A program made the position numbers and the translations under genes. This document shows positions 1-64,000 of a DNA stretch of 64,000 nucleotides, piece after piece. Source of the DNA: Phycisphaeraceae bacterium (GTDB taxonomy: Bacteria; Planctomycetota; Phycisphaerae; Phycisphaerales; SM1A02); NCBI GenBank assembly GCA_019636755.1, contig JAHBWZ010000005.1, forward strand, positions 186,001-250,000, read 5' to 3'. Every line of letters begins with the position of its first letter. Position 1 is the first letter of the stretch. The notes below the pieces were generated by a model, which had not been told where the DNA came from, made no database searches, and saw only the letters and a list, made by a program, of their open reading frames with translations.

Positions 1-361
1 GCGCCCGGATGATGCCGTCGGCGCTCCGTCCCGCGGTGCCGGCCGGCCGCGGGTCCTCGGCGCTGACGCCGAGCGCGGCGCAGAGGCCGCTCAGCAGCAG
101 GACCGCCAGGGCGCAGAGCGCGAACAGGGTGACCGGATGCGGCAGCAGGTTCCCGAGCCACTCGACGGTGGCGAGGAATCGGGCGAACCATCCCCGTGGG
201 GGAGGCGGTCCGTCCGCGGGCGCCGTTCGCCCCGATGGACGGGGCCCGCCCGCGGTGGCGGGGGCCGCGTCGGCGGCCGGCACGGGGCGACCGGGGCCGC
301 GTGCCGGGCTGGTGGCCGCCGGACCGGTACCGTCCTCGCCGCTCGTCGGACGTCCGTCCAT
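1..361 (-). CDS. AbgT-family transporter, N-terminal part (runs off left edge)
   Basis: The minus strand reads open from an ATG at 361 to the window edge (120 codons). Residues 1-55 are a Pro/Ala/Gly-rich disordered leader. Residues about 58-98 (WFARFLATVEWLGNLLPHP, then a hydrophobic stretch and ALGVS) match the amphipathic start and first membrane helix of the AbgT family, whose members take up aminobenzoyl-glutamate or export antifolates in the inner membrane. A TATGCT hexamer ends 6 nt before the ATG, so the message is probably leaderless and this start is favoured. The rest of the roughly 500-residue transporter lies outside the window, so substrate cannot be judged. Confidence 0.72.
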   Translation of the reverse strand, partial: MDGRPTSGEDGTGPAATSPARGPGRPVPAADAAPATAGGPRPSGRTAPADGPPPPRGWFARFLATVEWLGNLLPHPVTLFALCALAVLLLSGLCAALGVSAEDPRPAGTAGRSADGIIRA

Positions 362-373
362 CCCGCGAGCATA
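362..373 (-). promoter_or_regulatory. -10 element of the AbgT gene (leaderless type)
   Basis: On the minus strand TATGCT (373-368) is followed by exactly 6 nt and then the ATG at 361. This spacing puts transcription initiation at the start codon. No Shine-Dalgarno sequence can fit. Confidence 0.55.
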
Positions 374-689
374 CCGATCCGCCCGCATCCCCGGAGCCTG
401 GTGGCCCTCTCTGCTACGCTGCGCGCCGCGCCGGGGGACCGGCGCGGCGCCCGATGGCGCGGGACGGGACCCACGGACGGCACATGACAGGCCCACGGAC
501 GGTACGCGGATGGCGGAGATCGCAGGGAACCTGAGTCGCATGCCCGGGACGGGCGACCCGTCCGACACCGGCCACCGCGCCGCGCGGGGGCTGCCGGCGC
601 GGCCGCCGGACGACGCGGCGACCATGGGGGTGATACGCGGCCAGCCGGGGGCCGACGGCCCCGGGGGCGCTTCCGGGTGGGCGCTGCCG
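374..689. other. Non-coding spacer
   Basis: This stretch separates the divergent AbgT gene and the small Cys/His protein. Reading frames here are open on both strands only because of the high GC content. A TACGCT at about 415 could be a -10 for rightward transcription, but there is no clear -35. In-frame ATGs at 510 and 624 could extend the next gene upstream, with composition unlike a conserved protein. Confidence 0.4.
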
Positions 690-920
690 ATGCCTGAGCG
701 GTGCGCCTGGTGCGGACGGCCCGCGGCGCACGTCCACGTGCACGGTCATGCCCAGTGCGCGGTGTGCGGCACGACGGTGGAGCCATGCTGCACCGGCGCG
801 CCGGCCTGCGCCGGCACCGGCTCATCCGTGTGGACCGGCGCAGGCGCTTCAACCGATGAATCGCTCGCCGGCCGGCGTACCGCGATCGACGGGGCCGGCG
901 GCGGGATGGTGCATGCATGA
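690..920 (+). CDS. Small Cys/His-rich protein, putative zinc ribbon
   Basis: A 76-residue product starting MPERCAWCGRP. The first 40 residues hold CxxC (C5, C8), an alternating His run HVHVHGH (14-20), a second CxxC (C23, C26) and a Cys pair at 33-34. This is a plausible metal-binding ribbon. The C-terminal half is low complexity. Its stop overlaps the ATGA at 917 upstream of the topoisomerase VI B subunit, so it is probably the first gene of that operon. Starts at 510 and 624 are possible; I prefer 690 because the recognisable fold begins there and GGGTGGG lies upstream. Function unknown; no partner is visible apart from the operon. Confidence 0.5.
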   Translation: MPERCAWCGRPAAHVHVHGHAQCAVCGTTVEPCCTGAPACAGTGSSVWTGAGASTDESLAGRRTAIDGAGGGMVHA

Positions 921-949
921 CGAGTCTTCTCGAATCGGGACAGGCCACG

Positions 950-2917
950 ATGACGGATGAACAGCGCGGTCAGCGGTCCAGGCGCGGGGCGGTGCGCGCC
1001 GGCGCGACCGCGGAGCAGATGGCCTCGAAGCAGCGGGAGATCTCGGTCAGCGAATTCTTCGCGAAGAACCGGCACCTGCTCGGGTTCGACAATCCCCGCA
1101 AGGCGCTCCTGACGACGGTCAAGGAGGCCGTCGACAATTCCCTGGACGCATGCGAGGAGGCGGGCATTCTTCCGGACATCCTGGTGGAGATCCGCGGCGC
1201 GTCGTCGGGTGTCGTCTCGGCGAATGACGACCGCTTCGTGGTGATCGTGCAGGACAACGGTCCCGGCATCGTCCGGCGCCAGGTCGAGAACATCTTCGGG
1301 AAGCTGCTGTACGGATCGAAGTTCCACCGCCTGAAGATGTCGCGTGGTCAGCAGGGGATCGGCATCTCGGCGGCCGGCATGTACGGCCTCATCACCACCG
1401 GTCGCCCGGTCCGGATCATCACCCGGACCGGCGCGAAGAGGCCCGCGCACGAGGTCGTCCTGAAGATGGACACCTCGAAGAACCGCGCGGACGTGGTGTC
1501 GGACACCGAGCATCCCGAGGACAACGCGATCTTCCCGGACGGCCACGGAACCCGCGTCGAGATCGAACTGCTCGGCAAGTACTTCAAGGGCGCCCGGTCC
1601 GTCGACGAGTACATCCAGCTCACATCCATCGCCAATCCGCATGCCAGCTTCACGTACCGGACGCCGGCGACTTCGAGTGCACCGGAGGGCGAATCGCTCT
1701 CCTTCCCGCGCAGCGTGGAGGAACTTCCGCCGCAGCCGCAGGAAATCCGGCCGCATCCGCACGGGATCGAACTCGGCACGCTCATCGGCATGCTCGAGCG
1801 GACGGAGCAGACGAAGCTGGGTGGGTTCTTCGCGGAGGAGTTCTGCCGGATCGGACCGAAGGTCGCCCAGCAGATCTGTGCGGCCGCGGGCGTGACGGCG
1901 CAGTCCTGGGTGAAATCCGTCGATCATGCCGCGGCCGAGAAGCTCTATGCCGCGCTGCAGGTCGCGAAGGTCATGGGACCGCCGACCGACTGCGTCTCTC
2001 CGATCGGTGTCCGGACGCTCATCCGCGGACTGGAGCAGGGACTGCGACCTGACTTCATCGCCGTCGCGTCGCGGCCTCCGGCGGTCTACCGCGGTCGGCC
2101 GTTCATCATCGAGGCGGGCATCGCGTACGGCGGGAATCTCCGTGCGGACGAGTCGGCGCGCGTCTACCGCTTCGCGAACCGGGTGCCGCTGCAGTACCAG
2201 CAGTCGGCGTGCTCCTCGTTCAAGGCCGTGATCGAGTCGAACTGGCGGCTGTACGGCCTGGAGCAGCCGCGCGGATCGCTCCCGGTCGGGCCGATGGTCT
2301 TCATGATCCACATGGCGAGCGTGTGGGTGCCGTTCACCAGCGAGAGCAAGGAGGCGATCGCGGACTACGACGAGATCCGCGCCGAGATGGCACTGGCGCT
2401 GCGCGACTGCGGGCGGAGGCTGCGCGCGTATCTCAATCGCCGGAAGCGCATGCGGCTTGCCGGCGAACGGCGCGATGTCTTCCGGCGCTACATCGGCGAG
2501 GTGGCGAAGGCATGCGCCTCCCTGACGGGTCAGGACGCGGAACCGATCTATGAAGCGCTGCTGAGTACCGCGCGGCGCAAGACGGTCGAGATGGACCAGG
2601 TGCTGGACGACGAAGGTCGCGTCGTGCGCGACCTCGAGCGGCTGGAGGCCGATGAATCGGTGTACATCCGAGCCGGCGCGGAGGATGGCGATGACGCCGA
2701 TGCAGCCGCGGACGCGGTCGAGCCGGGCGGGATCGCCGGCGGGACGACGCCGGCCGTGCGTCGTGGGCGGCGATCGGCCGCGATCGGCGACGGCGAGGCC
2801 GCGCAGGGAACGCTGTTCGATGAGTCGGACGACGGGCCGCCCGCCGTGGCGCCGGGATCCGTGCGCCGGAAGGTCATCGTGAAGAAGAAGAAGGTCCGTC
2901 GACGTTCCGGCGGCTGA
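950..2917 (+). CDS. top6B: DNA topoisomerase VI subunit B (ATPase)
   Basis: ATPase subunit of the type IIB enzyme that passes one duplex through a double-strand break. With the ATG at 950 the protein has 655 residues. An in-frame ATG at 917 would add 11. The GHKL fold is complete: N-box EAVDNSLDACEEAG (59-72), G1 box DNGPGI (102-107), G2 box SRGQQGIGIS (about 130-140). An H2TH-like middle and a transducer domain with the KxKRxR-like switch region follow (NRRKRMR near 510). After about residue 570 comes a long acidic, disordered linker and a Lys-rich tail (VIVKKKKVRRR) absent from archaeal enzymes. Subunit A starts 17 bp downstream, so the two form one transcription unit. Identification is firm. 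Confidence 0.95.
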   Translation: MTDEQRGQRSRRGAVRAGATAEQMASKQREISVSEFFAKNRHLLGFDNPRKALLTTVKEAVDNSLDACEEAGILPDILVEIRGASSGVVSANDDRFVVIVQDNGPGIVRRQVENIFGKLLYGSKFHRLKMSRGQQGIGISAAGMYGLITTGRPVRIITRTGAKRPAHEVVLKMDTSKNRADVVSDTEHPEDNAIFPDGHGTRVEIELLGKYFKGARSVDEYIQLTSIANPHASFTYRTPATSSAPEGESLSFPRSVEELPPQPQEIRPHPHGIELGTLIGMLERTEQTKLGGFFAEEFCRIGPKVAQQICAAAGVTAQSWVKSVDHAAAEKLYAALQVAKVMGPPTDCVSPIGVRTLIRGLEQGLRPDFIAVASRPPAVYRGRPFIIEAGIAYGGNLRADESARVYRFANRVPLQYQQSACSSFKAVIESNWRLYGLEQPRGSLPVGPMVFMIHMASVWVPFTSESKEAIADYDEIRAEMALALRDCGRRLRAYLNRRKRMRLAGERRDVFRRYIGEVAKACASLTGQDAEPIYEALLSTARRKTVEMDQVLDDEGRVVRDLERLEADESVYIRAGAEDGDDADAAADAVEPGGIAGGTTPAVRRGRRSAAIGDGEAAQGTLFDESDDGPPAVAPGSVRRKVIVKKKKVRRRSGG

Positions 2918-2933
2918 CGAGGGAGCGAACACC

Positions 2934-4094
2934 GTGGCGAAGAAGAAGACGACGTCCCGTCCGACGACCGACCGTGGCGGGACGTCGGCGCCGGCGCGGC
3001 GGGACACCGACGCGCAGACGATCGGGCGGCTGGAGACACTGGGCGCCGCGGTGGCGCGCGCGGGCCTCAGCGGGGCCGATCCGCAGCTTGACGTGCCCGC
3101 ACGGACGCTGGCGAACACGGAGTGGGATCGGAAGAAACGGACGCTCCGCATGGGCGGCGCGACCCAGCGCCGGGAACTCTTCAACCTGAACCAGTCCAAG
3201 CGTTTCATGCAGACGGTGCTCGTCGCGAGCGGTGTGCGTGACCTTGTCGAGGCAGGGAAGACGCTTTCCCTTCGAGGCATGTACTACAAGTGCCTGCACA
3301 CGATCGCCGGCACGAAGGAGAAGACGCTCGAAGACCAGGCGGACTCCGACAACGCGCTGGAGGACCTGGAAGTCACGCTCGGCTCGCTCCGGGAGGAATT
3401 GCACGTCTTCGCCAAGAAGAAGGGGACGATGGTCGGGAACATCACCGTCATCGACAACGGAGACGAGATCGACTGCCGGCGGATGGGCACGGGCGGATAC
3501 GGCATCCCGAGCATCTGCGAGCCCGGCGTCGTCCGCTTCGGGAAGTGTGACGCAAAGTTCGTCCTGCACGTGGAGAAGGACACGGTCTGGCAGCGCTTCA
3601 ACGAGGACCGGTTCTGGGAGAAGCACAATTGCATCCTGGCCGAGGGGGGCGGGCAGCCGCCGCGCGGCGTCCGCCGGCTCCTGCAGCGGCTGAACCAGGA
3701 ACTGGGTCTGCCCATCTACTGCCTGCTCGACTGCGATCCGTGGGGGCACTACATCTTCTCCGTGATCAAGCAGGGGTCGATCAATCTCGCCTTCGAGAGC
3801 GAACGCATGGCGATCCCCGATGCGAAGTTCATCGGAATCCGCGCGAAGGACTACCGGGAGTGTGAACTGACGGACGACGTGCAGATCGCACTCAATGACC
3901 GTGATATCGCGCGGGCGAAGCAGATTGCGGAGTATCCGTGGTTCGCATCGCATCGCGGCTGGCAGGGCGAGATCCGCCGGATGCTCGACAACGGCTTCAA
4001 GATGGAAGTGGAATCCCTCATCACGAAGGACATCTCCTACGTGACGGAGGTCTACGTGCCGCAGCGCCTGCGGGCGAAGGACTTCCTGGAATAG
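2934..4094 (+). CDS. top6A: DNA topoisomerase VI subunit A (Spo11-like)
   Basis: DNA-cleaving subunit of topoisomerase VI, 386 residues. It starts at GTG 2934 behind GAGGGAG. The winged-helix CAP domain carries the catalytic tyrosine motif LSLRGMYYK (111-119); Tyr117 or Tyr118 attacks the DNA backbone. The Toprim domain shows the metal-binding Glu (HVEKDTVWQRF) and the DxD pair in LLDCDPWGHY. The N-terminal 50 residues are a basic disordered extension. The gene follows subunit B directly. Together with the gyrB 1 kb further on, the cell has both type IIA and type IIB machinery. Found mainly in archaea and plants, with a patchy bacterial distribution that includes planctomycetes. Confidence 0.95.
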   Translation: MAKKKTTSRPTTDRGGTSAPARRDTDAQTIGRLETLGAAVARAGLSGADPQLDVPARTLANTEWDRKKRTLRMGGATQRRELFNLNQSKRFMQTVLVASGVRDLVEAGKTLSLRGMYYKCLHTIAGTKEKTLEDQADSDNALEDLEVTLGSLREELHVFAKKKGTMVGNITVIDNGDEIDCRRMGTGGYGIPSICEPGVVRFGKCDAKFVLHVEKDTVWQRFNEDRFWEKHNCILAEGGGQPPRGVRRLLQRLNQELGLPIYCLLDCDPWGHYIFSVIKQGSINLAFESERMAIPDAKFIGIRAKDYRECELTDDVQIALNDRDIARAKQIAEYPWFASHRGWQGEIRRMLDNGFKMEVESLITKDISYVTEVYVPQRLRAKDFLE

Positions 4095-4183
4095 CAGAGG
4101 ACGGCCTCGCGATCGCCCGGGGCCGGCGGACGCGCCCAGCGCGGTTCACCGGGCGTCGGCATCGTGCGGGGCGACCGTCGGCG

Positions 4184-5017
4184 TCAGGCGGGTGCGGCCG
4201 GTGGCAGCGTCACGATGAACTCGCAGCCGCGGCCGGGCTCGGAGTGCACCTCGATCCGACCGCCGTGTTCCTCGATGATGCGGCGCGCGGTCGGCAGGCC
4301 CAGCCCCGTCCCGCCCGAGCGGAACGAGACGTACGGCCTGAAGATCTCCGGAAGGCGCTCGGGCGGAATGCCGGGACCGGTGTCGCAGATGCGGAGTCGG
4401 ACCCCGTCCGGCGAGGGTCCCACGGAAACGGTCAGCGATCGCGCGGCGCCGTCCGCCGGGGCGCCGCTCATGGCCTGCAGCGCGTTGATCATGAGGTTCA
4501 GGATCGCCTGCTTGAGCAGGGCCGCATCCACGGCGGCGACTGCCGGCGTGCCGGGCGGATCGCAGCGCAGCGTCACGCCCGCCTGTGTGCACTGCGGCAG
4601 GAAGAAGTCGCAGAGTTCCTCGATCAGCACGCCGACATCCTGCACCTGCGGGTCGAGCCGGATGCGTCCGGCGAACCGGAGGAAGTCGGTCAGGATGCCG
4701 CGGAGGCGCTCGACCTCCCGGAGAAGGCTGTCGAGACGCTTCCGCAGGCGGTCACGCTGCGCCGCCGGCATGTCCGCGTCGTCAAGGCCCTCGCGCAGCA
4801 GGTCGCCGTTGAGCAGGACCGTCGAGAGCGGGTTCTTGATCTCGTGGGCCAGACCGCCGGTCATCGTGCCCAGTTCAGCAAGCCGTTCGGCGTCGCGGGC
4901 GCGCCGTTCCGCCTCGCGGATCCTCGCTTCAAACCGGGCGAGATGACGTCGCCAGAATGGGATCGCGATGAGTGCGCCGGCGGCGATGCCGGCGATGAAG
5001 GCGGGAATCAGCCACAC
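4184..5017 (-). CDS. Membrane-anchored sensor histidine kinase
   Basis: 277 residues: one N-terminal membrane helix (1-22), a short coiled coil (25-48), the HisKA dimerisation helix with H58 in GGLAHEIKNP, and a HATPase_c domain with N box NLMINALQA (174-182), G1 DTGPGI (212-217) and G2 GGTGLGL (235-241). The layout is NtrB/AtoS-like but has no periplasmic sensor or PAS domain, so its input is unknown. No response regulator is adjacent; it is an orphan here. It starts at GTG 5017, six nt after a TAGACT -10 element, so the mRNA is probably leaderless. It converges on the top6 operon with an 89-bp gap. Confidence 0.88.
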   Translation of the reverse strand: MWLIPAFIAGIAAGALIAIPFWRRHLARFEARIREAERRARDAERLAELGTMTGGLAHEIKNPLSTVLLNGDLLREGLDDADMPAAQRDRLRKRLDSLLREVERLRGILTDFLRFAGRIRLDPQVQDVGVLIEELCDFFLPQCTQAGVTLRCDPPGTPAVAAVDAALLKQAILNLMINALQAMSGAPADGAARSLTVSVGPSPDGVRLRICDTGPGIPPERLPEIFRPYVSFRSGGTGLGLPTARRIIEEHGGRIEVHSEPGRGCEFIVTLPPAAPA

Positions 5018-5029
5018 GCGGTGAGTCTA
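5018..5029 (-). promoter_or_regulatory. -10 element of the histidine kinase (leaderless type)
   Basis: TAGACT on the minus strand (5029-5024) lies exactly 6 nt before the GTG start at 5017. There is no space for a ribosome-binding site. Confidence 0.6.
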
Positions 5030-5085
5030 CCGCCGGACACGCCGGATCCGGGCGCCGGAACGGGCGGTCCGGGCGTCCGCCGTCG

Positions 5086-5091
5086 TATACT
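5086..5091 (+). promoter_or_regulatory. Candidate -10 element for gyrB
   Basis: TATACT lies about 60 nt upstream of the gyrB ATG, predicting a leader of about 53 nt. The -35 region is not convincing, and GAGG lies 7-10 nt before the ATG. Confidence 0.4.
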
Positions 5092-5150
5092 TCCGGTCTC
5101 CCGCCGGTCGCGCCGCGGCCCGGCAGGACCGTTCGATCCGCGAGGCCTGC

Positions 5151-7700
5151 ATGACCGACACGAGTCTGACCACGACCGACGCGCCCGACACCTACACATC
5201 CGAGTCCATTCAGGTCCTGGAAGGACTGGAGGCGATCCGGAAGCGCCCCGGCATGTACGTGGGCGGAACCGGGCTGAGCGCGCTGCATCACCTGGTCTAT
5301 GAGTGCGTCGACAACGCGATCGACGAGGTGATGGCAGGCTATGCGACGACCGTGTTCGTCCGCCTCGGCGTTGACGGATCGTGCACCGTGATAGACGACG
5401 GGCGCGGCATGCCTGTCGACCCGATGCGCCATGAGAACCCGCTCATCGACGGGCGCCCCGCGGTCGAAGTCATCATGACCCAGGTGCATGCGGGCGGGAA
5501 GTTCTCCGACAATGCGTACAAGGTTTCCGGCGGGCTGCACGGCGTCGGCGTCAAGTGCGTGAATGCGCTGAGTGAGTGGACGGAGGTGGAGGTCGCGAAG
5601 GGCGGGCGGGTCTATCAGATCACCTTCGCCCGGGGCGAAGTGGACCAGCCGCTTCGGGAGATCGCGGGCGCCACGGAGGCGGGGGGTCCGGCACCGGCGC
5701 AGGCACGTCGCAACGGCACGCGGATCTCGTTCCTTCCGGACGCGGTGATCTTCCCGGACACGGTGTTCCGTTTCGAGATGCTCCAGCATCGACTCCGCGA
5801 ACTCGCCTACCTCAATCCCGGCGTCACGATCCGCCTGCTTGATGAGCGCGTGGATGCCGAGGGACGGGTGCGCGAGGAGACGTTCCACTACGAGAACGGC
5901 CTGGCCGGGTACGTTGAGCATCTCAACAGGTCCAAGACCGTACAGAGCCCGGTGCTGCGCATGACGGCGGAGGACCCGGAATCGGGGATGAGTGCCGACA
6001 TTGCCATGCAGTACACCGATGCGACGAACGAGATGCTGCTGGCATTCGGCAACAACATCGTCAATCCCGACGGCGGGACGCACGTGCAGGGCTTCAAGAC
6101 GGCGCTCACACGCACGATCAACGGCTATGCCAAGCGGGAGAACTTCCTGAAGGACCTCATTCCGTCGGGTGACGATCTCCGGGAGGGATTGACCGTCGTG
6201 ATCGCGGTGCGGCTGCGCGACCCGCAGTTCAACAACCAGACGAAGGAGAAGCTGCTCAATCCGGAGGCGGAGTCATTCGTCTCGCAGACGGTCTCCGAGC
6301 GACTGGGCTCCTGGCTGGAACAGAACCCCGCGGAGGCGAGGAAGATCTGCCAGCGCGCCGTGCTCGCCGCGCAGGCACGTGAGGCGGCCCGGAAGGCGCG
6401 GGAACTCATCAAGCGCAAGGGGGCGCTGGAGTCCGGCGGCATGCCGCAGAAGCTGGCGGACTGTGCAACGAATGACGTGGAGCGAAGCGAACTCTTCATC
6501 GTCGAGGGTGATTCCGCCGGCGGATCGGCAAAGGGCGGGCGCGACCATGACACGCAGGCGATCCTTCCGCTCCGCGGAAAGATCCTGAACGTGGAGAAGG
6601 CGCGTCTGGACCGTATCCTCGGATTCGAGGAGATCCGGGTGCTGATCCAGGCGCTGCAGTGCGGTGTAGGCGAGGACTTCGATATCTCACGGCTTCGGTA
6701 CGGCAAGATCGTGATCATGACCGACGCCGACGTGGACGGGTCGCACATCCGGACGCTGCTGCTGACGTTCTTCTTCCGGCAGATGTCGGAACTCATCAGG
6801 CACGGGCGCGTCTACCTGGCGCAGCCGCCGCTGTACCAGATCACCTCCGGCCGCCGCGTGCGGTACGTCCTGGGCGAGCGGGAGATGGCGGAGACGCTGA
6901 CCAGCCAGGCGCTGGAGCGTGCGGAACTGCTCGTGCGAGACGCGGACGGCGCGATCCGCCGGAGGATCTCGGGCGCGGAACTGCAGTCGGTCGTCCGCTC
7001 GCTCGTGCGCCTGGCAGAACTTGTCGGGATCGCTGAACGGCGCGGCACGCCGTTCGCCGATCTCCTCTCGCTGCGTGCGCGTGATCCGGATGGATCGGGG
7101 CGACTCCCCTCGTGCCGGCTGGTGTGGCCGGGCGGAGAGATCTTCTGCTGGTCGACGGAGGAGGCCGTGCGCGAGGTGGAGAAGCGCCACCTTGTCCTGG
7201 ACGCGCTCGGCGCGGGCAACGGTGCCGCGGGTGACGCGGCGCGGGTCGCGGTCATCCGTGAACTTCACGAGAATCGCGAGATCGAACGGATCATCCGGAG
7301 GATCGCCGAGGTGGACCTGGACATCTCGGACTGGTCGCTGGTGCAGGAGGAAGCGGTCACGGGCGAACGGCTGCCGACGCGTTTCGCATGGCTCGTGCGG
7401 AGGGAGAACGGCACGGAAAGCGTCGTCGACGTGCCGAACATACCGTCCATCCTGAGCGGCCTCCACGAGATCGGGCGTCAGGGGATCGAGATCAAGCGAT
7501 TCAAGGGCCTTGGCGAGATGAACCCGGAGGAACTCTGGGAGACCACCATGGATCCGGCACGGCGCACGCTGCTCAAGGTCACCTGGGATGCTGCGTCCGA
7601 GGCCGATCGCCTGTTCTCCGTGCTCATGGGCGAGGACGTCGAACGGCGCCGGACCTACATCGAGGATCACGCGCTGGAAGTCCGCAACATCGATGTATGA
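5151..7700 (+). CDS. gyrB: DNA gyrase subunit B
   Basis: ATPase subunit of gyrase, which introduces negative supercoils together with GyrA (not in the window). 849 residues. The N-terminal ATPase domain has RKRPGMYVG, the N box ECVDNAIDE and DDGRGMP. The transducer follows. The Toprim domain has EGDSAGGSAKGGRD, LPLRGKILNVEKAR and the metal site DADVDGSHI. The C-terminal end shows IKRFKGLGEMNPEELWETTM. A segment of about 170 residues between the Toprim halves and RFKGLGEMN makes it longer than the roughly 640-residue short GyrB type; such inserts are known in Gram-negative GyrB. It stands alone, not in a dnaA-dnaN-recF cluster. Confidence 0.96.
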   Translation: MTDTSLTTTDAPDTYTSESIQVLEGLEAIRKRPGMYVGGTGLSALHHLVYECVDNAIDEVMAGYATTVFVRLGVDGSCTVIDDGRGMPVDPMRHENPLIDGRPAVEVIMTQVHAGGKFSDNAYKVSGGLHGVGVKCVNALSEWTEVEVAKGGRVYQITFARGEVDQPLREIAGATEAGGPAPAQARRNGTRISFLPDAVIFPDTVFRFEMLQHRLRELAYLNPGVTIRLLDERVDAEGRVREETFHYENGLAGYVEHLNRSKTVQSPVLRMTAEDPESGMSADIAMQYTDATNEMLLAFGNNIVNPDGGTHVQGFKTALTRTINGYAKRENFLKDLIPSGDDLREGLTVVIAVRLRDPQFNNQTKEKLLNPEAESFVSQTVSERLGSWLEQNPAEARKICQRAVLAAQAREAARKARELIKRKGALESGGMPQKLADCATNDVERSELFIVEGDSAGGSAKGGRDHDTQAILPLRGKILNVEKARLDRILGFEEIRVLIQALQCGVGEDFDISRLRYGKIVIMTDADVDGSHIRTLLLTFFFRQMSELIRHGRVYLAQPPLYQITSGRRVRYVLGEREMAETLTSQALERAELLVRDADGAIRRRISGAELQSVVRSLVRLAELVGIAERRGTPFADLLSLRARDPDGSGRLPSCRLVWPGGEIFCWSTEEAVREVEKRHLVLDALGAGNGAAGDAARVAVIRELHENREIERIIRRIAEVDLDISDWSLVQEEAVTGERLPTRFAWLVRRENGTESVVDVPNIPSILSGLHEIGRQGIEIKRFKGLGEMNPEELWETTMDPARRTLLKVTWDAASEADRLFSVLMGEDVERRRTYIEDHALEVRNIDV

Positions 7701-7755
7701 GTTCAGGACGGGCGCGATCGTGCGCAGGACCACCCCCGAGACCATTGCGGGGGCG

Positions 7756-7826
7756 TTCATGGACACACCCATTCCGGCGTTCAGGGACACACCCATTCAA
7801 TCGCAGTCATGGCCACACCCGTCGGC
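7756..7826 (+). repeat. Cluster of three REP-like units (GGACACACCC type)
   Basis: Three related units: TTCATGGACACACCCATTC at 7756-7774, TTCAGGGACACACCCATTC at 7780-7798 (period 24), and TCATGGCCACACCC continuing GTCGGC at 7807-7826. The third unit recurs as an exact 20-nt inverted copy at 12471-12490, and with one change at 10919-10938, around the decayed RAYT. The rest of 7701-8222 holds no gene I can support. A direct repeat of the type GTCCATGTCCGTGATCCGC lies near 8150-8200. Confidence 0.6.
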
Positions 7827-8222
7827 CCGGTGGCGCAGGTCAGCGGTGGTCCGCCGTGTGCCGGGGATGGAGGTGCCTCGGGTGTGCGCCCGGCGGCGTA
7901 TCGCCGGAGTCGACCTGCACGCGGGAGTCGCCAGGCCCGGGGATGGTACGTGTGCGTGCGCCATGCGGCCGTCGATGAACGGCACCGGGAACCTGTCCTC
8001 CCCCGTCATGGCCGCCGGGGCTGGACACGAGGCTCCTCGTACGCCATGAGGCGCAGGGCATGGGTGCGCGCGTCGTACCCTCGCGCGCAGGCGCAGCGAC
8101 GGTGCCGGGGCCGTACGGCGGCGCACCGGGCCCGGCCTGAGGACGTCCATGATCCGCGACCGCGTCCATGTCCGTGATCCGCAACCGCGTCCGTGTCCGC
8201 GTACAGCGAGATTCCGGCAGCA

Positions 8223-8867
8223 TCAGGCGCTCACGCGCACTTCCCGGCGCGACCGGCGGCGTCCGCGCATGATGAGCGGCGCCAGCGAGAACACCGCGAG
8301 GACCGCCGGCGCGGGGACGGTGGCGCCGCCGAAGTGGAGATCGTCGACGGGAAGGACGCCGCTGACCGGATCGCGCAGTTCCACGCGATCGAATGGGGTG
8401 TCGGAGACGAGGGCGGAGAAGAGCCCCACGCCATTCTGGATGAAGTGCTTCGGCGGCGCAATACGTTCACCGTCAAGGTACAGGGACACCTCGAGATCTC
8501 CCGCGTGATCCACCGCAAGCCAGCGCTGCGGCGAGTCGAAGGTGAGGATGAGCGGTGTCCAGAGGTGATGTGGATAGAGACCGAACCCATCGTGGACGTA
8601 GGTTGTACTCTCAAAGATCGAGTACCCGGGATCGAACAGAACCCCGTGACTCGCCGCGTACTCGTCGCCCTGAAGCGGTCCGGTCGGATGCTCGGTGAAC
8701 GTGATCGTCTGGAACGCGCCGCCCACGGCCGATTCCCAGAGCGGTCGATCCGTGTAGTACGTCACTTCTGCGGCGAGCGAAGGCCCGGCCGTGAGCAGCA
8801 TGGCCAGCAGGGGAGCCGGCAGGCGTGACACTCCGGTCGCGCTCGTGAGCGTGTGTGATGGACTCAT
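8223..8867 (-). CDS. Secreted protein with VPAPA-type sorting signal
   Basis: 214 residues. An N-terminal signal peptide (hydrophobic about 15-33, ending SLAAE) precedes a beta-rich body with no recognised catalytic motif. The C-terminus is VPAPAVLAVFSLAPLIM followed by an Arg-rich tail. This is the tripartite pattern (short motif, membrane helix, basic cluster) of PEP-CTERM/VPxPA exosortase-processed proteins, so it is probably a cell-envelope protein. Its ATG overlaps the stop of the upstream HAF/dockerin gene by 4 bp (ATGA), so the two are translationally coupled. No function can be assigned to the body. Confidence 0.7.
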   Translation of the reverse strand: MSPSHTLTSATGVSRLPAPLLAMLLTAGPSLAAEVTYYTDRPLWESAVGGAFQTITFTEHPTGPLQGDEYAASHGVLFDPGYSIFESTTYVHDGFGLYPHHLWTPLILTFDSPQRWLAVDHAGDLEVSLYLDGERIAPPKHFIQNGVGLFSALVSDTPFDRVELRDPVSGVLPVDDLHFGGATVPAPAVLAVFSLAPLIMRGRRRSRREVRVSA

Positions 8868-9254
8868 TCGTTCTCTCCCGTGAAGTACGCCACACTTTCA
8901 ATGCAGGCGACAAGCGCGACTGGATCCAGCCCCACGCGCGCGATGCAGTCCGAGACCGACTGCGGCGGACCGATGGCCTCGCCCTCACAGCCGTTCTCGT
9001 CACTCCAGTTCGCCATCACATACAGAAGGTCGGGGATCCCGATCACCCCGTCGCCGCTCAGGTCAGGGAGACAGGTGCCGCAGGTTGGACCGCCTCCTGG
9101 ATGCGGCGCGCAGGTCACGCCCCACAACGACAGCACGATGAGCATGTCCTGGAAATCCACAGTCCCGTCACGGTTGATGTCGCCGTAGCACGTGTGCGGG
9201 ATGAGCGCGAAGGCGTGTTCCTGGAGCGGACCCTCGTCATGACTGGCATACCCC
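8864..9254 (-). CDS. Dockerin-like C-terminal part of the HAF protein (shifted frame)
   Basis: This is the continuation of the gene at 9255-10623 in another frame. The frame opens YASHDEGP, passes through GDINRDGTVDFQDML and PDLSGDGVIGIPDLLY, and ends at the stop at 8864. The two Asp-rich GDxxxDG loops are calcium-binding dockerin-like repeats, common at the C-termini of planctomycete secreted proteins. The last part (SVSDCIARVGLDPVALVACI) is a tail I recognise from the same protein class. Internally the fragment could start at an ATG at 9160. It makes biological sense only as the tail of the upstream HAF protein. Confidence 0.6.
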
Positions 9255-10623
9255 AGGCGACGATCCAGCCATTGCTGTTCACGTCGAGAAGGTGACGAAT
9301 CTGCGCATCGTCCCCACAGTGTCCATCCGGTACATGTGCGGGATCCGCGGCGTCAAGGACCTCTGCGGCCCACGGCGGTGACGACGACGGCGACTCGGTC
9401 CAGAGCAGCGGAAGATTCGCGACCGGGACGTAGCCGACGATCTCGCGGGACGCGCCTCCGGAGATGGCCTCTGTGCGAGACGCGTCGAGGCCGGAACCCG
9501 TCGGCAGCGCCGCATGCAGATTCACCAGCGATGCGTTCCCGGCCGGCCAGAGCGCCGCGTGCTGCAAGCACGACGCCCCCGACGTCTGCCACGCGTATCC
9601 CACCGTATCCAGTGCCTGGTTGATGCCGCGCGTGACGGCGCCATGCGGTGGAGGGTCGGGTGGGCAGGGCGGGGGCGGCAGAGAGTCCAGACGCTGCGCG
9701 GCCTGCGGTGACGATGCAAGCGAGGCGACCCAATGGCCCGCGTGTGCGTGCTCGCCGCAACTTGTACAGAATGCACTCTGTGGCGGGCAGCCGGGGTCCC
9801 CCGTGTTCACGATCTGGCTGAGCGATCCCGCGAGGACGCCGTGGCCGAGTGCGTTGAACATGACATCGCCGGGGATGACCCCGGGGATGCACATGCCCAT
9901 GCCGGGGAGTGTGTTCGGAAGAAAACCCGCACCCCAGGTCTGCGTTGCCGGATCGAAGAGGGCCGCGACCGAGGTCACGAACCACCGGCACAACTCCGGA
10001 TCCTGCTGGCACGTCATTCCCTGGAGGCAGAGGACCAGGCACTCTGCCTTCCGCGCCTCTTCGTAGACGACGATCAGACCTGCGGCAGTCTCCGCCGCTG
10101 CGAACGGTCGCGTCCACGACGCGCTCGGGTCGCTGATCCCGGGATTGAACAGCGTGTGCGGGAGCGGCGGCTGCGCCTGCGCGTCATGTGCGGCGAGATG
10201 CCATGCGGCCGCGGTCCCCGCCCCGGGCTCCACTGCGCCGCTCTGACCGACGATGGTCCCCAGATCGGTGATGTCCCGCGCCATCGACGGCGCGCTCGTC
10301 TCAGCGAGTGCGGCGAGATCATGAATGCCCGGCGGTAGTCCGTATCCACCCAGCGGCAGCCAGACTGCGGCGTGTGGCTGGCCGCTCACGCGGACCGCGA
10401 ATGCCACCTGGCCGGACCCGTTGATCCCGAATGTCCCGGTCCCGAGGAACGAGGTGAGATCGGAGTCGCCCACGTCGCCCGGTCGCAGCAGGAACCCGAT
10501 CGGTCCCAGATCAATCAAGTCGTATGGCGGGGCGGCGGACACTGGCTCGGCAGCGAAAGCTGGGGCGGACGGGCCGGCAGTGCCGTCCGGACGCCAGCCG
10601 CCATCAAGCCGCCGCAGTGCCAC
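9115..10623 (-). CDS. HAF-repeat secreted protein, frameshifted near 9251
   Basis: Reads as a probable extracellular HAF-family protein: repeated motifs of the type YDLIDLGPIG, AVWLPLGG, INGSGQVAF, VNSNGWIVAWG. About 455 residues are homologous-looking; after IVAWG the frame runs into nonsense to 9115. Adding one base to the GGGG run (plus-strand CCCC at 9251-9254) restores IVAWGYASHDEGP and joins the dockerin tail. The GTG at 10623 is only a formal start. There is no signal peptide, and an in-frame TGA lies about 65 nt further upstream, so the 5' end may have been lost where the gene abuts the RAYT ruin. Either the gene is decaying or there is a sequencing error plus an unrecognised start. 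Confidence 0.6.
   Translation of the reverse strand: MALRRLDGGWRPDGTAGPSAPAFAAEPVSAAPPYDLIDLGPIGFLLRPGDVGDSDLTSFLGTGTFGINGSGQVAFAVRVSGQPHAAVWLPLGGYGLPPGIHDLAALAETSAPSMARDITDLGTIVGQSGAVEPGAGTAAAWHLAAHDAQAQPPLPHTLFNPGISDPSASWTRPFAAAETAAGLIVVYEEARKAECLVLCLQGMTCQQDPELCRWFVTSVAALFDPATQTWGAGFLPNTLPGMGMCIPGVIPGDVMFNALGHGVLAGSLSQIVNTGDPGCPPQSAFCTSCGEHAHAGHWVASLASSPQAAQRLDSLPPPPCPPDPPPHGAVTRGINQALDTVGYAWQTSGASCLQHAALWPAGNASLVNLHAALPTGSGLDASRTEAISGGASREIVGYVPVANLPLLWTESPSSSPPWAAEVLDAADPAHVPDGHCGDDAQIRHLLDVNSNGWIVAWGMPVMTRVRSRNTPSRSSRTRATATSTVTGLWISRTCSSCCRCGA
9251..9254. other. Site of single-base frameshift (C4/G4 run)
   Basis: The reading frame of the HAF protein moves here. A fifth C on the plus strand would fuse the two frames into one protein of about 585 residues ending at 8864. 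Homopolymer position makes sequencing or slippage error likely. Confidence 0.55.
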
Positions 10624-10802
10624 GGTGCCTGCATGGAAGTCAATATGCCGCCGGGTAACGGCGTGATAATTGGCACAGATGGATCAGATCAAGGATTAGC
10701 CGCGCGCGATTCCTCCAGGTTGCAGATCAACCACGTTTTTTCCTTCCACACACCAGCTGGCGACCTGCAGCCTCTAACTCGGCACTCAATGGAGTGTGTG
10801 CC

Positions 10803-10814
10803 TTTTTTTTTTTT
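10803..10814 (+). repeat. T12 homopolymer tract
   Basis: Twelve consecutive T in a strongly GC-rich genome. The flanks GTGTGCC and CGATG resemble a second site at 11211-11225 (GTGTCC, T5, CGATG). It lies inside non-coding, degenerate sequence. Confidence 0.6.
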
Positions 10815-10845
10815 CGATGCCGCGCCACCGCCACGACAGCTACCG

Positions 10846-10938
10846 TCATGGACACACCGCCAAACCACCGTCAGCCTCGGTCGTAATCACGGTCCGCAGG
10901 CCTACCATTCAGCCACGGTCATGGCCACACCCGCCGGC
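10846..10938 (+). repeat. Two REP-like units left of the RAYT ruin
   Basis: TCATGGACACACC at 10846-10858 and TCATGGCCACACCCGCCGGC at 10919-10938. The second differs at one position from the copies at 7807 and (inverted) 12471. They lie downstream of the decayed transposase, which is transcribed leftward. Confidence 0.55.
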
Positions 10939-11199
10939 CACCTGCCGGCGGCCGAAGGATGCGATCCTGGCAGCCCGACAGGTGCATCAGGCCCCCGTCC
11001 GAGTCAGCATGACGGCTGGTTGAGTGACTCCCATCCGCGGTGGCCCGCGCGGATCCGGCCTGATCCGCGCGGCGCGGCCAACCCAGGCGATCCGCCATGA
11101 TCTACTCCAGCAGCTGCCGAACCGCGTGATAAACCACGTCACCGGAACCGCCAGGCGCACCGTGGTGCAGGGCACAGTCAGCAGCAGCTGCGCCGTGCC

Positions 11200-12470
11200 A
11201 TCGCAGCGGGTGTCCTTTTTCGATGGGTGACCACCGGTCCTCGTGTGCCGCGGCGGCCACTCTCGACAACCTTCCCGCCTCGACGCTGCGCCACGCCAGG
11301 TGCGATCGTCCTGTCAGCCACCGCGCCACTGCGGCGCCGACTCAGTGCTGCCGCTGAACGTGCCAGTAGTTCTAGAGCCTCGACATCGCCAGCAAATTCC
11401 CTCCCGAGCGCACAGGTGGCAGCATCGGCAGGCATCCATGCCGCCTCCGTCACGGACCCATCTGGGCGGATCTGGTCAGATCTGCAAGCGGTAAGGGGCG
11501 ATGGCTCCGGAATCACGCCTCTTGATTGGCACGCTGCACCCGTGCAACGGCGTCCCACCATCATCAAGGAAGGCAATGGCAGCCATTGCGAACACCATTA
11601 AACGCCAGCCGCCGACAGGTTCGAGGGCCCTGAGAGCAGCAGTGCCCGGCATTCTCGCTCACCTCACGCCGGGAGTGCAGGGCAGGGCCGGCTGCAGTGC
11701 GATCGCACGCAGCTTCTCCTGTGCGGCAGCGACTTCACCGGCGAGCTCTGCGGCTGGGGTCACGGGTCCTGAGTTCTCGATCAGATCTCTGCGACGACAG
11801 AAGCTCATAGTCGTCGACGATCCGGCAACGATGCGGGGGCGGGGTTCAGAGCGACATAGACCGTAATGAGCCGTGTACTTCGGCATCAATGCGACGATCG
11901 ACTTGAATCGTCCCTCGAAGCAGTGCCCGGTGACATCGTCATCGAGATTGATGATGCGGGCGAAGTTCTGCGAAGAACATGGTGATGTGAAATCGGCGAG
12001 ATCACGGCGCTGTCCAGGGCAATGAGTTCGGGGTCCGCAAAGGCAGCGTCGATTTCCTCCGGCTGGGCGGGCAGCGAGCGATCGATCCGCTTTCGCCGTC
12101 GCGAGGCATGGAAATCGGGTAGCGCGTGCGGTGAGCGCGCGACCTCTGATCAGACAGGCGAGACGAAGGTGGATGAGTCAGGCGACGGTGGAAGTGGTTC
12201 GGGAGGATCGCCACGCTCCGGACATCGTCAGCGCAGATCTGGGCAAGTTGCTCCAAGTCGTTTCGCGCGAGCGCCTGCGCTCTCGGCATTGAGCAGGCCG
12301 ATGCGCCCAGACACCGCAGACGCGAGTGGCAGGTGACGGGCTGGGTCGGATCAAAGATACGGTGTCTTAGTGTTGCCGCTGGACCCCGGCCGATCCACCA
12401 CACGCAGGGCGGTTCTGATTTGGCAGATAGCCTGGTGCGCGACTGGCTCCTGCGCATTCAGGCCGGCCCT
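11200..12470 (-). pseudogene. Decayed REP-associated tyrosine transposase (RAYT, Y1_Tnp)
   Basis: No open frame survives, but fragments in order on the minus strand match a Y1 (IS200-like, HUH) transposase. They are: RNDLEQLAQICADDV (about 12275-12230); ILPNHFH, the HUH histidine pair (about 12210-12190); EEIDAAFADPELIAL (about 12060-12015); INLDDDVTGHCFEGRFKSI (about 11955-11893), corresponding to the family's EDEVTGHFWEGRFK; and VEALELLARS (about 11390-11360) of the long C-terminal extension. Several frameshifts and stops separate them. RAYTs mobilise or maintain REP repeats, and REP-like units flank this ruin on both sides. Base composition is less GC-rich than in neighbouring genes. The rest of 10624-12795 holds no intact gene that I can support. 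Confidence 0.65.
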
Positions 12471-12640
12471 GCCGACGGGTGTGGCCATGACGGCCCCAGG
12501 GCCTGCCGATGGGTGTGTCCGTAAACTCCCAGGCGCTCCACCGGAAATTAGGGTGTGTCCAGATCGACTCCGACCGACTCCGGGAGTGGTGTGTCCAGTC
12601 CGACTCCCAGTCCGACTCCCCGGGAGTGGTGTGTCCAGAC
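12471..12640 (-). repeat. REP-like repeat cluster right of the RAYT ruin
   Basis: Units in inverse orientation to those at 7.8 kb: GCCGACGGGTGTGGCCATGA (12471-12490), GCCGATGGGTGTGTCC (12505-12520), GGGTGTGTCC (12551-12560), and two copies of a palindrome-bearing unit ACTCC-GGGAGT-GGTGTGTCCAG (about 12577-12598 and 12616-12638). The paired ACTCC/GGGAGT arms next to a conserved GTGTGTCC head fit the hairpin-plus-head layout of REP sequences. Confidence 0.6.
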
Positions 12641-12795
12641 CTGCTCAGACCTGCTCCCGGATCGATCCGGATCAATTCGCACGCCCGACTCGTGCCGACA
12701 TCACCCGCTTGGCGACCCTGGGACTCCCGGCGCCGCGGTGGTGCATGACCGGCAGGTCCGCACGCGCCCCCGCCTTCAGCGCCGACGCAGGGCGA

Positions 12796-14211
12796 TCAGG
12801 CGCCGCTCCACCGCATGACCCGCTCCTGGCGCCATGCCTCGACACCCAGCTTGATGGCGACCATCGTCGAGCAGCCGAGTTCGATATTGCACGCGAGCGG
12901 CGCACTCTCGCGGATCGCGTCGAGGAAATTGCCCATGTGATCGCGCCGCGGGGGCACCGACAGGTCGGTGAATGCCCGGCCCGGCCGCTCATCATGCGAG
13001 CTGTCCGTGCCCTCGCCGGCGCGGGCGGGGAACCGGATGTCGCCGGCATTCGCGGCACGGAACTCCGGAGCCCACGCGGACTGTTCGGTCAGCCGGATCC
13101 CTCCCGCGCGCACGCCGCGGTCGAAGTCGCCTCCGAAGTGCATCGTCCCGTGCTGGCCGCGGATCATGTCGGGGATGCCGACATCATTGGTCATCACGCT
13201 GGCAAGCACGATCGTGTGCTCGCTGGGATAGTCGATCGTGAGGATGAACGTGTCCGGAATGTCCCGCTCGTCCTTCTCGATCCAGCGCCCGCCGGCGGCA
13301 CTCACGCGAAGCGGATACTCGCCGTCGGGACCACTGATGGCGATGAGCAGCGGCGCCAGTTTGTGATACAGCAGGTCTGTCGCGACGCCGCCGTTGTAGG
13401 CAAAATACTTGCGGAATCGGAAGAAGTGATCGGGGTTCCATGGGATCCGCTCGGCCAGGCCCCACTCGTGTCCGAGCCAGCGGTCCCACCATACGTAGCC
13501 TTCCGCGTCCGGCGCCTGCGCGGGGCCGGCATCCGGGTCGATGCGCCAGTTGAACTGCCCTTCGCGGGAGTTCCGGCAGTACGACGCCTGGCTCCACGTG
13601 ACCTTGCCGATGCGCCCCGCCGCGATCGCATCGCGCGCGGCCCACCACTGGCCATCGCTTGTGCCCTGCGGGCCCACCTGCAGCACACGCCCGGTCCGAC
13701 GGACGGCGTCGCGGCACTCGATGGCCTGTTCCACGGTCAGCGACAGCGGCTTCTCGCAGTAGACGTCCTTGCCGGCCTCCATCGCCTCGATCGCCATCTT
13801 CGTGTGCCAGTGGTCCGGTGTCGCGATGAGGACACAGTCGACGGCGCGGTCATCGAGCACGTCGCGGTACTCCATCGTCGCCGCGGAGTCCGTGCCCTCG
13901 ATGACCTTCGTGGCCGCAAGAAGCCGCCGCCGGTACACGTCGCAGACCCGGGCGACGCGCACTCGATCGGCGGACGCGCGGCGCACGAGATCCCGCAGGT
14001 GAGCGGTGCCCATCCCTCCGGTGCCGATGACGCCGAACGCGAGGCGCTCGTTGGCGCCGAGGACGCGTGCGAACGACCGCGCGGGAAGGAACGCGCTGCC
14101 GGCGAGCGCGGCGCCGGTGGCGAGACCGGTCCGCAGGAAGGTACGCCGCGAGCAGCGGGCGCTGCGGTCGCGATCGGGTCCGGACGGGGTGTGAACGCGC
14201 GGGTCCGACAT
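12796..14211 (-). CDS. Tat-exported Gfo/Idh/MocA-family oxidoreductase
   Basis: 471 residues. A twin-arginine signal (SRRTFLRTG at about 21-29, then an Ala/Gly-rich hydrophobic stretch) sends the folded, cofactor-loaded enzyme to the periplasm. The Rossmann domain has GVIGTGGMGTAH, the substrate-entry motif ATPDHWHTKMAIEAM and the signature CEKPLSLT. The C-terminal half is the beta-sheet substrate domain (YNGGVATDLLYH). Family members are NAD(P)-dependent sugar or polyol dehydrogenases or retaining glycosidases. Planctomycetes encode many secreted paralogues and individual substrates cannot be inferred. Start chosen at the ATG at 14211, directly ahead of the Tat motif; the frame stays open further upstream only by composition. 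Confidence 0.9.
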   Translation of the reverse strand: MSDPRVHTPSGPDRDRSARCSRRTFLRTGLATGAALAGSAFLPARSFARVLGANERLAFGVIGTGGMGTAHLRDLVRRASADRVRVARVCDVYRRRLLAATKVIEGTDSAATMEYRDVLDDRAVDCVLIATPDHWHTKMAIEAMEAGKDVYCEKPLSLTVEQAIECRDAVRRTGRVLQVGPQGTSDGQWWAARDAIAAGRIGKVTWSQASYCRNSREGQFNWRIDPDAGPAQAPDAEGYVWWDRWLGHEWGLAERIPWNPDHFFRFRKYFAYNGGVATDLLYHKLAPLLIAISGPDGEYPLRVSAAGGRWIEKDERDIPDTFILTIDYPSEHTIVLASVMTNDVGIPDMIRGQHGTMHFGGDFDRGVRAGGIRLTEQSAWAPEFRAANAGDIRFPARAGEGTDSSHDERPGRAFTDLSVPPRRDHMGNFLDAIRESAPLACNIELGCSTMVAIKLGVEAWRQERVMRWSGA

Positions 14212-14350
14212 CGGGTGGCTCCGGCCCGGGGTGCCTCGGGCGTGCAGGGTGGAAGGAGGCGCTGGTCGCGACGGGCACGATCGGCCGCGACCGCCGGGGC
14301 ATGATCGTTCGGACCGCGGTCGACCGCAACGCGGCGAGGCCGGATCCGGG

Positions 14351-14356
14351 TAGCCT
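14351..14356 (+). promoter_or_regulatory. -10 element of the DUF885-like gene (near-leaderless)
   Basis: TAGCCT is followed by 10 nt and the ATG at 14367, leaving a leader of at most a few nucleotides. Confidence 0.4.
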
Positions 14357-14366
14357 GTCCGCTCCC

Positions 14367-16070
14367 ATGGGCAGGCCACGACAGACACCCCTCCGAGAAC
14401 AGCGTCGCCGCCGCGCGGCGATGGCCGGGCCCGTCCGGTCCGCGATGCTCGCGGTGGTGGCCTGCGTCGCGACGGGGACGCTGTCGCATGCCCGGACGTC
14501 GACGCCGACCGGGGCGGCACCGATGCAGGGACCGGCGCGACAGCGCGGACCGGCGACCGGGACCGACGGATGGGTCGGCGGGGTGCTCGTCGGCGATCGC
14601 GAGCCGGCGGCCCTGCTTGAGCGGCACCTCTCCTCGCTCCCGCCGCCGGGCGAGCGCACACTCCAGGACTGGCTGGCGGACGCCGAGGAGATCGGACGGG
14701 CGCTCGGCGCGCTGACGGACCGGCTGAGCGCCCATCGCCGCGCGGGCAGTGCCCTCGCGGCCGGGCTTGCGCTCCCGGCGCACGATCGAGCGGTGCGGCT
14801 CCTGGCCGGAGATCTCACCGGCCGCGTCTTCGCGGCGTGGGCCGGCGATCGTACGGACGCGGTCGCGCGCTTCGGCGCGCGTGTGATTCCATCGCTGGAC
14901 CAGCGCGCCCGAAGCGTCACCGTGCCGCTGCTGCATGATCGACTGTCCGCATACCGCGCGGAACTCGGCGCCCACATCGCCGCATGGACCGCGCCTGCCG
15001 GCGAAGGCGAGCCCCCGCCGCCGGCAGGCATCGCTCATCATGTTCCGTTCGGCGCCGGTGCGTCCGATGACGGTGCTGCGTGGACATGGCAGCGCGTGGC
15101 CAGGCTCACCGGGGAGACCGACGGCGTCGAGCGACTGGAGGATCGACTGCGCTTCGATCTTCAACGGGCGCGGTCGCAGGTGCTGATCGCCGTGCGCGCT
15201 GTCGAGGATCTCCTGCAGACTGTTGCCCCGGCCGACTCGGCGCCGGACGATACCGCGGCACTCCGGACGGTGATCGAAACGCTGCGGGAGGATGCTCACT
15301 GGTCATTCAGCGAGGACGATGTACTCCTGCGCGAGGCGGCGATGCTGGCGAAGCGGCTCGACGGTCGCATGGAGGGCCTGACATCCGCGCCGGCGCCGGC
15401 GCCGTACGGCCTTGGACTCGGCGCGGTCGATCGCGCCGAGTGGCGCCCGGCGGATCCGCCCGGCGGGCGTTCGGCGACGATCGTGCTTCCGGTCGCGGCG
15501 AACTGGCCGGGGGCGTGCTGCCTGCTTCCGGCCACGATCGCCGGATTCGTGCTTGGCGAGCACGCGCTCGCATCCCGGGGCGGGCGGGACGCGGAGTCGG
15601 AGCGGTCGAACGCGTCAGGAGATCTGATCGGACCGATCGTCGTGCTTGCCGCGATACGCGACATCGGCGATCCGGCGTTCGACGGGCCTGTCCCCGCGCT
15701 GGGAAAGCGTCTTCTCGAACTCGACCTCGCCGTGCTCGGCGTGGTCGATGCCGGACTCGCCCTGCGCCGGTGGTCACGGCAGGAGGCCATCGAATTCGTG
15801 GGCGCGCACCTGCCGGTGCGGCCGGATGCGGCTGGTCGGCTGGTCGACGCGATCGCGTCGGATCCCGGGCGAAGGATGGCTGAGGCGCGGCTCCATGTCC
15901 TGCTTCGGACCGAGTGGCTCCGCTTCGAGCGGGAACTCGCCGGCGCCGCGTCGCCGAAGGTGTTTCATGACCTCATCATCGAGGGCGCAGGAAGCGGTGG
16001 ACTGACAGGGATCCGCGCACGCCTGGAACGACATCGATCGCGCCTGCCGATCGGCGGAAGCTATGACTGA
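14367..16070 (+). CDS. Secreted DUF885-like protein
   Basis: 567 residues from the ATG at 14367; an alternative ATG at 14421 would begin directly at the signal peptide (MAGPVRSAMLAVVACVATG). The body is alpha-helical. The C-terminal part (LLELDLAVLGVVDAGL, WSRQEAIEFV, then a terminal helix ending HDLII) resembles the end of the DUF885 family of putative metallopeptidases. The family's usual histidine-rich motif is not clearly present; FVLGEHALAS is the nearest candidate, so activity may be lost or altered. It overlaps or abuts the following terpene-cyclase-fold gene, suggesting a two-gene operon. Confidence 0.55.
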   Translation: MGRPRQTPLREQRRRRAAMAGPVRSAMLAVVACVATGTLSHARTSTPTGAAPMQGPARQRGPATGTDGWVGGVLVGDREPAALLERHLSSLPPPGERTLQDWLADAEEIGRALGALTDRLSAHRRAGSALAAGLALPAHDRAVRLLAGDLTGRVFAAWAGDRTDAVARFGARVIPSLDQRARSVTVPLLHDRLSAYRAELGAHIAAWTAPAGEGEPPPPAGIAHHVPFGAGASDDGAAWTWQRVARLTGETDGVERLEDRLRFDLQRARSQVLIAVRAVEDLLQTVAPADSAPDDTAALRTVIETLREDAHWSFSEDDVLLREAAMLAKRLDGRMEGLTSAPAPAPYGLGLGAVDRAEWRPADPPGGRSATIVLPVAANWPGACCLLPATIAGFVLGEHALASRGGRDAESERSNASGDLIGPIVVLAAIRDIGDPAFDGPVPALGKRLLELDLAVLGVVDAGLALRRWSRQEAIEFVGAHLPVRPDAAGRLVDAIASDPGRRMAEARLHVLLRTEWLRFERELAGAASPKVFHDLIIEGAGSGGLTGIRARLERHRSRLPIGGSYD

Positions 16071-16089
16071 TCGAGGAGACCGACGACCC

Positions 16090-17406
16090 GTGAACGCACA
16101 GCGCTGCCGGACTGCCGCATGGATCCTCACGATCGTCGCCGCTTCCGCTGCGGGGAGCCGCGCCACGGCGGCGGCCGAAGTGGCGCGGCAGGGAGTCGCG
16201 ACCTCGGCGGTACCGCGCGGGGCGGACGAAGCGCCTGCGCCGGAGTCCCGTACACCGCTGACCGCGGACCGCGCGATCGCCATACTGCCCTCGTCCATCG
16301 AGTTCCTGCTCGGCGCCGCGGAGGGCGTGGAGGATGCAGAGTGGCCGTACGAAGGCGTGTATCGCGTGCGCGGCGCTATCCCGATCGGATACCGCGTCGG
16401 CGGAACGTCGATCGTCGCCCGGATGCTCCTTCTGGCGCCCGGTGCCGCAGACGATGCACGGCGGCTGGAGGCGATCCGGCGCGCGGTCGCATTCGTCATC
16501 GACGCCGCCGATCATCCGCTCATGGATCCGACCCCGATCGGGACCTACGACACGCGCGGCTGGGGCTGGGCATACGGGCTGCACTTCCTGCTGGAGGTCC
16601 GGCGCACGCTCGGCCGCGACGCGATCGGCGATCGAGGAGACGCGGTGATCAGGACGTACGTCGAGCGACTCGAGGGGACCGTCATCCCCGGGAGCGGCGG
16701 GTGGAACTACGCCCGGCGCGGCGGCTTCGACCGGCCGGGGCCTTCCTCGCCGTTCATGACCGCCTCGACACTCGAGGCCCTTGGCCTGGCGGCGCACGAG
16801 GGCTTCCCGGTCGACGCCGACGTCATCGCGCAGGCGCTGGTCGCACTGGAGCAGGCGCGGACCGATGCAGGCGCGTTCGTCTACGCCGGGGCCGCGCGAC
16901 CCGGGCAGCCGGATCAGCTTCCGGGCGCGGTGGGCCGGATGCTTGCGGCGGAACTGCTGCTGCACCTGCATGGACGATCGTCCGTGGTGCAGGTCCGCGG
17001 TGCGCTGGACGCATTCCTGGTGCACTGGGAGCGCCTGGAGGAGCGTCGCGCTCGGACCGGCACGCACGAGCCGCCGTACGGCGTCGCGCCGTATTACTTC
17101 TTCTACGCCCACCGCTTCGCGGCCCGTGCCATCGAGGTACTCCCGCCCGGCGAACGAGAGGAGTACCGCCGGCACCTGCGCGCGCGGCTCTTCCAGGTGC
17201 GTGGCGAGGACGGCACATGGAACGATCGCGTCTTCCCGCGATCGCGCGCGTACGCGACGGCGATGGCCATGGAGGTGATTCTGGCACCGTCCCTGGCGCC
17301 GATCCGCGTGCGACCCGCTGAGGCGGAGGTGCTGCCGGATGACGCTGGCGCTGAGGCGCGGCCGGACGCACGGCGACGGCGCATCCCGGCGCAGCGCGCG
17401 GAGTGA
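16090..17406 (+). CDS. Secreted protein with prenyltransferase/squalene-cyclase repeats
   Basis: 438 residues. A signal peptide (about 8-32) is followed by an alpha/alpha-barrel-type repeat region. GWGWAYGLHFLLEVRRTLG, GGWNYARRGG and SSPFMTASTLEALGLA match the repeat pattern of squalene-hopene cyclase and prenyltransferase beta subunits. The DxDD catalytic motif of cyclases is not visible, so it is probably a non-enzymatic or divergent secreted member of a family expanded in planctomycetes. The GTG at 16090 is preferred because GAGGAGA lies 10 nt upstream; an ATG at 16063 overlaps the previous stop. It ends 1 bp from the convergent metallo-beta-lactamase gene. Confidence 0.65.
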   Translation: MNAQRCRTAAWILTIVAASAAGSRATAAAEVARQGVATSAVPRGADEAPAPESRTPLTADRAIAILPSSIEFLLGAAEGVEDAEWPYEGVYRVRGAIPIGYRVGGTSIVARMLLLAPGAADDARRLEAIRRAVAFVIDAADHPLMDPTPIGTYDTRGWGWAYGLHFLLEVRRTLGRDAIGDRGDAVIRTYVERLEGTVIPGSGGWNYARRGGFDRPGPSSPFMTASTLEALGLAAHEGFPVDADVIAQALVALEQARTDAGAFVYAGAARPGQPDQLPGAVGRMLAAELLLHLHGRSSVVQVRGALDAFLVHWERLEERRARTGTHEPPYGVAPYYFFYAHRFAARAIEVLPPGEREEYRRHLRARLFQVRGEDGTWNDRVFPRSRAYATAMAMEVILAPSLAPIRVRPAEAEVLPDDAGAEARPDARRRRIPAQRAE

Positions 17407-17407
17407 G

Positions 17408-18070
17408 TCACCATCCGCCGCGCAGGAACGGGTTGGTCCGGCGCTCAGCGCCGATCGAGGTCGGCGGACCATGACCCGGAAAGACGCGCGTCCCGTCGGG
17501 AAGCTCCATGAGCCGTTCGAGCGAGGTGCGCAGAAGGTCCGGGTCGGAGGTCGGAAAGTCGCTGCGGCCGATGCTCCCCTGGAACAGCGTGTCGCCGACG
17601 ACCGCCGTCCCCGATGCGTCGTGGACGAGGGCGATGCCGCCGGGACTGTGGCCCGGGACGTGCAGGACACGCCATCGCGTGTCCTCGAGCTCAAGGATTT
17701 CCCCGCCTCGAAGGAGGCGGTCCGGCTCGCGACAGGAGAGATGCATCCCGACGAACGCGGAGAGGTTCAGCAGCGGGTCACTGCAGAAGCCGCGTTCCGC
17801 CTCATGAAGGAGCACCGGCGCCTCCGGGAAGCGTGCGCGGATCTCCTCCACCCCGCCGATGTGGTCGACGTGGGCGTGCGTCAGGATGATCGCCGCGGGC
17901 CGGAGGTCACGGTCCCGGATGGCGTCGAGCATCGGCCCCGGGTCGAATCCGCAGTCGATGATCCAGCACGCGGCCGGCTCGGCGGCGTCTGCGTGGGCGG
18001 TGACGAGATAGCAGTTCGTCTGCCAGTCACCGAGGGTGAAGGCGTCGATCCTGGGCTGGGGAGTCGGCAT
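17408..18070 (-). CDS. Metallo-beta-lactamase-fold hydrolase (glyoxalase II-like)
   Basis: 220 residues. Zinc-binding motif THAHVDH (HxHxDH) lies near residue 70. Further ligands are in HVPGHSPGG, VVGDTLFQGSIGR and the C-terminal FPGHGPPT. This order and the size fit the small glyoxalase II/YcbL group that hydrolyses thioesters, but substrate is not proven. The body begins TLGDWQTNCYLV, a typical N-terminus of the group, which supports the ATG at 18070. The frame continues open upstream across the divergent cupin promoter without family similarity. Confidence 0.87.
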   Translation of the reverse strand: MPTPQPRIDAFTLGDWQTNCYLVTAHADAAEPAACWIIDCGFDPGPMLDAIRDRDLRPAAIILTHAHVDHIGGVEEIRARFPEAPVLLHEAERGFCSDPLLNLSAFVGMHLSCREPDRLLRGGEILELEDTRWRVLHVPGHSPGGIALVHDASGTAVVGDTLFQGSIGRSDFPTSDPDLLRTSLERLMELPDGTRVFPGHGPPTSIGAERRTNPFLRGGW

Positions 18071-18212
18071 GGCGTGCAGGCGTGTGCAGGACCGGACGGG
18101 CTCGAACGTCCCGCCGGTCGACCGGAAGGCGATACGGCGCGGCGATCGGACCCATCGGAGCGAGGTCGGGCGCGGTAGAGTAGCGGAGACGCGGGGAAGT
18201 GAGTGGCGCGGC

Positions 18213-18593
18213 ATGATCATCCGTCGGATGCATGAGGTCGAGCAGCGTGCCGTGGACATGGACGGTGTCCGCGGCGTCCGCATGCGGCTGCTGGTGGGAC
18301 GGGGGGACGGCGCACCGACGTTCTCGATGCGGGAATTCACGGTTGAGCCCGGGGGGCACACGCCGCACCACGCACATAACTACGAACACGAGGTGCTGAT
18401 CCTCGAGGGGACGGGCGAGGCCGACTCGGAGGGCGGGCCCCGACCGATCGCCGCAGGTGACGTGCTCTTCGTGCCTGCAAATGAGCGGCACCAATTCCGG
18501 AATACGGGGTCGGGCGACCTGCGCTTCGTATGCCTGGTACCCGCCCATTTCGATTGCGGCGAGGGCGGATGGCGCCCGACGCCCGGGAGCTGA
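18213..18593 (+). CDS. Cupin-domain protein
   Basis: 126 residues, a single small beta-barrel. Cupin motif 1 is read in HHAHNYEHEVLILEGTGE, motif 2 in PANERHQFRNTG. The His/Glu set (HAHNYEHE and H in ERHQF) could hold a metal. Single-domain cupins of this type act as isomerases, dioxygenases or sensors; nothing in the context decides. A TAGAGT at 18176 and GGGGAAGTGAG before the ATG give a normal led mRNA. The next gene starts 6 bp downstream, so they probably share a transcript. Confidence 0.8.
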   Translation: MIIRRMHEVEQRAVDMDGVRGVRMRLLVGRGDGAPTFSMREFTVEPGGHTPHHAHNYEHEVLILEGTGEADSEGGPRPIAAGDVLFVPANERHQFRNTGSGDLRFVCLVPAHFDCGEGGWRPTPGS

Positions 18594-18599
18594 TGTCCG

Positions 18600-19739
18600 A
18601 TGTCACCTGCCAGAGCCAGCAGCCTTGCCGGAACGCGCCCAGCCGGGCGTCGCCACCTCACGCCACTTGCGATCGGCGTCTTCATCGCGCTCGTCGCGTG
18701 GGCGGCGGGATGCTTCGCACTGGCCTGGTACTACCGCGGCGACACCGAGTCGCTGCTGTGCATCGTGCTCGGCTCTCTCGTGCTGATCCTGGCGCTCATC
18801 GGCTACTTCCGCGCGGCCATGGCGCTTCCGCTCGGTCTGTCGGTGCTGCTGACCGGTGCCGCGATGCTGACTGCGGGTGTCGTGCTGTCGGAGGTGGTCG
18901 TCGCAGTCGGCGGCATGATCGTGATCGTCCTGATCGGATCTGCCGCATTCACGGTACTCGCCCACCCCGCACCGGACGTGCAGTCAGCGTCGCCGGAACG
19001 CGCGACCGTGGAACACCTGCTCCGCGAACTCATCGAGCATGCGATGCTCTCCGATCCCGCGAAGCGGGTGCTCTTCCGCGAGCGGGAGACCACGCTTCTC
19101 CGTGAGGCGATCGAGCACGACGTCGCGATCGGGAGGCTGGACAGCGCCCTGGCCATCTGCAATGAGATGGGATCGTCGCTCGGACTGGTGGAGGAAGCGG
19201 AGGGATATCGCAGCCGGATCCTCGCGGCGCAGCAGGAGCAGACGGAAGCGCAGCTCCGGCAGGCCCTGGATCGCTTCGAGCTGCTGGCCGAGCGACGTGA
19301 GTTCGGCGCCGCGATGCGGGAGGCCGCCAGCATCCGTCGGCTCTTCAGCGCTTCGCACCCGCTTCCGGACTTCGAGGCGCGCCTGAACGACGCGCAGGCG
19401 GAACACAAGCGGGAACTGGAGCAGCGGTTCCTCACGCTTGCGCAGAACGGCGACGCGGAAGGCGCCATGTCGCTTCTCAAGACCCTGGATCGGTACCTCA
19501 CGCGCAGCGAGGCAGAGGGGCTGGCAGAGGTCGCACGCGGCGTGGTCGGCCGCCATCGGGAGAATCTCGGCGTCCGCTTCCGCATGGCCCTGAATGAACA
19601 TCGATGGGCGGACGCGATCGACGCCGGCGAATCGATCATGACCGAGTTCCCGAATACGCGGATGGCGCGCGAGGTACTCGCGGTCATCGACGTGCTTCGG
19701 CAGCGGGCTGCAGGATCCGGCAGCACCGTCCGCGCCTGA
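18600..19739 (+). CDS. Membrane protein with helical repeat domain
   Basis: 379 residues. Four hydrophobic helices fill about residues 20-125. The cytoplasmic remainder (about 130-375) is alpha-helical with TPR-like periodicity: repeated pairs such as AIEHDVAIGRLDSALAICNE, LLAERREFGAAMREA and ALNEHRWADAIDAGESI. No catalytic residues are recognisable. It looks like a membrane-tethered interaction scaffold. It follows the cupin gene by 6 bp. Confidence 0.65.
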   Translation: MSPARASSLAGTRPAGRRHLTPLAIGVFIALVAWAAGCFALAWYYRGDTESLLCIVLGSLVLILALIGYFRAAMALPLGLSVLLTGAAMLTAGVVLSEVVVAVGGMIVIVLIGSAAFTVLAHPAPDVQSASPERATVEHLLRELIEHAMLSDPAKRVLFRERETTLLREAIEHDVAIGRLDSALAICNEMGSSLGLVEEAEGYRSRILAAQQEQTEAQLRQALDRFELLAERREFGAAMREAASIRRLFSASHPLPDFEARLNDAQAEHKRELEQRFLTLAQNGDAEGAMSLLKTLDRYLTRSEAEGLAEVARGVVGRHRENLGVRFRMALNEHRWADAIDAGESIMTEFPNTRMAREVLAVIDVLRQRAAGSGSTVRA

Positions 19740-19796
19740 GCCGCCCGCGGCGCCGCGCGCCGTCGACCTCGGGGACACGGCGTCGCGGATCCGGGA

Positions 19797-19802
19797 TAGA
19801 CT
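19797..19802 (+). promoter_or_regulatory. -10 element of the HEAT-repeat gene (near-leaderless)
   Basis: TAGACT followed by 9 nt and the ATG at 19812. No ribosome-binding site is visible in between. Confidence 0.5.
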
Positions 19803-19811
19803 CCCGCCCGC

Positions 19812-20774
19812 ATGGCTCAGAGGGTCCGTCAGCAGTGGAACTCCGGGTGCAGCGCCCGCCCCGACGGGGAGGCGACGGAGAAGCCCGTGCGTGGGGGCGC
19901 GCGCCGGATTCGCGCGGCGTCTCTGCGGCGTCTCTGCCAGGTGGTCGCCGTCGGCGCGTGTGCAGCGATCATTCCGGGCGGATGCGGGGCGGCCGGCGAG
20001 GACATCACGGACCTCTTCCGATCCATGGCGCCGCCCACACCGGCCGAGGCGGCAGGCTGGCTGCGCGATGAAGATGCGGACCGCCGGCGGGAGGGGACCA
20101 TCCTGCTGGGCAATGCCTCCTTCGGCGGAGAGTCCGCGTACGTGGCGCTGTATCGCGTCTTCGCGAGTCCGGACTCGGAGTCGAACCCGCTCGTGCGTGC
20201 GGCCGCACTGCGTGCACTGGCGCGGCACGGCGCGCCGTCCGACGCGAAGGCGCTCTCAGCCGGATTGTCGGACACGAACCGGCAGGTGCGGTGGGAGGCC
20301 GCCCGCGGACTTCAGCGCATTCACAACCGCGAGGTGATCCCGGACCTGATCACCGCGCTCCGGCGGGAGGACGAGGTGCCGGAGGTGCGGGTCGCGGTTG
20401 CCGACGCGCTGGGGCAGTACGCGGAGCCGCGCGTCTTCGACGCGCTCGTGCGTGCACTGGACGCGCGGGAACTCGGGATCAATCTCGCGGCGCAGCGGTC
20501 GCTGATCGCGCTGACCGGGCAGGATCACGGTCTGGACGGCCGCGCGTGGCTGCGGTGGTTCGAGTCGGTGCCGGGCGATCGGTTCGCGGGCGGTAGCGAT
20601 TACTTCTACTCCGTCTGGGAGCGGAAGCCGGGCTTCTTCGACCGCCTCCTGTTCTGGCAGGTGCGCGTCGTCGAGCAGCCTGGACCACCGACGGGGATGC
20701 CGCTGAGGGGAACGCGCCGGACCTGGGACGAGGCCGATCGGGTCGAGAACGCCCCGGCCTCCGGGCGGAGCTGA
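19812..20774 (+). CDS. HEAT-repeat lipoprotein
   Basis: 320 residues. After a basic, unusually long n-region the sequence VVAVGACAAIIPGGCG gives a hydrophobic core and a candidate lipobox Cys near residue 58. HEAT-like repeats follow (ALRALARHGAPSDAKAL, ARGLQRIHNREVIPDL, ADALGQYAEPRVFDAL), a superhelix for protein binding. The C-terminal part (WLRWFE, FYSVWERKPGFFDRL) is a conserved-looking tail of unknown role. It probably works in the periplasm. The alcohol-dehydrogenase-like gene starts 7 bp downstream. Confidence 0.7.
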   Translation: MAQRVRQQWNSGCSARPDGEATEKPVRGGARRIRAASLRRLCQVVAVGACAAIIPGGCGAAGEDITDLFRSMAPPTPAEAAGWLRDEDADRRREGTILLGNASFGGESAYVALYRVFASPDSESNPLVRAAALRALARHGAPSDAKALSAGLSDTNRQVRWEAARGLQRIHNREVIPDLITALRREDEVPEVRVAVADALGQYAEPRVFDALVRALDARELGINLAAQRSLIALTGQDHGLDGRAWLRWFESVPGDRFAGGSDYFYSVWERKPGFFDRLLFWQVRVVEQPGPPTGMPLRGTRRTWDEADRVENAPASGRS

Positions 20775-20781
20775 ACCGCGC

Positions 20782-21744
20782 ATGCGCGCCATCGTCGTCC
20801 AGGCGGACGGAGTGATCCTCGATCCTCGGCGCCCCGAACCCGCGGATCGGCCCGGGCACGCGGTCCTTGCGGTCCGCGCCGTCTCGTTCGGTCGACTGGA
20901 ACTGGAGGCTGCACGCGGACTGCTCGGCTTCACGGGTGTTCCGGGCACGATGGTGGTCGGCGAGATCATCTCCGGTGCGCAGGGGGTGGGTCGCAGGGTC
21001 GCGGTGGCGCCTGTGCTCTGGTGCGGGACCTGTGATCGTTGCCGTGCCGGACTGCGCGAGCACTGCGCCGACCGCCGCATCGTCGGGCTGCAGGGATGTG
21101 ATGGTGGGCTCGCGGACCGGCTGGCCGTGCCCGTGTCAGCACTGGTCGATGTGCCGACCCACCTTCCGGACGATGCGATGATCCTGCTTCCCTTCGTGAT
21201 GGCGGCGCTGCGCGTCCGGCGTGTCGCACCCATGCCTGCGCGTGCCCTGGTCACGGTGCTGGGCGACGGACCGATGGCCCACGTCTGCGCCCAGGTCCTC
21301 CGGACGGCGAATCCACGCGTCCGGGTCCTCGTACGCCATCCGGAGCGTGCCGTGGCGCTGGACCGACTCGGGATCCGGTGGCGACCGATCGATGAGGCCG
21401 GAACGCACGCCGATCAGGACCTGGTGGTGGAGTGCACGGGCGCGACAGAGGGACTGGACTACGCCGCCCGCCTGGTCCGTCCACGCGGTCGCGTGGTCGT
21501 CCTTTCACTCGCGGCGGCGCTGCGTGCGGACCCGGGGACACTCGCGCGTCTTGTGCTCGCGGAGATCGACGTGACCGGAGGCTTCGCGGGACCGGTGCGG
21601 GAGGCGATCGACCTCCTGGCACGCGACGGGATCGACGTCTCCGGACTTGTGACGCAGCGACTGTCGCTCGAGGAGGCGGTGCGGCGGCTCGCGGCGCGGG
21701 ACGCGCGGACCGGTGGCGCCGAGTTCGCGTGCGCCGTGCCGTAG
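20782..21744 (+). CDS. Zinc-type alcohol dehydrogenase relative with altered catalytic site
   Basis: 320 residues of the medium-chain dehydrogenase family. The structural zinc lobe is intact (C81, C84, C87, C95 in CGTCDRCRAGLREHC). The catalytic zinc site is not: where relatives read C-x-x-D-L-E before the GxxGFxGVPG segment, this protein has SFGRLELEAARG, and the usual GHEF becomes GTMV (56-58). The nucleotide-binding part has VTVLGDGPMAHVCAQ instead of a strict GxGxxG. It may have lost dehydrogenase chemistry or act as a reductase-like or regulatory homologue. Confidence 0.75.
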   Translation: MRAIVVQADGVILDPRRPEPADRPGHAVLAVRAVSFGRLELEAARGLLGFTGVPGTMVVGEIISGAQGVGRRVAVAPVLWCGTCDRCRAGLREHCADRRIVGLQGCDGGLADRLAVPVSALVDVPTHLPDDAMILLPFVMAALRVRRVAPMPARALVTVLGDGPMAHVCAQVLRTANPRVRVLVRHPERAVALDRLGIRWRPIDEAGTHADQDLVVECTGATEGLDYAARLVRPRGRVVVLSLAAALRADPGTLARLVLAEIDVTGGFAGPVREAIDLLARDGIDVSGLVTQRLSLEEAVRRLAARDARTGGAEFACAVP

Positions 21745-21791
21745 TCCGCCGGTCATGCCGGCGGGCCGACTGGCGCCGACCAGTGCCGCGG

Positions 21792-21797
21792 TAGGAT
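21792..21797 (+). promoter_or_regulatory. -10 element of the MATE gene (near-leaderless)
   Basis: TAGGAT followed by 8 nt and a GTG at 21806, the first plausible start of the transporter frame. Confidence 0.45.
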
Positions 21798-21805
21798 CCG
21801 CGGAC

Positions 21806-23326
21806 GTGTCTGTTCCTGCGCCTGATCCGCCCGATGACGTGCCGGCCGACCTCGCGTCGCGCGGCCGGCGGGCGGTCGCGGGCGCCTCGGGCGGCCGGTC
21901 GACCGGCATCCGCAGCGGACGACTTGCCGGTCGCAGCATGGCGTCGGCGATCCTGATCCTGGCGACGCCGATCCTGGTGCAGCAGACGCTCCAGGCATGT
22001 GTCGGGATGGCGGACAAGGTCTTCGCGGGGAGGCTCGCCGATGACATCCGGGTCCCCGCCATGGATGCGATCGGCATCGGCTCCTACGTCGGCTGGTTCA
22101 TCGGCATCGCGATGGCCGGCCTGGGCGCCGGTGGTCAGGCGCTCATCGCCCGCGGCATGGGTGCGGGCGACCGCGCGCTCTCGCACCGGGCGCTCGGGCA
22201 GTCCATGGCGCTCTCGATCACCTGGGGCGTCATCGTCGGTGCCCTGCTCTGGATCGCGGCGGAACCGCTCGCGGTGGCGTGTCGGCTCTCGGACGAGGGG
22301 ACGCGACTCTACCTGGTGTACATCCGGACGATCGCCGCCGCGATGCCGGCGGCGGGCGTCCTCATCGTCGGTGCGATGTGCCTGCATGGTGCGGGTGAGA
22401 CCATGAAGCCGGCGGGCATTGCCGTGTGGGAGAACATCATCAACGTCCTGCTGAGCTGGGCGCTCTCCGGTGTCGACATCTCATTCGGCGAGGGGGCCGG
22501 GCGCGTGGTCCTGGAGAACCCGTTCCCGTTCGACCTGGGTGTCCAGGGGATCGCACTCGGGACGGCGGGCGGCTACCTCTTCGGGGCGCTGCTGACGCTT
22601 CGCGTCCTGTGTCGCGGCGTGCGCGATCTCAGGCTGACGCGGACCGATCTGCGTTTCGACCGCGTGATGACGCGACGCGTCGTGCGCCTGGGCATCCCGA
22701 ACTTCCTGGAAGGCATCTCCATGTGGGCGGTGAACCTGTTCGTCCTGATGATGATCGGGGCGATCGCCGCGGCGCGGACCGCCAGCGAGGGACTGCAGGG
22801 CGCCCACATCATCGCCGTGCAGTGGGAGGCATTCAGTTTTCTCCCCGGCTTCGCGATCGGAACCGCCGCGGGTGCGCTCGCGGGTCAGTACCTGGGTGCC
22901 GGAGATCCGGACCGGGCGCAGCGGGCGGTCATCGTCTGCGCTGTCATCGCGTCACTTCTCATGGGCGCATTCGGCATCGTCTTCATGGTGTTCGGGCGCG
23001 AGTTGACGGCCATCATGAGTACGGAGCCGGTGCACCTGGACGTGGCGCCGCGACTGCTCATGATCTGCGGTGCGGTCCAGGTCTTCTTCGCGATCGCGAT
23101 GGTGGTCCGGCAGGGGCTCCGCGGCGTCGGTGACGCACGCTGGACACTCGTCATCACGAGCGTCTCAAGCTACTGCGTCCGCCTTCCGGCGGCATGGATC
23201 CTCGGCATCGCCCTTGACCTCGGCATGGACGGGATCTGGTACGCGCTCTGCGGCGAGTTCATCGTGCGGGCCGCGCTCTTCGCGACGCGATTCTTCCACG
23301 GCGGCTGGAAGCGGATCATGATCTGA
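21806..23326 (+). CDS. MATE-family multidrug/cation antiporter
   Basis: About 506 residues from GTG 21806. A disordered Pro/Asp-rich leader (about 45 residues) precedes twelve predicted membrane helices in two homologous halves. Typical signatures are PILVQQTLQACVGMADKVFAGRL in the first half and LGIPNFLEGISMW, AFSFLPGFAIGTAAGALAGQYLGAGD in the second. MATE proteins export drugs or cationic metabolites using Na+ or H+. The start is uncertain because the frame is open to 21713; GTG 21806 is preferred from the adjoining -10 hexamer. Confidence 0.88.
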   Translation: MSVPAPDPPDDVPADLASRGRRAVAGASGGRSTGIRSGRLAGRSMASAILILATPILVQQTLQACVGMADKVFAGRLADDIRVPAMDAIGIGSYVGWFIGIAMAGLGAGGQALIARGMGAGDRALSHRALGQSMALSITWGVIVGALLWIAAEPLAVACRLSDEGTRLYLVYIRTIAAAMPAAGVLIVGAMCLHGAGETMKPAGIAVWENIINVLLSWALSGVDISFGEGAGRVVLENPFPFDLGVQGIALGTAGGYLFGALLTLRVLCRGVRDLRLTRTDLRFDRVMTRRVVRLGIPNFLEGISMWAVNLFVLMMIGAIAAARTASEGLQGAHIIAVQWEAFSFLPGFAIGTAAGALAGQYLGAGDPDRAQRAVIVCAVIASLLMGAFGIVFMVFGRELTAIMSTEPVHLDVAPRLLMICGAVQVFFAIAMVVRQGLRGVGDARWTLVITSVSSYCVRLPAAWILGIALDLGMDGIWYALCGEFIVRAALFATRFFHGGWKRIMI

Positions 23327-23374
23327 CGGCCGGCGCGGCGGTGGGGGGCGCGGGGCCCGGGCGCGCACGCCTGG

Positions 23375-24145
23375 TCAGGCGCCGATCGCCAGCCGGTCGG
23401 CGAGGATCGCCGGGAGTCCGGCGGCCAGCGACGCAGACTGCACGGCGGCGATGTCGTACGCGGCGCGATGCACGGTAAACGTGCGGTCGCGGAGGTCCAG
23501 GACGGCGAAGCTGGCCCGGGGATCGCAGTCGCGCGGCTGGCCGACGGAGCCCGGGTTGCAGATATACCGGCGCCCCGGCGCGAGCCGGATCGGAAGCCCG
23601 TCGGCCGGAATGAATGCCGTCAGTTCGACCGCGCTGAGGTCACGCGCGGGATCGTCATCGGGAGACTCGAAGACCATGGGAACGTGCGTGTGGCCCAGGA
23701 GGCAGATCGGGCGATCGACGCCCCGGAACGCAAGCGCCGCTACCAGCTTGTCATGCACATAGTCGATCGGGCCGGGCCATGGGTTGTCATGCACGAGCAT
23801 GACCTCATCGTCCGGGCCGATGAAGGACGAGGAGCGCATCCGGTTGATCGCGGCGAGATGCAGGGGACCGAGCCGCTCCCGCGTCCAGTTGACCGCTTCC
23901 CGCGCCGCGCCATTGAACGCACCGGCGCACCGGGGATCGAGCACGGCCTCGTCGTGATTCCCCCGGACGATGGAGGAGCACCACCGGATCACCCGGTCCA
24001 GGCACTCTGCGGGGTGGGGGCCGTACCCGACGACATCGCCCAGGCACACGACGCGGTCAACAGCTTCATCCGCAAGCCGGTCGAGGACCGCCTCCAGTGC
24101 AGGCAGGTTCCCGTGAATGTCCGAGATGACCCCGATCCGTTCCAT
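23375..24145 (-). CDS. Calcineurin-like metallophosphoesterase
   Basis: 256 residues. All metal motifs of the family are readable: D-x-H in GVISDIHGNLPAL, GDVVGYGPHP, GNHDEA, and the late GHTHVPMVF. The layout matches YfcE/MJ0936-type phosphodiesterases; planctomycetes encode many. The in vivo substrate is unknown. The gene lies 179 bp downstream of infC on the same strand but shows no obvious coupling. Confidence 0.88.
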   Translation of the reverse strand: MERIGVISDIHGNLPALEAVLDRLADEAVDRVVCLGDVVGYGPHPAECLDRVIRWCSSIVRGNHDEAVLDPRCAGAFNGAAREAVNWTRERLGPLHLAAINRMRSSSFIGPDDEVMLVHDNPWPGPIDYVHDKLVAALAFRGVDRPICLLGHTHVPMVFESPDDDPARDLSAVELTAFIPADGLPIRLAPGRRYICNPGSVGQPRDCDPRASFAVLDLRDRTFTVHRAAYDIAAVQSASLAAGLPAILADRLAIGA

Positions 24146-24324
24146 GCGAAGTGCGTCCCGCCGGTTGACCGGCCCGTGCCGCGGCGTGTCTATCGGATGA
24201 GACGGAACAGGATTGCGAATCTTCCCCCGATTCGGAAGGACTTTCTGCGGAATGCGCCGGATCGGCCGCGGTCGGCCGGCGACCTGCGCCGGATCCTTGC
24301 GCGGTCCCGCACATTCCGGACCTC

Positions 24325-25053
24325 TCAGCGCTGGCCGTGACCCTCGTCGTCTGCCCCGACCTCCAGATCCTCGGCCGCGTCGAGACCGTCCAGATCATCA
24401 ATGTCGTCCTCGAAATCGTCATCGGCGAGGTCGATTTCGACCGGTGGCGGCAGCGGATCGATGCCCTGTTCCGCCGCTCGGCGCTTGACCGCATCGATCT
24501 TGGGTCGATCGGGGGCCAGCATCATGGTCATCCGCCGGCCGTTCAGCGTGGGGTGCATCTCCAGGCGCGAGATGTCCGCGAGCGCCTGGATGATGTCCTT
24601 CATGCGTTCGATCCCGCGTTCCTTGAACGCCATCTCCCGCCCGCGGAAGTTCTGCACGATCTGGACCTTGTGGCCCTCCATCAGGAACCGCCGTGCCTGA
24701 TTGAGACGGATCTGCACGTCGTGCGGATCGATCTTCATGGAGCGCCCCAGTCGCACCTCCTTCGGCTCGGATGACTTCGACTTCTGCCGGGAGGCCTTGT
24801 CCTTCTTGGACTGCTCGTACCGGTACTTTCCGAAGTCAAGAATGCGGCAGACCGGTGGATCGGATTCCGCGGCGACTTCGACGAGATCAAGGCCTGCCGC
24901 GCGGGCGCGGTCGATCGCGTCGGCGACCGCGACGACGCCGACCATCTGGTTGTTCTCGTCAATGAGCCGTACAGGGCTGCGACGGATCTGCTCGTTGATC
25001 CGCGGACCGCGCCGGAAGTTCTGCTCAGGCCGGAAGAATCGTCGACGTGCGAT
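24325..25053 (-). CDS. infC: Translation initiation factor IF-3 (probable ATC start)
   Basis: About 242 residues. IF3_N is recognised from RINEQIRRSPVRLIDENNQMVG, the linker from the KKDKASRQKSKSSEPKE stretch, and IF3_C from RLGRSMKIDPHDVQIRLNQA and IVQNFRGREMAFKERG. An acidic tail of about 50 residues follows. The natural N-terminus begins at IARRRFFRPEQNFRRG, where the codon is ATC with AAGGA 8 nt upstream. infC is known for non-AUG starts that allow autoregulation by IF-3. An in-frame ATG at 25137 would add 28 unlike residues. No rpmI-rplT follows, unusual for infC; thrS lies upstream. Confidence 0.92.
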   Translation of the reverse strand: MARRRFFRPEQNFRRGPRINEQIRRSPVRLIDENNQMVGVVAVADAIDRARAAGLDLVEVAAESDPPVCRILDFGKYRYEQSKKDKASRQKSKSSEPKEVRLGRSMKIDPHDVQIRLNQARRFLMEGHKVQIVQNFRGREMAFKERGIERMKDIIQALADISRLEMHPTLNGRRMTMMLAPDRPKIDAVKRRAAEQGIDPLPPPVEIDLADDDFEDDIDDLDGLDAAEDLEVGADDEGHGQR

Positions 25054-25066
25054 GGGTCGGTTCCTT
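25051..25066 (-). promoter_or_regulatory. AAGGA ribosome-binding site and ATC start of infC
   Basis: On the minus strand AAGGA is followed by 8 nt and ATC GCA CGT CGA CGA. The combination of a good Shine-Dalgarno and ATC at the expected protein start decides the start call. Confidence 0.6.
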
Positions 25067-25196
25067 GTCAGCGCGGCAGTGAAGTGGACACGAGGCAGGC
25101 CGGCCGCGTCGGCTGCTCCATGGGGTGGCTCCGTCATCGATCGACGATGAGGCGGGGAGTCTGTGCATCTGGCCGGCAGACCGCATCAGGGGCTCG

Positions 25197-25258
25197 GCCG
25201 GTGCGCGCCGCAGGAGCGCACCGGCACGGTCCGCGCCGCGCTGACAGGCGCGGACCGT
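25197..25258 (-). promoter_or_regulatory. Two adjacent perfect hairpins upstream of infC
   Basis: Stem 1: GCCGGTGCGC (25197-25206) with GCGCACCGGC (25216-25225), 9-nt loop. Stem 2: ACGGTCCGCGCC (25226-25237) with GGCGCGGACCGT (25247-25258), 9-nt loop. They directly abut and lie about 145 nt before the infC start, in the 445-bp thrS-infC spacer (25054-25498), which has no other recognisable content. Without a T tract they may be a Rho-dependent or processing element, or a leader structure. Confidence 0.55.
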
Positions 25259-25498
25259 CCACACCGGACGGCGGCGCCGGCCGAGGACGAGGCGGGAACG
25301 AGGGGCGCGGATGGAGCGGCGCGGTGCATCGGGTGCGTCAGGACATGAAGCGGGGACAGCGTCGAACCCGCGTCCGCGGAACCCGGTCCGGTCCTGTGAA
25401 CCGGTGCCCGCGGCCGGGACCCCATCGGCGTGAGTCGACAGGGGCTGAGCGTAGCCGGTGACGGGACCCGGTGCAAGACTGGTGCCCGTTCCGCACGG

Positions 25499-27610
25499 TC
25501 AGGCCTTCCCCGGCGCCGCCGCACCCGCCCCCACGGCGACCTCCGAGAAGCAGGTGGCGAGCAGAGTGCGGCTGCCGCGCGTCCGGATCTCCTCGCCGAT
25601 CGCGCGGACCGCCTCCTCGAGCGGCCGCGCGCCGAGGTCGCGCTGGATGCCGCGGGCGCGGATGGAGACCGTGCCGGCCTCTTCGTCCCGCGGGCCGACG
25701 ACGAAGAGACAGGGGATCCGCGCTTCCGCCGCGTCGCGGACACGGGCCTGGATCCGGTCGCTTGAGAAATCGCCGGTCGCCCGGACTCCGGCCGCGGCCA
25801 GTGCTGCGAGGCAGTGCTTCGCCCATGCCTCCGACCGGTCGCTGATCGGCAGCACCCGCACCTGCTCCGGCGCGAGCCACAGCGGAAAGGCGCCGGCGAA
25901 GTGCTCGATCAGGACCGCGCAGAACCGTTCCATCGAGCCGAAGGGCGCGCGATGGATCATGACCGGTCGATGGGGCTGGTTGTCCGGTCCGATGTAGGAC
26001 AGGTCGAATCGCCGCGGCAGGTTGTAGTCCACCTGGACCGTTCCGAGCTGCCACTCCCGGCCGACCGCGTCGCGCACCACGAAGTCGATCTTCGGGCCGT
26101 AGAACGCCGCCTCGCCCGGCTCCTCGGTGAACGGGGCACCCAGCGACTCGGCGGCCTGCCGGCAGGCGGCTTCCGCCTTGTCCCACTCGGCGGGGTCACC
26201 GACGTACTTGCTGCTGTCCGGATCGCGCAGGCCGACCCGGACACGGATGTCCGTCAGGTGAAGCGTGTCGAGAATGATCCGGACCAGTTCGAGGCATCCC
26301 TCCAGTTCCCGTGGTACCTGCTCCTCAGTGCAGAAGAGATGCGCGTCGTCCTGCGTGAAACCCCGGACGCGCAGCATCCCGCCGAGTTCGCCGGACTGTT
26401 CCCACCGGTACACCGTCCCGAACTCGGCGAGACGGACGGGAAGGTCCCGGTACGAGTGCGGCCGGCTCGCGAAGATCCGGATGTGATGCGGGCAGTTCAT
26501 CGGCTTCAGCAGGAAGCCGTCCACCGTGCCATCGGCGAGCCGGTTGGAGAGTTCGCCGCACGAACATCCCTCGCGTGCCAGCATCGCCAGCGCATCCGCT
26601 TCCACGATCGGGGTGAACTGGCTCTCGCGGTAGTAGGGGAAGTGTCCCGACGTCCGGTACAGCTCGAGCTTGCCGATGTGCGGTGTGAACACCTGGCTGT
26701 AGCCCTGGCGCTGAAGCTCCGCCGCGATGAAGTTCTGCAGTTCCTGGCGCACGATCGCGCCGGCCGGCGTCCAGAGGATGAGCCCCTGGCCGACCATCTC
26801 GTCGATGTGGAAGAGACCGAGCTGCCTGCCGATCACGCGGTGATCGCGTCGCTTCGCCTCCTCGAGACGCTCCAGGTGCGCATCCAGTGCCGCGGCGTCG
26901 AAGAAGGCCGTGCCGTAGACGCGGGTCAGGCGATCCGAGTCCGCATCACCGTGCCAGTAGGACGATGCGAGGCTCATCACGCGGAATGCCCCGATCCGCC
27001 CGGTCGAGGGCAGATGCGGGCCGCGGCAGAGATCGTCCCAGTCCTTCCCCGGCGTCCCGGTCGCATACCACGACAGTTCGGTCGACCCCGCGGCGATGGC
27101 GCGCTCCGCGTTGTCGATCTTGTACCTGCTGCCGTCGGCGCGCAGTCGGTCGAGTCCCGCCGCGGCGGGGAGAGATACGCGCGTGAACGGGCGGTCCTCG
27201 GCCACGATACGGGCCATCTCCGCCTCGATCTTCGGGAAATCGTCGCTGGAGAGCGTCTGGCCCTCGGGCAGGCGCATGTCGTAGTAGAAGCCCTGTTCGA
27301 CCGGCGGCCCGTAGACGAGCTGCACGTCCGGATGGAGGCGCTGGATGGCCTCCGCCATGACGTGGGCGCAGGAGTGCCGCAGGAGATACAGCGCGTCATC
27401 GGACGGAGACTGCCCGGGGCGGGGCTGCGTGACGATCGCCACGTCGGCATCCGTCTCGATGACCTCGCCCAGGTCGCAGAGCACGCCATTGACCCGGATG
27501 CCGATGGCCGCCCGGGCAAGGCCGGCGCCGATCGAGGCCGCGATCTCGGCGCCCGTGACCGGTCCGTCGAACCGGCGGGTTGATCTGTCCGGGAGTGTGA
27601 TGGTCGGCAT
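25499..27610 (-). CDS. thrS: Threonyl-tRNA synthetase
   Basis: 703 residues. TGS domain at the N-terminus (ITLPDRSTRRFDGPVTGAEI), then the editing domain with HSCAHVMAEA and the SYWHGDADSDRLTRVYG region, the class II core with motif 2 (FGTVYRWEQSGELGGMLRVRGFTQDDAH) and motif 3 (GSMERFCAVLIEHF), the zinc site C in KPMNCPHH, and an anticodon-binding domain from VLPISDRSEAWA. Charges tRNA-Thr. ATG 27610 is chosen at the TGS start. A TATCCT at 27655-27650 and GAGGA in the leader fit a led transcript. infC follows on the same strand. Confidence 0.96.
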   Translation of the reverse strand: MPTITLPDRSTRRFDGPVTGAEIAASIGAGLARAAIGIRVNGVLCDLGEVIETDADVAIVTQPRPGQSPSDDALYLLRHSCAHVMAEAIQRLHPDVQLVYGPPVEQGFYYDMRLPEGQTLSSDDFPKIEAEMARIVAEDRPFTRVSLPAAAGLDRLRADGSRYKIDNAERAIAAGSTELSWYATGTPGKDWDDLCRGPHLPSTGRIGAFRVMSLASSYWHGDADSDRLTRVYGTAFFDAAALDAHLERLEEAKRRDHRVIGRQLGLFHIDEMVGQGLILWTPAGAIVRQELQNFIAAELQRQGYSQVFTPHIGKLELYRTSGHFPYYRESQFTPIVEADALAMLAREGCSCGELSNRLADGTVDGFLLKPMNCPHHIRIFASRPHSYRDLPVRLAEFGTVYRWEQSGELGGMLRVRGFTQDDAHLFCTEEQVPRELEGCLELVRIILDTLHLTDIRVRVGLRDPDSSKYVGDPAEWDKAEAACRQAAESLGAPFTEEPGEAAFYGPKIDFVVRDAVGREWQLGTVQVDYNLPRRFDLSYIGPDNQPHRPVMIHRAPFGSMERFCAVLIEHFAGAFPLWLAPEQVRVLPISDRSEAWAKHCLAALAAAGVRATGDFSSDRIQARVRDAAEARIPCLFVVGPRDEEAGTVSIRARGIQRDLGARPLEEAVRAIGEEIRTRGSRTLLATCFSEVAVGAGAAAPGKA

Positions 27611-27779
27611 CGGCGGTGGCGTTCCTCGCGGCGGTGTGAAGAACGGCGGAGGATACCACGGCGGGTGAGGCGGTTTCCGGGCCCGGAGACGCAGCGACTG
27701 TACCGCCTGATCCGACGGCGGTGCCCGCGCCGCGGCGCCGGGATCGCGGCCGAGGCGGGCGTCCGCGCCCGGGGCGGTG

Positions 27780-28292
27780 ATGCATGCCACCGTGGACACG
27801 TCCGCGACGTCCGTGCCGCCCCGGAAGGCATCATCCGCTGTTCCGCGGTCGACGCGACGGAGGAACGAACCGGTGGTCGGATCCAACGCCCTGGCGACGG
27901 TGCACGCAACGACCGTGGCCCCGGTCCTGGCCCGGCTGGCCGAGGTCGACCGCGTCGATGAGCTTGCGCGACGGACGGCGGAGGGAACCGGCGGAACCGA
28001 GGCGCCCCGCATCGGGGCGCACCTGCTCCGGACGGCCGGGTCGGGCGGTCCGGTCGCGGTCGCGGCGTCGTTCCGTGACCTCGTCGTCGGGCCCGAGCGG
28101 CGACTGCTGGTCGCGACGGCCGCATCGCTCGTCGCCGCGCTCCTGCCCGGATGCGTCGCGGCATATCCGGACGCGCTCCGCATCGCGACGCAGATCCGTG
28201 CGGGCGCGGACGCCGTCTGGAATCTGCAGGCACCGGACGCGCGGCGGCGGATGGACATCGCCGACCTTCTCTCGACCGTCACCGCGCCTTGA
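27780..28292 (+). CDS. Hypothetical protein (weak call)
   Basis: About 170 residues in the space between the divergent thrS gene and nrdR. Nothing recognisable; there is one mildly hydrophobic Ala/Leu/Val stretch (LLVATAASLVAALLPGCVAAY). The last half has a plausible protein-like composition (FRDLVVGPERRLLVA, LQAPDARRRMDIADL), the first 50 residues do not. It may start further in, for example at GTG 27872. It could also be a chance open frame. Confidence 0.3.
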   Translation: MHATVDTSATSVPPRKASSAVPRSTRRRNEPVVGSNALATVHATTVAPVLARLAEVDRVDELARRTAEGTGGTEAPRIGAHLLRTAGSGGPVAVAASFRDLVVGPERRLLVATAASLVAALLPGCVAAYPDALRIATQIRAGADAVWNLQAPDARRRMDIADLLSTVTAP

Positions 28293-28343
28293 CCGCGGCC
28301 ATCCGGCGCAGCGAGCATACGGCACGCCGCGTGTCGGCTGGGA

Positions 28344-28853
28344 ATGAGGCCTCGAGTGATCTGCCCCTACTGCGGGATCGATGATGATCGCGTGATCGAC
28401 AGCCGGAGTGCCGAGAGCGGTGCCGTCATCAGGCGGCGTCGCGCGTGCAACGGATGCGCCCGCCGCTTCACGACCTATGAGCGCGTCGAGAAGACCCGGC
28501 GGCTGATCGTGATCAAGCGTGACGGCTCCCGGGACCCGTTCCAGTCGGAGAAGATCCTTGCCGGCGTGCAGGCGGCGTGCGGCAAGCGGCCCATACCGGA
28601 GGCGACGCGGCTGGAACTGGTGGATGCCATCGAGGACGAACTCCATCGGGAGTTCGAGCACGAGGTCGCGAGCGTCGAGATCGGGCGCCGTGTCGCGGAG
28701 CGGCTGCGCCGGCTTGATGCCATCGCGTACCTGCGATACGCCAGCGAGCACTACGAATTCCGCAGCCTGGATGACCTGCTGGAGGAAGGACAGGTGCTCA
28801 AGGCGAATCCGCCCGCGGCACCGGACCAGGGCGAACTGTTCGCGCGACCGTGA
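28344..28853 (+). CDS. nrdR: Transcriptional repressor NrdR
   Basis: 169 residues. Zinc ribbon at the N-terminus (C7, C10, C35, C38 in ICPYCG and RACNGCARRF) followed by TTYERVEK and the ATP-cone from LIVIKRDGSRDPFQSEKILAG. NrdR senses ATP/dATP and represses ribonucleotide reductase genes by binding NrdR boxes. No nrd gene lies in the window. The C-terminal extension ends GELFARP. The distance between the zinc pairs is normal for the family. Confidence 0.94.
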   Translation: MRPRVICPYCGIDDDRVIDSRSAESGAVIRRRRACNGCARRFTTYERVEKTRRLIVIKRDGSRDPFQSEKILAGVQAACGKRPIPEATRLELVDAIEDELHREFEHEVASVEIGRRVAERLRRLDAIAYLRYASEHYEFRSLDDLLEEGQVLKANPPAAPDQGELFARP

Positions 28854-28915
28854 AGACGTCGGGCGGACGAGGCGCTGCTCCAGACGGGCGCGCCGTCTCC
28901 GTCGGCCGGCCGGGG

Positions 28916-29668
28916 TCAGCGGGCGAGTGCACCCCGGATGTCCTCATGCAGGCAGAGGATCCGGCCGCACGCGGGACATCGCACGAGCTGGCGGACAGAG
29001 CGGGCCGTCAGGGCGGCGACCTGTTCCAGGGGCAGGTTGACGTTGCAGGCGCCGCAGCAGTACACGCGGTTCCGCCGGTCGAGTTCCTCGATGTTCGAGA
29101 GCGCTTCGCCCTCGTGCGATTCCGCGACGGCGTTGAAGAGGTTCAGCGAGTCGGGCGGCAGGAGAGCCTCGACCGTGACGCGCTCCTGTTCCAGTTCCGA
29201 CAGCGTGGATTCGACTTCCTGCGTGCGCTCGGCCAGTCGCTGGGCGGCGACCGTCTCCACGCGCTGACGCTCGGTGCGCTGGTCCGCGAGGGACGCCATC
29301 TCCGCCTCGATCGCCTCGATGGTCTCCATCTCCGCGAGCATCGCTTCATCGATGCGAGACTTCTCCGCCTTGACCGAGTTCAATTCCGTGAGCACGGCGG
29401 CGTACTGCTTCGTGGTGCTCGCCGCATCCAGGTCCGCCCGGAACTTCTCCTCGCGCGCCGCGGCGGTGGCCGCGTCCGACTCCGCGAGGGCAAGGCGCGC
29501 CCGATGCTGGCGGCGCCGTGTCTCGAGTTCACTGATCCTGGCGTCGATCGACTCGATCTGCCGGAGTTGAGCCTGGTGGTACGTCCTTGCCTGTGCAACG
29601 CGCTGCCGGAGCGCACGAATCTGCCCATCGACCCGGCTCAGCCGGACGATGTTCTCCATCAGGGTCAT
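28916..29668 (-). CDS. CT398-like coiled-coil zinc-ribbon protein
   Basis: 250 residues. A long antiparallel coiled coil (about 5-200) with STTKQYAAVLTELNSVKAEKS in the middle ends in a C4 zinc ribbon (YCCGACNVNLP and LVRCPACGRILCLH). This is the C4-type zinc-ribbon family first described in Chlamydia as CT398; members have been linked to RNA polymerase sigma factors and secretion, though the role is unsettled. The ATG at 29668 starts MTLMENIVRLSRVDGQI, which begins the coiled coil. A -10 TACAAT at 29763-29758 predicts a leader of about 80 nt. Confidence 0.8.
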   Translation of the reverse strand: MTLMENIVRLSRVDGQIRALRQRVAQARTYHQAQLRQIESIDARISELETRRRQHRARLALAESDAATAAAREEKFRADLDAASTTKQYAAVLTELNSVKAEKSRIDEAMLAEMETIEAIEAEMASLADQRTERQRVETVAAQRLAERTQEVESTLSELEQERVTVEALLPPDSLNLFNAVAESHEGEALSNIEELDRRNRVYCCGACNVNLPLEQVAALTARSVRQLVRCPACGRILCLHEDIRGALAR

Positions 29669-29757
29669 ATGTGGCGGTGCTCCTGCATCCGGGTCGAACA
29701 GCCGCGCCCGCGATGGCGTCGACAGCCGGTGTCGAGCCCGACGGGTCGGAACAGAGC

Positions 29758-29763
29758 ATTGTA
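29758..29763 (-). promoter_or_regulatory. Candidate -10 for the CT398-like gene
   Basis: TACAAT on the minus strand, just after the end of cdsA. Its position implies a separate promoter for the zinc-ribbon gene. Confidence 0.35.
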
Positions 29764-29777
29764 CACGATCGGGCGGT

Positions 29778-30683
29778 TCAGCAACCGGCGGAAAGCAGCC
29801 AGAATGCAATCGGCGCAACGACCAGCGGTGAGTCGAGTACGTCGAGCAGGCCTCCGAGGCCCGGGAGCAGCGCCGACGAATCCTTCACCCCGGCGCCGCG
29901 CTTCAGCAGGCTCATGGCGAGGTCGCCCGCCTGTCCGACGAGGGCGAACGCCGCGCCGCAGATCGCCGCGAACGGGATGGTCCACGGACATGCCTCGGCA
30001 CCGAGCTGGAGTGTGCCGAAGCGGGCCAGCAGGGCGCCGACGATCGCGGCCAGGACCACGCCGCCCGCGAGTCCCTCGCGTGTCTTCCCGGGGCTGAGCC
30101 ACGGGATGAGCTTGTGGCGGCCGAGCACGCGGCCGGTGAAATAGGCGCCCGTGTCACCGGCTTTCGTCGTCAGGATCACGCCCGCGAGAACCCAGGCGCC
30201 GAAGGACTCGCGCACGAGCAGCAGGAAGCCGGTGAGGACCCCCAGGTGCACGAATGCCGCCATCACGGCGCCGCTGGCGACCAGGACGCCGTCGGTCCGG
30301 CGGCCGGCTGCGAAGGTGACGTACGCCGCGAGAAGCAGCACGGCGGGCGCGGACATGACCGTGGCGACCACCAGGCGGGGGTCGCCGGAGAGGGATGGCG
30401 CGAGCGTGATGCCGAGGCCGAGCCAGGCGGCGGTGATCATGATCGGCGTGCAGGTGCGCACCTGCATGGCGCGCACCAGTCGCGTGAATTCCTGGGCTGC
30501 GAGCGGGAGCAGCAGGGTTGCCAGCCCCAGCAGAACCAGCCCGCGCGGCATCGCCGACGCGTCCGGCGCGTCCGCCGGCATCGTTTTCGCGGATCCCGGT
30601 CCGCCGATCCGGTCGTCGAGCCAGACCAGACCGACGAGCAGAAGGATCAGGAGCGGCCCGGTGATCAGTCGGTATCGCAGCAC
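29778..30683 (-). CDS. cdsA: Phosphatidate cytidylyltransferase
   Basis: 301 residues with eight or so membrane helices. Makes CDP-diacylglycerol from phosphatidic acid and CTP in the inner membrane, the branch point to phosphatidylglycerol and phosphatidylethanolamine. Signature region: LSPGKTREGLAGGV, then the C-terminal GDLAMSLLKRGAGVKDSSALLPGLGGLLDVLDS, where the family reads KRxxGxKDxxxxxPGHGGxLDRxDS. The His of PGHGG and the Arg of LDR are replaced (PGLGG, LDVLDS), a variation also to be checked. 18 bp separates it from the rhodanese gene. Confidence 0.9.
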   Translation of the reverse strand: MLRYRLITGPLLILLLVGLVWLDDRIGGPGSAKTMPADAPDASAMPRGLVLLGLATLLLPLAAQEFTRLVRAMQVRTCTPIMITAAWLGLGITLAPSLSGDPRLVVATVMSAPAVLLLAAYVTFAAGRRTDGVLVASGAVMAAFVHLGVLTGFLLLVRESFGAWVLAGVILTTKAGDTGAYFTGRVLGRHKLIPWLSPGKTREGLAGGVVLAAIVGALLARFGTLQLGAEACPWTIPFAAICGAAFALVGQAGDLAMSLLKRGAGVKDSSALLPGLGGLLDVLDSPLVVAPIAFWLLSAGC

Positions 30684-30701
30684 GGTGCCGTGTCCGATCC
30701 C

Positions 30702-31094
30702 TCAGTACGGCTGGATCGTCGGGTCGACGTCTCTGGACCAGCGGTTGATGCCGCCTGCCATCGAGTGCGCGTGCCTGAACCCGATCTGGCGGAGGGTGGC
30801 CACCACGCGCCGCGAGCGGCTCCCGCTGCGGCAGTAGACCACCACGGGATCGGCCTCCCACGTGCGGAGTTCCTCGAGGCAGAGCGAAAGCGACTGCATC
30901 GGGATGATCCGACTCCCGGAGATCGTCTGGACCTCCGTCTCATCCGGTCCGCGGCAATCGATGAGGAGCAGGCGATCACCGCGCTCGAGCATTCCCTTGA
31001 CATCCAGCGGCGTCACCTCCCATACAGGATCGTGCCATACGGGATCGTGGTCCGGCTGCCCGGTGGTCGTCGGCGGTTCGGTCGACATGGTCAC
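30702..31094 (-). CDS. Rhodanese-domain sulfurtransferase
   Basis: 130 residues, a single rhodanese domain: LLLIDCRGPDETEVQTISGS, then the active-site loop CRSGSRS with the persulfide-forming Cys, and the closing MAGGINRW. Role probably sulfur transfer, substrate unknown. GTG 31094 is preferred over ATG 31088 because a TATCAT -10 element ends exactly 6 nt before it, giving a leaderless mRNA. Downstream cdsA is probably cotranscribed. Confidence 0.85.
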   Translation of the reverse strand: MTMSTEPPTTTGQPDHDPVWHDPVWEVTPLDVKGMLERGDRLLLIDCRGPDETEVQTISGSRIIPMQSLSLCLEELRTWEADPVVVYCRSGSRSRRVVATLRQIGFRHAHSMAGGINRWSRDVDPTIQPY

Positions 31095-31106
31095 GATCGG
31101 ATGATA
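31095..31106 (-). promoter_or_regulatory. -10 element of the rhodanese gene (leaderless type)
   Basis: TATCAT (31106-31101) followed by 6 nt and GTG ACC ATG. This element decides the start call. Confidence 0.55.
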
Positions 31107-31198
31107 CCGGACCGGTTCTCCGGTTGGACCCGGCGGACCGCGGCTCGAACGGCCGGGCGCCCCGCGCCTTCGATACGTGGCGCCCGGGCATCCCGAAT

Positions 31199-31846
31199 TC
31201 ACACCGCATCATCTTCCGGCGCGCCGGTCACGTCCGAGACGACGCGGTGGACCGTGTCCTCGTCGAAGCCGCGCCGCGCCAGCCAGGACGCAAGCCGTCG
31301 GCGCCGCGCCGCTGCGGGCGCCGCGCCGAGACGCGGCAGACGGCTCTTCGCGAGGGCGAGCGCCCGCTGCAGATCGTCCCCGTGTCCGATCGCTTCCGCG
31401 GCCGCGGCCCGGGCGGTCTGCTCGTCGGCACCGGAACGGACCAGCCGGCGGGCGATCGCGTCCGCGGTCCCGGTTCCGCGACGGGCGAGGCCGCGCGCGG
31501 CGTCCTCGGCGGTACTCCGGTCGTCGATCCAGCCGTCCGCCGCGAGATCGCGGAGCACGGCGTCGACGAGCGCGGCATCGTGGCCGAGGCGCGCGAGCCG
31601 TTCTCGGAGCCGCCCCGAGAACAGGGGAGTCCGAGCGAGCATGCCCAGCGCGCGCGTCCGGATGCGTTCGCGATGCAGGGTCTCCTCCAGCCGGCGCTGC
31701 AGGGCGGCGGTCCATCGTGAGCCGTCGCGGATACCGAGATCCTGCGCGACCACGGCACGAAGACGTCCGATGTCCCGCGCGTCCACGCGGATGCGGACCA
31801 TGTTCGGATCACGGGCCAGCGGCTGGAGTTCGATGCGCAGGGTCAT
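31199..31846 (-). CDS. recX: RecX-family regulatory protein
   Basis: 215 residues of three-helix RecX repeats: ALGMLARTPLFSGRLRERLARLG, VDAVLRDLAADGWIDD, LASWLARRGFDEDTVHRVV. RecX binds and inhibits RecA filaments, but recA is not next to it here. The N-terminal 60 residues form an extra domain preceding the repeats. The ATG at 31846 overlaps the stop of nth (ATGA), so translation is coupled. Confidence 0.85.
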   Translation of the reverse strand: MTLRIELQPLARDPNMVRIRVDARDIGRLRAVVAQDLGIRDGSRWTAALQRRLEETLHRERIRTRALGMLARTPLFSGRLRERLARLGHDAALVDAVLRDLAADGWIDDRSTAEDAARGLARRGTGTADAIARRLVRSGADEQTARAAAAEAIGHGDDLQRALALAKSRLPRLGAAPAAARRRRLASWLARRGFDEDTVHRVVSDVTGAPEDDAV

Positions 31847-32580
31847 GCGCCGCCACCCCGCTTCCGTGCGACGGCGGCGTTCCGGCACCACGCAAGACAG
31901 AGCGGATCATGCCCGCACCCGGCGCCGCGCGCCCGGCAGACGGATCGGCCGTGTGCGATCAGCATGTGACTGAGCCGGGTCCACGACTCCCGCGGGAAGA
32001 GGCGCATGAGGTCGGTCTCGATTCCGGCGGGATCGGTCTGCGTCGTCAGTCCGAAGCGCTGCGCAAGTCGGGCCACGTGGGTATCGACCACCACACCTTC
32101 GTTCAGGCCGAATGCCGTGCCGAGGACGACGTTCGCGGTCTTGCGTGCGACGCCGCGCAGGGTGAGGAGATCTGCCATCGACCGTGGGACTTCGCCGCCG
32201 TAGTGTTCACAGAGGCGCGACATCGCGGCGTGAATCGCCTTCGCCTTGTTCCGGAAGAGTCCGATGGACGCGATGTACGGCTCGATCTCCTGCGGTGTCG
32301 CCGCGGCGTAGTCGGCCGGCCGGGGAAAGCGTGCAAACAGCGCCGGGGTCGCCCGGTTGACCGACGCGTCCGTTGCCTGTGCGGAGAGGATTGTCGCGAC
32401 GAGCAGTTCGTGCGGCGTCCGGAACCCGAGGGCACACCGCGCGTCGGGGTAGCGCTCGTCGAGCGCCGCGAGAATCGCCTCCGCTCGCGCGCGGCCGCGG
32501 TGGCAACGGCGGCGCCCGGATGCGGTGGACGGGCGCCTGGCGGCCGTGCGCGGGGTGGCGCGATCCGGAATCCCCGTCAT
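31843..32580 (-). CDS. nth: Endonuclease III (unusual cluster spacing)
   Basis: 245 residues. Bifunctional DNA glycosylase/AP lyase for oxidised pyrimidines. The helix-hairpin-helix LLTLRGVARKTANVVLG contains the catalytic Lys, and VVDTHVARLAQRFGL holds the catalytic Asp. The C-terminal cysteines that bind the 4Fe-4S cluster read C-RARGAG-C-GHDPL-C-LAW-C. The spacing is 6-5-3 in place of the canonical 6-2-5. ATG 32580 overlaps the preceding gene's stop by 4 bp. Confidence 0.93.
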   Translation of the reverse strand: MTGIPDRATPRTAARRPSTASGRRRCHRGRARAEAILAALDERYPDARCALGFRTPHELLVATILSAQATDASVNRATPALFARFPRPADYAAATPQEIEPYIASIGLFRNKAKAIHAAMSRLCEHYGGEVPRSMADLLTLRGVARKTANVVLGTAFGLNEGVVVDTHVARLAQRFGLTTQTDPAGIETDLMRLFPRESWTRLSHMLIAHGRSVCRARGAGCGHDPLCLAWCRNAAVARKRGGGA

Positions 32581-33188
32581 CGCCTGAATCCTCCGGGGGC
32601 CGCGGCCAGGGGTGCAAGCGCGAGCGCTCCGGCGACGAGGAGAAACTGGACGCGATGCAGCAGGTCGGCCGTCGGGTGGAGCCGGTTGAACGTGGTTCTG
32701 GCCTCGGCAGCCGCATCCAGATCGCCGGCGGCGGCGGATGCCCACTGGGCGCGCAGGGCACGGTTCATCTGCGGCGCCAGCCATCCGACCTGGAGCGCGA
32801 CGAGCCCGGCGCCGATCAGGATGCACAGGACCTGGACGCGGCGGAGCCCGGGCGACGGTGCGCCGGCACGTCCGCGCCGTCCCGCGCGGACGTGCCTGAC
32901 GGCGATGGCGGCGATCGCGAGGAGGGCCCCGATGACCGTGAGCATGTCGGTGGCGGTGAAGACCCCTTCCATCACATGCGACGCCGCGAACCGCCATTGA
33001 GCGTCCTCGGCCACGGCGTGGTATACCGGCACCTGCACCTGCAGCGCGCGGAGGACCGGAAAGACGTTGAGGGCGGCGACGGCGGCCGCCAGCAGGCCGG
33101 CGGTCCAGGCGGCCAGCGCCAGGACCAGGAGCACCTCCGGTCCCCGGCCCGCCGGAGACGGGACGCTGGTGCGCAGCGCGCCGATCAT
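32577..33188 (-). CDS. Four-helix membrane protein, DUF4149-like
   Basis: 203 residues with four hydrophobic helices (about 17-45, 75-98, 118-140, 180-198). The pattern of a VF-P-VLRAL segment after helix 1, APQMNRAL in the middle and FNRLHPTADLLHRVQFLL near the end resembles the DUF4149/TMEM205-like group. Function unknown. It sits between moaE and nth with ATGA overlaps on both sides, a fully coupled operon. Confidence 0.6.
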   Translation of the reverse strand: MIGALRTSVPSPAGRGPEVLLVLALAAWTAGLLAAAVAALNVFPVLRALQVQVPVYHAVAEDAQWRFAASHVMEGVFTATDMLTVIGALLAIAAIAVRHVRAGRRGRAGAPSPGLRRVQVLCILIGAGLVALQVGWLAPQMNRALRAQWASAAAGDLDAAAEARTTFNRLHPTADLLHRVQFLLVAGALALAPLAAAPGGFRR

Positions 33189-33655
33189 GGCGCCGGCTCC
33201 CCGCAGGCGTGGCGGGACCCGGTCAGGGGAAGTCCGGCCGGGCGCGTCGAGCCGCGTTCCCAGATCTCGTGCTTCCAGAGCGGCACCTCGTGCTTGAGCC
33301 GGTCGATCGCGCTGCGACACGCGGCGAAGGCACGGTCGCGATGCGGGGCCGCGACCTCGATGACGACGCTGGCCTCGCCGATCCCGATCGGGCCGACGGC
33401 ATGATCGATCCGCAGGAACGTGCAGGCGTGATGTGCGGCGACCTCGTCGGCGAGGCGCGCGAGTGCCGCGCGGGTCAGGGTCGGATGGACCTCGTACTCC
33501 AGTCGAAGGAGCGGACCGAGGTCCGGGTGCGTCTCGGCGCGGGTATGACCGATGAAGATGCACGTGGCGCCGCAGTCGGGCGGGGGCGCCGTCGCCGTGC
33601 CGGACGGCGGTCCCGGCTGGAGTCGCGTCAGGATCACCGGCTCGGTCGAGGCCAC
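33185..33655 (-). CDS. moaE: Molybdopterin synthase catalytic subunit
   Basis: 156 residues. Transfers sulfur to precursor Z in molybdenum cofactor synthesis, together with MoaD (not in the window). Recognised by GATCIFIGHTRAE, LRLEYEVHP, HAVGPIGIGEASVVI, DRLKHEVPLWKHEIW with the catalytic Lys. The N-terminus carries a Pro-rich loop of about 15 residues before the fold. GTG 33655 is preferred: TACACT ends 6 nt upstream. It heads a chain moaE - membrane protein - nth - recX linked by 4-bp ATGA overlaps. Confidence 0.92.
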   Translation of the reverse strand: MASTEPVILTRLQPGPPSGTATAPPPDCGATCIFIGHTRAETHPDLGPLLRLEYEVHPTLTRAALARLADEVAAHHACTFLRIDHAVGPIGIGEASVVIEVAAPHRDRAFAACRSAIDRLKHEVPLWKHEIWERGSTRPAGLPLTGSRHACGEPAP

Positions 33656-33667
33656 GGCGCGAGTGTA
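33656..33667 (-). promoter_or_regulatory. -10 element of the moaE operon (leaderless type)
   Basis: TACACT (33667-33662) followed by 6 nt and GTG GCC. No ribosome-binding site can fit. Confidence 0.6.
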
Positions 33668-33829
33668 CGCGGAACCCGTGCCGGTGGTGCCACCGCCTCC
33701 TCCGGAGCGGATACCGTCGTGGCACGGGCGGGCGCGGTCGGTGCCGATCGGCCCGGGCGGACCCCGGCCGGCGTCCATGCCCGGGTGGATGGCGTGACGC
33801 CGCCGCCGGACATCGAGGGAAGTCGCAGG

Positions 33830-34711
33830 ATGACCGGTGTACGGACGGAGGATTCGACCATCGCGCAGAGCGGACTCTCGGTCACGGTCGCGCCGTTCGG
33901 TGCCGAGGTCCGCCGGACCATCGCGCTGCTCGCGCCGATCGGATTCCGATCCATGCAGTTGAGCGCCGCGCAGCCGGGGATCCGCCCGCGCGATCTCGAC
34001 CGGGGGGCGCGCCGTGACCTGCGTGCCTTTCTGGCGCGCCGAGGGACGTCGTGCTCCGGCGTGGACCTGTGGATCCCGGCCGCACACTTCCTGGATCCCG
34101 CGCGCGCCGATGCAGCCGTTCAGGCCGTATGCGATGCGATCGGACTTGCCGCGGACCTGGCGACCGACGATCGCGCCCGGGCGCTTTCGACGGTCCTGCC
34201 GGGTGATCCACCGGATGCGCGCGTGGCGATCCAGCGCGAGGCGGCGCGATGTGGCGTCACGATCGTGGACTTCTCCACGACCGGGTCGCCGGTGTCCGCG
34301 GCAGGCACCGGGGGGGCCGCGGACGCCATGGCCAGTGGTGCGGCGTCCGGCGCCTCGCGCGCGTCCGTGGTCGAGTGGACGCGCATCGGGATCGATCCCG
34401 CGGCGCTGCTGGCCCAGGGGCGTGATCCGATCGATGCGGTCATCGCCTCCACCGGACGGATCGGCGCGGCACGGCTGGTATCGCCGGCACCGTCCGGTGG
34501 GCGGGGCCCCGTGGTCGGCGGCCGCGGTGACGGCCGATTCAACCTGACGATGTACCGCGCTGCGCTCACCGTGTCGGGCCCGGAGGTGCCGGTGATCGTC
34601 GACGCGCGCGGGTGGACGGGCGACCTCGTCGAAGGCGCACGGGCAACCGCGCATGCCTGGTGTCGCGCCGGTGCCGACCCGACCGCCGAGGTAGACTCGC
34701 CGTCCGGATGA
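33830..34711 (+). CDS. Sugar phosphate isomerase/epimerase-like TIM barrel
   Basis: 293 residues, xylose isomerase-like (AP endonuclease 2) superfamily. Readable parts are IALLAPIGFRSMQLSAAQPG near the N-terminus, LRAFLARRGTSCSGVDLWIPAAHF, an aligned helix AVCDAIGLAADL, and VPVIVDARGW. The metal-binding Glu/His set of active members is poorly conserved, so an enzymatic role is uncertain. ATG 33830 follows CGCAGGA. Its stop overlaps the acpS ATG (ATGA). Confidence 0.6.
   Translation: MTGVRTEDSTIAQSGLSVTVAPFGAEVRRTIALLAPIGFRSMQLSAAQPGIRPRDLDRGARRDLRAFLARRGTSCSGVDLWIPAAHFLDPARADAAVQAVCDAIGLAADLATDDRARALSTVLPGDPPDARVAIQREAARCGVTIVDFSTTGSPVSAAGTGGAADAMASGAASGASRASVVEWTRIGIDPAALLAQGRDPIDAVIASTGRIGAARLVSPAPSGGRGPVVGGRGDGRFNLTMYRAALTVSGPEVPVIVDARGWTGDLVEGARATAHAWCRAGADPTAEVDSPSG
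34692..34697 (+). promoter_or_regulatory. -10 element ahead of acpS (near-leaderless)
   Basis: TAGACT lies inside the end of the upstream gene, 10 nt before the acpS ATG at 34708, giving a possible second promoter for acpS alone. Confidence 0.4.
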
Positions 34712-35118
34712 GCGTGATCGGACATGGCGTCGACCTCGTGGAGATCGCGCGCGTCGCGGCGATCGTGGACCGGCACGGCATCCGGTTCATCGAGCGTGTG
34801 TTCACCCGCGAGGAACAGGCCTATGCCGAAGCGGCCCCGCGCCTGCGCGGGGAGCGGTATGCAGCCCGGTTCGCTGCGAAAGAGGCGGTCTTCAAGGTGC
34901 TCGGGACCGGGTGGGCGGGGGGCGTCGACTGGCGGGATGTCGAGGTCGGGCGCACGGGCGCGGGGGCGCCGGTCCTTCGCGTGACCGGCCATGCCGCCGC
35001 GATCGCGGACCGCCTGGGAATCACCGGGTGGCACGTCAGTCTGTCGCATACGCGGGAACTCGCGAGCGCGTCGGTCATCGCGGTCGGCGATCGTCGACCG
35101 CCCGGCAGGCCGTCCTGA
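34708..35118 (+). CDS. acpS: Holo-[acyl-carrier-protein] synthase
   Basis: 136 residues. Transfers 4'-phosphopantetheine from CoA to acyl carrier protein. Motifs: IGHGVDLVEIARV with the Mg-binding Asp, VFTREEQAYAE, RYAARFAAKEAVFKVLGTG with the second Mg-binding Glu, and a C-terminal WHVSLSHTRELASASVIA. Length and order are standard. The start overlaps the upstream stop by 4 bp. Confidence 0.94.
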   Translation: MSVIGHGVDLVEIARVAAIVDRHGIRFIERVFTREEQAYAEAAPRLRGERYAARFAAKEAVFKVLGTGWAGGVDWRDVEVGRTGAGAPVLRVTGHAAAIADRLGITGWHVSLSHTRELASASVIAVGDRRPPGRPS

Positions 35119-35192
35119 TGGTCGCGCGTTCCGTGGAGGCCGGATCTCCGCCTGGACACGGGTGGTACCATCCGGACCAAGGAGCCCGTGGC

Positions 35193-35987
35193 CTGGCCCG
35201 TCGCCCATCCAAGCTTCCGTTGTACGAGTTCCTCCGCGCTGCCGAGGCGGGTCAGCGTGATCCTGTCGCGCCGAGTACCCGGGGAAGGCGCGACGACGCG
35301 TCCTCGCCCGTGCCGACCGCGGCTCGGCCCGGCTCGACCGGGCGCCTGCCGCCCGTCGTCCGCATCCCGATCGGATTCGTCTTCGTCGCCGGGGCGATGA
35401 TCGTCGTCCTGGGGATCGCTCTCTATATGGCGGGCTTCAGCCGGGCGCAGCAGCAACTCAAGGTCCGGTACGAGGAGGCGCTGCTCAGGCTGGCTGAGGG
35501 TGGGGGGTCGGCTGACGGGAGTGGCGGTCCCCCGGCGCGCGATCCACTCGCGTCGGCGCCGCGTGACGGCTCCGCCGGGCGGGCACTCGGGGCGCCCGAG
35601 CAGCGTCCGCCGGGCGGTCCGGTGATGTCGCCCCCCGCAGAGCGCGAGGGGATGCAGGCCGGTGCGAGGGCCGATGCGCCGGAGCGGCCGATCGAGATCG
35701 ACGCGTCCCTGCTTCCGCGCGCGTACTACCTGGTCATCATGTCCACCAATCGGGAGGGTGCCGAGCGGCTGGTCCGGTTCTGCCGCGAGCACGATGTTGA
35801 CGCTGCCGCCATCCGTCGGCAGAATGTGTGGCTCGTCATTCTGCTCCGCGGGTACCCGACGCCCAGCGACCCGGACCTGCGGCAGATGCGGACCGTCGGT
35901 CTTCCCGCGCTCGGTGCCCGCTGGCGGACGATCGATCCCGGACGAAGTGATTTCTCCGACGCCTATCCGCTCTCGCTCGGAAACTGA
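35193..35987 (+). CDS. Single-span membrane protein with SPOR-like C-terminal domain (start uncertain)
   Basis: About 264 residues. Short N-terminal motif PLYEFLRAAEAG, disordered linker, one membrane helix (about 55-78), a second disordered linker, and a C-terminal alpha/beta domain: YYLVIMSTNREGAERLVRFCREHDVDAAAI, then WRTIDPGRSDFSDAYPLSLG. The terminal domain has SPOR-like periodicity and the short N-terminal motif looks planctomycete-specific. No ATG or GTG fits. AAGGAG at 35178-35183 is followed after 9 nt by an in-frame CTG at 35193 (giving MARRPSKLPLYEFLR); TTG 35220 is the other option. A GTG at 35188 is out of frame, so a single-base error is possible. Confidence 0.6.
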   Translation: MARRPSKLPLYEFLRAAEAGQRDPVAPSTRGRRDDASSPVPTAARPGSTGRLPPVVRIPIGFVFVAGAMIVVLGIALYMAGFSRAQQQLKVRYEEALLRLAEGGGSADGSGGPPARDPLASAPRDGSAGRALGAPEQRPPGGPVMSPPAEREGMQAGARADAPERPIEIDASLLPRAYYLVIMSTNREGAERLVRFCREHDVDAAAIRRQNVWLVILLRGYPTPSDPDLRQMRTVGLPALGARWRTIDPGRSDFSDAYPLSLGN

Positions 35988-36069
35988 GTGACCAGTCGGC
36001 GGACCCGGTGCCGGAGATCGCGCTTCCATCGACCTCACTCCCGCTACCTCTCGGCCCGGAGCCCCGACC

Positions 36070-36249
36070 ATGAGCCTGCATCGAAGCCTGAAGACCAAGC
36101 CCGCCGCCCTGAACCAGCACCGGAGCGTCCTGAAGCGTTCAGAGCGGATCGAACGCCTGGTCGCGCAGGAGCGGTTCAGGAAGGACGGGAACTCGCCGCT
36201 GGGCCTGGTGAAGGTGGCCAGCCGGCGAATCGGCGGCAAGGGTGAGTGA
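36070..36249 (+). CDS. Small basic protein of the PVC superphylum (TIGR04137-like)
   Basis: 59 residues, short and easily missed. It starts MSLHRSLKTKPAALNQHRSV and continues LKRSERIERLVAQERF, then SPLGLVKVASRRIGGK. This matches the small basic protein shared by Chlamydiae, Verrucomicrobia and Planctomycetes. Strongly basic with no hydrophobic segment; presumably binds nucleic acid or the ribosome, but function is unproven. GGAGCCCCGACC precedes the ATG. It stands alone between the SPOR-like gene and the aminotransferase. Confidence 0.85.
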   Translation: MSLHRSLKTKPAALNQHRSVLKRSERIERLVAQERFRKDGNSPLGLVKVASRRIGGKGE

Positions 36250-36306
36250 CCAGGCCACGGGCCGATCCGCGCGCCGTGCCGCAGGTGCGCGTGAACCGAT
36301 TGCGCC

Positions 36307-37473
36307 ATGACTGATCCGTCGCCACCGCCGGTGCCCCGCGTGAGCCGGCGAGCCGCCTCGATCGATGTCTCGGGGATCCGCCGCGCGTTCGAACTCGGTG
36401 CGGCGCTTCCTGATCCGATCAATCTCTCGATCGGACAACCCGACTTTCCCGTGCCGGAGGCGATCCAGGCCGCGGCGATCGACTCGATCCGCGCCGGCCG
36501 GAACGGCTACTCCCTGACGCAGGGCACGCCTGAGCTGCTTGCGTCGGTCCGTGCCCACATCAATGCCGACCTCGGCTGGGATCCGGAGTCGCACGGTCAC
36601 TCGATCATGGTGACCAGCGGGACGAGCGGCGCGCTGCTCCTGGCGGCCATGGCGGTGCTGGATCCGGATGACGAGGTGGTGATCCCGGATCCGTACTTCG
36701 TGATCTACCCGGCGCTCGCGTCGATGATCGGCGCCCGCGCGGTGCGGTGCGACACCTATCCGGACTTCCGCATGACGGCGGCGCGGGTCGAGCCGCTGAT
36801 CACCGGCCGCACCCGGATGGTCATGGTGAACTCGCCGGCGAATCCGACCGGCGTGGTGCTGACGGGGTCCGAACTGGCCGAACTGGCCGGACTCTGCGAG
36901 TCGCGCGGCGTGCTGCTGGTATCCGATGAGATCTACGACGGCTTCACGTTCCCGGAGGCCCGGGAGGGGGGGCGCTGTCCGTCGCCGGGGCGTTCCAGCC
37001 GCACCTCACTCCTGATCCGCGGGTTCGGGAAGACCTACGGGTGCACCGGGTGGCGGCTCGGGTACGCCGTCGGACCGGCGGCCATCATCCGGGAGATGCT
37101 GAAACTCCAGCAGTACACGTTCGTCTGCGCGCCGACGCCGCTGCAGGTCGGTGCGGCGCAGGCGTTCGGCGTCGACATGGAGCCCACGATTGCCCGGTAC
37201 GCCCAGCGGCGGGACGCCGTCTGCCAGGCCCTCGGCGGCCTGTCGCCGATCGTCCGGCCATGCGGGGCGTTCTACGCGTTTGTCGAGGTGCCGCCACGCC
37301 TGGGAATCAGTGCGACCGAGTTCGCCCGGCGGGCGGCGGCGCAGCGCGTCATCGTGATCCCCGGGTCGGTGTTCAGCCACCGCGACACGCACTTCAGACT
37401 CAGCTTCGCCGTCGACGAGCAGCGCCTGCAGCGCGGGCTGCAGATCCTCGCGGAACTCCTCAGCGGCGGATAA
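36307..37473 (+). CDS. Class I/II pyridoxal-phosphate aminotransferase
   Basis: 388 residues, aspartate/alanine aminotransferase fold. Recognised from NLSIGQPDFPVPEAI, the cofactor-phosphate region TSGTSGALLLA, VNSPANPTGVV, the SDEIYDGF pyridine-N Asp, the Schiff-base Lys in RGFGKTYGCTGWRLGY, and the substrate-binding Arg in HFRLSFAVDEQRL. The specific amino acid cannot be told. The ATG at 36307 gives the expected length. No operon partners. Confidence 0.92.
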   Translation: MTDPSPPPVPRVSRRAASIDVSGIRRAFELGAALPDPINLSIGQPDFPVPEAIQAAAIDSIRAGRNGYSLTQGTPELLASVRAHINADLGWDPESHGHSIMVTSGTSGALLLAAMAVLDPDDEVVIPDPYFVIYPALASMIGARAVRCDTYPDFRMTAARVEPLITGRTRMVMVNSPANPTGVVLTGSELAELAGLCESRGVLLVSDEIYDGFTFPEAREGGRCPSPGRSSRTSLLIRGFGKTYGCTGWRLGYAVGPAAIIREMLKLQQYTFVCAPTPLQVGAAQAFGVDMEPTIARYAQRRDAVCQALGGLSPIVRPCGAFYAFVEVPPRLGISATEFARRAAAQRVIVIPGSVFSHRDTHFRLSFAVDEQRLQRGLQILAELLSGG

Positions 37474-37964
37474 CCGGCGCGTGCCCTCGACGGAACGTCC
37501 GAGAACCGCGGAACCGGTCGAAACGGAGCCGCAAGTGCAGTGTTCAGAGTACTTTGCTGAACCGCGTCGCCGGTTTTTCCGTAGATTCGGATGCGTCCCT
37601 CTTGCTCTCGGCCCGCTGTCCCCGCATAGTGGTCGAGACTTCCCGCGATGGTCGAGGTGCTCCGGCCGCGATGCCTGCAGGCACCTCCGGAGCAGCCTGC
37701 CGGCTGGCCCGACCTTCGCCAGATGCATGCCATCCACCCGCCGCCGATTCGGTCCCTGACCGGTCGGCGGTTTTCTCTGCGCACGGCGGGCCCGCAGTGC
37801 CGGACCGGACGGCCGACGAGAGAGGCCGCGGCCTCGGTGCATCAGCGCGCACCGCGCCGCCGGACGTGGTCCGGTGCGACGGATACGCGGACGCCACGAA
37901 GCCGCGGCCGGGTCCGCGTCGAGGCCGTCCCTCGACGCGCACGAGTCTCAGGGTGCTGTCAGGA
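37474..37964. other. Non-coding spacer
   Basis: 491 bp between the aminotransferase and the small lipoprotein. Frames are open on both strands from composition only. The first 120 bp are relatively AT-rich (GTGCAGTGTTCAGAGTACTT). I see no terminator hairpin or gene. Confidence 0.4.
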
Positions 37965-38165
37965 TCAGCGCGGCGGCGCGGGCGGGGCGCCATCGGTCTC
38001 CGCGGCGGCGCCGCCGAGCTGGCTCCCCGGAGAAGCGCCGGCCGAACCGGGCGTCACGTTCCGCGGGCGGGTCTTCTCGCGATCTTCGTCGCTCTTGCTC
38101 TCGCAGCCTGCGAGTACGGCGCCGCCGAGCAGCAGAGCGGCGAGGCAGAGGCTGGTCCCACGCAT
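37965..38165 (-). CDS. Small lipoprotein
   Basis: 66 residues. MRGTSLCLAALLLGGAVLAGC is a complete lipoprotein signal with lipobox LAGC (Cys at residue 21), followed by a charged, Pro/Ala/Gly-rich disordered tail (SKSDEDREKTRPRN). The ATG at 38165 has AAGGA 7 nt upstream; an ATG at 38180 would lie inside that site. Function unknown; short disordered lipoproteins may tether the envelope or bind partners through the tail. Confidence 0.6.
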   Translation of the reverse strand: MRGTSLCLAALLLGGAVLAGCESKSDEDREKTRPRNVTPGSAGASPGSQLGGAAAETDGAPPAPPR

Positions 38166-39101
38166 GGTGTGTTCCTTCATCGTCCGGCACCCGAGCGATC
38201 TCTCTGCCGCGGTGGTCCGGAGCCGGCGTGGACCCCGCGCGGCGATCCACGGGCTCACCCGCAGATCAGTCAACACGGCATGCCGCGAGTGTAGCGTTCG
38301 ATCGGCCGGGATGTCAGTGGGCGTGCGTCCGGCGGGGCATGCCCACCCGGCGGGCGACGGGGTGGGTGGGCGCTGTCGCCGTCCCGCGGTGCGGTGATGG
38401 CCCGGGTCGCGTTCCAGCGCTCCGACGGTCCGAGGCGTCGCCGGCGCCTCCGGTCCAGGTCCGCGCCGGGCCGTGTCCGCATTCCGATCGGCGATGATCA
38501 GGCGGTCAGGGCATGCGAGTCCGGCGCGCCATCGAGCGGCCATGGTCTCCCGGGTTCCGCCCTCGGTCCGGTGCGAAGTTGTCCACCGGCGCGCCGCGTG
38601 ATGCGCAAATCCTGTGGACGAACAGCCTTGCGATGCGTCGACCGCGCGGGCGCGTCGGTGTGGCGCATGCGCGCAACTCTTTGTCCATGCATCGCTTGCG
38701 ACAACGGATGCACGACAGGCCGACGGCCTGTGCGCCCGGGCGACGTTCATGTTGTCCACAGCGACGGAATTCCGCGTGCGATGTCGACGTGCGACCTGTA
38801 GCATCCCGCTGTTCCGTCGTCGGTTCGCGAGCGCTTCGTGTGTCGCGCCGAGCGCGGAGTTCGTGACCTCTCGCGCCGCCCCGATGGGCGGGCGCGCCGG
38901 GTCCGATGGAAGGGGAGTTTCGTGCACTCTGGACGACATCAATTCGCAGCGGGCGCGCTTCCCGAGCGGGCAGCAGGCCGGTGCGGTGCATGGTGGGCCA
39001 GAGAATCCACGTTCCGTGTGCGTGTGCAGTCCCGGGTGCCGGCCGCTCGATGTGCGTGCCGGCGGCCGATCGTTCGTGACATCGCAAGGAGGGATATCCC
39101 G
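38166..39101. other. Long intergenic region with DnaA-box-like sequences
   Basis: 936 bp without a credible gene. Between 38579 and 38760 it carries TTGTCCACC (38579-38587), TCGTCCACA on the minus strand (38613-38621), TTGTCCATG (38681-38689) and TTGTCCACA (38752-38760). The last equals the DnaA box favoured in high-GC actinobacteria. The last 60 bp contain the ribosome-binding site of the next gene. Confidence 0.4.
39086..39092 (+). promoter_or_regulatory. Strong ribosome-binding site of secreted paralogue A
   Basis: AAGGAGG lies 9 nt before the ATG at 39102, one of the best Shine-Dalgarno matches in the window. Confidence 0.6.
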
Positions 39102-40328
39102 ATGCAATCGATTCGACTTCACGGTCTGTGTCTCGTCGGCGCCATGCTGTGCGCCTCGCCTGTGGCACTCGCGCAGCAGGATCGCGTGAGTTCCTCGGAG
39201 AAGGGATCGCTGCTCATCTGGTCGAAGATCGAGGTCGCCTACCAGGAGGACCAGCTCATCCAGGACACGTTCGTCAGCCTGACCAACGACTGGGCAACGG
39301 ACGTGGACTTCCAGCTCTACCTGATCCAGGGCGACAACACGAATCCGCTCGGATACTGGCAGTTCAGCGACGTCGGCTTCACGCTGACGCGCGATCAGCC
39401 CGTGTACTGGTCCGCCGCGACGGGCCAGGGTACCGCGGGCATCGGGATGACGCGGTGGTCGGACCTGGGGCCCGGCATCGTGATCGACGGCGTGACGTAC
39501 TACCGGGGCCTGATCATCGGCTGGGCCACGAGCATCCCGCAGGGGAACCGGCCGATCCGTCACAATCATCTCGCCGGGCACGGAACGGTCGTCAACTACG
39601 CGCAGGGATGGGCATTCGAATACAACACCTGGGCCTTCGCCGCGATCACGGGGACGCAGGGCGGCCTGATTCCGGTCACGCCCGACGCGGATGGTTCCGT
39701 CCAGCTTCGTATCGGGACCGATTACGCGCCGTCGTACAACCAGCTCCTGCTGAACTTCCAGGCGTGGGGATCGAGCGCGTGGAGCACGCCCGATTACCTG
39801 GTGGTGAGCGATACCGCGCTGACGCTGCATCCGGTGGACTGGGATCTCCGCGAGAACAGCGATGCGCCTCCGGTCATCACGAAGGCGCAGTTCGACGTCT
39901 GGAACGAGAACGAGGTCAAGTTCTCGGGTGCCTACAAGTGCATCGTCTGCTGGGATCAGTCCTTCCTGCGCACCTACGGCATTCCGAATCACTTCGGCGT
40001 CGGCTCGCTTCAGACCAACCACGGCAAGGCACGGATCGATGGTGTGGCGAGCCCGCTCTGCAACATGCAGGTCCCCGGGGTCCTCTCGGTCGCCACGTCG
40101 CTCCTGGGAATCTCTGAGCGGTATCTCGAGATCGGGATGCCGGGGGCCGGAGGCGGCACCCCGGCCCCGATGGGCGGCTACGCAGCGGCGGCGAGCAATC
40201 TCATCGGCATGGGAACGCAGCCGGGCCTGATCAGGTACTTCCCGGGCTCTGGACCGGATGAGGCGCCGGGATCGAACTCGCCTGCGACCAGCTTCGATCG
40301 TCTGCTCGAGTCCGCGCTGAAGCGGTGA
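39102..40328 (+). CDS. Secreted EKGSLL-domain protein (paralogue A)
   Basis: 408 residues. A signal peptide ends VALA (1-24); the mature protein starts QQDRVSSSEKGSLLIWSKIE. The whole remainder is one domain that recurs three more times in the next 12 kb. Landmarks: DTFVSLTND (55-63), RDQPVYWSAATG (97-108), RHNHLAG (153-159), EYNTWAF (173-179), FDVWNENEVKFSGAY (264-278), CIVCW (280-284), IPNHF (294-298), LQTNHGKARIDGVAS (303-317) and a C-terminus ATSFDRLLESALKR. The CxxC in CIVCW and the Asn-His pairs are invariant between copies and could bind metal or form a disulfide. No known catalytic motif. Roughly two-thirds identical to paralogue B by eye. Confidence 0.8.
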   Translation: MQSIRLHGLCLVGAMLCASPVALAQQDRVSSSEKGSLLIWSKIEVAYQEDQLIQDTFVSLTNDWATDVDFQLYLIQGDNTNPLGYWQFSDVGFTLTRDQPVYWSAATGQGTAGIGMTRWSDLGPGIVIDGVTYYRGLIIGWATSIPQGNRPIRHNHLAGHGTVVNYAQGWAFEYNTWAFAAITGTQGGLIPVTPDADGSVQLRIGTDYAPSYNQLLLNFQAWGSSAWSTPDYLVVSDTALTLHPVDWDLRENSDAPPVITKAQFDVWNENEVKFSGAYKCIVCWDQSFLRTYGIPNHFGVGSLQTNHGKARIDGVASPLCNMQVPGVLSVATSLLGISERYLEIGMPGAGGGTPAPMGGYAAAASNLIGMGTQPGLIRYFPGSGPDEAPGSNSPATSFDRLLESALKR

Positions 40329-40471
40329 GGCGGCACCGGCCGGGCTGCACCTTCTGATGACCGGGGCGGGGCGCCCTGCCCGGGTGCCTATCGGAGGCGC
40401 GTCGCGGTGACGGGACGTCTCGGGCGGCGGCGGGTGGATCCGCAGCGGCGTCGAGCGATGTTCATGACACG

Positions 40472-40498
40472 TCGGGACCGGCCTCTGGCCGGTCCCGA
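40472..40498 (+). terminator. Hairpin, probable terminator after paralogue A
   Basis: A 12-bp perfect stem, TCGGGACCGGCC / GGCCGGTCCCGA, closed by TCT. It lies 144 bp after the stop; no T tract follows, so it may need Rho. Confidence 0.55.
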
Positions 40499-40835
40499 TG
40501 CTTTCACGCGCGGGGTGCCCTCGCCTCCCGCCGGAACGCGGGTGGCCCGGCCGCCCCGCGCCGGGGCGGGGCCGGACTCCGGAGTCCCTGCGGGACCCAG
40601 GTCCCCGCTGCGCGGACCGGTGCATCCTGGTCGGCGACGCCCGGCAACGCCGCGGCGACTGGCGGGCGCCGCGCAGTCGCATGCGCCACCGGACGGCGAC
40701 CACGGCTGACCTCCCCGTTTCACCAGTCAGCCCAGTCCTGTGCGCGCGTCCGTGCACTGCGGCGGCAGACCCGGAACCGGGGCTCGGGTCACCCGCCGGG
40801 CGGCGCCTTTTTTCCTGGCAGGCGTCTTCAACCTA

Positions 40836-40863
40836 TTGCATTCACAGTGCTTACCTGTATTCT
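40836..40863 (+). promoter_or_regulatory. Sigma70-like promoter upstream of paralogue B
   Basis: TTGCAT, 16-nt spacer, TATTCT. The surrounding 40 bp are AT-rich for this genome. Start of transcription would be about 40870. Confidence 0.5.
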
Positions 40864-41009
40864 GGCGCCGGTGTGGAACGCTGCTGCGGACCCGGCATCG
40901 GCCGGCCGGACAGAGCGAGCCACATCGGGACGGCACCCGCCGGACCGGTTGGAGGTGAGGCTTCTGCAGATCGGGTGATGGACGATCCGGACAGATCCAC
41001 AGAGGGGGC

Positions 41010-41038
41010 TTCCGGTCCACACGCCTGACCAGTAGAAT
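41010..41038 (+). promoter_or_regulatory. Second candidate promoter upstream of paralogue B
   Basis: TTCCGG, 17-nt spacer, TAGAAT. The -35 is weak and the -10 good. It would give a leader of about 320 nt. Confidence 0.35.
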
Positions 41039-41347
41039 CGCCGGTTGTAGATGCAGGGGATTGAAAGATCAAGACTTACGATCAATCGGGGCGACTTCGG
41101 ACGGCGGTCGCGCTGCGCGGGGATTCGGGGCGTCACACCCCCGGCCGCGGGCATCGGACAGACACGCCGGACCTGGTCGCGACCGCACCGCGACGCGGTG
41201 CTGATGCGACTGGTCGTCCCCTGCACCACGAAGGCGCACCTCTCAGAACTCGGCAGTTTCGGACGTGCACTGGGCACGCCCGCTGAAGAACCACCCCGGG
41301 GGTTCGGTTCGATGGCTCGAAGGATCCCATCACTTCAACCCAGCTAC

Positions 41348-41354
41348 TAGGAGG
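41348..41354 (+). promoter_or_regulatory. Strong ribosome-binding site of secreted paralogue B
   Basis: TAGGAGGG (the core AGGAGG) about 9 nt before the ATG at 41364. Confidence 0.6.
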
Positions 41355-41363
41355 GAAATCGAA

Positions 41364-42554
41364 ATGGGACGCAATGCAATCATGGGACTCGCACTCGCCG
41401 GCGCCGTTGCCGGTCTGGTGAGCCCCGCGCTCGCTCAGCAGGACCGCGTCAGCTCGTCCGAGAAGGGCTCGCTGCTCGTCTGGTCGAAGATCGAGGTCAC
41501 GACCTACCAGGGTCATGTCGTCCAGGACACGTTCGTCAGCCTGACGAATGACTACCCGGAGGACGTCGCTTTCCAGATGTACTTCATCCAGGGCGACAAC
41601 ACCAACCCGCTCGGCTACTGGCAGGTCTCCGACGTCGGCATCGAGCTGACCCGCGACCAGCCCGTGTACTGGTCCGCCGCGACCGGTCTCGGCACGGTCA
41701 ACGTGACGCCGTGGACCGTGCTCGGCCCCGGCATCCCCGGCGACAACAACACCACGATCTACCGTGGCATGATCATCGGCTGGGCCGTTGATCGCGTGAA
41801 CAACACCCCGATCCGTCACAACCACCTCGCTGGCCAGGGCACCTGGGTGAGCTACGCCCGGAGCCGTGCCTTCGAGTACAACACCTACGCCTTCGCGGCG
41901 ATCCAGGGTGTTCAGGGCGGCGCGATCCCGGCGGCGGTTGGTCCGGATGGTTCGGTGACTCTCGCGATCGGCACGAACTACGCGCCGTCGTATGCTCAGC
42001 TTCTTCTCAACTTCCAGGCCACCGGCTCGTCCGCGTGGAGCTCCCCGGGATACATGGTGGTCAGCGACACCGATCTGACCCTCCACCCGATGGACTGGGA
42101 CCTCCGCGAGAACACCAGCGCCCGTCCGATCGTGACCAAGGCGCAGTTCGACGTGTGGAACGAGAACGAGGTCAAGTTCTCCGGCGCGTACCGCTGCATC
42201 ATCTGCTGGGACCAGACGCTCCTGAGCGATTACGGTATTCCGAATCACTTCAGCGTCGCTGCCCTGCAGACGAATCACGGCAAGGCCCGCATCGACGGCG
42301 TTGCCAGCCCGCTGTGTGACAACCTTCCGTACGGTGGCGACGTCTCCGTCGCGACCTCGCTCCTGGGCATCTCCGCCCGCATGCTCGAGATCGACGGCAA
42401 GTACGCCGCCGCCGCGAGCAATCTCGTCGGCATGGGCCAGGAGAACGCGACGATCCTGTACTTCCCCGGCAGCAACCCGCCGGATGAAGCGCCGAAGGCT
42501 TCCGCCCCGGCGACCTCCTTCGATCGGCTCCTCCAGAGCTTCTCGAAGCGGTGA
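41364..42554 (+). CDS. Secreted EKGSLL-domain protein (paralogue B, probably abundant)
   Basis: 396 residues. Signal peptide 1-24 (ending PALA), then QQDRVSSSEKGSLLVWSKIEV at the same positions as in paralogue A. It carries DTFVSLTNDYP, RHNHLAGQG, FDVWNENEVKFSGAYRC, CIICWD, IPNHF, NHGKARIDGVAS and the terminus FDRLLQSFSKR. Unlike its neighbours the gene favours C-ending pyrimidine codons and CGT/CGC for Arg and avoids CGG/CGA, the pattern expected of a highly expressed gene. Together with its strong ribosome-binding site, dedicated promoter and intrinsic terminator, this suggests a major secreted or surface protein. Biochemical role unknown. Confidence 0.82.
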   Translation: MGRNAIMGLALAGAVAGLVSPALAQQDRVSSSEKGSLLVWSKIEVTTYQGHVVQDTFVSLTNDYPEDVAFQMYFIQGDNTNPLGYWQVSDVGIELTRDQPVYWSAATGLGTVNVTPWTVLGPGIPGDNNTTIYRGMIIGWAVDRVNNTPIRHNHLAGQGTWVSYARSRAFEYNTYAFAAIQGVQGGAIPAAVGPDGSVTLAIGTNYAPSYAQLLLNFQATGSSAWSSPGYMVVSDTDLTLHPMDWDLRENTSARPIVTKAQFDVWNENEVKFSGAYRCIICWDQTLLSDYGIPNHFSVAALQTNHGKARIDGVASPLCDNLPYGGDVSVATSLLGISARMLEIDGKYAAAASNLVGMGQENATILYFPGSNPPDEAPKASAPATSFDRLLQSFSKR

Positions 42555-42643
42555 TCCCGCGATCCGGATATCCTCGCGTCCTCCCGGCGGCTGGTCCGCT
42601 CGGGATGGCGGGTAACGAGGAGTCCGGGATGATTCGACCCACG

Positions 42644-42678
42644 GGCGGCGGGGGTCACGACCCCCGCCGCCTCTTTCG
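42644..42678 (+). terminator. Intrinsic terminator after paralogue B
   Basis: Stem GGCGGCGGGGGT / ACCCCCGCCGCC (12 bp, 4-nt loop CACG) followed by TCTTTC. It ends the monocistronic unit of paralogue B. Confidence 0.75.
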
Positions 42679-42834
42679 ATACCATCAGGTTCAGCGCCTG
42701 CTCTTCGGAGCGATCCCCGGACAGACCGGCCGGCAGCGGGGATCGGCGAGGCGACCGGGGGGTTCCCCGACTCGCCATCGCGGCGCCCCAGGACACGCAC
42801 GGATGCGGCCCGCCGGCCGGACGAGGTGAGATTC

Positions 42835-43803
42835 GTGGTACGGACAGGGACAGGCCAGGGTCAGTCAGCGGTTCGGCCGCACGCGGCGATCGTCGGACAC
42901 GCGTCTCCGCGTCGTCCGGCTGCGGTGGTCGCCGCGGTGCTCTGCGCGCTGATCGGCGCGGGCATGGCTGGCGCGTCGCAGGGTCAGTCGGGGAACGCGG
43001 CCGGGGCGGGCGATGACGCCGCGCCCCCGAGACACGTCCTGCCGCCGCTTTCCGACTCGCTGGATGTTCCGATCGACGGGATAGAACCGGAGCCGGCCAC
43101 GCGCGAGCAGCTCCTGGTGCGCGCGAATGTACTCAACGCGGCGCGCCTGGCCGCGGACTACGCGACCCTGTGGGAGTTCCGGGACCTCCTCACCGTGGCG
43201 CACGTTTCCCGCGAGGAATTCATCGAGTGGAGCGTCGAGAACGACCCGTTCGTCTACGACGTCGCTGAGACGCAGGACGTGGCGGTCGACGGCCGCTGGG
43301 GCTGGGTCCGCGTAAGGGCGTCCATCGGGATGCGGCGTGCACCGTCGATCCCGCCTCGCACGATCGAACGATGGGAGCGATGGATCCACGTCTGCGGCCG
43401 CTGGCTCCCCGTCTCCGCGAAGGAGCAGGACAATGCGCCGCAGGCGCCCGCGGAGCGTGACCTCGCTCTCGAGCCGCTGCTCCAGGCGCGCTACGACGCG
43501 TGGTGGAAGGCGGTCGAGGCGCGCGACTGGCGCACGCTGTACGAAATGAGCGATCCCCTGGACCGCGAACAGGTGGATTTCGAGACGTTCGCGCGGGCGC
43601 GGAATCAGCTCACGTTCTTCGATCACCAGGTGCTGTGGCGCAACGCGTCGAGCGATTCCGGCATCGTCCGGGTCCGCTACCTGCTCAGGCTCAATGATCC
43701 GAACATGACCAAGATGCATCCGGTCGTCTCCATGGTGAACGAGCGCTGGGTCCGGCGCGATGGTCAGTGGTACCACCGCCTCCTCGGAGGAGCCGAGCGA
43801 TGA
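42835..43803 (+). CDS. Secreted protein of unknown function
   Basis: 322 residues. A signal-anchor-like segment (about 27-46, AAVVAAVLCALIGAGMAGAS) precedes a low-complexity region and two similar-looking alpha+beta units: one from ANVLNAARLAADYATLWEFRDLLT to WERWIHVCGRWLPV and one from ARYDAWWKAVEARDWRTLYEMSDP to NERWVRRDGQWYHRLLG. Each has a helical start and ends in a Trp-rich strand, reminiscent of NTF2-like domains. GTG 42835 is preferred since GAGGTGA lies just upstream. Its stop overlaps the ATG of the FG-GAP gene (ATGA). Confidence 0.55.
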   Translation: MVRTGTGQGQSAVRPHAAIVGHASPRRPAAVVAAVLCALIGAGMAGASQGQSGNAAGAGDDAAPPRHVLPPLSDSLDVPIDGIEPEPATREQLLVRANVLNAARLAADYATLWEFRDLLTVAHVSREEFIEWSVENDPFVYDVAETQDVAVDGRWGWVRVRASIGMRRAPSIPPRTIERWERWIHVCGRWLPVSAKEQDNAPQAPAERDLALEPLLQARYDAWWKAVEARDWRTLYEMSDPLDREQVDFETFARARNQLTFFDHQVLWRNASSDSGIVRVRYLLRLNDPNMTKMHPVVSMVNERWVRRDGQWYHRLLGGAER

Positions 43804-45278
43804 GCGCAGAGAAGAATCTCCTCCGCGGCGGACGCAGGCATTCCGGCGGGCGCCGTCTCCCTCTCGCGGCTGCCGGATTCGCGTGCCTCGCGCCGGCGGC
43901 GCTGGTGCTGAGTCAGTCCGGGGAGCGACCCTCGTCCGCGCCGATGGGCGCGGCGACGACGGCCGCAGGCGACGCGTCCGGCGCCGCGCGGCCCGCGCCG
44001 CGCCGCGCGATCCGGTTCGAACTCGCCTCAAGCGGGCTGCCGACGAGTGGTTCGGAGGGGATGTGGAAGTCCGACCCGGTTCTGGCGGACATCAACGGCA
44101 ATGGATTCGCGGACCTTGCGGCCCTGCCGAGGCTCGCAAAGGGTGCACGCGTCTGGACGGGCGACGGTGAAGGCAACTGGACCGACTCGTCGAACGGCCT
44201 GGCCGTTCCTCGGACGAGCTGCGGCGGCGGACTCGCGGTGGGCGACGTCAACGGTGACGGGAAGCCGGACCTGGTGGTCGGCGATCACTGCACGGGCATC
44301 TGGGTCTACCTGGGCGACGGCGCGGGAACGTGGACCGAGGTCACGGCCGCCATGTATCCGGTGGACCTGGTCGAGAAGCCGGGCGATGAACTCTCGGAGA
44401 AACTCGTGACCGGCGCCGAGGACATCGCGATCGGCGATGTCAACGGGGACGGCCACCTGGACATCCTGTCCGGCGGCAGCGACGAAGGCGGGCTCAATAT
44501 CTTCCTGAACGACGGAACCGGCCGGAACTGGACGCGGCAGGCCAGTTCGCTGATTTCGCGCGGCTGGGCCAACCGGGTCCTGCTCGTGGATGTCGACGGT
44601 GACGGACGGCTCGATGTGGTGGCCAGCCACTCGGACGGTCCGCTGGTCTACCTCAACGACGGACGCGGCGACTGGTTCTGGTCCGCGTCCGGGCTTCCGA
44701 CGCCGATGATGCAGGGGCTCTACCACGGCCTCGCGACCGGCGACATGGACGGCGACGGGAAACTCGACCTCGTCGTGGCCAACTGGGTGGATGGACCGGA
44801 GGTCTATTTCCAGCGCGAGCATGGCACCTGGCAGAAGGCGCCGGAGGTCTTTCCGGAGATGTTCGGTGGTGCCGTCGGCCTGGCGGTCGCGGATGTCGAT
44901 GGCGACGGACGCCTGGACATCGCGGTCAGCGGACGCCTGCAGCCCACGGGAGGCATGGTCCGAGGTCTCTTTCTCCTGCTCAACGAGGGGAACGGGTCCT
45001 GGCGGTGGGCGCGGGACACCGGCCTGCCTTCGACCGGGCTGATGCAGACTTCGGGCCTGTCGTTCGGAGACATCGATGGTGACGGCGTACCGGACCTGGC
45101 GGTCGGCAGCGGTCTGATCACGGAGACCGGTCCGCCGGGAGCATCCCGGGAACCCGTCATCGCACATCGACTGATGGTCTGGCGCGGCCGCCGTACAGCC
45201 GCGTCGGAGGACGGATCCGTGGCGGCGCCCGGCGCCGCCTCCGTGGACCGCGGAGGGAACGGGGAGAAGAAACAGTGA
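43800..45278 (+). CDS. FG-GAP/VCBS beta-propeller secreted protein
   Basis: 492 residues. A signal peptide (about 18-42) is followed by about seven repeats with calcium-binding D-x-D/N-G-D-G loops: DINGNGFADLA, DVNGDGKPDLVV, DVNGDGHLDIL, DVDGDGRLDVV, DMDGDGKLDLVV, DVDGDGRLDIAV, DIDGDGVPDLAV. This is the FG-GAP/VCBS propeller family found in integrin-like and adhesive extracellular proteins. Probably cell-surface or matrix attached. Translationally coupled to the preceding gene by ATGA overlap. Confidence 0.88.
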   Translation: MSAEKNLLRGGRRHSGGRRLPLAAAGFACLAPAALVLSQSGERPSSAPMGAATTAAGDASGAARPAPRRAIRFELASSGLPTSGSEGMWKSDPVLADINGNGFADLAALPRLAKGARVWTGDGEGNWTDSSNGLAVPRTSCGGGLAVGDVNGDGKPDLVVGDHCTGIWVYLGDGAGTWTEVTAAMYPVDLVEKPGDELSEKLVTGAEDIAIGDVNGDGHLDILSGGSDEGGLNIFLNDGTGRNWTRQASSLISRGWANRVLLVDVDGDGRLDVVASHSDGPLVYLNDGRGDWFWSASGLPTPMMQGLYHGLATGDMDGDGKLDLVVANWVDGPEVYFQREHGTWQKAPEVFPEMFGGAVGLAVADVDGDGRLDIAVSGRLQPTGGMVRGLFLLLNEGNGSWRWARDTGLPSTGLMQTSGLSFGDIDGDGVPDLAVGSGLITETGPPGASREPVIAHRLMVWRGRRTAASEDGSVAAPGAASVDRGGNGEKKQ

Positions 45279-45317
45279 TTCGGTGACGGCCGTCCGTGCC
45301 GGTCACGGCGGTCCGTC

Positions 45318-45370
45318 GGAGGGTGAGACTCGCGAGGTGAGATTCGCGAGGTGAGATTCGCGAGGTGAGA
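45318..45370 (+). repeat. Array of Shine-Dalgarno-like 14-bp repeats
   Basis: Tandem units of GAGGTGAGAyTCGC at 45334-45347 and 45348-45361, flanked by an imperfect copy from 45318 (GGAGGGTGAGAC) and a last partial copy at 45362-45370. The core GAGGTGA equals seven bases of the anti-anti-Shine-Dalgarno sequence; the true site GGAGGTGA at 45409-45416 lies four nt before the ATG at 45420. A similar GAGGTGAGATTCG at 42824 serves the gene at 42835. Confidence 0.6.
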
Positions 45371-45419
45371 TCGAGGTGCTCCGCCGTGCCCCGGCGGTGC
45401 GCCTTGCTGGAGGTGAGAC

Positions 45420-48400
45420 ATGCGGGGCGTTCATTGTCTGCTGCGCGCCGGTCGTTGCGCGCCCATCGGGATCCTGTGTCTTCTTGCGCTTGCCCTCCCG
45501 GCAGGTCGCGAGGCGTCGGCGACGGCGCTCACGATCAAGCCCGGCATGGACCTGGGGGCGCAGGGCCTGACGGTCCGAGTGTCCGGGACAGGCCTGGCTG
45601 CCTCGGGGAGCGGCGCGATCGCCTTTCCGCTGGTGAACGGGCCCGTGCGCCGGGCCGTTCTCTACTGGGGCGGCTCACATGCGACCGGCGGCGCACCGCA
45701 CGGGTCGCTCGTCATTGCCGGGACCACCGTCAACGGCGTGCTGACCGGGAGCGAGCCGGAAGGGACCACGACGTGGTACGCCTACCGCGCAGACGTGACG
45801 AACCTGGTCAAGGGCGCTGCACTGCCGGGAGGCGCCATTCCGCCGCTGCCGGTCAGCGACCCGCTCTTCGGTGATCCGATGGGCGCCCTCAACGGCGCAT
45901 CGATCGTCCTGTACCACATCGATCCGACCACGCCGTTCTTCTATCGCGCGCAGATCGCAGACGGCTGTGACTTCGCATGGGCGCCGAATCTTCCGGACGC
46001 GTCCGGCTCGGCGGCGCCGGTGACGTTCGCGTTCGATCCCGCGGCGATCCGGCGCCCGGCGGAACTCGGCATCGTCGTCGGCAACGCGAACAGCGTGCGG
46101 CGCGATCGGGTTGACATCTCCGACAACAAGCCGCTGATCGACGACTTCACGGGCGGGAACGGTGCGGCGTGGGATTCCATTCTCACCCAGATCCTGATTC
46201 CTGCTTCCGTGTCGCAGACAACGGTCACATCGGTGTCGCCGCCGCAGTACGGCGCGAACGCCGAGCGGTTCCAGCTGGTGGCGTATGCGTGGCGACTGAT
46301 CTGCGGTGGTCGGATCGGCGACTTCGTCTGGCAGGACCAGAACGGCAACGGTATCCAGGACCCGGGCGAGCCGGGGATCGCCGGCGTCCGCATCGAACTG
46401 TACATGCTCACGGACGAGGGCGAGGAGTACGTCATGGATGCCGTCTCCGACGGCACGGGCGAATACCTCTTCGAGGGCATCTGCGTCGGCACCTACATTC
46501 TCCGCGTCGACATGACGACGCTGCCGGCGGGCTTCGCACCGACGATCGACTTCGCCGGGAATGATCCGGCCCTCGACAGCAACTTCGACCCGGACGGCGT
46601 GACGATCGTTGTCCTGAATGATGACGGCGAGAGCAATCTCGACGTCGACCTCGGCCTCTGCTGCGGCATCACGATCCAGACCGGCGCGTGCTGCTTCTTC
46701 AACGGCGACTGCCAGCAGCTCTCCGAGTCGGCCTGCGGGCAGCTCGGAGGGACGTTCTTCGGAATCGGGACGCCCTGTGCGGCCATCAACTGCCCGCCGC
46801 TGGGCGCGTGCTGCCTGTTCGACGGATCCTGCCAGGAGATCGAGGCGGCCGACTGCGCCGCCCTCGGCGGGACCTACTCGGCCGGCGTGCGCTGTGACTC
46901 CGTGACCTGCCCGGCGCTCGGCGCGTGCTGCCTGTTCGACGGCACCTGCGATGTGACCGACAGCGCCATGTGCACCGTGCTCGGGGGGAGCTTCCAGGCG
47001 GGCGTGGACTGCGCGGGGATCGTCTGCCCGGCACTCGGCGCGTGCTGCCTGTTCGACGGATCCTGCGTGGAGGTCGAGGCGGCCGTCTGCGTGTCGCTCA
47101 GCGGGACCTACAGCCCGGGCATGCGCTGCGCCGAGGTCGTCTGTCCGGCGCTCGGTGCGTGCTGCCTGTTCGACGGCACCTGCATGGACCTGACTGCAGA
47201 GAACTGCATCGCGGCCGGCGGACAGGCATTCCTGCCGGGTGTGCCGTGCGAGCCCGGCCTCTGCACGTCGCTCGGATCGTGCTGTTTCTTCGACGGGAGC
47301 TGTCGGGAACTGACCGCGGCGGAGTGCCTTGACGAGGGTGGCGTGGACTTCCACCCAGGCGTCGCCTGCGGCGAAGCGAACTGCGCGGTGCTCGGTGCCT
47401 GCTGCCTGTTCGACGGCTCGTGCGTCGAGACGGACGCGACGGACTGCGCGGCGCAGGGCGGTACGTTCAACGCGGCGGTGCCGTGCGACCAGGTGTCGTG
47501 CCCGGTGCTCGGTGCCTGCTGCCTGTTCGACGGATCGTGCGTCGAGACGGACGCGACGGACTGCGCGGCCCAGGGCGGTACGTTCAACGCGGCGGTGCCG
47601 TGCGCTCAGGCGTCGTGCCCGGTGCTCGGTGCGTGCTGCCTCCAGGATGGGCAGTGCGTCGAAACCGATGCACCCGGGTGCACGGCCGCGGGAGGCACGT
47701 TCCAGCCTGGCCAGCCGTGCGCCGCGGTGGCGTGTCCGCAGCCTGGCGCATGCTGTCTCCCGGGTGGCCAGTGTGTCCAGTCGGTGCGCGCCGATGGCGC
47801 GGACTGCGTGGCCTCGGGCGGCACCTACCAGGGTGCCGGAACCACGTGCGCGCCGGGGCTCTGCCCGTCGGGACCGACCCGTCGCGTGCGCTCCGGCGAG
47901 AAGGGAAGCCTGCTCTGGTTCAGCAAGGTGGAGATCCGCTGGGACGCCTCGGGGCAGCTGGTGCGTGATACGTTCATCTCGCTGACCAACGACTACCCGT
48001 CCCCGGTGCGCGTGCTCATGTACTTCGTCAACGGTGACGAACCGCTTCCCGCCGCTCCCGGCGAGCGCGCTCATCCCGGCTGGAACTTCGTCGACAATGC
48101 CGTCGTGCTGACGAACGATCAGCCCGTCTGGTGGTCTGCCGCCAGCGGCCTCGGCACCCTGACCGGTCTCTCTCCGTTCACCGTGCTCGACCCGGGGACA
48201 CCACCCGGTCGGCCGGCCGGCGATGGAACGACCGATCGCGTGCTGCGCGGGTTCATCGTCGGCTGGGCGACGAATGCCACCGGCCGCTCGATTCACTGGA
48301 ACCATCTCTCCGGTGCGGCAACCGCGGTCGACCTGCGCGATTCGGCCGCCTGGGAGTACGGCGCGTGGGCGTTCCGCGCCGGGCCGTCCTTCCCGCATGG

Positions 48401-48995
48401 TTCCGTCATCGGAACGCCCGGACGACTCGACCTGGACGGCGAGACCTATGCGGCGGCCTGCGACACGCTGCTGCTGGGATTCCGGGCGCATGGCTCGGCG
48501 TCGTTCAGCGGGCCGAACGCGCTCGTCACGGCGGTCACGGAACTGACGCTGCATCCTGTCGATCTCGACCTGCGACTCAATCACGCGGAGGCGGCACCCG
48601 TGGCGACGACGGCCAGGTTCGATGTCTGGAATGAGAACGAGGTCAAGTTCTCCGGGGCGCACCGGTGCGTGACGTGCTGGGACTCCGCGTTCCTGGATGC
48701 CTACGCGATTCCGAATCACTTCCGGCTGAGCACGCTCCAGAGCGATGCCGGCAAGGCGCGGATCGCCGGGCGATCGGGGCCGCCCTGTCCTGACCTGCCG
48801 TGGCCGACACGCGACACGGCGCTGCTCGGCGTCTCGATGCGCCGTCTCGAGTTCTCGGCCGTCGAGCGGGACCTGGCGGGCGGCAATCTGCATGGCATGG
48901 GCGTTCGTGCTGCGGTGATCCGGTTCGACGCTGAGGCGCCTCCGCCCGAAGCGCCGGAGGCGGAGGGACAGGGAGAGCGAGGCAGATCGCGGTAG
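45420..48995 (+). CDS. Large secreted multidomain protein with SdrD-like, GACC-repeat and EKGSLL domains (paralogue C)
   Basis: 1191 residues in four parts. A signal peptide (about 14-36) leads into a beta-rich N-terminal domain (to about 295). An SdrD_B-like Ca-binding beta domain follows (about 297-420: GRIGDFVWQDQNGNGIQDPG, GEYLFEGICVGTYILRVD). Then come ten tandem cysteine repeats of about 40 residues (about 422-820), consensus GACCLFDGSCxExxxxxCxxxGGTyxxgxxCxxxxCPxL with six Cys each. The C-terminal EKGSLL domain (about 825-1191) carries EKGSLLWFSKVEIRW, HWNHLSG, FDVWNENEVKFSGAHRC and IPNHFRLSTLQSD. Repeats 7 and 8 are almost identical, showing recent duplication. Probably an extracellular stalk-and-head protein. 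Confidence 0.8.
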   Translation: MRGVHCLLRAGRCAPIGILCLLALALPAGREASATALTIKPGMDLGAQGLTVRVSGTGLAASGSGAIAFPLVNGPVRRAVLYWGGSHATGGAPHGSLVIAGTTVNGVLTGSEPEGTTTWYAYRADVTNLVKGAALPGGAIPPLPVSDPLFGDPMGALNGASIVLYHIDPTTPFFYRAQIADGCDFAWAPNLPDASGSAAPVTFAFDPAAIRRPAELGIVVGNANSVRRDRVDISDNKPLIDDFTGGNGAAWDSILTQILIPASVSQTTVTSVSPPQYGANAERFQLVAYAWRLICGGRIGDFVWQDQNGNGIQDPGEPGIAGVRIELYMLTDEGEEYVMDAVSDGTGEYLFEGICVGTYILRVDMTTLPAGFAPTIDFAGNDPALDSNFDPDGVTIVVLNDDGESNLDVDLGLCCGITIQTGACCFFNGDCQQLSESACGQLGGTFFGIGTPCAAINCPPLGACCLFDGSCQEIEAADCAALGGTYSAGVRCDSVTCPALGACCLFDGTCDVTDSAMCTVLGGSFQAGVDCAGIVCPALGACCLFDGSCVEVEAAVCVSLSGTYSPGMRCAEVVCPALGACCLFDGTCMDLTAENCIAAGGQAFLPGVPCEPGLCTSLGSCCFFDGSCRELTAAECLDEGGVDFHPGVACGEANCAVLGACCLFDGSCVETDATDCAAQGGTFNAAVPCDQVSCPVLGACCLFDGSCVETDATDCAAQGGTFNAAVPCAQASCPVLGACCLQDGQCVETDAPGCTAAGGTFQPGQPCAAVACPQPGACCLPGGQCVQSVRADGADCVASGGTYQGAGTTCAPGLCPSGPTRRVRSGEKGSLLWFSKVEIRWDASGQLVRDTFISLTNDYPSPVRVLMYFVNGDEPLPAAPGERAHPGWNFVDNAVVLTNDQPVWWSAASGLGTLTGLSPFTVLDPGTPPGRPAGDGTTDRVLRGFIVGWATNATGRSIHWNHLSGAATAVDLRDSAAWEYGAWAFRAGPSFPHGSVIGTPGRLDLDGETYAAACDTLLLGFRAHGSASFSGPNALVTAVTELTLHPVDLDLRLNHAEAAPVATTARFDVWNENEVKFSGAHRCVTCWDSAFLDAYAIPNHFRLSTLQSDAGKARIAGRSGPPCPDLPWPTRDTALLGVSMRRLEFSAVERDLAGGNLHGMGVRAAVIRFDAEAPPPEAPEAEGQGERGRSR
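46683..47880 (+). repeat. Ten tandem GACC cysteine-repeat units in paralogue C
   Basis: DNA encoding ten units of about 120 bp; six Cys codons each. Units 7 and 8 (around 47397-47640) are nearly identical at DNA level; the others have diverged. Confidence 0.75.
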
Positions 48996-49051
48996 TGCGC
49001 CGTCGGCGCGGATCCGCCCGGTCGTCGCCGCCCGTCGGAGGGGAGCGGCCC

Positions 49052-49086
49052 GGAGGCGGTCGGTTTCGACCGGTCGCCTCCCTTTC
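49052..49086 (+). terminator. Intrinsic terminator after paralogue C
   Basis: GGAGGCGGTCGGT / ACCGGTCGCCTCC pair over 13 positions with two G-T wobbles, closed by a TTCG tetraloop and followed by CTTTC. Confidence 0.7.
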
Positions 49087-49268
49087 ACGAGTGCGGCGCG
49101 CCGCCGGCGGCGCGCACGCCGGACCTGCGATGTCCGCGTCGTTTCCGGACGCGTGCGCACCGTTCCCGGACGGTTGCGCGCCGTTCCCGGACCGCGCGGC
49201 GTGAATTCACTGCGCAGACTGCGCGATCCTGCTCGCATCGCGCCGGACTCGCGGCATGGTTGATCCCG

Positions 49269-51728
49269 ATGATTGCCATGCCGACCCGCTCCGTGGTTCT
49301 CGGTGCATGGCTCGCGCTGTTGATCCTTCTTCCAGCGAGCCGCGCCATGGCTGCGCCATCGCTTGGCGCCTGCTGCCTGCCGGACGGCTCCTGTATCCGC
49401 GTCTCTCCGACCAGCTGCGACACCGTGGGCGGCGTGTTCCAGGGCTCCGGGACGACCTGCGACACGGTCGTCTGCCCGCAACCGCCGGGCGCGTGCTGCT
49501 GGCCGGACGGATCGTGCAGCGAACTTCCGAAAATCCCCTGCGAAGCGGGCGGCGGCACGTTCCGAGGGACGCTTGTTCCGTGCGCGTCGGTGGTCTGCAG
49601 TCCGGTCGTCGGCGCGTGCTGCCTGTCGGACGGCTCGTGCGTGGATGCGGTCACCGCGTCGGCGTGCACGGCGCAGGGCGGCGCGTGGCAGGGTTCGACG
49701 ACGACGTGTGCGGGGAGCGCCTGCCCGCAGCCGGTGGGCGCGTGCTGTCTGCCTGGCGGCAAGTGCATCCAGAGCGTCGAGGTGGCCTGCGTCCTCGGCG
49801 GAGGTGTCTTCGTCGGCACCGGCGTGCCGTGTGCGGCCGTCGTGTGCGCGAAGTCCCTCGGCGCCTGCTGCCTTGGTGACGGCAGGTGCATCGTGGCCAC
49901 TGAACTCGGCTGTGCCTCCAAGGGCGGTACATGGCAGGGACGGGACCGTGCATGCGAGCCGGCGCTCTGCGCGCTGCCGCCGCGCGGGTGCTGCCTGATC
50001 GACGGAAGTTGCGTGACGGTCGGTCCGGAGACCTGTGCCACGCTCGGAGGTGCCCCGGGCGCCGATCGTGAAGGCTGTGACGCGATCGACTGCCCGCAGC
50101 CCGCGGGCGCGTGCTGCCTGCCTGATGGCTCGTGTGCCGAGGAGATGGCAGAGTCCGGCTGCGTCGCCAAGGGCGGGACGTGGCAGGGGATGTTGACGAC
50201 GTGTGCCGGGACCGCGTGCCCGCAGCCGGTGGGTGCGTGCTGCCTGTCCGACGGCTCGTGCGTGGATGCGGTCACCGCGTCGACGTGCACGGCGCAGGGC
50301 GGCGCGTGGCAGGGGATGTCGACGACGTGTGCCGGGAGTGCGTGCCCGCAGCCGGTGGGCGCGTGCTGCCTGTCCGACGGTTCGTGCGTGGATGCGCTCA
50401 CGGCGTCGGCCTGCACGGCGCAGGGCGGCGCATGGCAGGGCGCGGCGACGTCCTGTGCAGGGACCGCGTGTCCGCAGCCGGCCGGTGCGTGCTGCCTGCC
50501 CGACGACGCCTGCGCGATGGTTGCCGATGCCGGCGCGTGCGACGCGATCGGCGGCGTCTTCGTGGCGGCGGGGACCCCGTGCGCGATGATCGACTGCACC
50601 GGCGTGGCGCGCGATCCGGACCCGACCCCGGTCCCGATCCGCCGCGGTACGTTCGGCGAAAAGGGAAGCCTTCTCGTGCTTCCGCTCGTCGAGGTCCGAT
50701 GGGATGACCAGGGACGAGTCATCACCGATACGCTGGTCATGCTCACCAACGACTACCCGGGCGACGTCGAGGTCCTCATGTACCTGGTCAACGGCGATCC
50801 GCCGCTGCCCGCAGACGGCATCAGCGGCGAGCGTGCGCACCCCGGCTGGAACTGGCTGGACAACGGGATCATCCTGACGCGCGATCAGCCGATCTGGTGG
50901 TCGGTGGCGACTGGCGCACCGCGCGGACTGTCGCCGTTCGAGGTGCTCGACCCCGGCATGCCGCCGGGACGTCCGGCGCCGCCCGGGGCCGGCGTGCTGC
51001 CGGGAGAGCGGATGATGCGCGGGTTCATCGTGCTGTTCGCCGTGAACGCGAGCGGTGAGGCGATCCGATGGAATCACCTGTCCGCATCCGTCGTGCAGGT
51101 CGACTACGCGCGGGCGGATGCGTGGGAGTACAGCGCGCTCGCGCATGCGGTGGTCGAGGATGCGCAGCCGAACGGCGCGCCGATCGGTGCCGACGGCGTG
51201 CTTCGCCTTGACGGCAGCATGTACACGGCGGGCTACGGGCAGCTGCTCCTCAACTTCACCGCGGCCGGATCCTCCGCGTTCAGCGGCATGGACCTGCTCA
51301 TCGCGGAGACGGGGCTGGTCCTGATGCCCCTGGACATCGACCTCGGCGACACCGGTCAGCCGGTCAGCACGATGGTCCGTTTCGATGTCTGGAACGAGAA
51401 CGAAACCAAGTTCAGCGGCGCCCGCCGGTGCGTGACCTGCTGGGAAATGCAGCTGCTCAGCAGGTATGCGGCGCCGAATCACTTCCGCGTCGAGCACATC
51501 CACACGGACTTCGGGAAGGCGAGACTGGACGCGGTCGCCTCGATCGAGTGCCCCGGAAGCGTGGCGGTGCCGCTGGCCGGACTGGCGCTGCGCCGGCTTG
51601 CGCCACCCGGCGAGCCCGGGTTCTCCGCCGGTTCGAACCTGGTCGGCATGGGCACACGTGCAGGGACCGTCCGATACAGGCCCGTGGGGCCGCCGCCGGA
51701 GGCGCCGGCGGGCCCGCCGGTGCCGTGA
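49269..51728 (+). CDS. Secreted GACC-repeat plus EKGSLL-domain protein (paralogue D)
   Basis: About 819 residues. A signal peptide (SVVLGAWLALLILLPASRAMA) leads straight into ten six-cysteine GACC repeats of about 40 residues (about 32-450), several with the variant GACCLSDGSCVDAVTAS. A hinge (PDPTPVPIRRGTFG) leads to the C-terminal EKGSLL domain: EKGSLLVLPLVEVRW, RWNHLSA, FDVWNENETKFSGARRC, CVTCW, APNHFRVEHI, FGKARLDAVAS. Unlike paralogue C it lacks the N-terminal beta and SdrD-like domains. Starts at ATG 49269 or 49278 are both acceptable; a TTG at 49260 is also in frame. The same domain order in C and D suggests duplication of a C-terminal module. Confidence 0.8.
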   Translation: MIAMPTRSVVLGAWLALLILLPASRAMAAPSLGACCLPDGSCIRVSPTSCDTVGGVFQGSGTTCDTVVCPQPPGACCWPDGSCSELPKIPCEAGGGTFRGTLVPCASVVCSPVVGACCLSDGSCVDAVTASACTAQGGAWQGSTTTCAGSACPQPVGACCLPGGKCIQSVEVACVLGGGVFVGTGVPCAAVVCAKSLGACCLGDGRCIVATELGCASKGGTWQGRDRACEPALCALPPRGCCLIDGSCVTVGPETCATLGGAPGADREGCDAIDCPQPAGACCLPDGSCAEEMAESGCVAKGGTWQGMLTTCAGTACPQPVGACCLSDGSCVDAVTASTCTAQGGAWQGMSTTCAGSACPQPVGACCLSDGSCVDALTASACTAQGGAWQGAATSCAGTACPQPAGACCLPDDACAMVADAGACDAIGGVFVAAGTPCAMIDCTGVARDPDPTPVPIRRGTFGEKGSLLVLPLVEVRWDDQGRVITDTLVMLTNDYPGDVEVLMYLVNGDPPLPADGISGERAHPGWNWLDNGIILTRDQPIWWSVATGAPRGLSPFEVLDPGMPPGRPAPPGAGVLPGERMMRGFIVLFAVNASGEAIRWNHLSASVVQVDYARADAWEYSALAHAVVEDAQPNGAPIGADGVLRLDGSMYTAGYGQLLLNFTAAGSSAFSGMDLLIAETGLVLMPLDIDLGDTGQPVSTMVRFDVWNENETKFSGARRCVTCWEMQLLSRYAAPNHFRVEHIHTDFGKARLDAVASIECPGSVAVPLAGLALRRLAPPGEPGFSAGSNLVGMGTRAGTVRYRPVGPPPEAPAGPPVP
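49353..50620 (+). repeat. Ten tandem GACC cysteine-repeat units in paralogue D
   Basis: Ten units of 40-42 codons. Units 3, 8 and 9 share long identical DNA stretches (GACCLSDGSCVDA type), indicating recent expansion. Confidence 0.75.
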
Positions 51729-51893
51729 AGCGCGTGAAACAGGCCGGAAGTGCTTGCCTGTGACGGATTTGCGGGTTCTATTGGGGGTCCCGTCGGCGCC
51801 GGGCGCCGGTCCGGGATGCGCGGGGTGTACGGGTGTCCAGATCCGGACGGAAGCCCGGAGTTCCCCGGGGTCACTGAGCGGCGATTCCTGAGA

Positions 51894-51901
51894 CGAGGAG
51901 G
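51894..51901 (+). promoter_or_regulatory. Ribosome-binding site of the beta-helix protein
   Basis: GACGAGGAGG about 10 nt before the ATG at 51912. Confidence 0.5.
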
Positions 51902-51911
51902 TTTCTTCATC

Positions 51912-52973
51912 ATGCGGTCCATCCGGTTCCTTGCAGCGCTGGCGATCGGTTCCGTCGCGGCGCAGGCGTCTGCGGCGACGATCCAGGTTCCCAGCCAGTT
52001 CTCCACGATCCAGGCGGCCATCAACGCGTCGGTGAACGGTGACGTCATCGTCGTGGCCCCGGGCACGTACGCAGAGGCGATCACGTTCGGCGGCAAGCGC
52101 GTCCACCTGCGCAGCAGCGACGGCGCGGCGGCGACGACCATCAACGCCCAGTCGCTTGGAAACGCCGTCGTCCGATTCGAGAACGCCGAGAACAACCAGG
52201 CGATCATCGAGGGATTCACGCTCCGTGGCGGCACCGGAAAGCCCGGTGCGGTGACACGAGGTGGCGGCATCTTCATCAGCGCAGCCACGCCGATCATCCG
52301 GTCCTGCATCATCCGCAACAACACCGCGGGACAGGGTGGCGGGATCTACGTCACGGATGCGCCCAGCGGCGTGCAGATCCAGAACACGATCATCGCGGTG
52401 AACTCCGCCAACTTCGGCGGCGGCCTGTACTGCGTGATCTCGAATCCATCGGTCAAGAACTGCACGATCGTCTCCAACAGCGCAGGCGAGGCGCTGGTCG
52501 GGACGCAGGGCGGGGGCTGGTACAACGGCAGCTTCGCGACCGGGCAGTGCATCAACTCGATCGTCTGGGGCAACTCGCCGGCAGGATTCGGCGGGTCCGC
52601 GAATCCGGTCACGCGGTACTCCAACGTGCAGGATGCCATCGCGGGCACCGGCAACATCAGCGCGAACCCGCTCTTCGTGAACTCGGGTGCACAGAACTAC
52701 CGGCTGCAGCCGGGATCGCCCTGCATCGACGCGGGAGACAGCAGCGAGGTCGCGAGCGTGCTCTTCAAGGACATCGAGGGCGGGCAGCGCGGCGTCGACG
52801 ATCCGGCCAAGGTCGACACCGGCGTGGCCGTGTTCGGCCTGGTCGTGGACATGGGTGCCTATGAGCGGCAGGTGGCCGTGCAGAGCAGCTGCCCGGGCGA
52901 CCTCAGCGGCGACGGGAGCGTCGGCTTCGACGACCTGCTGCAGCTGCTCAGCCTCTGGGGCAACTGCCCCTGA
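51912..52973 (+). CDS. Secreted right-handed beta-helix protein with dockerin-like tail
   Basis: 353 residues. Signal peptide ending ASAA (1-21). The fold is a parallel beta-helix of the pectate-lyase-like type: TIQVPSQFSTIQAAINASVNGDVIVVAPGTYAEAI, then many short xxIxNNTAxxGGGIY turns, closing with GSPCIDAGDSS and VDMGAYER. The tail CPGDLSGDGSVGFDDLLQLLSLWG is a dockerin-like calcium repeat. No lyase catalytic residues stand out. The module closing with GSPCIDAGD is common in planctomycete secreted proteins. Confidence 0.85.
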   Translation: MRSIRFLAALAIGSVAAQASAATIQVPSQFSTIQAAINASVNGDVIVVAPGTYAEAITFGGKRVHLRSSDGAAATTINAQSLGNAVVRFENAENNQAIIEGFTLRGGTGKPGAVTRGGGIFISAATPIIRSCIIRNNTAGQGGGIYVTDAPSGVQIQNTIIAVNSANFGGGLYCVISNPSVKNCTIVSNSAGEALVGTQGGGWYNGSFATGQCINSIVWGNSPAGFGGSANPVTRYSNVQDAIAGTGNISANPLFVNSGAQNYRLQPGSPCIDAGDSSEVASVLFKDIEGGQRGVDDPAKVDTGVAVFGLVVDMGAYERQVAVQSSCPGDLSGDGSVGFDDLLQLLSLWGNCP

Positions 52974-52997
52974 GTCCGTGACCTGCATCGGCGATGA

Positions 52998-53036
52998 GGA
53001 CGGGCCCGCGCGGGCAGATTCCGCGCGGGCCCGTCC
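52998..53036. terminator. Bidirectional terminator hairpin
   Basis: A perfect 16-bp stem (GGACGGGCCCGCGCGG / CCGCGCGGGCCCGTCC) with a 7-nt loop between the convergent ends of the beta-helix gene and the ferredoxin reductase. No T tract on either side. Confidence 0.65.
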
Positions 53037-53082
53037 CCTGCGCGCGCGTGCATGCGCCAGCGGGCGCAGGCGAGTCGGGTGC

Positions 53083-54096
53083 TCAGTACACCTCGACCAT
53101 GCAGCGGGCGCTCGGGCGGACGCGCCGACGGATCTCCGCGTCGTCCCAGTCGGCGCATGCGGCCGGCGGGACGCCGGCGGCTCCGTCGCTTCCGGCGGTG
53201 CCGCGGATCTCGACGTACGCATCCGCGCACCCGAGCCGCGCGAGCGTCCTGAACACGCCGACCTGCATGCCCGCCAGTCCGCACATGTAGATGAGCGTGG
53301 TGCCGGCGCGCAGGGAGGCGGCCAGTGCCGCATCGTGTTCGACACGACGGGCGAGCAGGGCGTCAAGGTAGACACCGCGCGTGAAGCCCGGGCTCGGCTG
53401 CCGGCTCAGCGCCACGTGATACCCGAAGGCGGGCATCGTCCGCGCGGCGTCGACGAAGAAGTCGTCGTAGAGCAGGTCCGTCTCGTACGCGACGCCCATG
53501 AGCAGGTCGATCCGTCGGGCGGCGGCGGGTCCGGCGCGAAGTTCCATCAGCATGCCGCGGAACGGCGCGATGCCGGTCCCGGTGGCGAGGAAGAGGTAGT
53601 CCCAGGACTCCGGTGACTCCGGCAGCAGGAAGCCGCGCCCGTTCGGTCCGGAGACCATGATCTCGTCGCCGGAGCGCCGATCGCAGAGCCAGTTCGAGCA
53701 GACGCCGAGGTACAGGCGATGGTCGTCCGGATCGTCGCCGGGCCGCTGCGGCCGGCGCTCATCGATCAGGCGCTTCGGCGTCGTCGTGAGAATGCATCCG
53801 GCCCCGTCCTCACCGGTCGACGGCGAGGCGATCGAGTACAGCCGGACGGCGTGCCGCCTGCCCTGCGCGTCGAGGCCCGGCGGAACGATGCCGAAGGACT
53901 GGCCGGCACGGAACGCGCCGGCCAGCGGCGTTCCCGTCACGTCGATCGCGACGTGTCGGACGAAGGAAGCGGACTTGCCGCGCAGGCAGAGCGTCGACGC
54001 ATGCACGATCGCCGCGACCGGCGCGGTCGGCTTCACGAGATTCATGGCGACGGTCGGCAGCACCGGCGTCGGGAAGCGTTGATCCTGGGCGGTCAT
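53083..54096 (-). CDS. Plant-type ferredoxin-NADP+ reductase
   Basis: 337 residues. FAD-binding motif RLYSIAS (85-91), the cyano/plastid-type GVCSNWLCD (131-139), NADP-binding GTGIAPFRG (173-181), YMCGLAGM (270-277) and the C-terminal aromatic VEVY (334-337), where a stacked Tyr ends the chain as in plastidic enzymes. Exchanges electrons between NADPH and ferredoxin or flavodoxin. The N-terminal 25 residues lack a targeting signal. ATG 54096 follows a TATCAT -10 element at 7 nt, so the mRNA is probably leaderless. Confidence 0.9.
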   Translation of the reverse strand: MTAQDQRFPTPVLPTVAMNLVKPTAPVAAIVHASTLCLRGKSASFVRHVAIDVTGTPLAGAFRAGQSFGIVPPGLDAQGRRHAVRLYSIASPSTGEDGAGCILTTTPKRLIDERRPQRPGDDPDDHRLYLGVCSNWLCDRRSGDEIMVSGPNGRGFLLPESPESWDYLFLATGTGIAPFRGMLMELRAGPAAARRIDLLMGVAYETDLLYDDFFVDAARTMPAFGYHVALSRQPSPGFTRGVYLDALLARRVEHDAALAASLRAGTTLIYMCGLAGMQVGVFRTLARLGCADAYVEIRGTAGSDGAAGVPPAACADWDDAEIRRRVRPSARCMVEVY

Positions 54097-54109
54097 GCCG
54101 CGGATGATA
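54097..54109 (-). promoter_or_regulatory. -10 element of the ferredoxin reductase (leaderless type)
   Basis: TATCAT (54109-54104) followed by 7 nt and the ATG at 54096. Confidence 0.55.
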
Positions 54110-54124
54110 CGGAGTGCCGCCACG

Positions 54125-54158
54125 AAAACGCCCCCGTCTCCGGGAGGAGACGGGGGCG
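54125..54158 (-). terminator. Intrinsic terminator of the fibro-slime gene
   Basis: On the minus strand CGCCCCCGTCTCC / GGAGACGGGGGCG (13 bp) with a 4-nt loop TCCC is followed by TTTTCG, a textbook rho-independent terminator between 54191 and the reductase start. Confidence 0.8.
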
Positions 54159-54190
54159 CGGGGGGCCGTCGCCGCAACGGCCGGAGGACG

Positions 54191-55114
54191 TCAATCGAAT
54201 GCTGCGGTCACCTGCGGCAGCCGCGGGGTCTGCAGCACCAGGTTGGTCTGCACCCGGAAGTTCGACTGCGTGCGATGCCGCTCGGCGAAGAAGAAGTCCA
54301 GGCGGTAGGTCTGCCCGTCCTCCAGGCCGAGACGGTTGAGGTCCACGTACTGCTCGGTCGCGCCGTGAACGCCGCCGAGGTCGATCACGAGTCGCCGGTC
54401 GATGAAGACCCAGACGTCATCGTCACCGATGAACTTGAAGATCTGGTTCCCGTCCGCGTGATACGTGAACTCCGTGTTGAGTTCGAAGGTGAAGTGGAAG
54501 TTCCGGTCCGGGCTTCCACCGGGATTGCCCAGGAGCTGATGCTCGATCGGGAAGAACCCGCCGAGCGCCTGGTACGCAGGATCGCTCTTGTCGTCGAAGA
54601 CATAGGTGCCGTCGGCCTGCCGGTGGAAGGTCAGCGTGACCGGCATCGAGAGATTGACGCCGGGGACATCGCGGAACCACTGGCTGAATGACTCGGTACT
54701 CGTGATGCCGCCGGTCGAGAGGCCGTTGGTCAGCCCGGGGAGGTCGCCGCGGGATGCATCGAAGAGCGTCCACGCGATCGGCCGGCCGGTGCTGTCGCGC
54801 CACTGCGTCTTGATGAGCGATCCCGCGCCGGTGAAGACGGGCTTGCCGTCCTCGCCGAGCAGGGACGCCACGTTGCCGCAGTAGAGGCCGAAGCCGCGGT
54901 CCGGGCGCCGTTCGAAGTCGGTGTGGCCGCTGGCGGCGGTCCGCTCGCGGAAGTCGCGCACGATGCCGACCAGGTGCAGGGACTCCGGCGGGTCGGCGGA
55001 TGCGACCGCGCCGCCGAGCAGCACGGCGCCGACGCCCGCGGTCAGCAGGGCCGTTCGGGTGCGGGATGACGTTGCGGAACGTCGAAACGGGTGACGGGCG
55101 GTGGTGTTGATCAT
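54191..55114 (-). CDS. Fibro-slime domain secreted protein
   Basis: 307 residues. Signal peptide (about 21-41, ending ASA). The rest is a fibro-slime/PA14-like carbohydrate-binding domain. Readable are LVGIVRDFRERT, HTDFERRPDRGFGLYC, FSQWFRDVPGVNLSM, FTFELNTEFTYHADGNQIFKF, GDDDVWVFIDRRLVIDLGGVH and the closing YRLDFFFAERHRTQSNFRVQTNL. Such domains bind glycans and occur in fibrous or slime proteins. The C-terminus has no dockerin or sorting signal. GGAGGA lies 5 nt before ATG 55114. Confidence 0.87.
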   Translation of the reverse strand: MINTTARHPFRRSATSSRTRTALLTAGVGAVLLGGAVASADPPESLHLVGIVRDFRERTAASGHTDFERRPDRGFGLYCGNVASLLGEDGKPVFTGAGSLIKTQWRDSTGRPIAWTLFDASRGDLPGLTNGLSTGGITSTESFSQWFRDVPGVNLSMPVTLTFHRQADGTYVFDDKSDPAYQALGGFFPIEHQLLGNPGGSPDRNFHFTFELNTEFTYHADGNQIFKFIGDDDVWVFIDRRLVIDLGGVHGATEQYVDLNRLGLEDGQTYRLDFFFAERHRTQSNFRVQTNLVLQTPRLPQVTAAFD

Positions 55115-55356
55115 CGTTCCTCCTCCGGGTGACCGGGTGTCGGCCCCCTTGAACCGCTCGAACATCCGAAACAGGGCCGCCGGTGCGCAGGCCGGGCGGT
55201 GTCGGGCCGGGCGATCGCGACCGTCTGCCCGGGGTGTGCAGCCTGTGCGGCCGTCTCCCGTCCGGAGGACCGCGTCCACGCCGTCCGGGAACCGTGGACG
55301 ACGCGTGCACAAGACCGGCGTCACGCGCGTGCGATCGGTCCCGCGGTCGCACTTCG

Positions 55357-55362
55357 TATCCT
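55357..55362 (+). promoter_or_regulatory. Candidate -10 element of murA
   Basis: TATCCT about 50 nt upstream of the murA ATG; GGAAGAGGA at 55402-55410 supplies the ribosome-binding site. Confidence 0.4.
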
Positions 55363-55413
55363 GCGGCCCGTGCGGGTTCCGGTCCGATATGGGACGGAAC
55401 CGGAAGAGGATCC

Positions 55414-56871
55414 ATGGACGCATTTCGCATCGAGGGCGGGCCGAGCCTGCGAGGCCGGGTCGCGGTGGACGGATCGAAGAACGCAGCGCTGCCGCTCCTG
55501 GCGGCCTCGCTGCTCGCGGACGAACCGATGACGCTCCGGCGGGTGCCGGATCTCGCGGACGTCGGGAGCATGCTCCGCCTGCTCGGCGAACTGGGGGTGG
55601 AGGCGCAGGGCGCCCACGGGACCGTGCGCCTGGCCGTGACGGACCCCACGGCGTGCCACGCCCGATATGACATCGTCCGGACCATGCGGGCGAGCATCTG
55701 CGTGCTCGGGCCGCTCCTGGCGCGGCGCGGTCGCGCCATCGTGTCGATGCCCGGCGGCTGCGCGTTCGGCGCCCGGCCCGTCGACCTCCACCTTCGCGGC
55801 CTCGAGGCACTCGGCGCACGGATCCGGCTGGACGGGGGGAACATCATCGCGGAAGCCGGCCGGCTCCGCGGCACGACGATCTTCCTGGGCGGCCCGTTCG
55901 GCTCCACCGTGCTGGGAACGGCGAATGTGCTCTGCGCGGCGGTGCTGGCCGAGGGGCGCACCACGATCGAGTGCGCCGCCTGCGAGCCGGAGATCGTGGA
56001 CCTGGCCCGGATGCTCAACGCAATGGGAGCGCGGATCACCGGCGCCGGGTCGCCGCGCATCGTGATCGAGGGCGTCCCGTCCCTCGGCGGCGTCGATCAT
56101 CCGGTGATGCCGGACCGGATCGTCGCCGGCACCTACGCGATCGCCGCGGGCATCACGAACGGCGACGTCGTCATTCATGACTTCCCGTGGGACGCGCTGC
56201 TGGCGGTTCTCCACGTGCTCCACGCGGTCGGCGTCCGCGTGGAACGCACGGATCCCTCGGAGCCGGCGGAGGCGTGCACCGTCCACGTGAGTTCGTCGCG
56301 GCGCCTGCATCCCGCGGTCGTCACCACCCAGCCGTATCCCGGCTTCCCGACCGATCTGCAGGCGCAGCTCATGGCCCTGCTGTGCTTCGCGGACGGCAAC
56401 AGCATCATCACCGAGAAGATCTTCCCGGAGCGGTTCATGCACGTGGCGGAACTCGCGCGGATGGGGGCACGCGTGGTCCGCGAGGGCGCGACGGTCGTCA
56501 TCAGTGGTGTCGACTGCCTGGTGGGCGCGCCGGTCATGGCGAGCGATCTCCGCGCCAGCGCCAGCCTGGTCCTCGCCGGGCTCGCGGCGCGGGGCGAGAC
56601 CGTCGTCAGTCGCGTCTATCACCTGGATCGCGGCTACACCAGGCTCGAGGAGACGCTGGAGGGACTCGGCGCGCGGATCGCGCGATTCAACCCGGACCGG
56701 GTGGAGACCGAGGGCCGCCCGTCCGACCAGCCGGCCGTCGCGGACGTGCGCCTCGCGGCGCGCGGTCGTCCGGTGGCGCCGGCCGCGGCAGAGCCTCCGG
56801 TGCCGACGATCCTCGCGCGCGGCGACCGGCCCGCCGCGCCGACCTCCGTCCCGTCGCATGCGGGCGAGTGA
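55414..56871 (+). CDS. murA: UDP-N-acetylglucosamine 1-carboxyvinyltransferase
   Basis: 485 residues. Committed step of peptidoglycan synthesis: transfers enolpyruvate from PEP to UDP-GlcNAc. Motifs: DGSKNAALPLLAASLL, the catalytic Cys116 in SMPGGCAFGARPVDLH, PYPGFPTDLQAQLMAL, and the closing DLRASASLVLAGLAA. After about residue 420 a disordered Pro/Arg/Ala-rich tail of about 65 residues follows, not seen in typical MurA. A Cys (not Asp) at 116 implies fosfomycin sensitivity at this site. Its last 14 bp overlap the queA start. Confidence 0.95.
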   Translation: MDAFRIEGGPSLRGRVAVDGSKNAALPLLAASLLADEPMTLRRVPDLADVGSMLRLLGELGVEAQGAHGTVRLAVTDPTACHARYDIVRTMRASICVLGPLLARRGRAIVSMPGGCAFGARPVDLHLRGLEALGARIRLDGGNIIAEAGRLRGTTIFLGGPFGSTVLGTANVLCAAVLAEGRTTIECAACEPEIVDLARMLNAMGARITGAGSPRIVIEGVPSLGGVDHPVMPDRIVAGTYAIAAGITNGDVVIHDFPWDALLAVLHVLHAVGVRVERTDPSEPAEACTVHVSSSRRLHPAVVTTQPYPGFPTDLQAQLMALLCFADGNSIITEKIFPERFMHVAELARMGARVVREGATVVISGVDCLVGAPVMASDLRASASLVLAGLAARGETVVSRVYHLDRGYTRLEETLEGLGARIARFNPDRVETEGRPSDQPAVADVRLAARGRPVAPAAAEPPVPTILARGDRPAAPTSVPSHAGE

Positions 56872-58021
56872 CCTGGACTACGCGCTTCCCGAAGCGCTGA
56901 TCGCAACCGCGCCGGCCGAGCCGCGCGAATCCGCGCGGCTCATGGTGGTCCCCCTGGAGGGCGGGCCGCCGCAGCACGTCACGATCGCGGACCTGCCCCG
57001 GCTCCTCGAACCGCCGGACACGCTCATCGTGAACGAGACACGCGTGGTCCCGGCGCTGCTGGACGGCGTGCGCGCGGCAGACGGGCGGACCGTGGATGGC
57101 CTCTGGCTCGCCGCGCCGGCGCCGGGGACATGGCGGATCATCCTGCACGGGAGCCGGCGGTTCCGTCCGGGCGATGTCCTGCGCCTCGGCCCGGCCGATG
57201 CATCCGTGGAGATCGTGCTCCGCGCGCGCGACGGGGAGGCATGGCTGGCGGAGGCGCCGCGCGACGCGGACGCGGCGGCGCTGCTGGCGCAGTGCGGCCG
57301 CACGCCGCTGCCGCCGTACATCCGCCGGGCACGACGGGCGCGCGGGCAGATCGTCGATGACGCCGTCGACCGCGCGTGGTACCAGACCGTCTTCGCGCGG
57401 TCGGGCGGTGAAGGCGGATCGGTCGCGGCCCCGACCGCGGGGCTCCATCTCACGCCGGCCGTTCTCCGCGCCCTGGAGGCGCGCGGGATCGGCTGCGAAC
57501 ACATCCGACTGGACGTCGGCCCCGGCACGTTCAGGCCGATCGAGACCGGATCGCTGGACGAGCATCCCATGCACGAGGAGCGGTTCGAAGTGCCGCCGCG
57601 CGTCGTGGCGCGACTGAGGGCGCGCGAAGCCGGAGCGCCCGGCCGGATCATCGCCGTGGGAACGACCGTGGTGCGCACGCTGGAGTCGCTGCCCGCGCCG
57701 CTGCCGCCGCCGCCGGAGGATGCGGATCCGGGCGGGTCCGGCGGCGGCACGATCCGCGGCGCCACGCGACTCTTCATCCGGCCGCCGTGGACGCCGCGCT
57801 TCACGGAGGGACTGCTGACCAACTTCCACCTGCCGCGGTCAACGCTGCTCGCGCTGGTCGCGGCATTCATCGGGCTCGAGCGCCTGCTCGACCTGTACCG
57901 GGTCGCCGTGGCGGAGCGGTATCGCTTCTACTCCTACGGCGACGCGATGCTGATCCTGCCGCGTCCCGGTGGCGCGCCGGTCAGTGCCGGAAGTGCCGTT
58001 CGCCGGTCAGCAGGCACGTGA
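56858..58021 (+). CDS. queA: tRNA preQ1(34) ribosyltransferase-isomerase
   Basis: 387 residues. Transfers the ribosyl part of SAM to 7-aminomethyl-deazaguanine in tRNA, making epoxyqueuosine. Recognised from LDYALPEALIATAPAEPRESARLMV, the PPYIRR segment, DRAWYQTVFAR, GGSVAAPTAGLHLT, TLDVGPGTFRPI-like LDVGPGTFRPIE, HEERFEVP and the terminus TNFHLPRSTLLALVAAF. ATG 56858 overlaps murA by 14 bp. The last 41 bp overlap the convergent purH. GluQ-RS, another queuosine-related enzyme, lies 6 kb away at the window edge. Confidence 0.93.
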   Translation: MRASDLDYALPEALIATAPAEPRESARLMVVPLEGGPPQHVTIADLPRLLEPPDTLIVNETRVVPALLDGVRAADGRTVDGLWLAAPAPGTWRIILHGSRRFRPGDVLRLGPADASVEIVLRARDGEAWLAEAPRDADAAALLAQCGRTPLPPYIRRARRARGQIVDDAVDRAWYQTVFARSGGEGGSVAAPTAGLHLTPAVLRALEARGIGCEHIRLDVGPGTFRPIETGSLDEHPMHEERFEVPPRVVARLRAREAGAPGRIIAVGTTVVRTLESLPAPLPPPPEDADPGGSGGGTIRGATRLFIRPPWTPRFTEGLLTNFHLPRSTLLALVAAFIGLERLLDLYRVAVAERYRFYSYGDAMLILPRPGGAPVSAGSAVRRSAGT

Positions 58022-59573
58022 CGCCGCGCTCCCGGCAGAGCTGGATCGTCTCGTCATCGCGGACCGAGCCGCCGGGGTGGACGATCACGCGCACGCCTGC
58101 ATCGATCAGGATCGCCGGGCCGTCGGGGAACGGGAAGAACGCGTCCGAGGCCGCCGCCGGGCGGGACGCGGCGCCGAGTCGTGCGCCGGCCTTCGCCACC
58201 GCGATGCGACAGGCGCCGACGCGGTCGACCTGTCCGCAGCCGGCCCCGAGGAGCGAGACGCCGTCGGCGATGGCGATCGCGTTCGACGTGAGATGCTTCG
58301 CGACGATCATCGCGAAGCGCGCGGTGGTGAGATCCGCGTCGGACGGCGCCGGGCCCGCGGCATGCACCCAGTGCGCGGGATCCGGCACGGCGCTGTCGCG
58401 GTCCTGCACCAGCAGCCCGCCCGGGATGGAGCGGAGGACCGGCGAACGGCCGCTGGCCGGCGTGAGCGGTCCGGTCTCGACCATCCGCAGGTTCTTCCAC
58501 CGCGCCGCGAGTCGCGACTCCGCCTCCGGCTCGATGCGCGCGGCGACGATGACCTCGAGAAACCGTCCGCCGGCGGCGATCGCATCGGCCGCGTCGGCAT
58601 CGATCGTCCCGCTGGTCGCGAAGACACCACCGAACGCCGCCACGGGGTCCGCCGCTTCCGCCTCGGCAAAGGCTTCCGCCGGCGACGCCGCGCACGCCGC
58701 GCCGCAGGGATTCGTGTGCTTCACGATGACCGCGGTCACGCGATCCGGGCTGGTGCGTGCGAGTTCCCGCGCCACCTCGAGCGCCGTCGCGGCATCGAGG
58801 TAGTTGTTGTACGAGAGCGCCTTGCCCGCGGCGACGCGCGCATGGACGACGCTCGTTCCGCGCCAGGCCGGGTCGCTGTAGAGCGCGGCGCCCTGGTGCG
58901 GATTCTCGCCGTACCGGAGATTCTGGTGGATCGGGTACGCCAGGCGCAGGAGTTCCGGAAAGGGACGCTCGCGATGTCGCGCCATCCAGGCGGCGATGGC
59001 GGCGTCGTACGCCGCGGTGCGCATGAACGCGCTGGCGGCGAGTTCCTGCCGGAGCGCCGCGGTCAGGGCGCCGCCGTGGGCGCGGAGTTCCGATGCGACG
59101 CGGTCGTACTGGGCGGGCTCGGTGACGACGCCGACGAAGTCGTGGTTCTTCGCCGCGGAGCGCAGCACGGCCGGTCCGCCGATGTCGATCTGTTCGATCG
59201 CGACGGCGTCGGCGATGTCGGCCTGGGCGACGGTGGCCTCGAACGGATACAGGTTCACCACGACGAGGTCGATCGGCTCGATCCCATGCGTGCGCATCGC
59301 GGCCAGGTGCTCCGCGCGGTCGCGCCTGCCGAGCAGTCCGCCGTGGATGCGCGGGTGCAGTGTCTTGACGCGCCCGTCGAGCATCTCCGGGATCCCGGTG
59401 ACGTCCTCGACCGGCCGGACGGGCAGCCCGGCGGCGCGGATCGCGGCGGCGGTTCCGCCGGTGGAGATGAGTTCGACCCCGAATTCGCCGGAGAGAACAC
59501 GGGCGAAGGGAACCAGGTCGGTCTTGTCGCTGACGGAGAGCAGCGCGCGGCGGACGATCGTGAGGTCGGACAT
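57981..59573 (-). CDS. purH: Bifunctional AICAR transformylase/IMP cyclohydrolase
   Basis: 530 residues. Last two steps of IMP synthesis. The N-terminal MGS-like cyclohydrolase domain starts ALLSVSDKTDLVPFARVL and has ISTGGTAAAIRAAGLPV and VKTLHPRIHGGLLGRRD. The transformylase domain has the catalytic KHTNPCGAA and a late DAFFPFPDGP. The chain ends GERHFRH, the conserved C-terminus. The stop at 57981 lies inside queA (41-bp tail-to-tail overlap). The PQQ lipoprotein gene precedes it by 61 bp on the same strand. Confidence 0.95.
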   Translation of the reverse strand: MSDLTIVRRALLSVSDKTDLVPFARVLSGEFGVELISTGGTAAAIRAAGLPVRPVEDVTGIPEMLDGRVKTLHPRIHGGLLGRRDRAEHLAAMRTHGIEPIDLVVVNLYPFEATVAQADIADAVAIEQIDIGGPAVLRSAAKNHDFVGVVTEPAQYDRVASELRAHGGALTAALRQELAASAFMRTAAYDAAIAAWMARHRERPFPELLRLAYPIHQNLRYGENPHQGAALYSDPAWRGTSVVHARVAAGKALSYNNYLDAATALEVARELARTSPDRVTAVIVKHTNPCGAACAASPAEAFAEAEAADPVAAFGGVFATSGTIDADAADAIAAGGRFLEVIVAARIEPEAESRLAARWKNLRMVETGPLTPASGRSPVLRSIPGGLLVQDRDSAVPDPAHWVHAAGPAPSDADLTTARFAMIVAKHLTSNAIAIADGVSLLGAGCGQVDRVGACRIAVAKAGARLGAASRPAAASDAFFPFPDGPAILIDAGVRVIVHPGGSVRDDETIQLCRERGVTCLLTGERHFRH

Positions 59574-59634
59574 GGGGGCGCAGGAGAGCGTGCCGCGGCG
59601 GGCCGCGGACCCGGGACAGTGGGAACGGTTCCGA

Positions 59635-60891
59635 TCAGCGCCGCTCGACGAGCCGGAGGATCTCTCCGTCCTCGCTGACTGCGAAGAACTCCGTCCGGGA
59701 CTGATCGGGCACGATGAGCCGGTGTATGCGCGGGAGATCGATCGCATCTCCGGCAGCGCCCATCGAGGCGTCCACGAGCTGCATGCGCCGCTGGCCAGGA
59801 TCCCACGCGTAGAGGTCGGAGCCGCGGTGCATCACGACAGCGCCGGTCACGTCCGGCGCGGTCCAGACATGAACGCCGCCCGGCTGGTTCGCGGGGAACG
59901 CCTCGAACGCCTGGAGGCCGGCACCGGGGACTGCCTGATAGAGACGTTCGCCGATGACGACGGGCGAGGTCGTGAGCGGTGCGGTGGTCAGTCGCGCCCA
60001 GAGCGCGGGACGGGCGAAGCCCAGTTCGTAGGCGCGCAGGTACTGGTCCGTTCCCGCGAAGAAGACGACGCCGCGCGCGATGGTCGGCTGGGCCCGGACC
60101 GGCGCGAGGGCCCGGTCATTCCACACCTGCGTGACCGAACCGAGTCCGATCGAGATCAGCCTGCCGTCGCCGCCGCATGCGACGACGTATCCGTCCGCGA
60201 TCGCCGGCCGCGCGCTGATCGTGCTCGCCACCTGGTACGCCTTCCAGTACGCGCCGACGCCGTGGGAGTGCCAGACGAGCTGGCCATTGCGGGCGCCGTA
60301 CACCAGGAAATCGCCGACGAGGACCGGCTCCACGCTGCCGACGTAGGCCAGCGGCTGCTTCCCGACGATGCCGCCGGTCGTCAGGTCCAGGACGACGATC
60401 TCGGAATCCGTGACGACCAGCACCCGATCGCGCGCCGGGACGGCGTACACGCCGGCGATGCGATCGACCTCGTTGACGGCGGGCACGCGCCAGATCACGC
60501 GACCGTCGTGGATCGCGATGCGCGTGACGAGGTTGCGCGAATCGACGACGAAGAGAGAGTCGTCGCCGATGGTGACAAGGCGGGTCGGTCCGAAGGGCGT
60601 GGCGGGAACCTGCCAGTCGATTCGTGTGCCGAGCTGCCTGGCCGCCTCCGGACCGACCAGGTAGGTCCGCGCCACCAGGTCTTCGCGCGACTCCGCCGCC
60701 GTCGCGGCGCCGGCGGCGATCGGCTCCGCGCCGCGGTCCTCGCCCGGCGCACCGCGCGAGGCGCAGCCGGTGCTGCCCGCGATCGCCGCCACGACAGCCA
60801 TGACCGCCCCTGCCGCCGTTGCGCGGGCCGGATATCGGAGGGCCCGCGAACAACGGGGAAGGCAGGTGGCGCGGTCGAGAGGGCTGGGCAT
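59635..60891 (-). CDS. PQQ-repeat beta-propeller lipoprotein (BamB-like)
   Basis: 418 residues. A signal region with candidate lipobox STGC near residue 43. Then PQQ-type blades: IDWQVPATPFGPTRLVTIGDDSLFVVD, IHDGRVIWRVPAV, VLDLTTGGIVGKQPL, ISARPAIADGYVVACGGDGRLI, SVTQVWNDRALAPVRAQPTIARGVVFFAGTD. The fold is that of BamB and quinoprotein dehydrogenases, but there are no quinone-binding catalytic residues; likely a periplasmic scaffold. The exact start among several in-frame Met codons is uncertain. Probably cotranscribed with purH. Confidence 0.75.
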   Translation of the reverse strand: MPSPLDRATCLPRCSRALRYPARATAAGAVMAVVAAIAGSTGCASRGAPGEDRGAEPIAAGAATAAESREDLVARTYLVGPEAARQLGTRIDWQVPATPFGPTRLVTIGDDSLFVVDSRNLVTRIAIHDGRVIWRVPAVNEVDRIAGVYAVPARDRVLVVTDSEIVVLDLTTGGIVGKQPLAYVGSVEPVLVGDFLVYGARNGQLVWHSHGVGAYWKAYQVASTISARPAIADGYVVACGGDGRLISIGLGSVTQVWNDRALAPVRAQPTIARGVVFFAGTDQYLRAYELGFARPALWARLTTAPLTTSPVVIGERLYQAVPGAGLQAFEAFPANQPGGVHVWTAPDVTGAVVMHRGSDLYAWDPGQRRMQLVDASMGAAGDAIDLPRIHRLIVPDQSRTEFFAVSEDGEILRLVERR

Positions 60892-61001
60892 GCGGAGACT
60901 CCTGGTGGTGGCGCCGCGTCGGTGCGTCGATCCGCGGGCCGGGATCCGGGGGAAGGAGCGCAGTATCAGGAGACGCGCGAGGGGCGTCAAGCGAACCCGG
61001 C

Positions 61002-61007
61002 TACCAT
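61002..61007 (+). promoter_or_regulatory. -10 element of riboflavin synthase (near-leaderless)
   Basis: TACCAT followed by 8 nt and the GTG start at 61016. Confidence 0.5.
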
Positions 61008-61015
61008 CGCGGCCC

Positions 61016-61744
61016 GTGTTCACCGGCCTTGTCCAGGGAATCGGTCGAGTCCTTGAACGGTCTCCGACGGCCGCGGTGCCGGCGGCGCCGGCCCGGGACG
61101 GCGGTGCGCCCACCGTCCGGCTCGTCATCGCGCCGTGGCCGGACGGCGCTGCGGGCGCCGGAGCGCACGCGGCCCCTTCGGATGACCGCGCGGACCGCGG
61201 GGGGTGGTGGGCGCGGATCCGCACGGGCGATTCGGTCGCGGTCAACGGCGTCTGCCTGACGCATGTGGGCGCGGCGGCCTCCTCGGGTGTCCCGCTGTCG
61301 TTCGACGTGATTCCGCAGACGATGGCGATGACGACGCTCGGCGATCTGGCCGGTGGCGATCCGGTCAACCTCGAACCCGCCCTGCGGGCGGCGGACCCGA
61401 TCGGCGGACACCTGGTGCAGGGGCACGTGGACGGCGTCGGTGTGATCCGCATGATCCGGCAGGACGCGGACGGTGTCCGGTTCGGCGTGGAGGTCCCGGA
61501 AGCGCTCCGCGCGTACATGGTGCCCCAGGGATCGGTCTGCGTGGACGGGGTGTCACTGACGATCGCGGCGGTGCCGGCGGAGGACCTCCTGGAGGTCGCG
61601 CTGATCCCCGCCACGCTCGCGGGGACGACGCTCGGCCGACGGCGCGAAGGCGATCGGGTGAACCTGGAGTCCGACATGATCGCCCGAACGGTCGTGGCCT
61701 GGCTGGAGCGGGGGCACCGGATCGATCGCGCCGGACGCCCGTGA
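61016..61744 (+). CDS. ribE: Riboflavin synthase, alpha chain
   Basis: 242 residues, two lumazine-binding barrels. Dismutates two 6,7-dimethyl-8-ribityllumazine into riboflavin. Starts at GTG: VFTGLVQGIGRV (family MFTGIV). Barrel 1: GDSVAVNGVCLTHVG, then SFDVIPQTM; junction PIGGHLVQGHVDGVG; barrel 2: GSVCVDGVSLTIAAV, ending in VNLESDMIARTV. Longer than the usual 200 residues because of a Pro/Ala-rich insertion of about 40 residues (17-58) after the first strand. No other rib genes adjoin. Confidence 0.92.
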   Translation: MFTGLVQGIGRVLERSPTAAVPAAPARDGGAPTVRLVIAPWPDGAAGAGAHAAPSDDRADRGGWWARIRTGDSVAVNGVCLTHVGAAASSGVPLSFDVIPQTMAMTTLGDLAGGDPVNLEPALRAADPIGGHLVQGHVDGVGVIRMIRQDADGVRFGVEVPEALRAYMVPQGSVCVDGVSLTIAAVPAEDLLEVALIPATLAGTTLGRRREGDRVNLESDMIARTVVAWLERGHRIDRAGRP

Positions 61745-61824
61745 GCCATCGCCCGCCGGACGGAGTCGCGCGCGCCGCGGTGTCCGGTCGATGATGCCCG
61801 TGAACCGCGGAGCGCGGGCCGGGG

Positions 61825-63138
61825 TCATGCCGCGCACGCGCGATCGACGGCCTGCACCGGCGCGGCGATGCACAGGCAGGTGAGATCGTCGGCCTGGTTC
61901 AGCGACCCGGCACGGTCATTCACCCGGGCGACGATCGCCTGCTCCAGCGCCGCGCCCTCATGCGCCGCGCAGAGCGGCCGGAACTCGGTCGCGACCTGCG
62001 CGGCAAGTCCGTCATCCGGATCGCGCGCGAAGATCTGTTCGAAGCCGTCAGAATAGAGGACCAGCCGATCGCCGGCGCCGAGCGTCGCCTCGGTCTGGTC
62101 GAACTCGGCGTCCGCGAAGATCCCCAGGAGGCCGCCCTCGGTCGCGAGCAGCTCCGTGGCGCCGTCGGCGCGATACAGGATCGGGTGCGGATGTCCGGCG
62201 CCGGACAGCCGGAGCCGTCGCGTCCGCACGTGGATGACGCCGTAGATCGCGGTGGCGAACCGCGGCGTCGTCGACTGGTGGCGGACAAGGTCCGCGTTGA
62301 GTCGGGTCAGCACCTCGGCGGGCTCGATGATCTCCATCCGATCGCCATCCAGTCGGCGCGTGGTCAGGGCGCGGACGATCGTCATCGTCATGAGTGCGGC
62401 GGGCACGCCGTGACCGACGCAGTCGGCGAGGAAGAAGCCGATGTGTTCCGCGTCCAGCGGCTGAACGTCATAGATGTCGCCGGAGACGAAGTGGGCCGGG
62501 CGCCAGAACGCGGCGAAACTGAGCGAGCCCGGTGCCGGGAGTTCGCGGGGCAGGAATTCCCGCTGGATGCGCGCGGCCAGTTCCAGTTCCTCCTGGATGC
62601 GCATGATCTGGCCTTCGAGTCCGCCATGGAACCGGTGCGCGGTTGCGATCTCGCGCTGCAGGGACGCAACGCCGCTCTGCATCCGGAGCATGCCCTCCAG
62701 CATCGCGGCGAGGCGCGGCATGTCGATGTCCGAATCCACCCGCTGGCCGGCCGGAAACCATGCCAGGTCGTCGGCGCGTGCGCCGAGCACCAGCACGATG
62801 CGTCCGGCCTCCTCCAGGTCCGCCGCGAGCGCGGCGAGCGGCGCCGGAGACGAGTCCCCGGTGACCACCAGCACCACGGCATCCGCGCCCGCGTCGCCTG
62901 CATCCGGGGCGCCGGCATCGATCTGCGCCGGCGACTGGAACGCGGCGCGCAAACGCCCCGCGACCCGGTCGCGGGCGGCCTGGTCGTTCGAGAGCACGCG
63001 GATGCGATGCGGCACGGGGTGGCTCCGGAACACGGCGGTTCGAGGGACGGGGGCCGCGTCGATGTCACGGGAACGACGACGGGGCACGGACGCCGCGCGC
63101 CCGGTTTCCGGACGTCGGTGCGCATCCGCGCCGCTCAC
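61825..63138 (-). CDS. Response-regulator-like/SpoIIE-type PP2C phosphatase
   Basis: 437 residues. N-terminal part (about 44-150) resembles a receiver domain but lacks a clear phospho-acceptor Asp region, then a coiled coil (LEGMLRMQSGVASLQREI, GQIMRIQEELELAARIQREFLP) and a SpoIIE/RsbU phosphatase domain: VSGDIYDVQPLDAEHIGFFLADCVGHGVPAAL with the metal-binding Asp residues, LSGAGHPHPILYRADG, LVLYSDGFEQI and NQADDLTCLCI. Dephosphorylates an anti-sigma antagonist in partner-switch signalling, though no partner is here. GTG 63138 overlaps the preceding stop by 4 bp. Confidence 0.87.
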   Translation of the reverse strand: MSGADAHRRPETGRAASVPRRRSRDIDAAPVPRTAVFRSHPVPHRIRVLSNDQAARDRVAGRLRAAFQSPAQIDAGAPDAGDAGADAVVLVVTGDSSPAPLAALAADLEEAGRIVLVLGARADDLAWFPAGQRVDSDIDMPRLAAMLEGMLRMQSGVASLQREIATAHRFHGGLEGQIMRIQEELELAARIQREFLPRELPAPGSLSFAAFWRPAHFVSGDIYDVQPLDAEHIGFFLADCVGHGVPAALMTMTIVRALTTRRLDGDRMEIIEPAEVLTRLNADLVRHQSTTPRFATAIYGVIHVRTRRLRLSGAGHPHPILYRADGATELLATEGGLLGIFADAEFDQTEATLGAGDRLVLYSDGFEQIFARDPDDGLAAQVATEFRPLCAAHEGAALEQAIVARVNDRAGSLNQADDLTCLCIAAPVQAVDRACAA

Positions 63139-63692
63139 GCATCGGCCGATCGCGCCAGCCGCTTGAGACGTGGCAGATCGAGCTCGATCCGTTCCTCGAG
63201 GCGGAGTTCGAGTCGCCGGATGGTGCCGGCCCGGAACTCCAGCGCAAACTGCGCCGGCAGGCCGCTGGTGTACCGCCGCAGGCGCTGGCTGTACGCGTCC
63301 TCGGACTCGCCGGGCCCGCGGGGCGGCTCAGCCTTCATCGCGTGCAGGGCGGTGATCCGTCCCTGACCGTCCAGGAACGCGATGTCGATGTCCACCAGGC
63401 AGTTCTTCATCCAGAAGCTTCGCAGGGCCGAGTCCGGAAAGATGAAGATCATGCCGCCGTCGGCGGGAATGTCGGCGCGCTCCATGAGGCCGCGCGCGAT
63501 CGCGGCTTCGTCGGCGGCGACCTCCATCCGGAACCGTTCACCGCGGACGGTGATGATCTCCACGCGCGGCCCGGAGGCGTCCGCTTCCGTCGCGCAGCCG
63601 CCGGTGCCCGCGCCCGCGAGCAGCACCAGCGCGCCGGCCAGGAGGAGGGCGAGGGCCGGCCTGCGGTGGGGGTGGGATTCACGTCGATGCAT
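63135..63692 (-). CDS. DUF192 lipoprotein
   Basis: 185 residues. Signal peptide with candidate lipobox TGGC near residue 33, then one DUF192 domain: FRMEVAADEAAIARGLMERADIPADGGMIFIFPD, SFWMKNCLVDIDIAFLDGQGRITALHAM, and a long C-terminal stretch with EFRAGTIRRLEL. DUF192 proteins are small beta-barrel envelope proteins of unknown function. CAGGAG lies upstream of ATG 63692. The SpoIIE-type phosphatase gene overlaps its stop by 4 bp, suggesting a shared transcript. Confidence 0.85.
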   Translation of the reverse strand: MHRRESHPHRRPALALLLAGALVLLAGAGTGGCATEADASGPRVEIITVRGERFRMEVAADEAAIARGLMERADIPADGGMIFIFPDSALRSFWMKNCLVDIDIAFLDGQGRITALHAMKAEPPRGPGESEDAYSQRLRRYTSGLPAQFALEFRAGTIRRLELRLEERIELDLPRLKRLARSADA

Positions 63693-63724
63693 ACCGGTTG
63701 CTCCTGGGCGCGGAACGGCGCGCG

Positions 63725-64000
63725 TCACCCCGAGGACCCATCGAGAAGGAACGCATGGTCCCCTGCCGTGAAGGTGACCGGCGCCGCGGGCCGATCCGGA
63801 TCGTACCGACTCAGAAAGTCCGCAGCGGTCATCGGGGCCGGTGCCTCCAGGAGTCCTGACCACGCGGCGACCAGGCCGATCACCCGGGCCGGATCGACGC
63901 CGGCGTCGCGCAGCGCCGACAGCCGGCAGGCGCCGTCGCGCTTCGCGAGCCGGCGGCCCTGCTCGTCGAACACGAGCGGCAGGTGGTGCCACCGCGGCGG
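63725..64000 (-). CDS. gluQ: Glutamyl-Q tRNA(Asp) synthetase, C-terminal part (runs off right edge)
   Basis: 91 codons to the stop at 63725. The visible part starts PPRWHHLPLVFDEQGRRLAK and contains the KMSKS-like RLAKRDGACRLSAL, followed by GVDPARVIGLVAAWSGL and a truncated end. It matches the C-terminal end of the GluQ-RS group of class I synthetase paralogues that glutamylate queuosine in tRNA-Asp. Glutamyl-tRNA synthetase itself would carry a long anticodon domain after KMSKS; here the chain ends about 70 residues later, which supports GluQ-RS. The catalytic N-terminus is outside the window. Confidence 0.75.
   Translation of the reverse strand, partial: PPRWHHLPLVFDEQGRRLAKRDGACRLSALRDAGVDPARVIGLVAAWSGLLEAPAPMTAADFLSRYDPDRPAAPVTFTAGDHAFLLDGSSG

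Follow-up and report, generated by a model that had tools for sequence, protein, structure and literature searches.

An unnamed, recurrently permuted C-terminal domain family of secreted planctomycete proteins with a possible role in surface attachment

Four window genes and their shared domain

The DNA analysed was a 64,000-nt stretch of a Phycisphaeraceae bacterium genome, referred to below as the window, and all positions are window coordinates (Table 1). Four open reading frames, designated paralogues A to D, were present at the positions and in the order given in an earlier note on this DNA, and their products had one domain of about 360 residues in common. Over about 370 residues, the identity to B was 72% for A, 47% for C and 47% for D, and the HMM scores of the shared domain (617-667 bits) were far beyond chance. 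The landmark motifs listed in the note recurred in the same order. EKGSLL, DTx(V/I)xLTND, NHL, FDVWNENE(V/T)KFSGA, CxxCW and (I/A)PNHF were found in all four copies, but GKAR(I/L)D was exact in A, B and D only, since C reads GKARIAG there. As the note had described, A and B contained the domain only, C and D carried it C-terminal to six-cysteine arrays, and Sec-type signal peptides were assigned to all four proteins by a crude rule. Its description of a secreted family without a named domain was also upheld: the domain and its remote relatives (see below) had no match in Pfam, NCBIfam or PDB sequences, and the profile search that it had proposed found no domain with established function in Pfam or NCBIfam. 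The domain likewise had no match in a plasmid collection.

Table 1. Coordinates of the four paralogues and their parts in the window
Feature	Position	Strand	Description
Paralogue A	39102..40328	+	408 aa; Sec-type signal peptide (39102-39173) and domain only
Domain copy in A	39180..40289	+	Profile model 1-358
Paralogue B	41364..42554	+	396 aa; signal peptide (41364-41435) and domain only; modelled with AlphaFold2
Half D1, domain of B	41439..42104	+	TM1070 (ASRT/ASRAH) likeness assigned by exclusion; holds Asn37
Half D2, domain of B	42105..42473	+	Contains FDVWNENEVKFSG, CxxCW, PNHF and GKARID; Cys253 and Cys293 (probable disulfide)
Paralogue C	45420..48995	+	1191 aa; signal peptide, N-terminal region, SdrD_B, Cys array, domain
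SdrD_B domain in C	46311..46658	+	Pfam, PF17210
Cys-rich repeat array in C	46683..47870	+	10 units, six Cys each
Domain copy in C	47880..48977	+
Paralogue D	49269..51728	+	Start codon ATG 49269 (819 aa) or TTG 49260 (822 aa); signal peptide, Cys array, domain
Cys-rich repeat array in D	49365..50600	+
Domain copy in D	50640..51725	+

Three further features of the window lie near these genes. An FG-GAP repeat protein (PF13517; 43767-45278), probably also extracellular, is encoded between B and C. Downstream of D, the product of 51750-52973 resembles a dockerin at its C-terminus (CPGDLSGDGSVGFDDLLQLL) and contains a signal-like segment; it had no Pfam match at 0.001. A 2566-codon open frame on the minus strand opposite C and D (45675-53375) most likely results from GC-rich repeats and does not represent a gene.

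The array units of C and D are 38-44 residues long with six Cys each, and this repeat had no match in Pfam. The six-Cys unit (GACCxxDGSC...) gave 89 matches in this genome (G000; contigs C2, C14, C15, C16 and C17), and about half of the array proteins of this genome were without the shared domain. A search of 25 genomes found the repeat in 16, and the domain was absent from nearly all of them. These results indicated that the six-Cys unit is a module separate from the shared domain.

Spread, C-terminal placement and permutation of the domain

The earlier note had described a four-member family. This count was right for the window but not for the genome, in which we found 13 domain carriers on seven contigs. 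The genome- and phylum-wide extent, the C-terminal placement, the circular permutants and the resemblance to TM1070 had escaped that note. The domain was present in 4 of 41 genomes (this genome and 40 relatives), with 7 to about 25 copies each, as counted from match rows that include split pieces. In a class-level sample it was found in 18 of 397 genomes, belonging to three families, and a phylum-wide profile search gave weak matches in 12 further genomes. Two paralogues in this genome (L038:6164-8029 and L039:4776-6560) have an extra insert of about 140 residues between model positions 22 and 25, which lie in the domain's first hairpin.

The phylum-wide search led to a remote planctomycete family of secreted proteins (loci L069-L096), which was compared with the window family by hhalign. 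Judged by sequence, the weakly matching proteins form a remote branch of the superfamily to which the window domain belongs, because the alignment covered 264 columns with a probability of 99.9% and an E value of 4.6e-32. The landmarks GSLLVYP, TNT, NWLIG, YNDNEExFSA, CW and GWARIDG of the remote family match those of the window family, but its domain is shorter (about 300 residues) and has lost the His of NHL. No Pfam or NCBIfam model matched the remote branch either. The window domain represents a real, unnamed and expanded domain family.

Ninety carriers were complete at the 3' end, and in 88 of these the domain ended within 50 residues of the C-terminus, the exceptions being L103 and L118. 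When only carriers with at least 200 aa before the domain were considered, 47 of 48 ended within 50 residues after it. The N-terminal partners were unrelated to one another and comprised HYR, PKD, DUF11/DUF7507, SdrD_B, VWA and IgGFc_binding domains, peptidases of the M64, M28 (with PA) and C39_2 types, and Cys arrays; the Pfam scan of this cargo covered 30 carriers, with 25 families shown. Partners of these kinds are typically extracellular. A signal peptide was assigned by a simple rule to 57 of 77 carriers. Such an arrangement, with a single module following many different cargoes, is what an attachment or a sorting domain would show.

The secreted peptidases with the domain were encoded at L138:5512-8562 (minus strand; M64, assigned by reading its sequence), L118:694-4089 (minus strand; M28 and PA, with the domain not at the protein end) and L152:358-3441 (plus strand; C39_2). 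The protein ends were also compared. A and B both end in SFDRLLxSxxKR, and the tails differ across the family; a conserved C-terminal tail as a sorting signal was ruled out, as the tails are not conserved.

Seventeen proteins from 11 genomes were circular permutants, in which the domain was complete and the order of its parts was swapped, with three cut points. In nine proteins (from G019, G678 and G746) the cut lay near model position 60, so that approximately model positions 62-357 were followed by 2-60. One protein of this genome (C12:419645-420991) had positions 91-357 followed by 7-105, and seven proteins from seven genomes had 238-357 followed by 2-232. Truncated reading frames or assembly errors were ruled out as the cause: the permutants stop at or soon after the cut, no remainder of the domain follows the stop codon, and the pieces are complementary. 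G019 and G746 contain tandem double domains (L051 and L122), which are the expected intermediate of permutation.

The permutants were placed on a tree of 93 domains, which was built by a quick tree search. The 232-type proteins formed one group with a support of 99. The 60-type required five changes, at least three of them forced by well-supported branches, and some of the changes may be reversals; all permutations taken jointly required seven changes. The remote branch contained one further permutant (L072:1060-3420, minus strand), cut at the corresponding loop and located behind a DCNxDGxPD repeat array. Because there are three cut points, at least three separate permutation events would be needed, and the number is probably six or more. 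The polypeptide C-terminus differs between the permuted forms, which excludes a linear C-terminal signal as the conserved function and points to a folded surface.

Conserved residues and predicted structure

Conservation was counted over 93 domains in the numbering of mature B. The nearly invariant residues were Gly10-Ser11, Asn37-Asp38, Asn128-His129-Leu130, Asp221, Asn241, Glu244, Gly281 and Arg284. Cys253 and Cys293 were both present in 90 of the 93 domains and both missing in the other three, and never occurred one without the other. Cys256, the second Cys of the CxxC motif, was missing in 24 of the 90 domains that have this pair, and the His of PNHF was present in only 52 of 93. The suggestion of the earlier note that the CxxC and Asn-His residues form a metal site was not borne out by these losses. 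Since Cys253 and Cys293 co-vary while Cys256 varies, the pattern speaks for a disulfide and against a metal or redox site. The simplest reading of the alignment is a bond between Cys253 and Cys293, which is likely and would lock D2.

The structure prediction of B that the earlier note had proposed was performed with AlphaFold2 on 19 aligned homologues. The model was all beta, with a pLDDT of 84.2 and a pTM of 0.85. When the full model was compared with the PDB using Foldseek, TM1070 (1nc7) was the one confident match (probability 1.00, TM 0.67 to the target, E 7e-4), and the remaining matches were many low-TM two-sandwich proteins. No confident match was obtained in a viral structure library. 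D2 modelled alone reached a pLDDT of 77 and had no confident fold match; 1nc7 was absent among the matches listed for it, and weak ASRT matches covered 47 columns. By exclusion, the TM1070 match is therefore probably located on D1. Profile-profile comparison of D1 with D2 revealed no internal duplication.

The ASRAH domains, to which TM1070 belongs, have an eight-stranded beta-sandwich fold. They are defined by a Trp at strand 1 and a near-absolute Asn that ends strand 2 (De Souza and colleagues, PMC2739507). They are predicted to bind sugars in a cleft, and dyads and tetrads occur (PMC2739507). In the B model, Asn37 ends strand 2, and it was present in 92 of 93 domains, so the signature Asn is present. 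The strand-1 Trp was not conserved, position 15 being F in 40, Y in 21, L in 13 and W in 11 of the 93 domains. By sequence, ASRT (PF07100) gave no Pfam match at E<=10 and an hhalign probability below 1%, and homology to ASRT was not confirmed, the profile-profile comparison not being significant. Since the Asn is shared, the Trp is not and the profile comparison fails, we describe the domain as one that may work like an ASRAH domain, not as a member of that group.

Proposed role and comparison with known systems

We propose that secreted proteins use the domain as a folded attachment module at their C-terminus, tolerant of permutation and most likely glycan-binding via D1, and we give this proposal about an even chance of being correct. 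The homology, the C-terminal placement, the varied cargo, the paired cysteines, the permutation and the predicted beta fold are established. From these we infer a location outside the cell, attachment and a sugar ligand, with a glycan as the probable candidate. The Sec signal peptide would take the protein out of the cytoplasm, and the N-terminal part, which may be a Cys-rich stalk, a HYR/PKD/DUF11/SdrD_B stalk or a peptidase, would provide cargo or reach. The C-terminal beta module of D1 and D2, with D2 probably locked by Cys253-Cys293, would then fix the protein to the envelope or the extracellular matrix, most likely by binding of surface glycans on D1, whose predicted fold probably resembles that of TM1070, an ASRAH domain. 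A, B and other copies that stand alone would serve as components of a coat or matrix. Lineage-specific expansion is common among surface proteins, and the expansion of this family on the domain tree was counted as support for a surface role.

Counting against the attachment reading, a sorting domain would also be expected to lie almost strictly at the C-terminus after unrelated cargo, which here includes peptidases. The domain would then direct proteins to a dedicated outer-membrane secretion system, as type IX CTDs do, and be cut off or attached afterwards. This is unlikely: the domain has about 360 residues, stands alone in many copies and has no conserved tail, and a linear C-terminal signal could not be read in the 17 permuted proteins. 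In addition, no type IX CTD model of Pfam or NCBIfam matched the four window proteins. A further reading extends the metal site of the note to an exported enzyme or a metal protein whose ligands are the CxxC and Asn-His residues, and draws on the strong conservation of CxxCW and NHL in the four window copies. It is very improbable, as the second CxxC Cys and the PNHF His (lacking in 41 of 93) are often lost, no catalytic or metal constellation is conserved among the 93 domains, and Foldseek found no matching enzyme fold.

Another reading is a structural role in the wall, and C and D may be suggested as candidates for a wall or coat. The family would then provide the building blocks of a disulfide-rich wall or coat of Phycisphaerae, with a self-assembling domain and cross-linking Cys arrays, as a counterpart of the YTV proteins of Planctomycetales. 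The six Cys per roughly 40 residues in the arrays and the many paralogues are consistent with this, and planctomycete walls have been described as proteinaceous with disulfides, with YTV proteins confined to Planctomycetales (PMC8567305, PMC2754498). However, the arrays occur in only a minority of domain carriers and also in genomes without the domain, and a domain present in 4 of 41 genomes is no universal wall part. We regard this explanation as unlikely. The Pfam matches listed for the four window proteins, and the 25 families shown in the scan of 30 carriers, included no YTV domain.

Returning to the attachment module, a broader formulation is possible rather than probable: the unnamed Planctomycetota superfamily may be a widely reused folded C-terminal anchor that was permuted repeatedly through tandem intermediates, since only the folded surface would matter for attachment. 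If the proposal is true, the sharing of one C-terminal module by stalks, peptidases and adhesin-like proteins would open a route to the surface proteome of planctomycetes outside Planctomycetales, whose surface is unusual, and would allow its prediction from sequence. Three natural cut points, with tandem beside permuted forms in one genome, also provide a test case for the origin of permutation and for fold tolerance.

Three known systems were compared with the window domain. ASRT/ASRAH (PF07100; TM1070, PDB 1nc7) is probably similar in the predicted fold of one half and shares the near-invariant strand-2 Asn, and ASRAH domains are also found as secreted dyads that are predicted sugar binders (PMC2739507). 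In contrast to ASRAH, the window domain is without significant sequence similarity, strand-1 Trp or SHEshChhN motif, is three times larger, and has a D1-D2 arrangement with a probable disulfide. The YTV wall proteins are likewise Cys-rich repeat proteins of the planctomycete envelope, but their repeat differs from the window arrays and they belong to a different class of the phylum. The C-terminal targeting domains (type IX CTD, LPXTG, PEP-CTERM and dockerin) resemble the window domain in that many unrelated cargoes precede a single C-terminal module, whereas the window domain has no linear motif, is much larger, tolerates permutation and also occurs alone.
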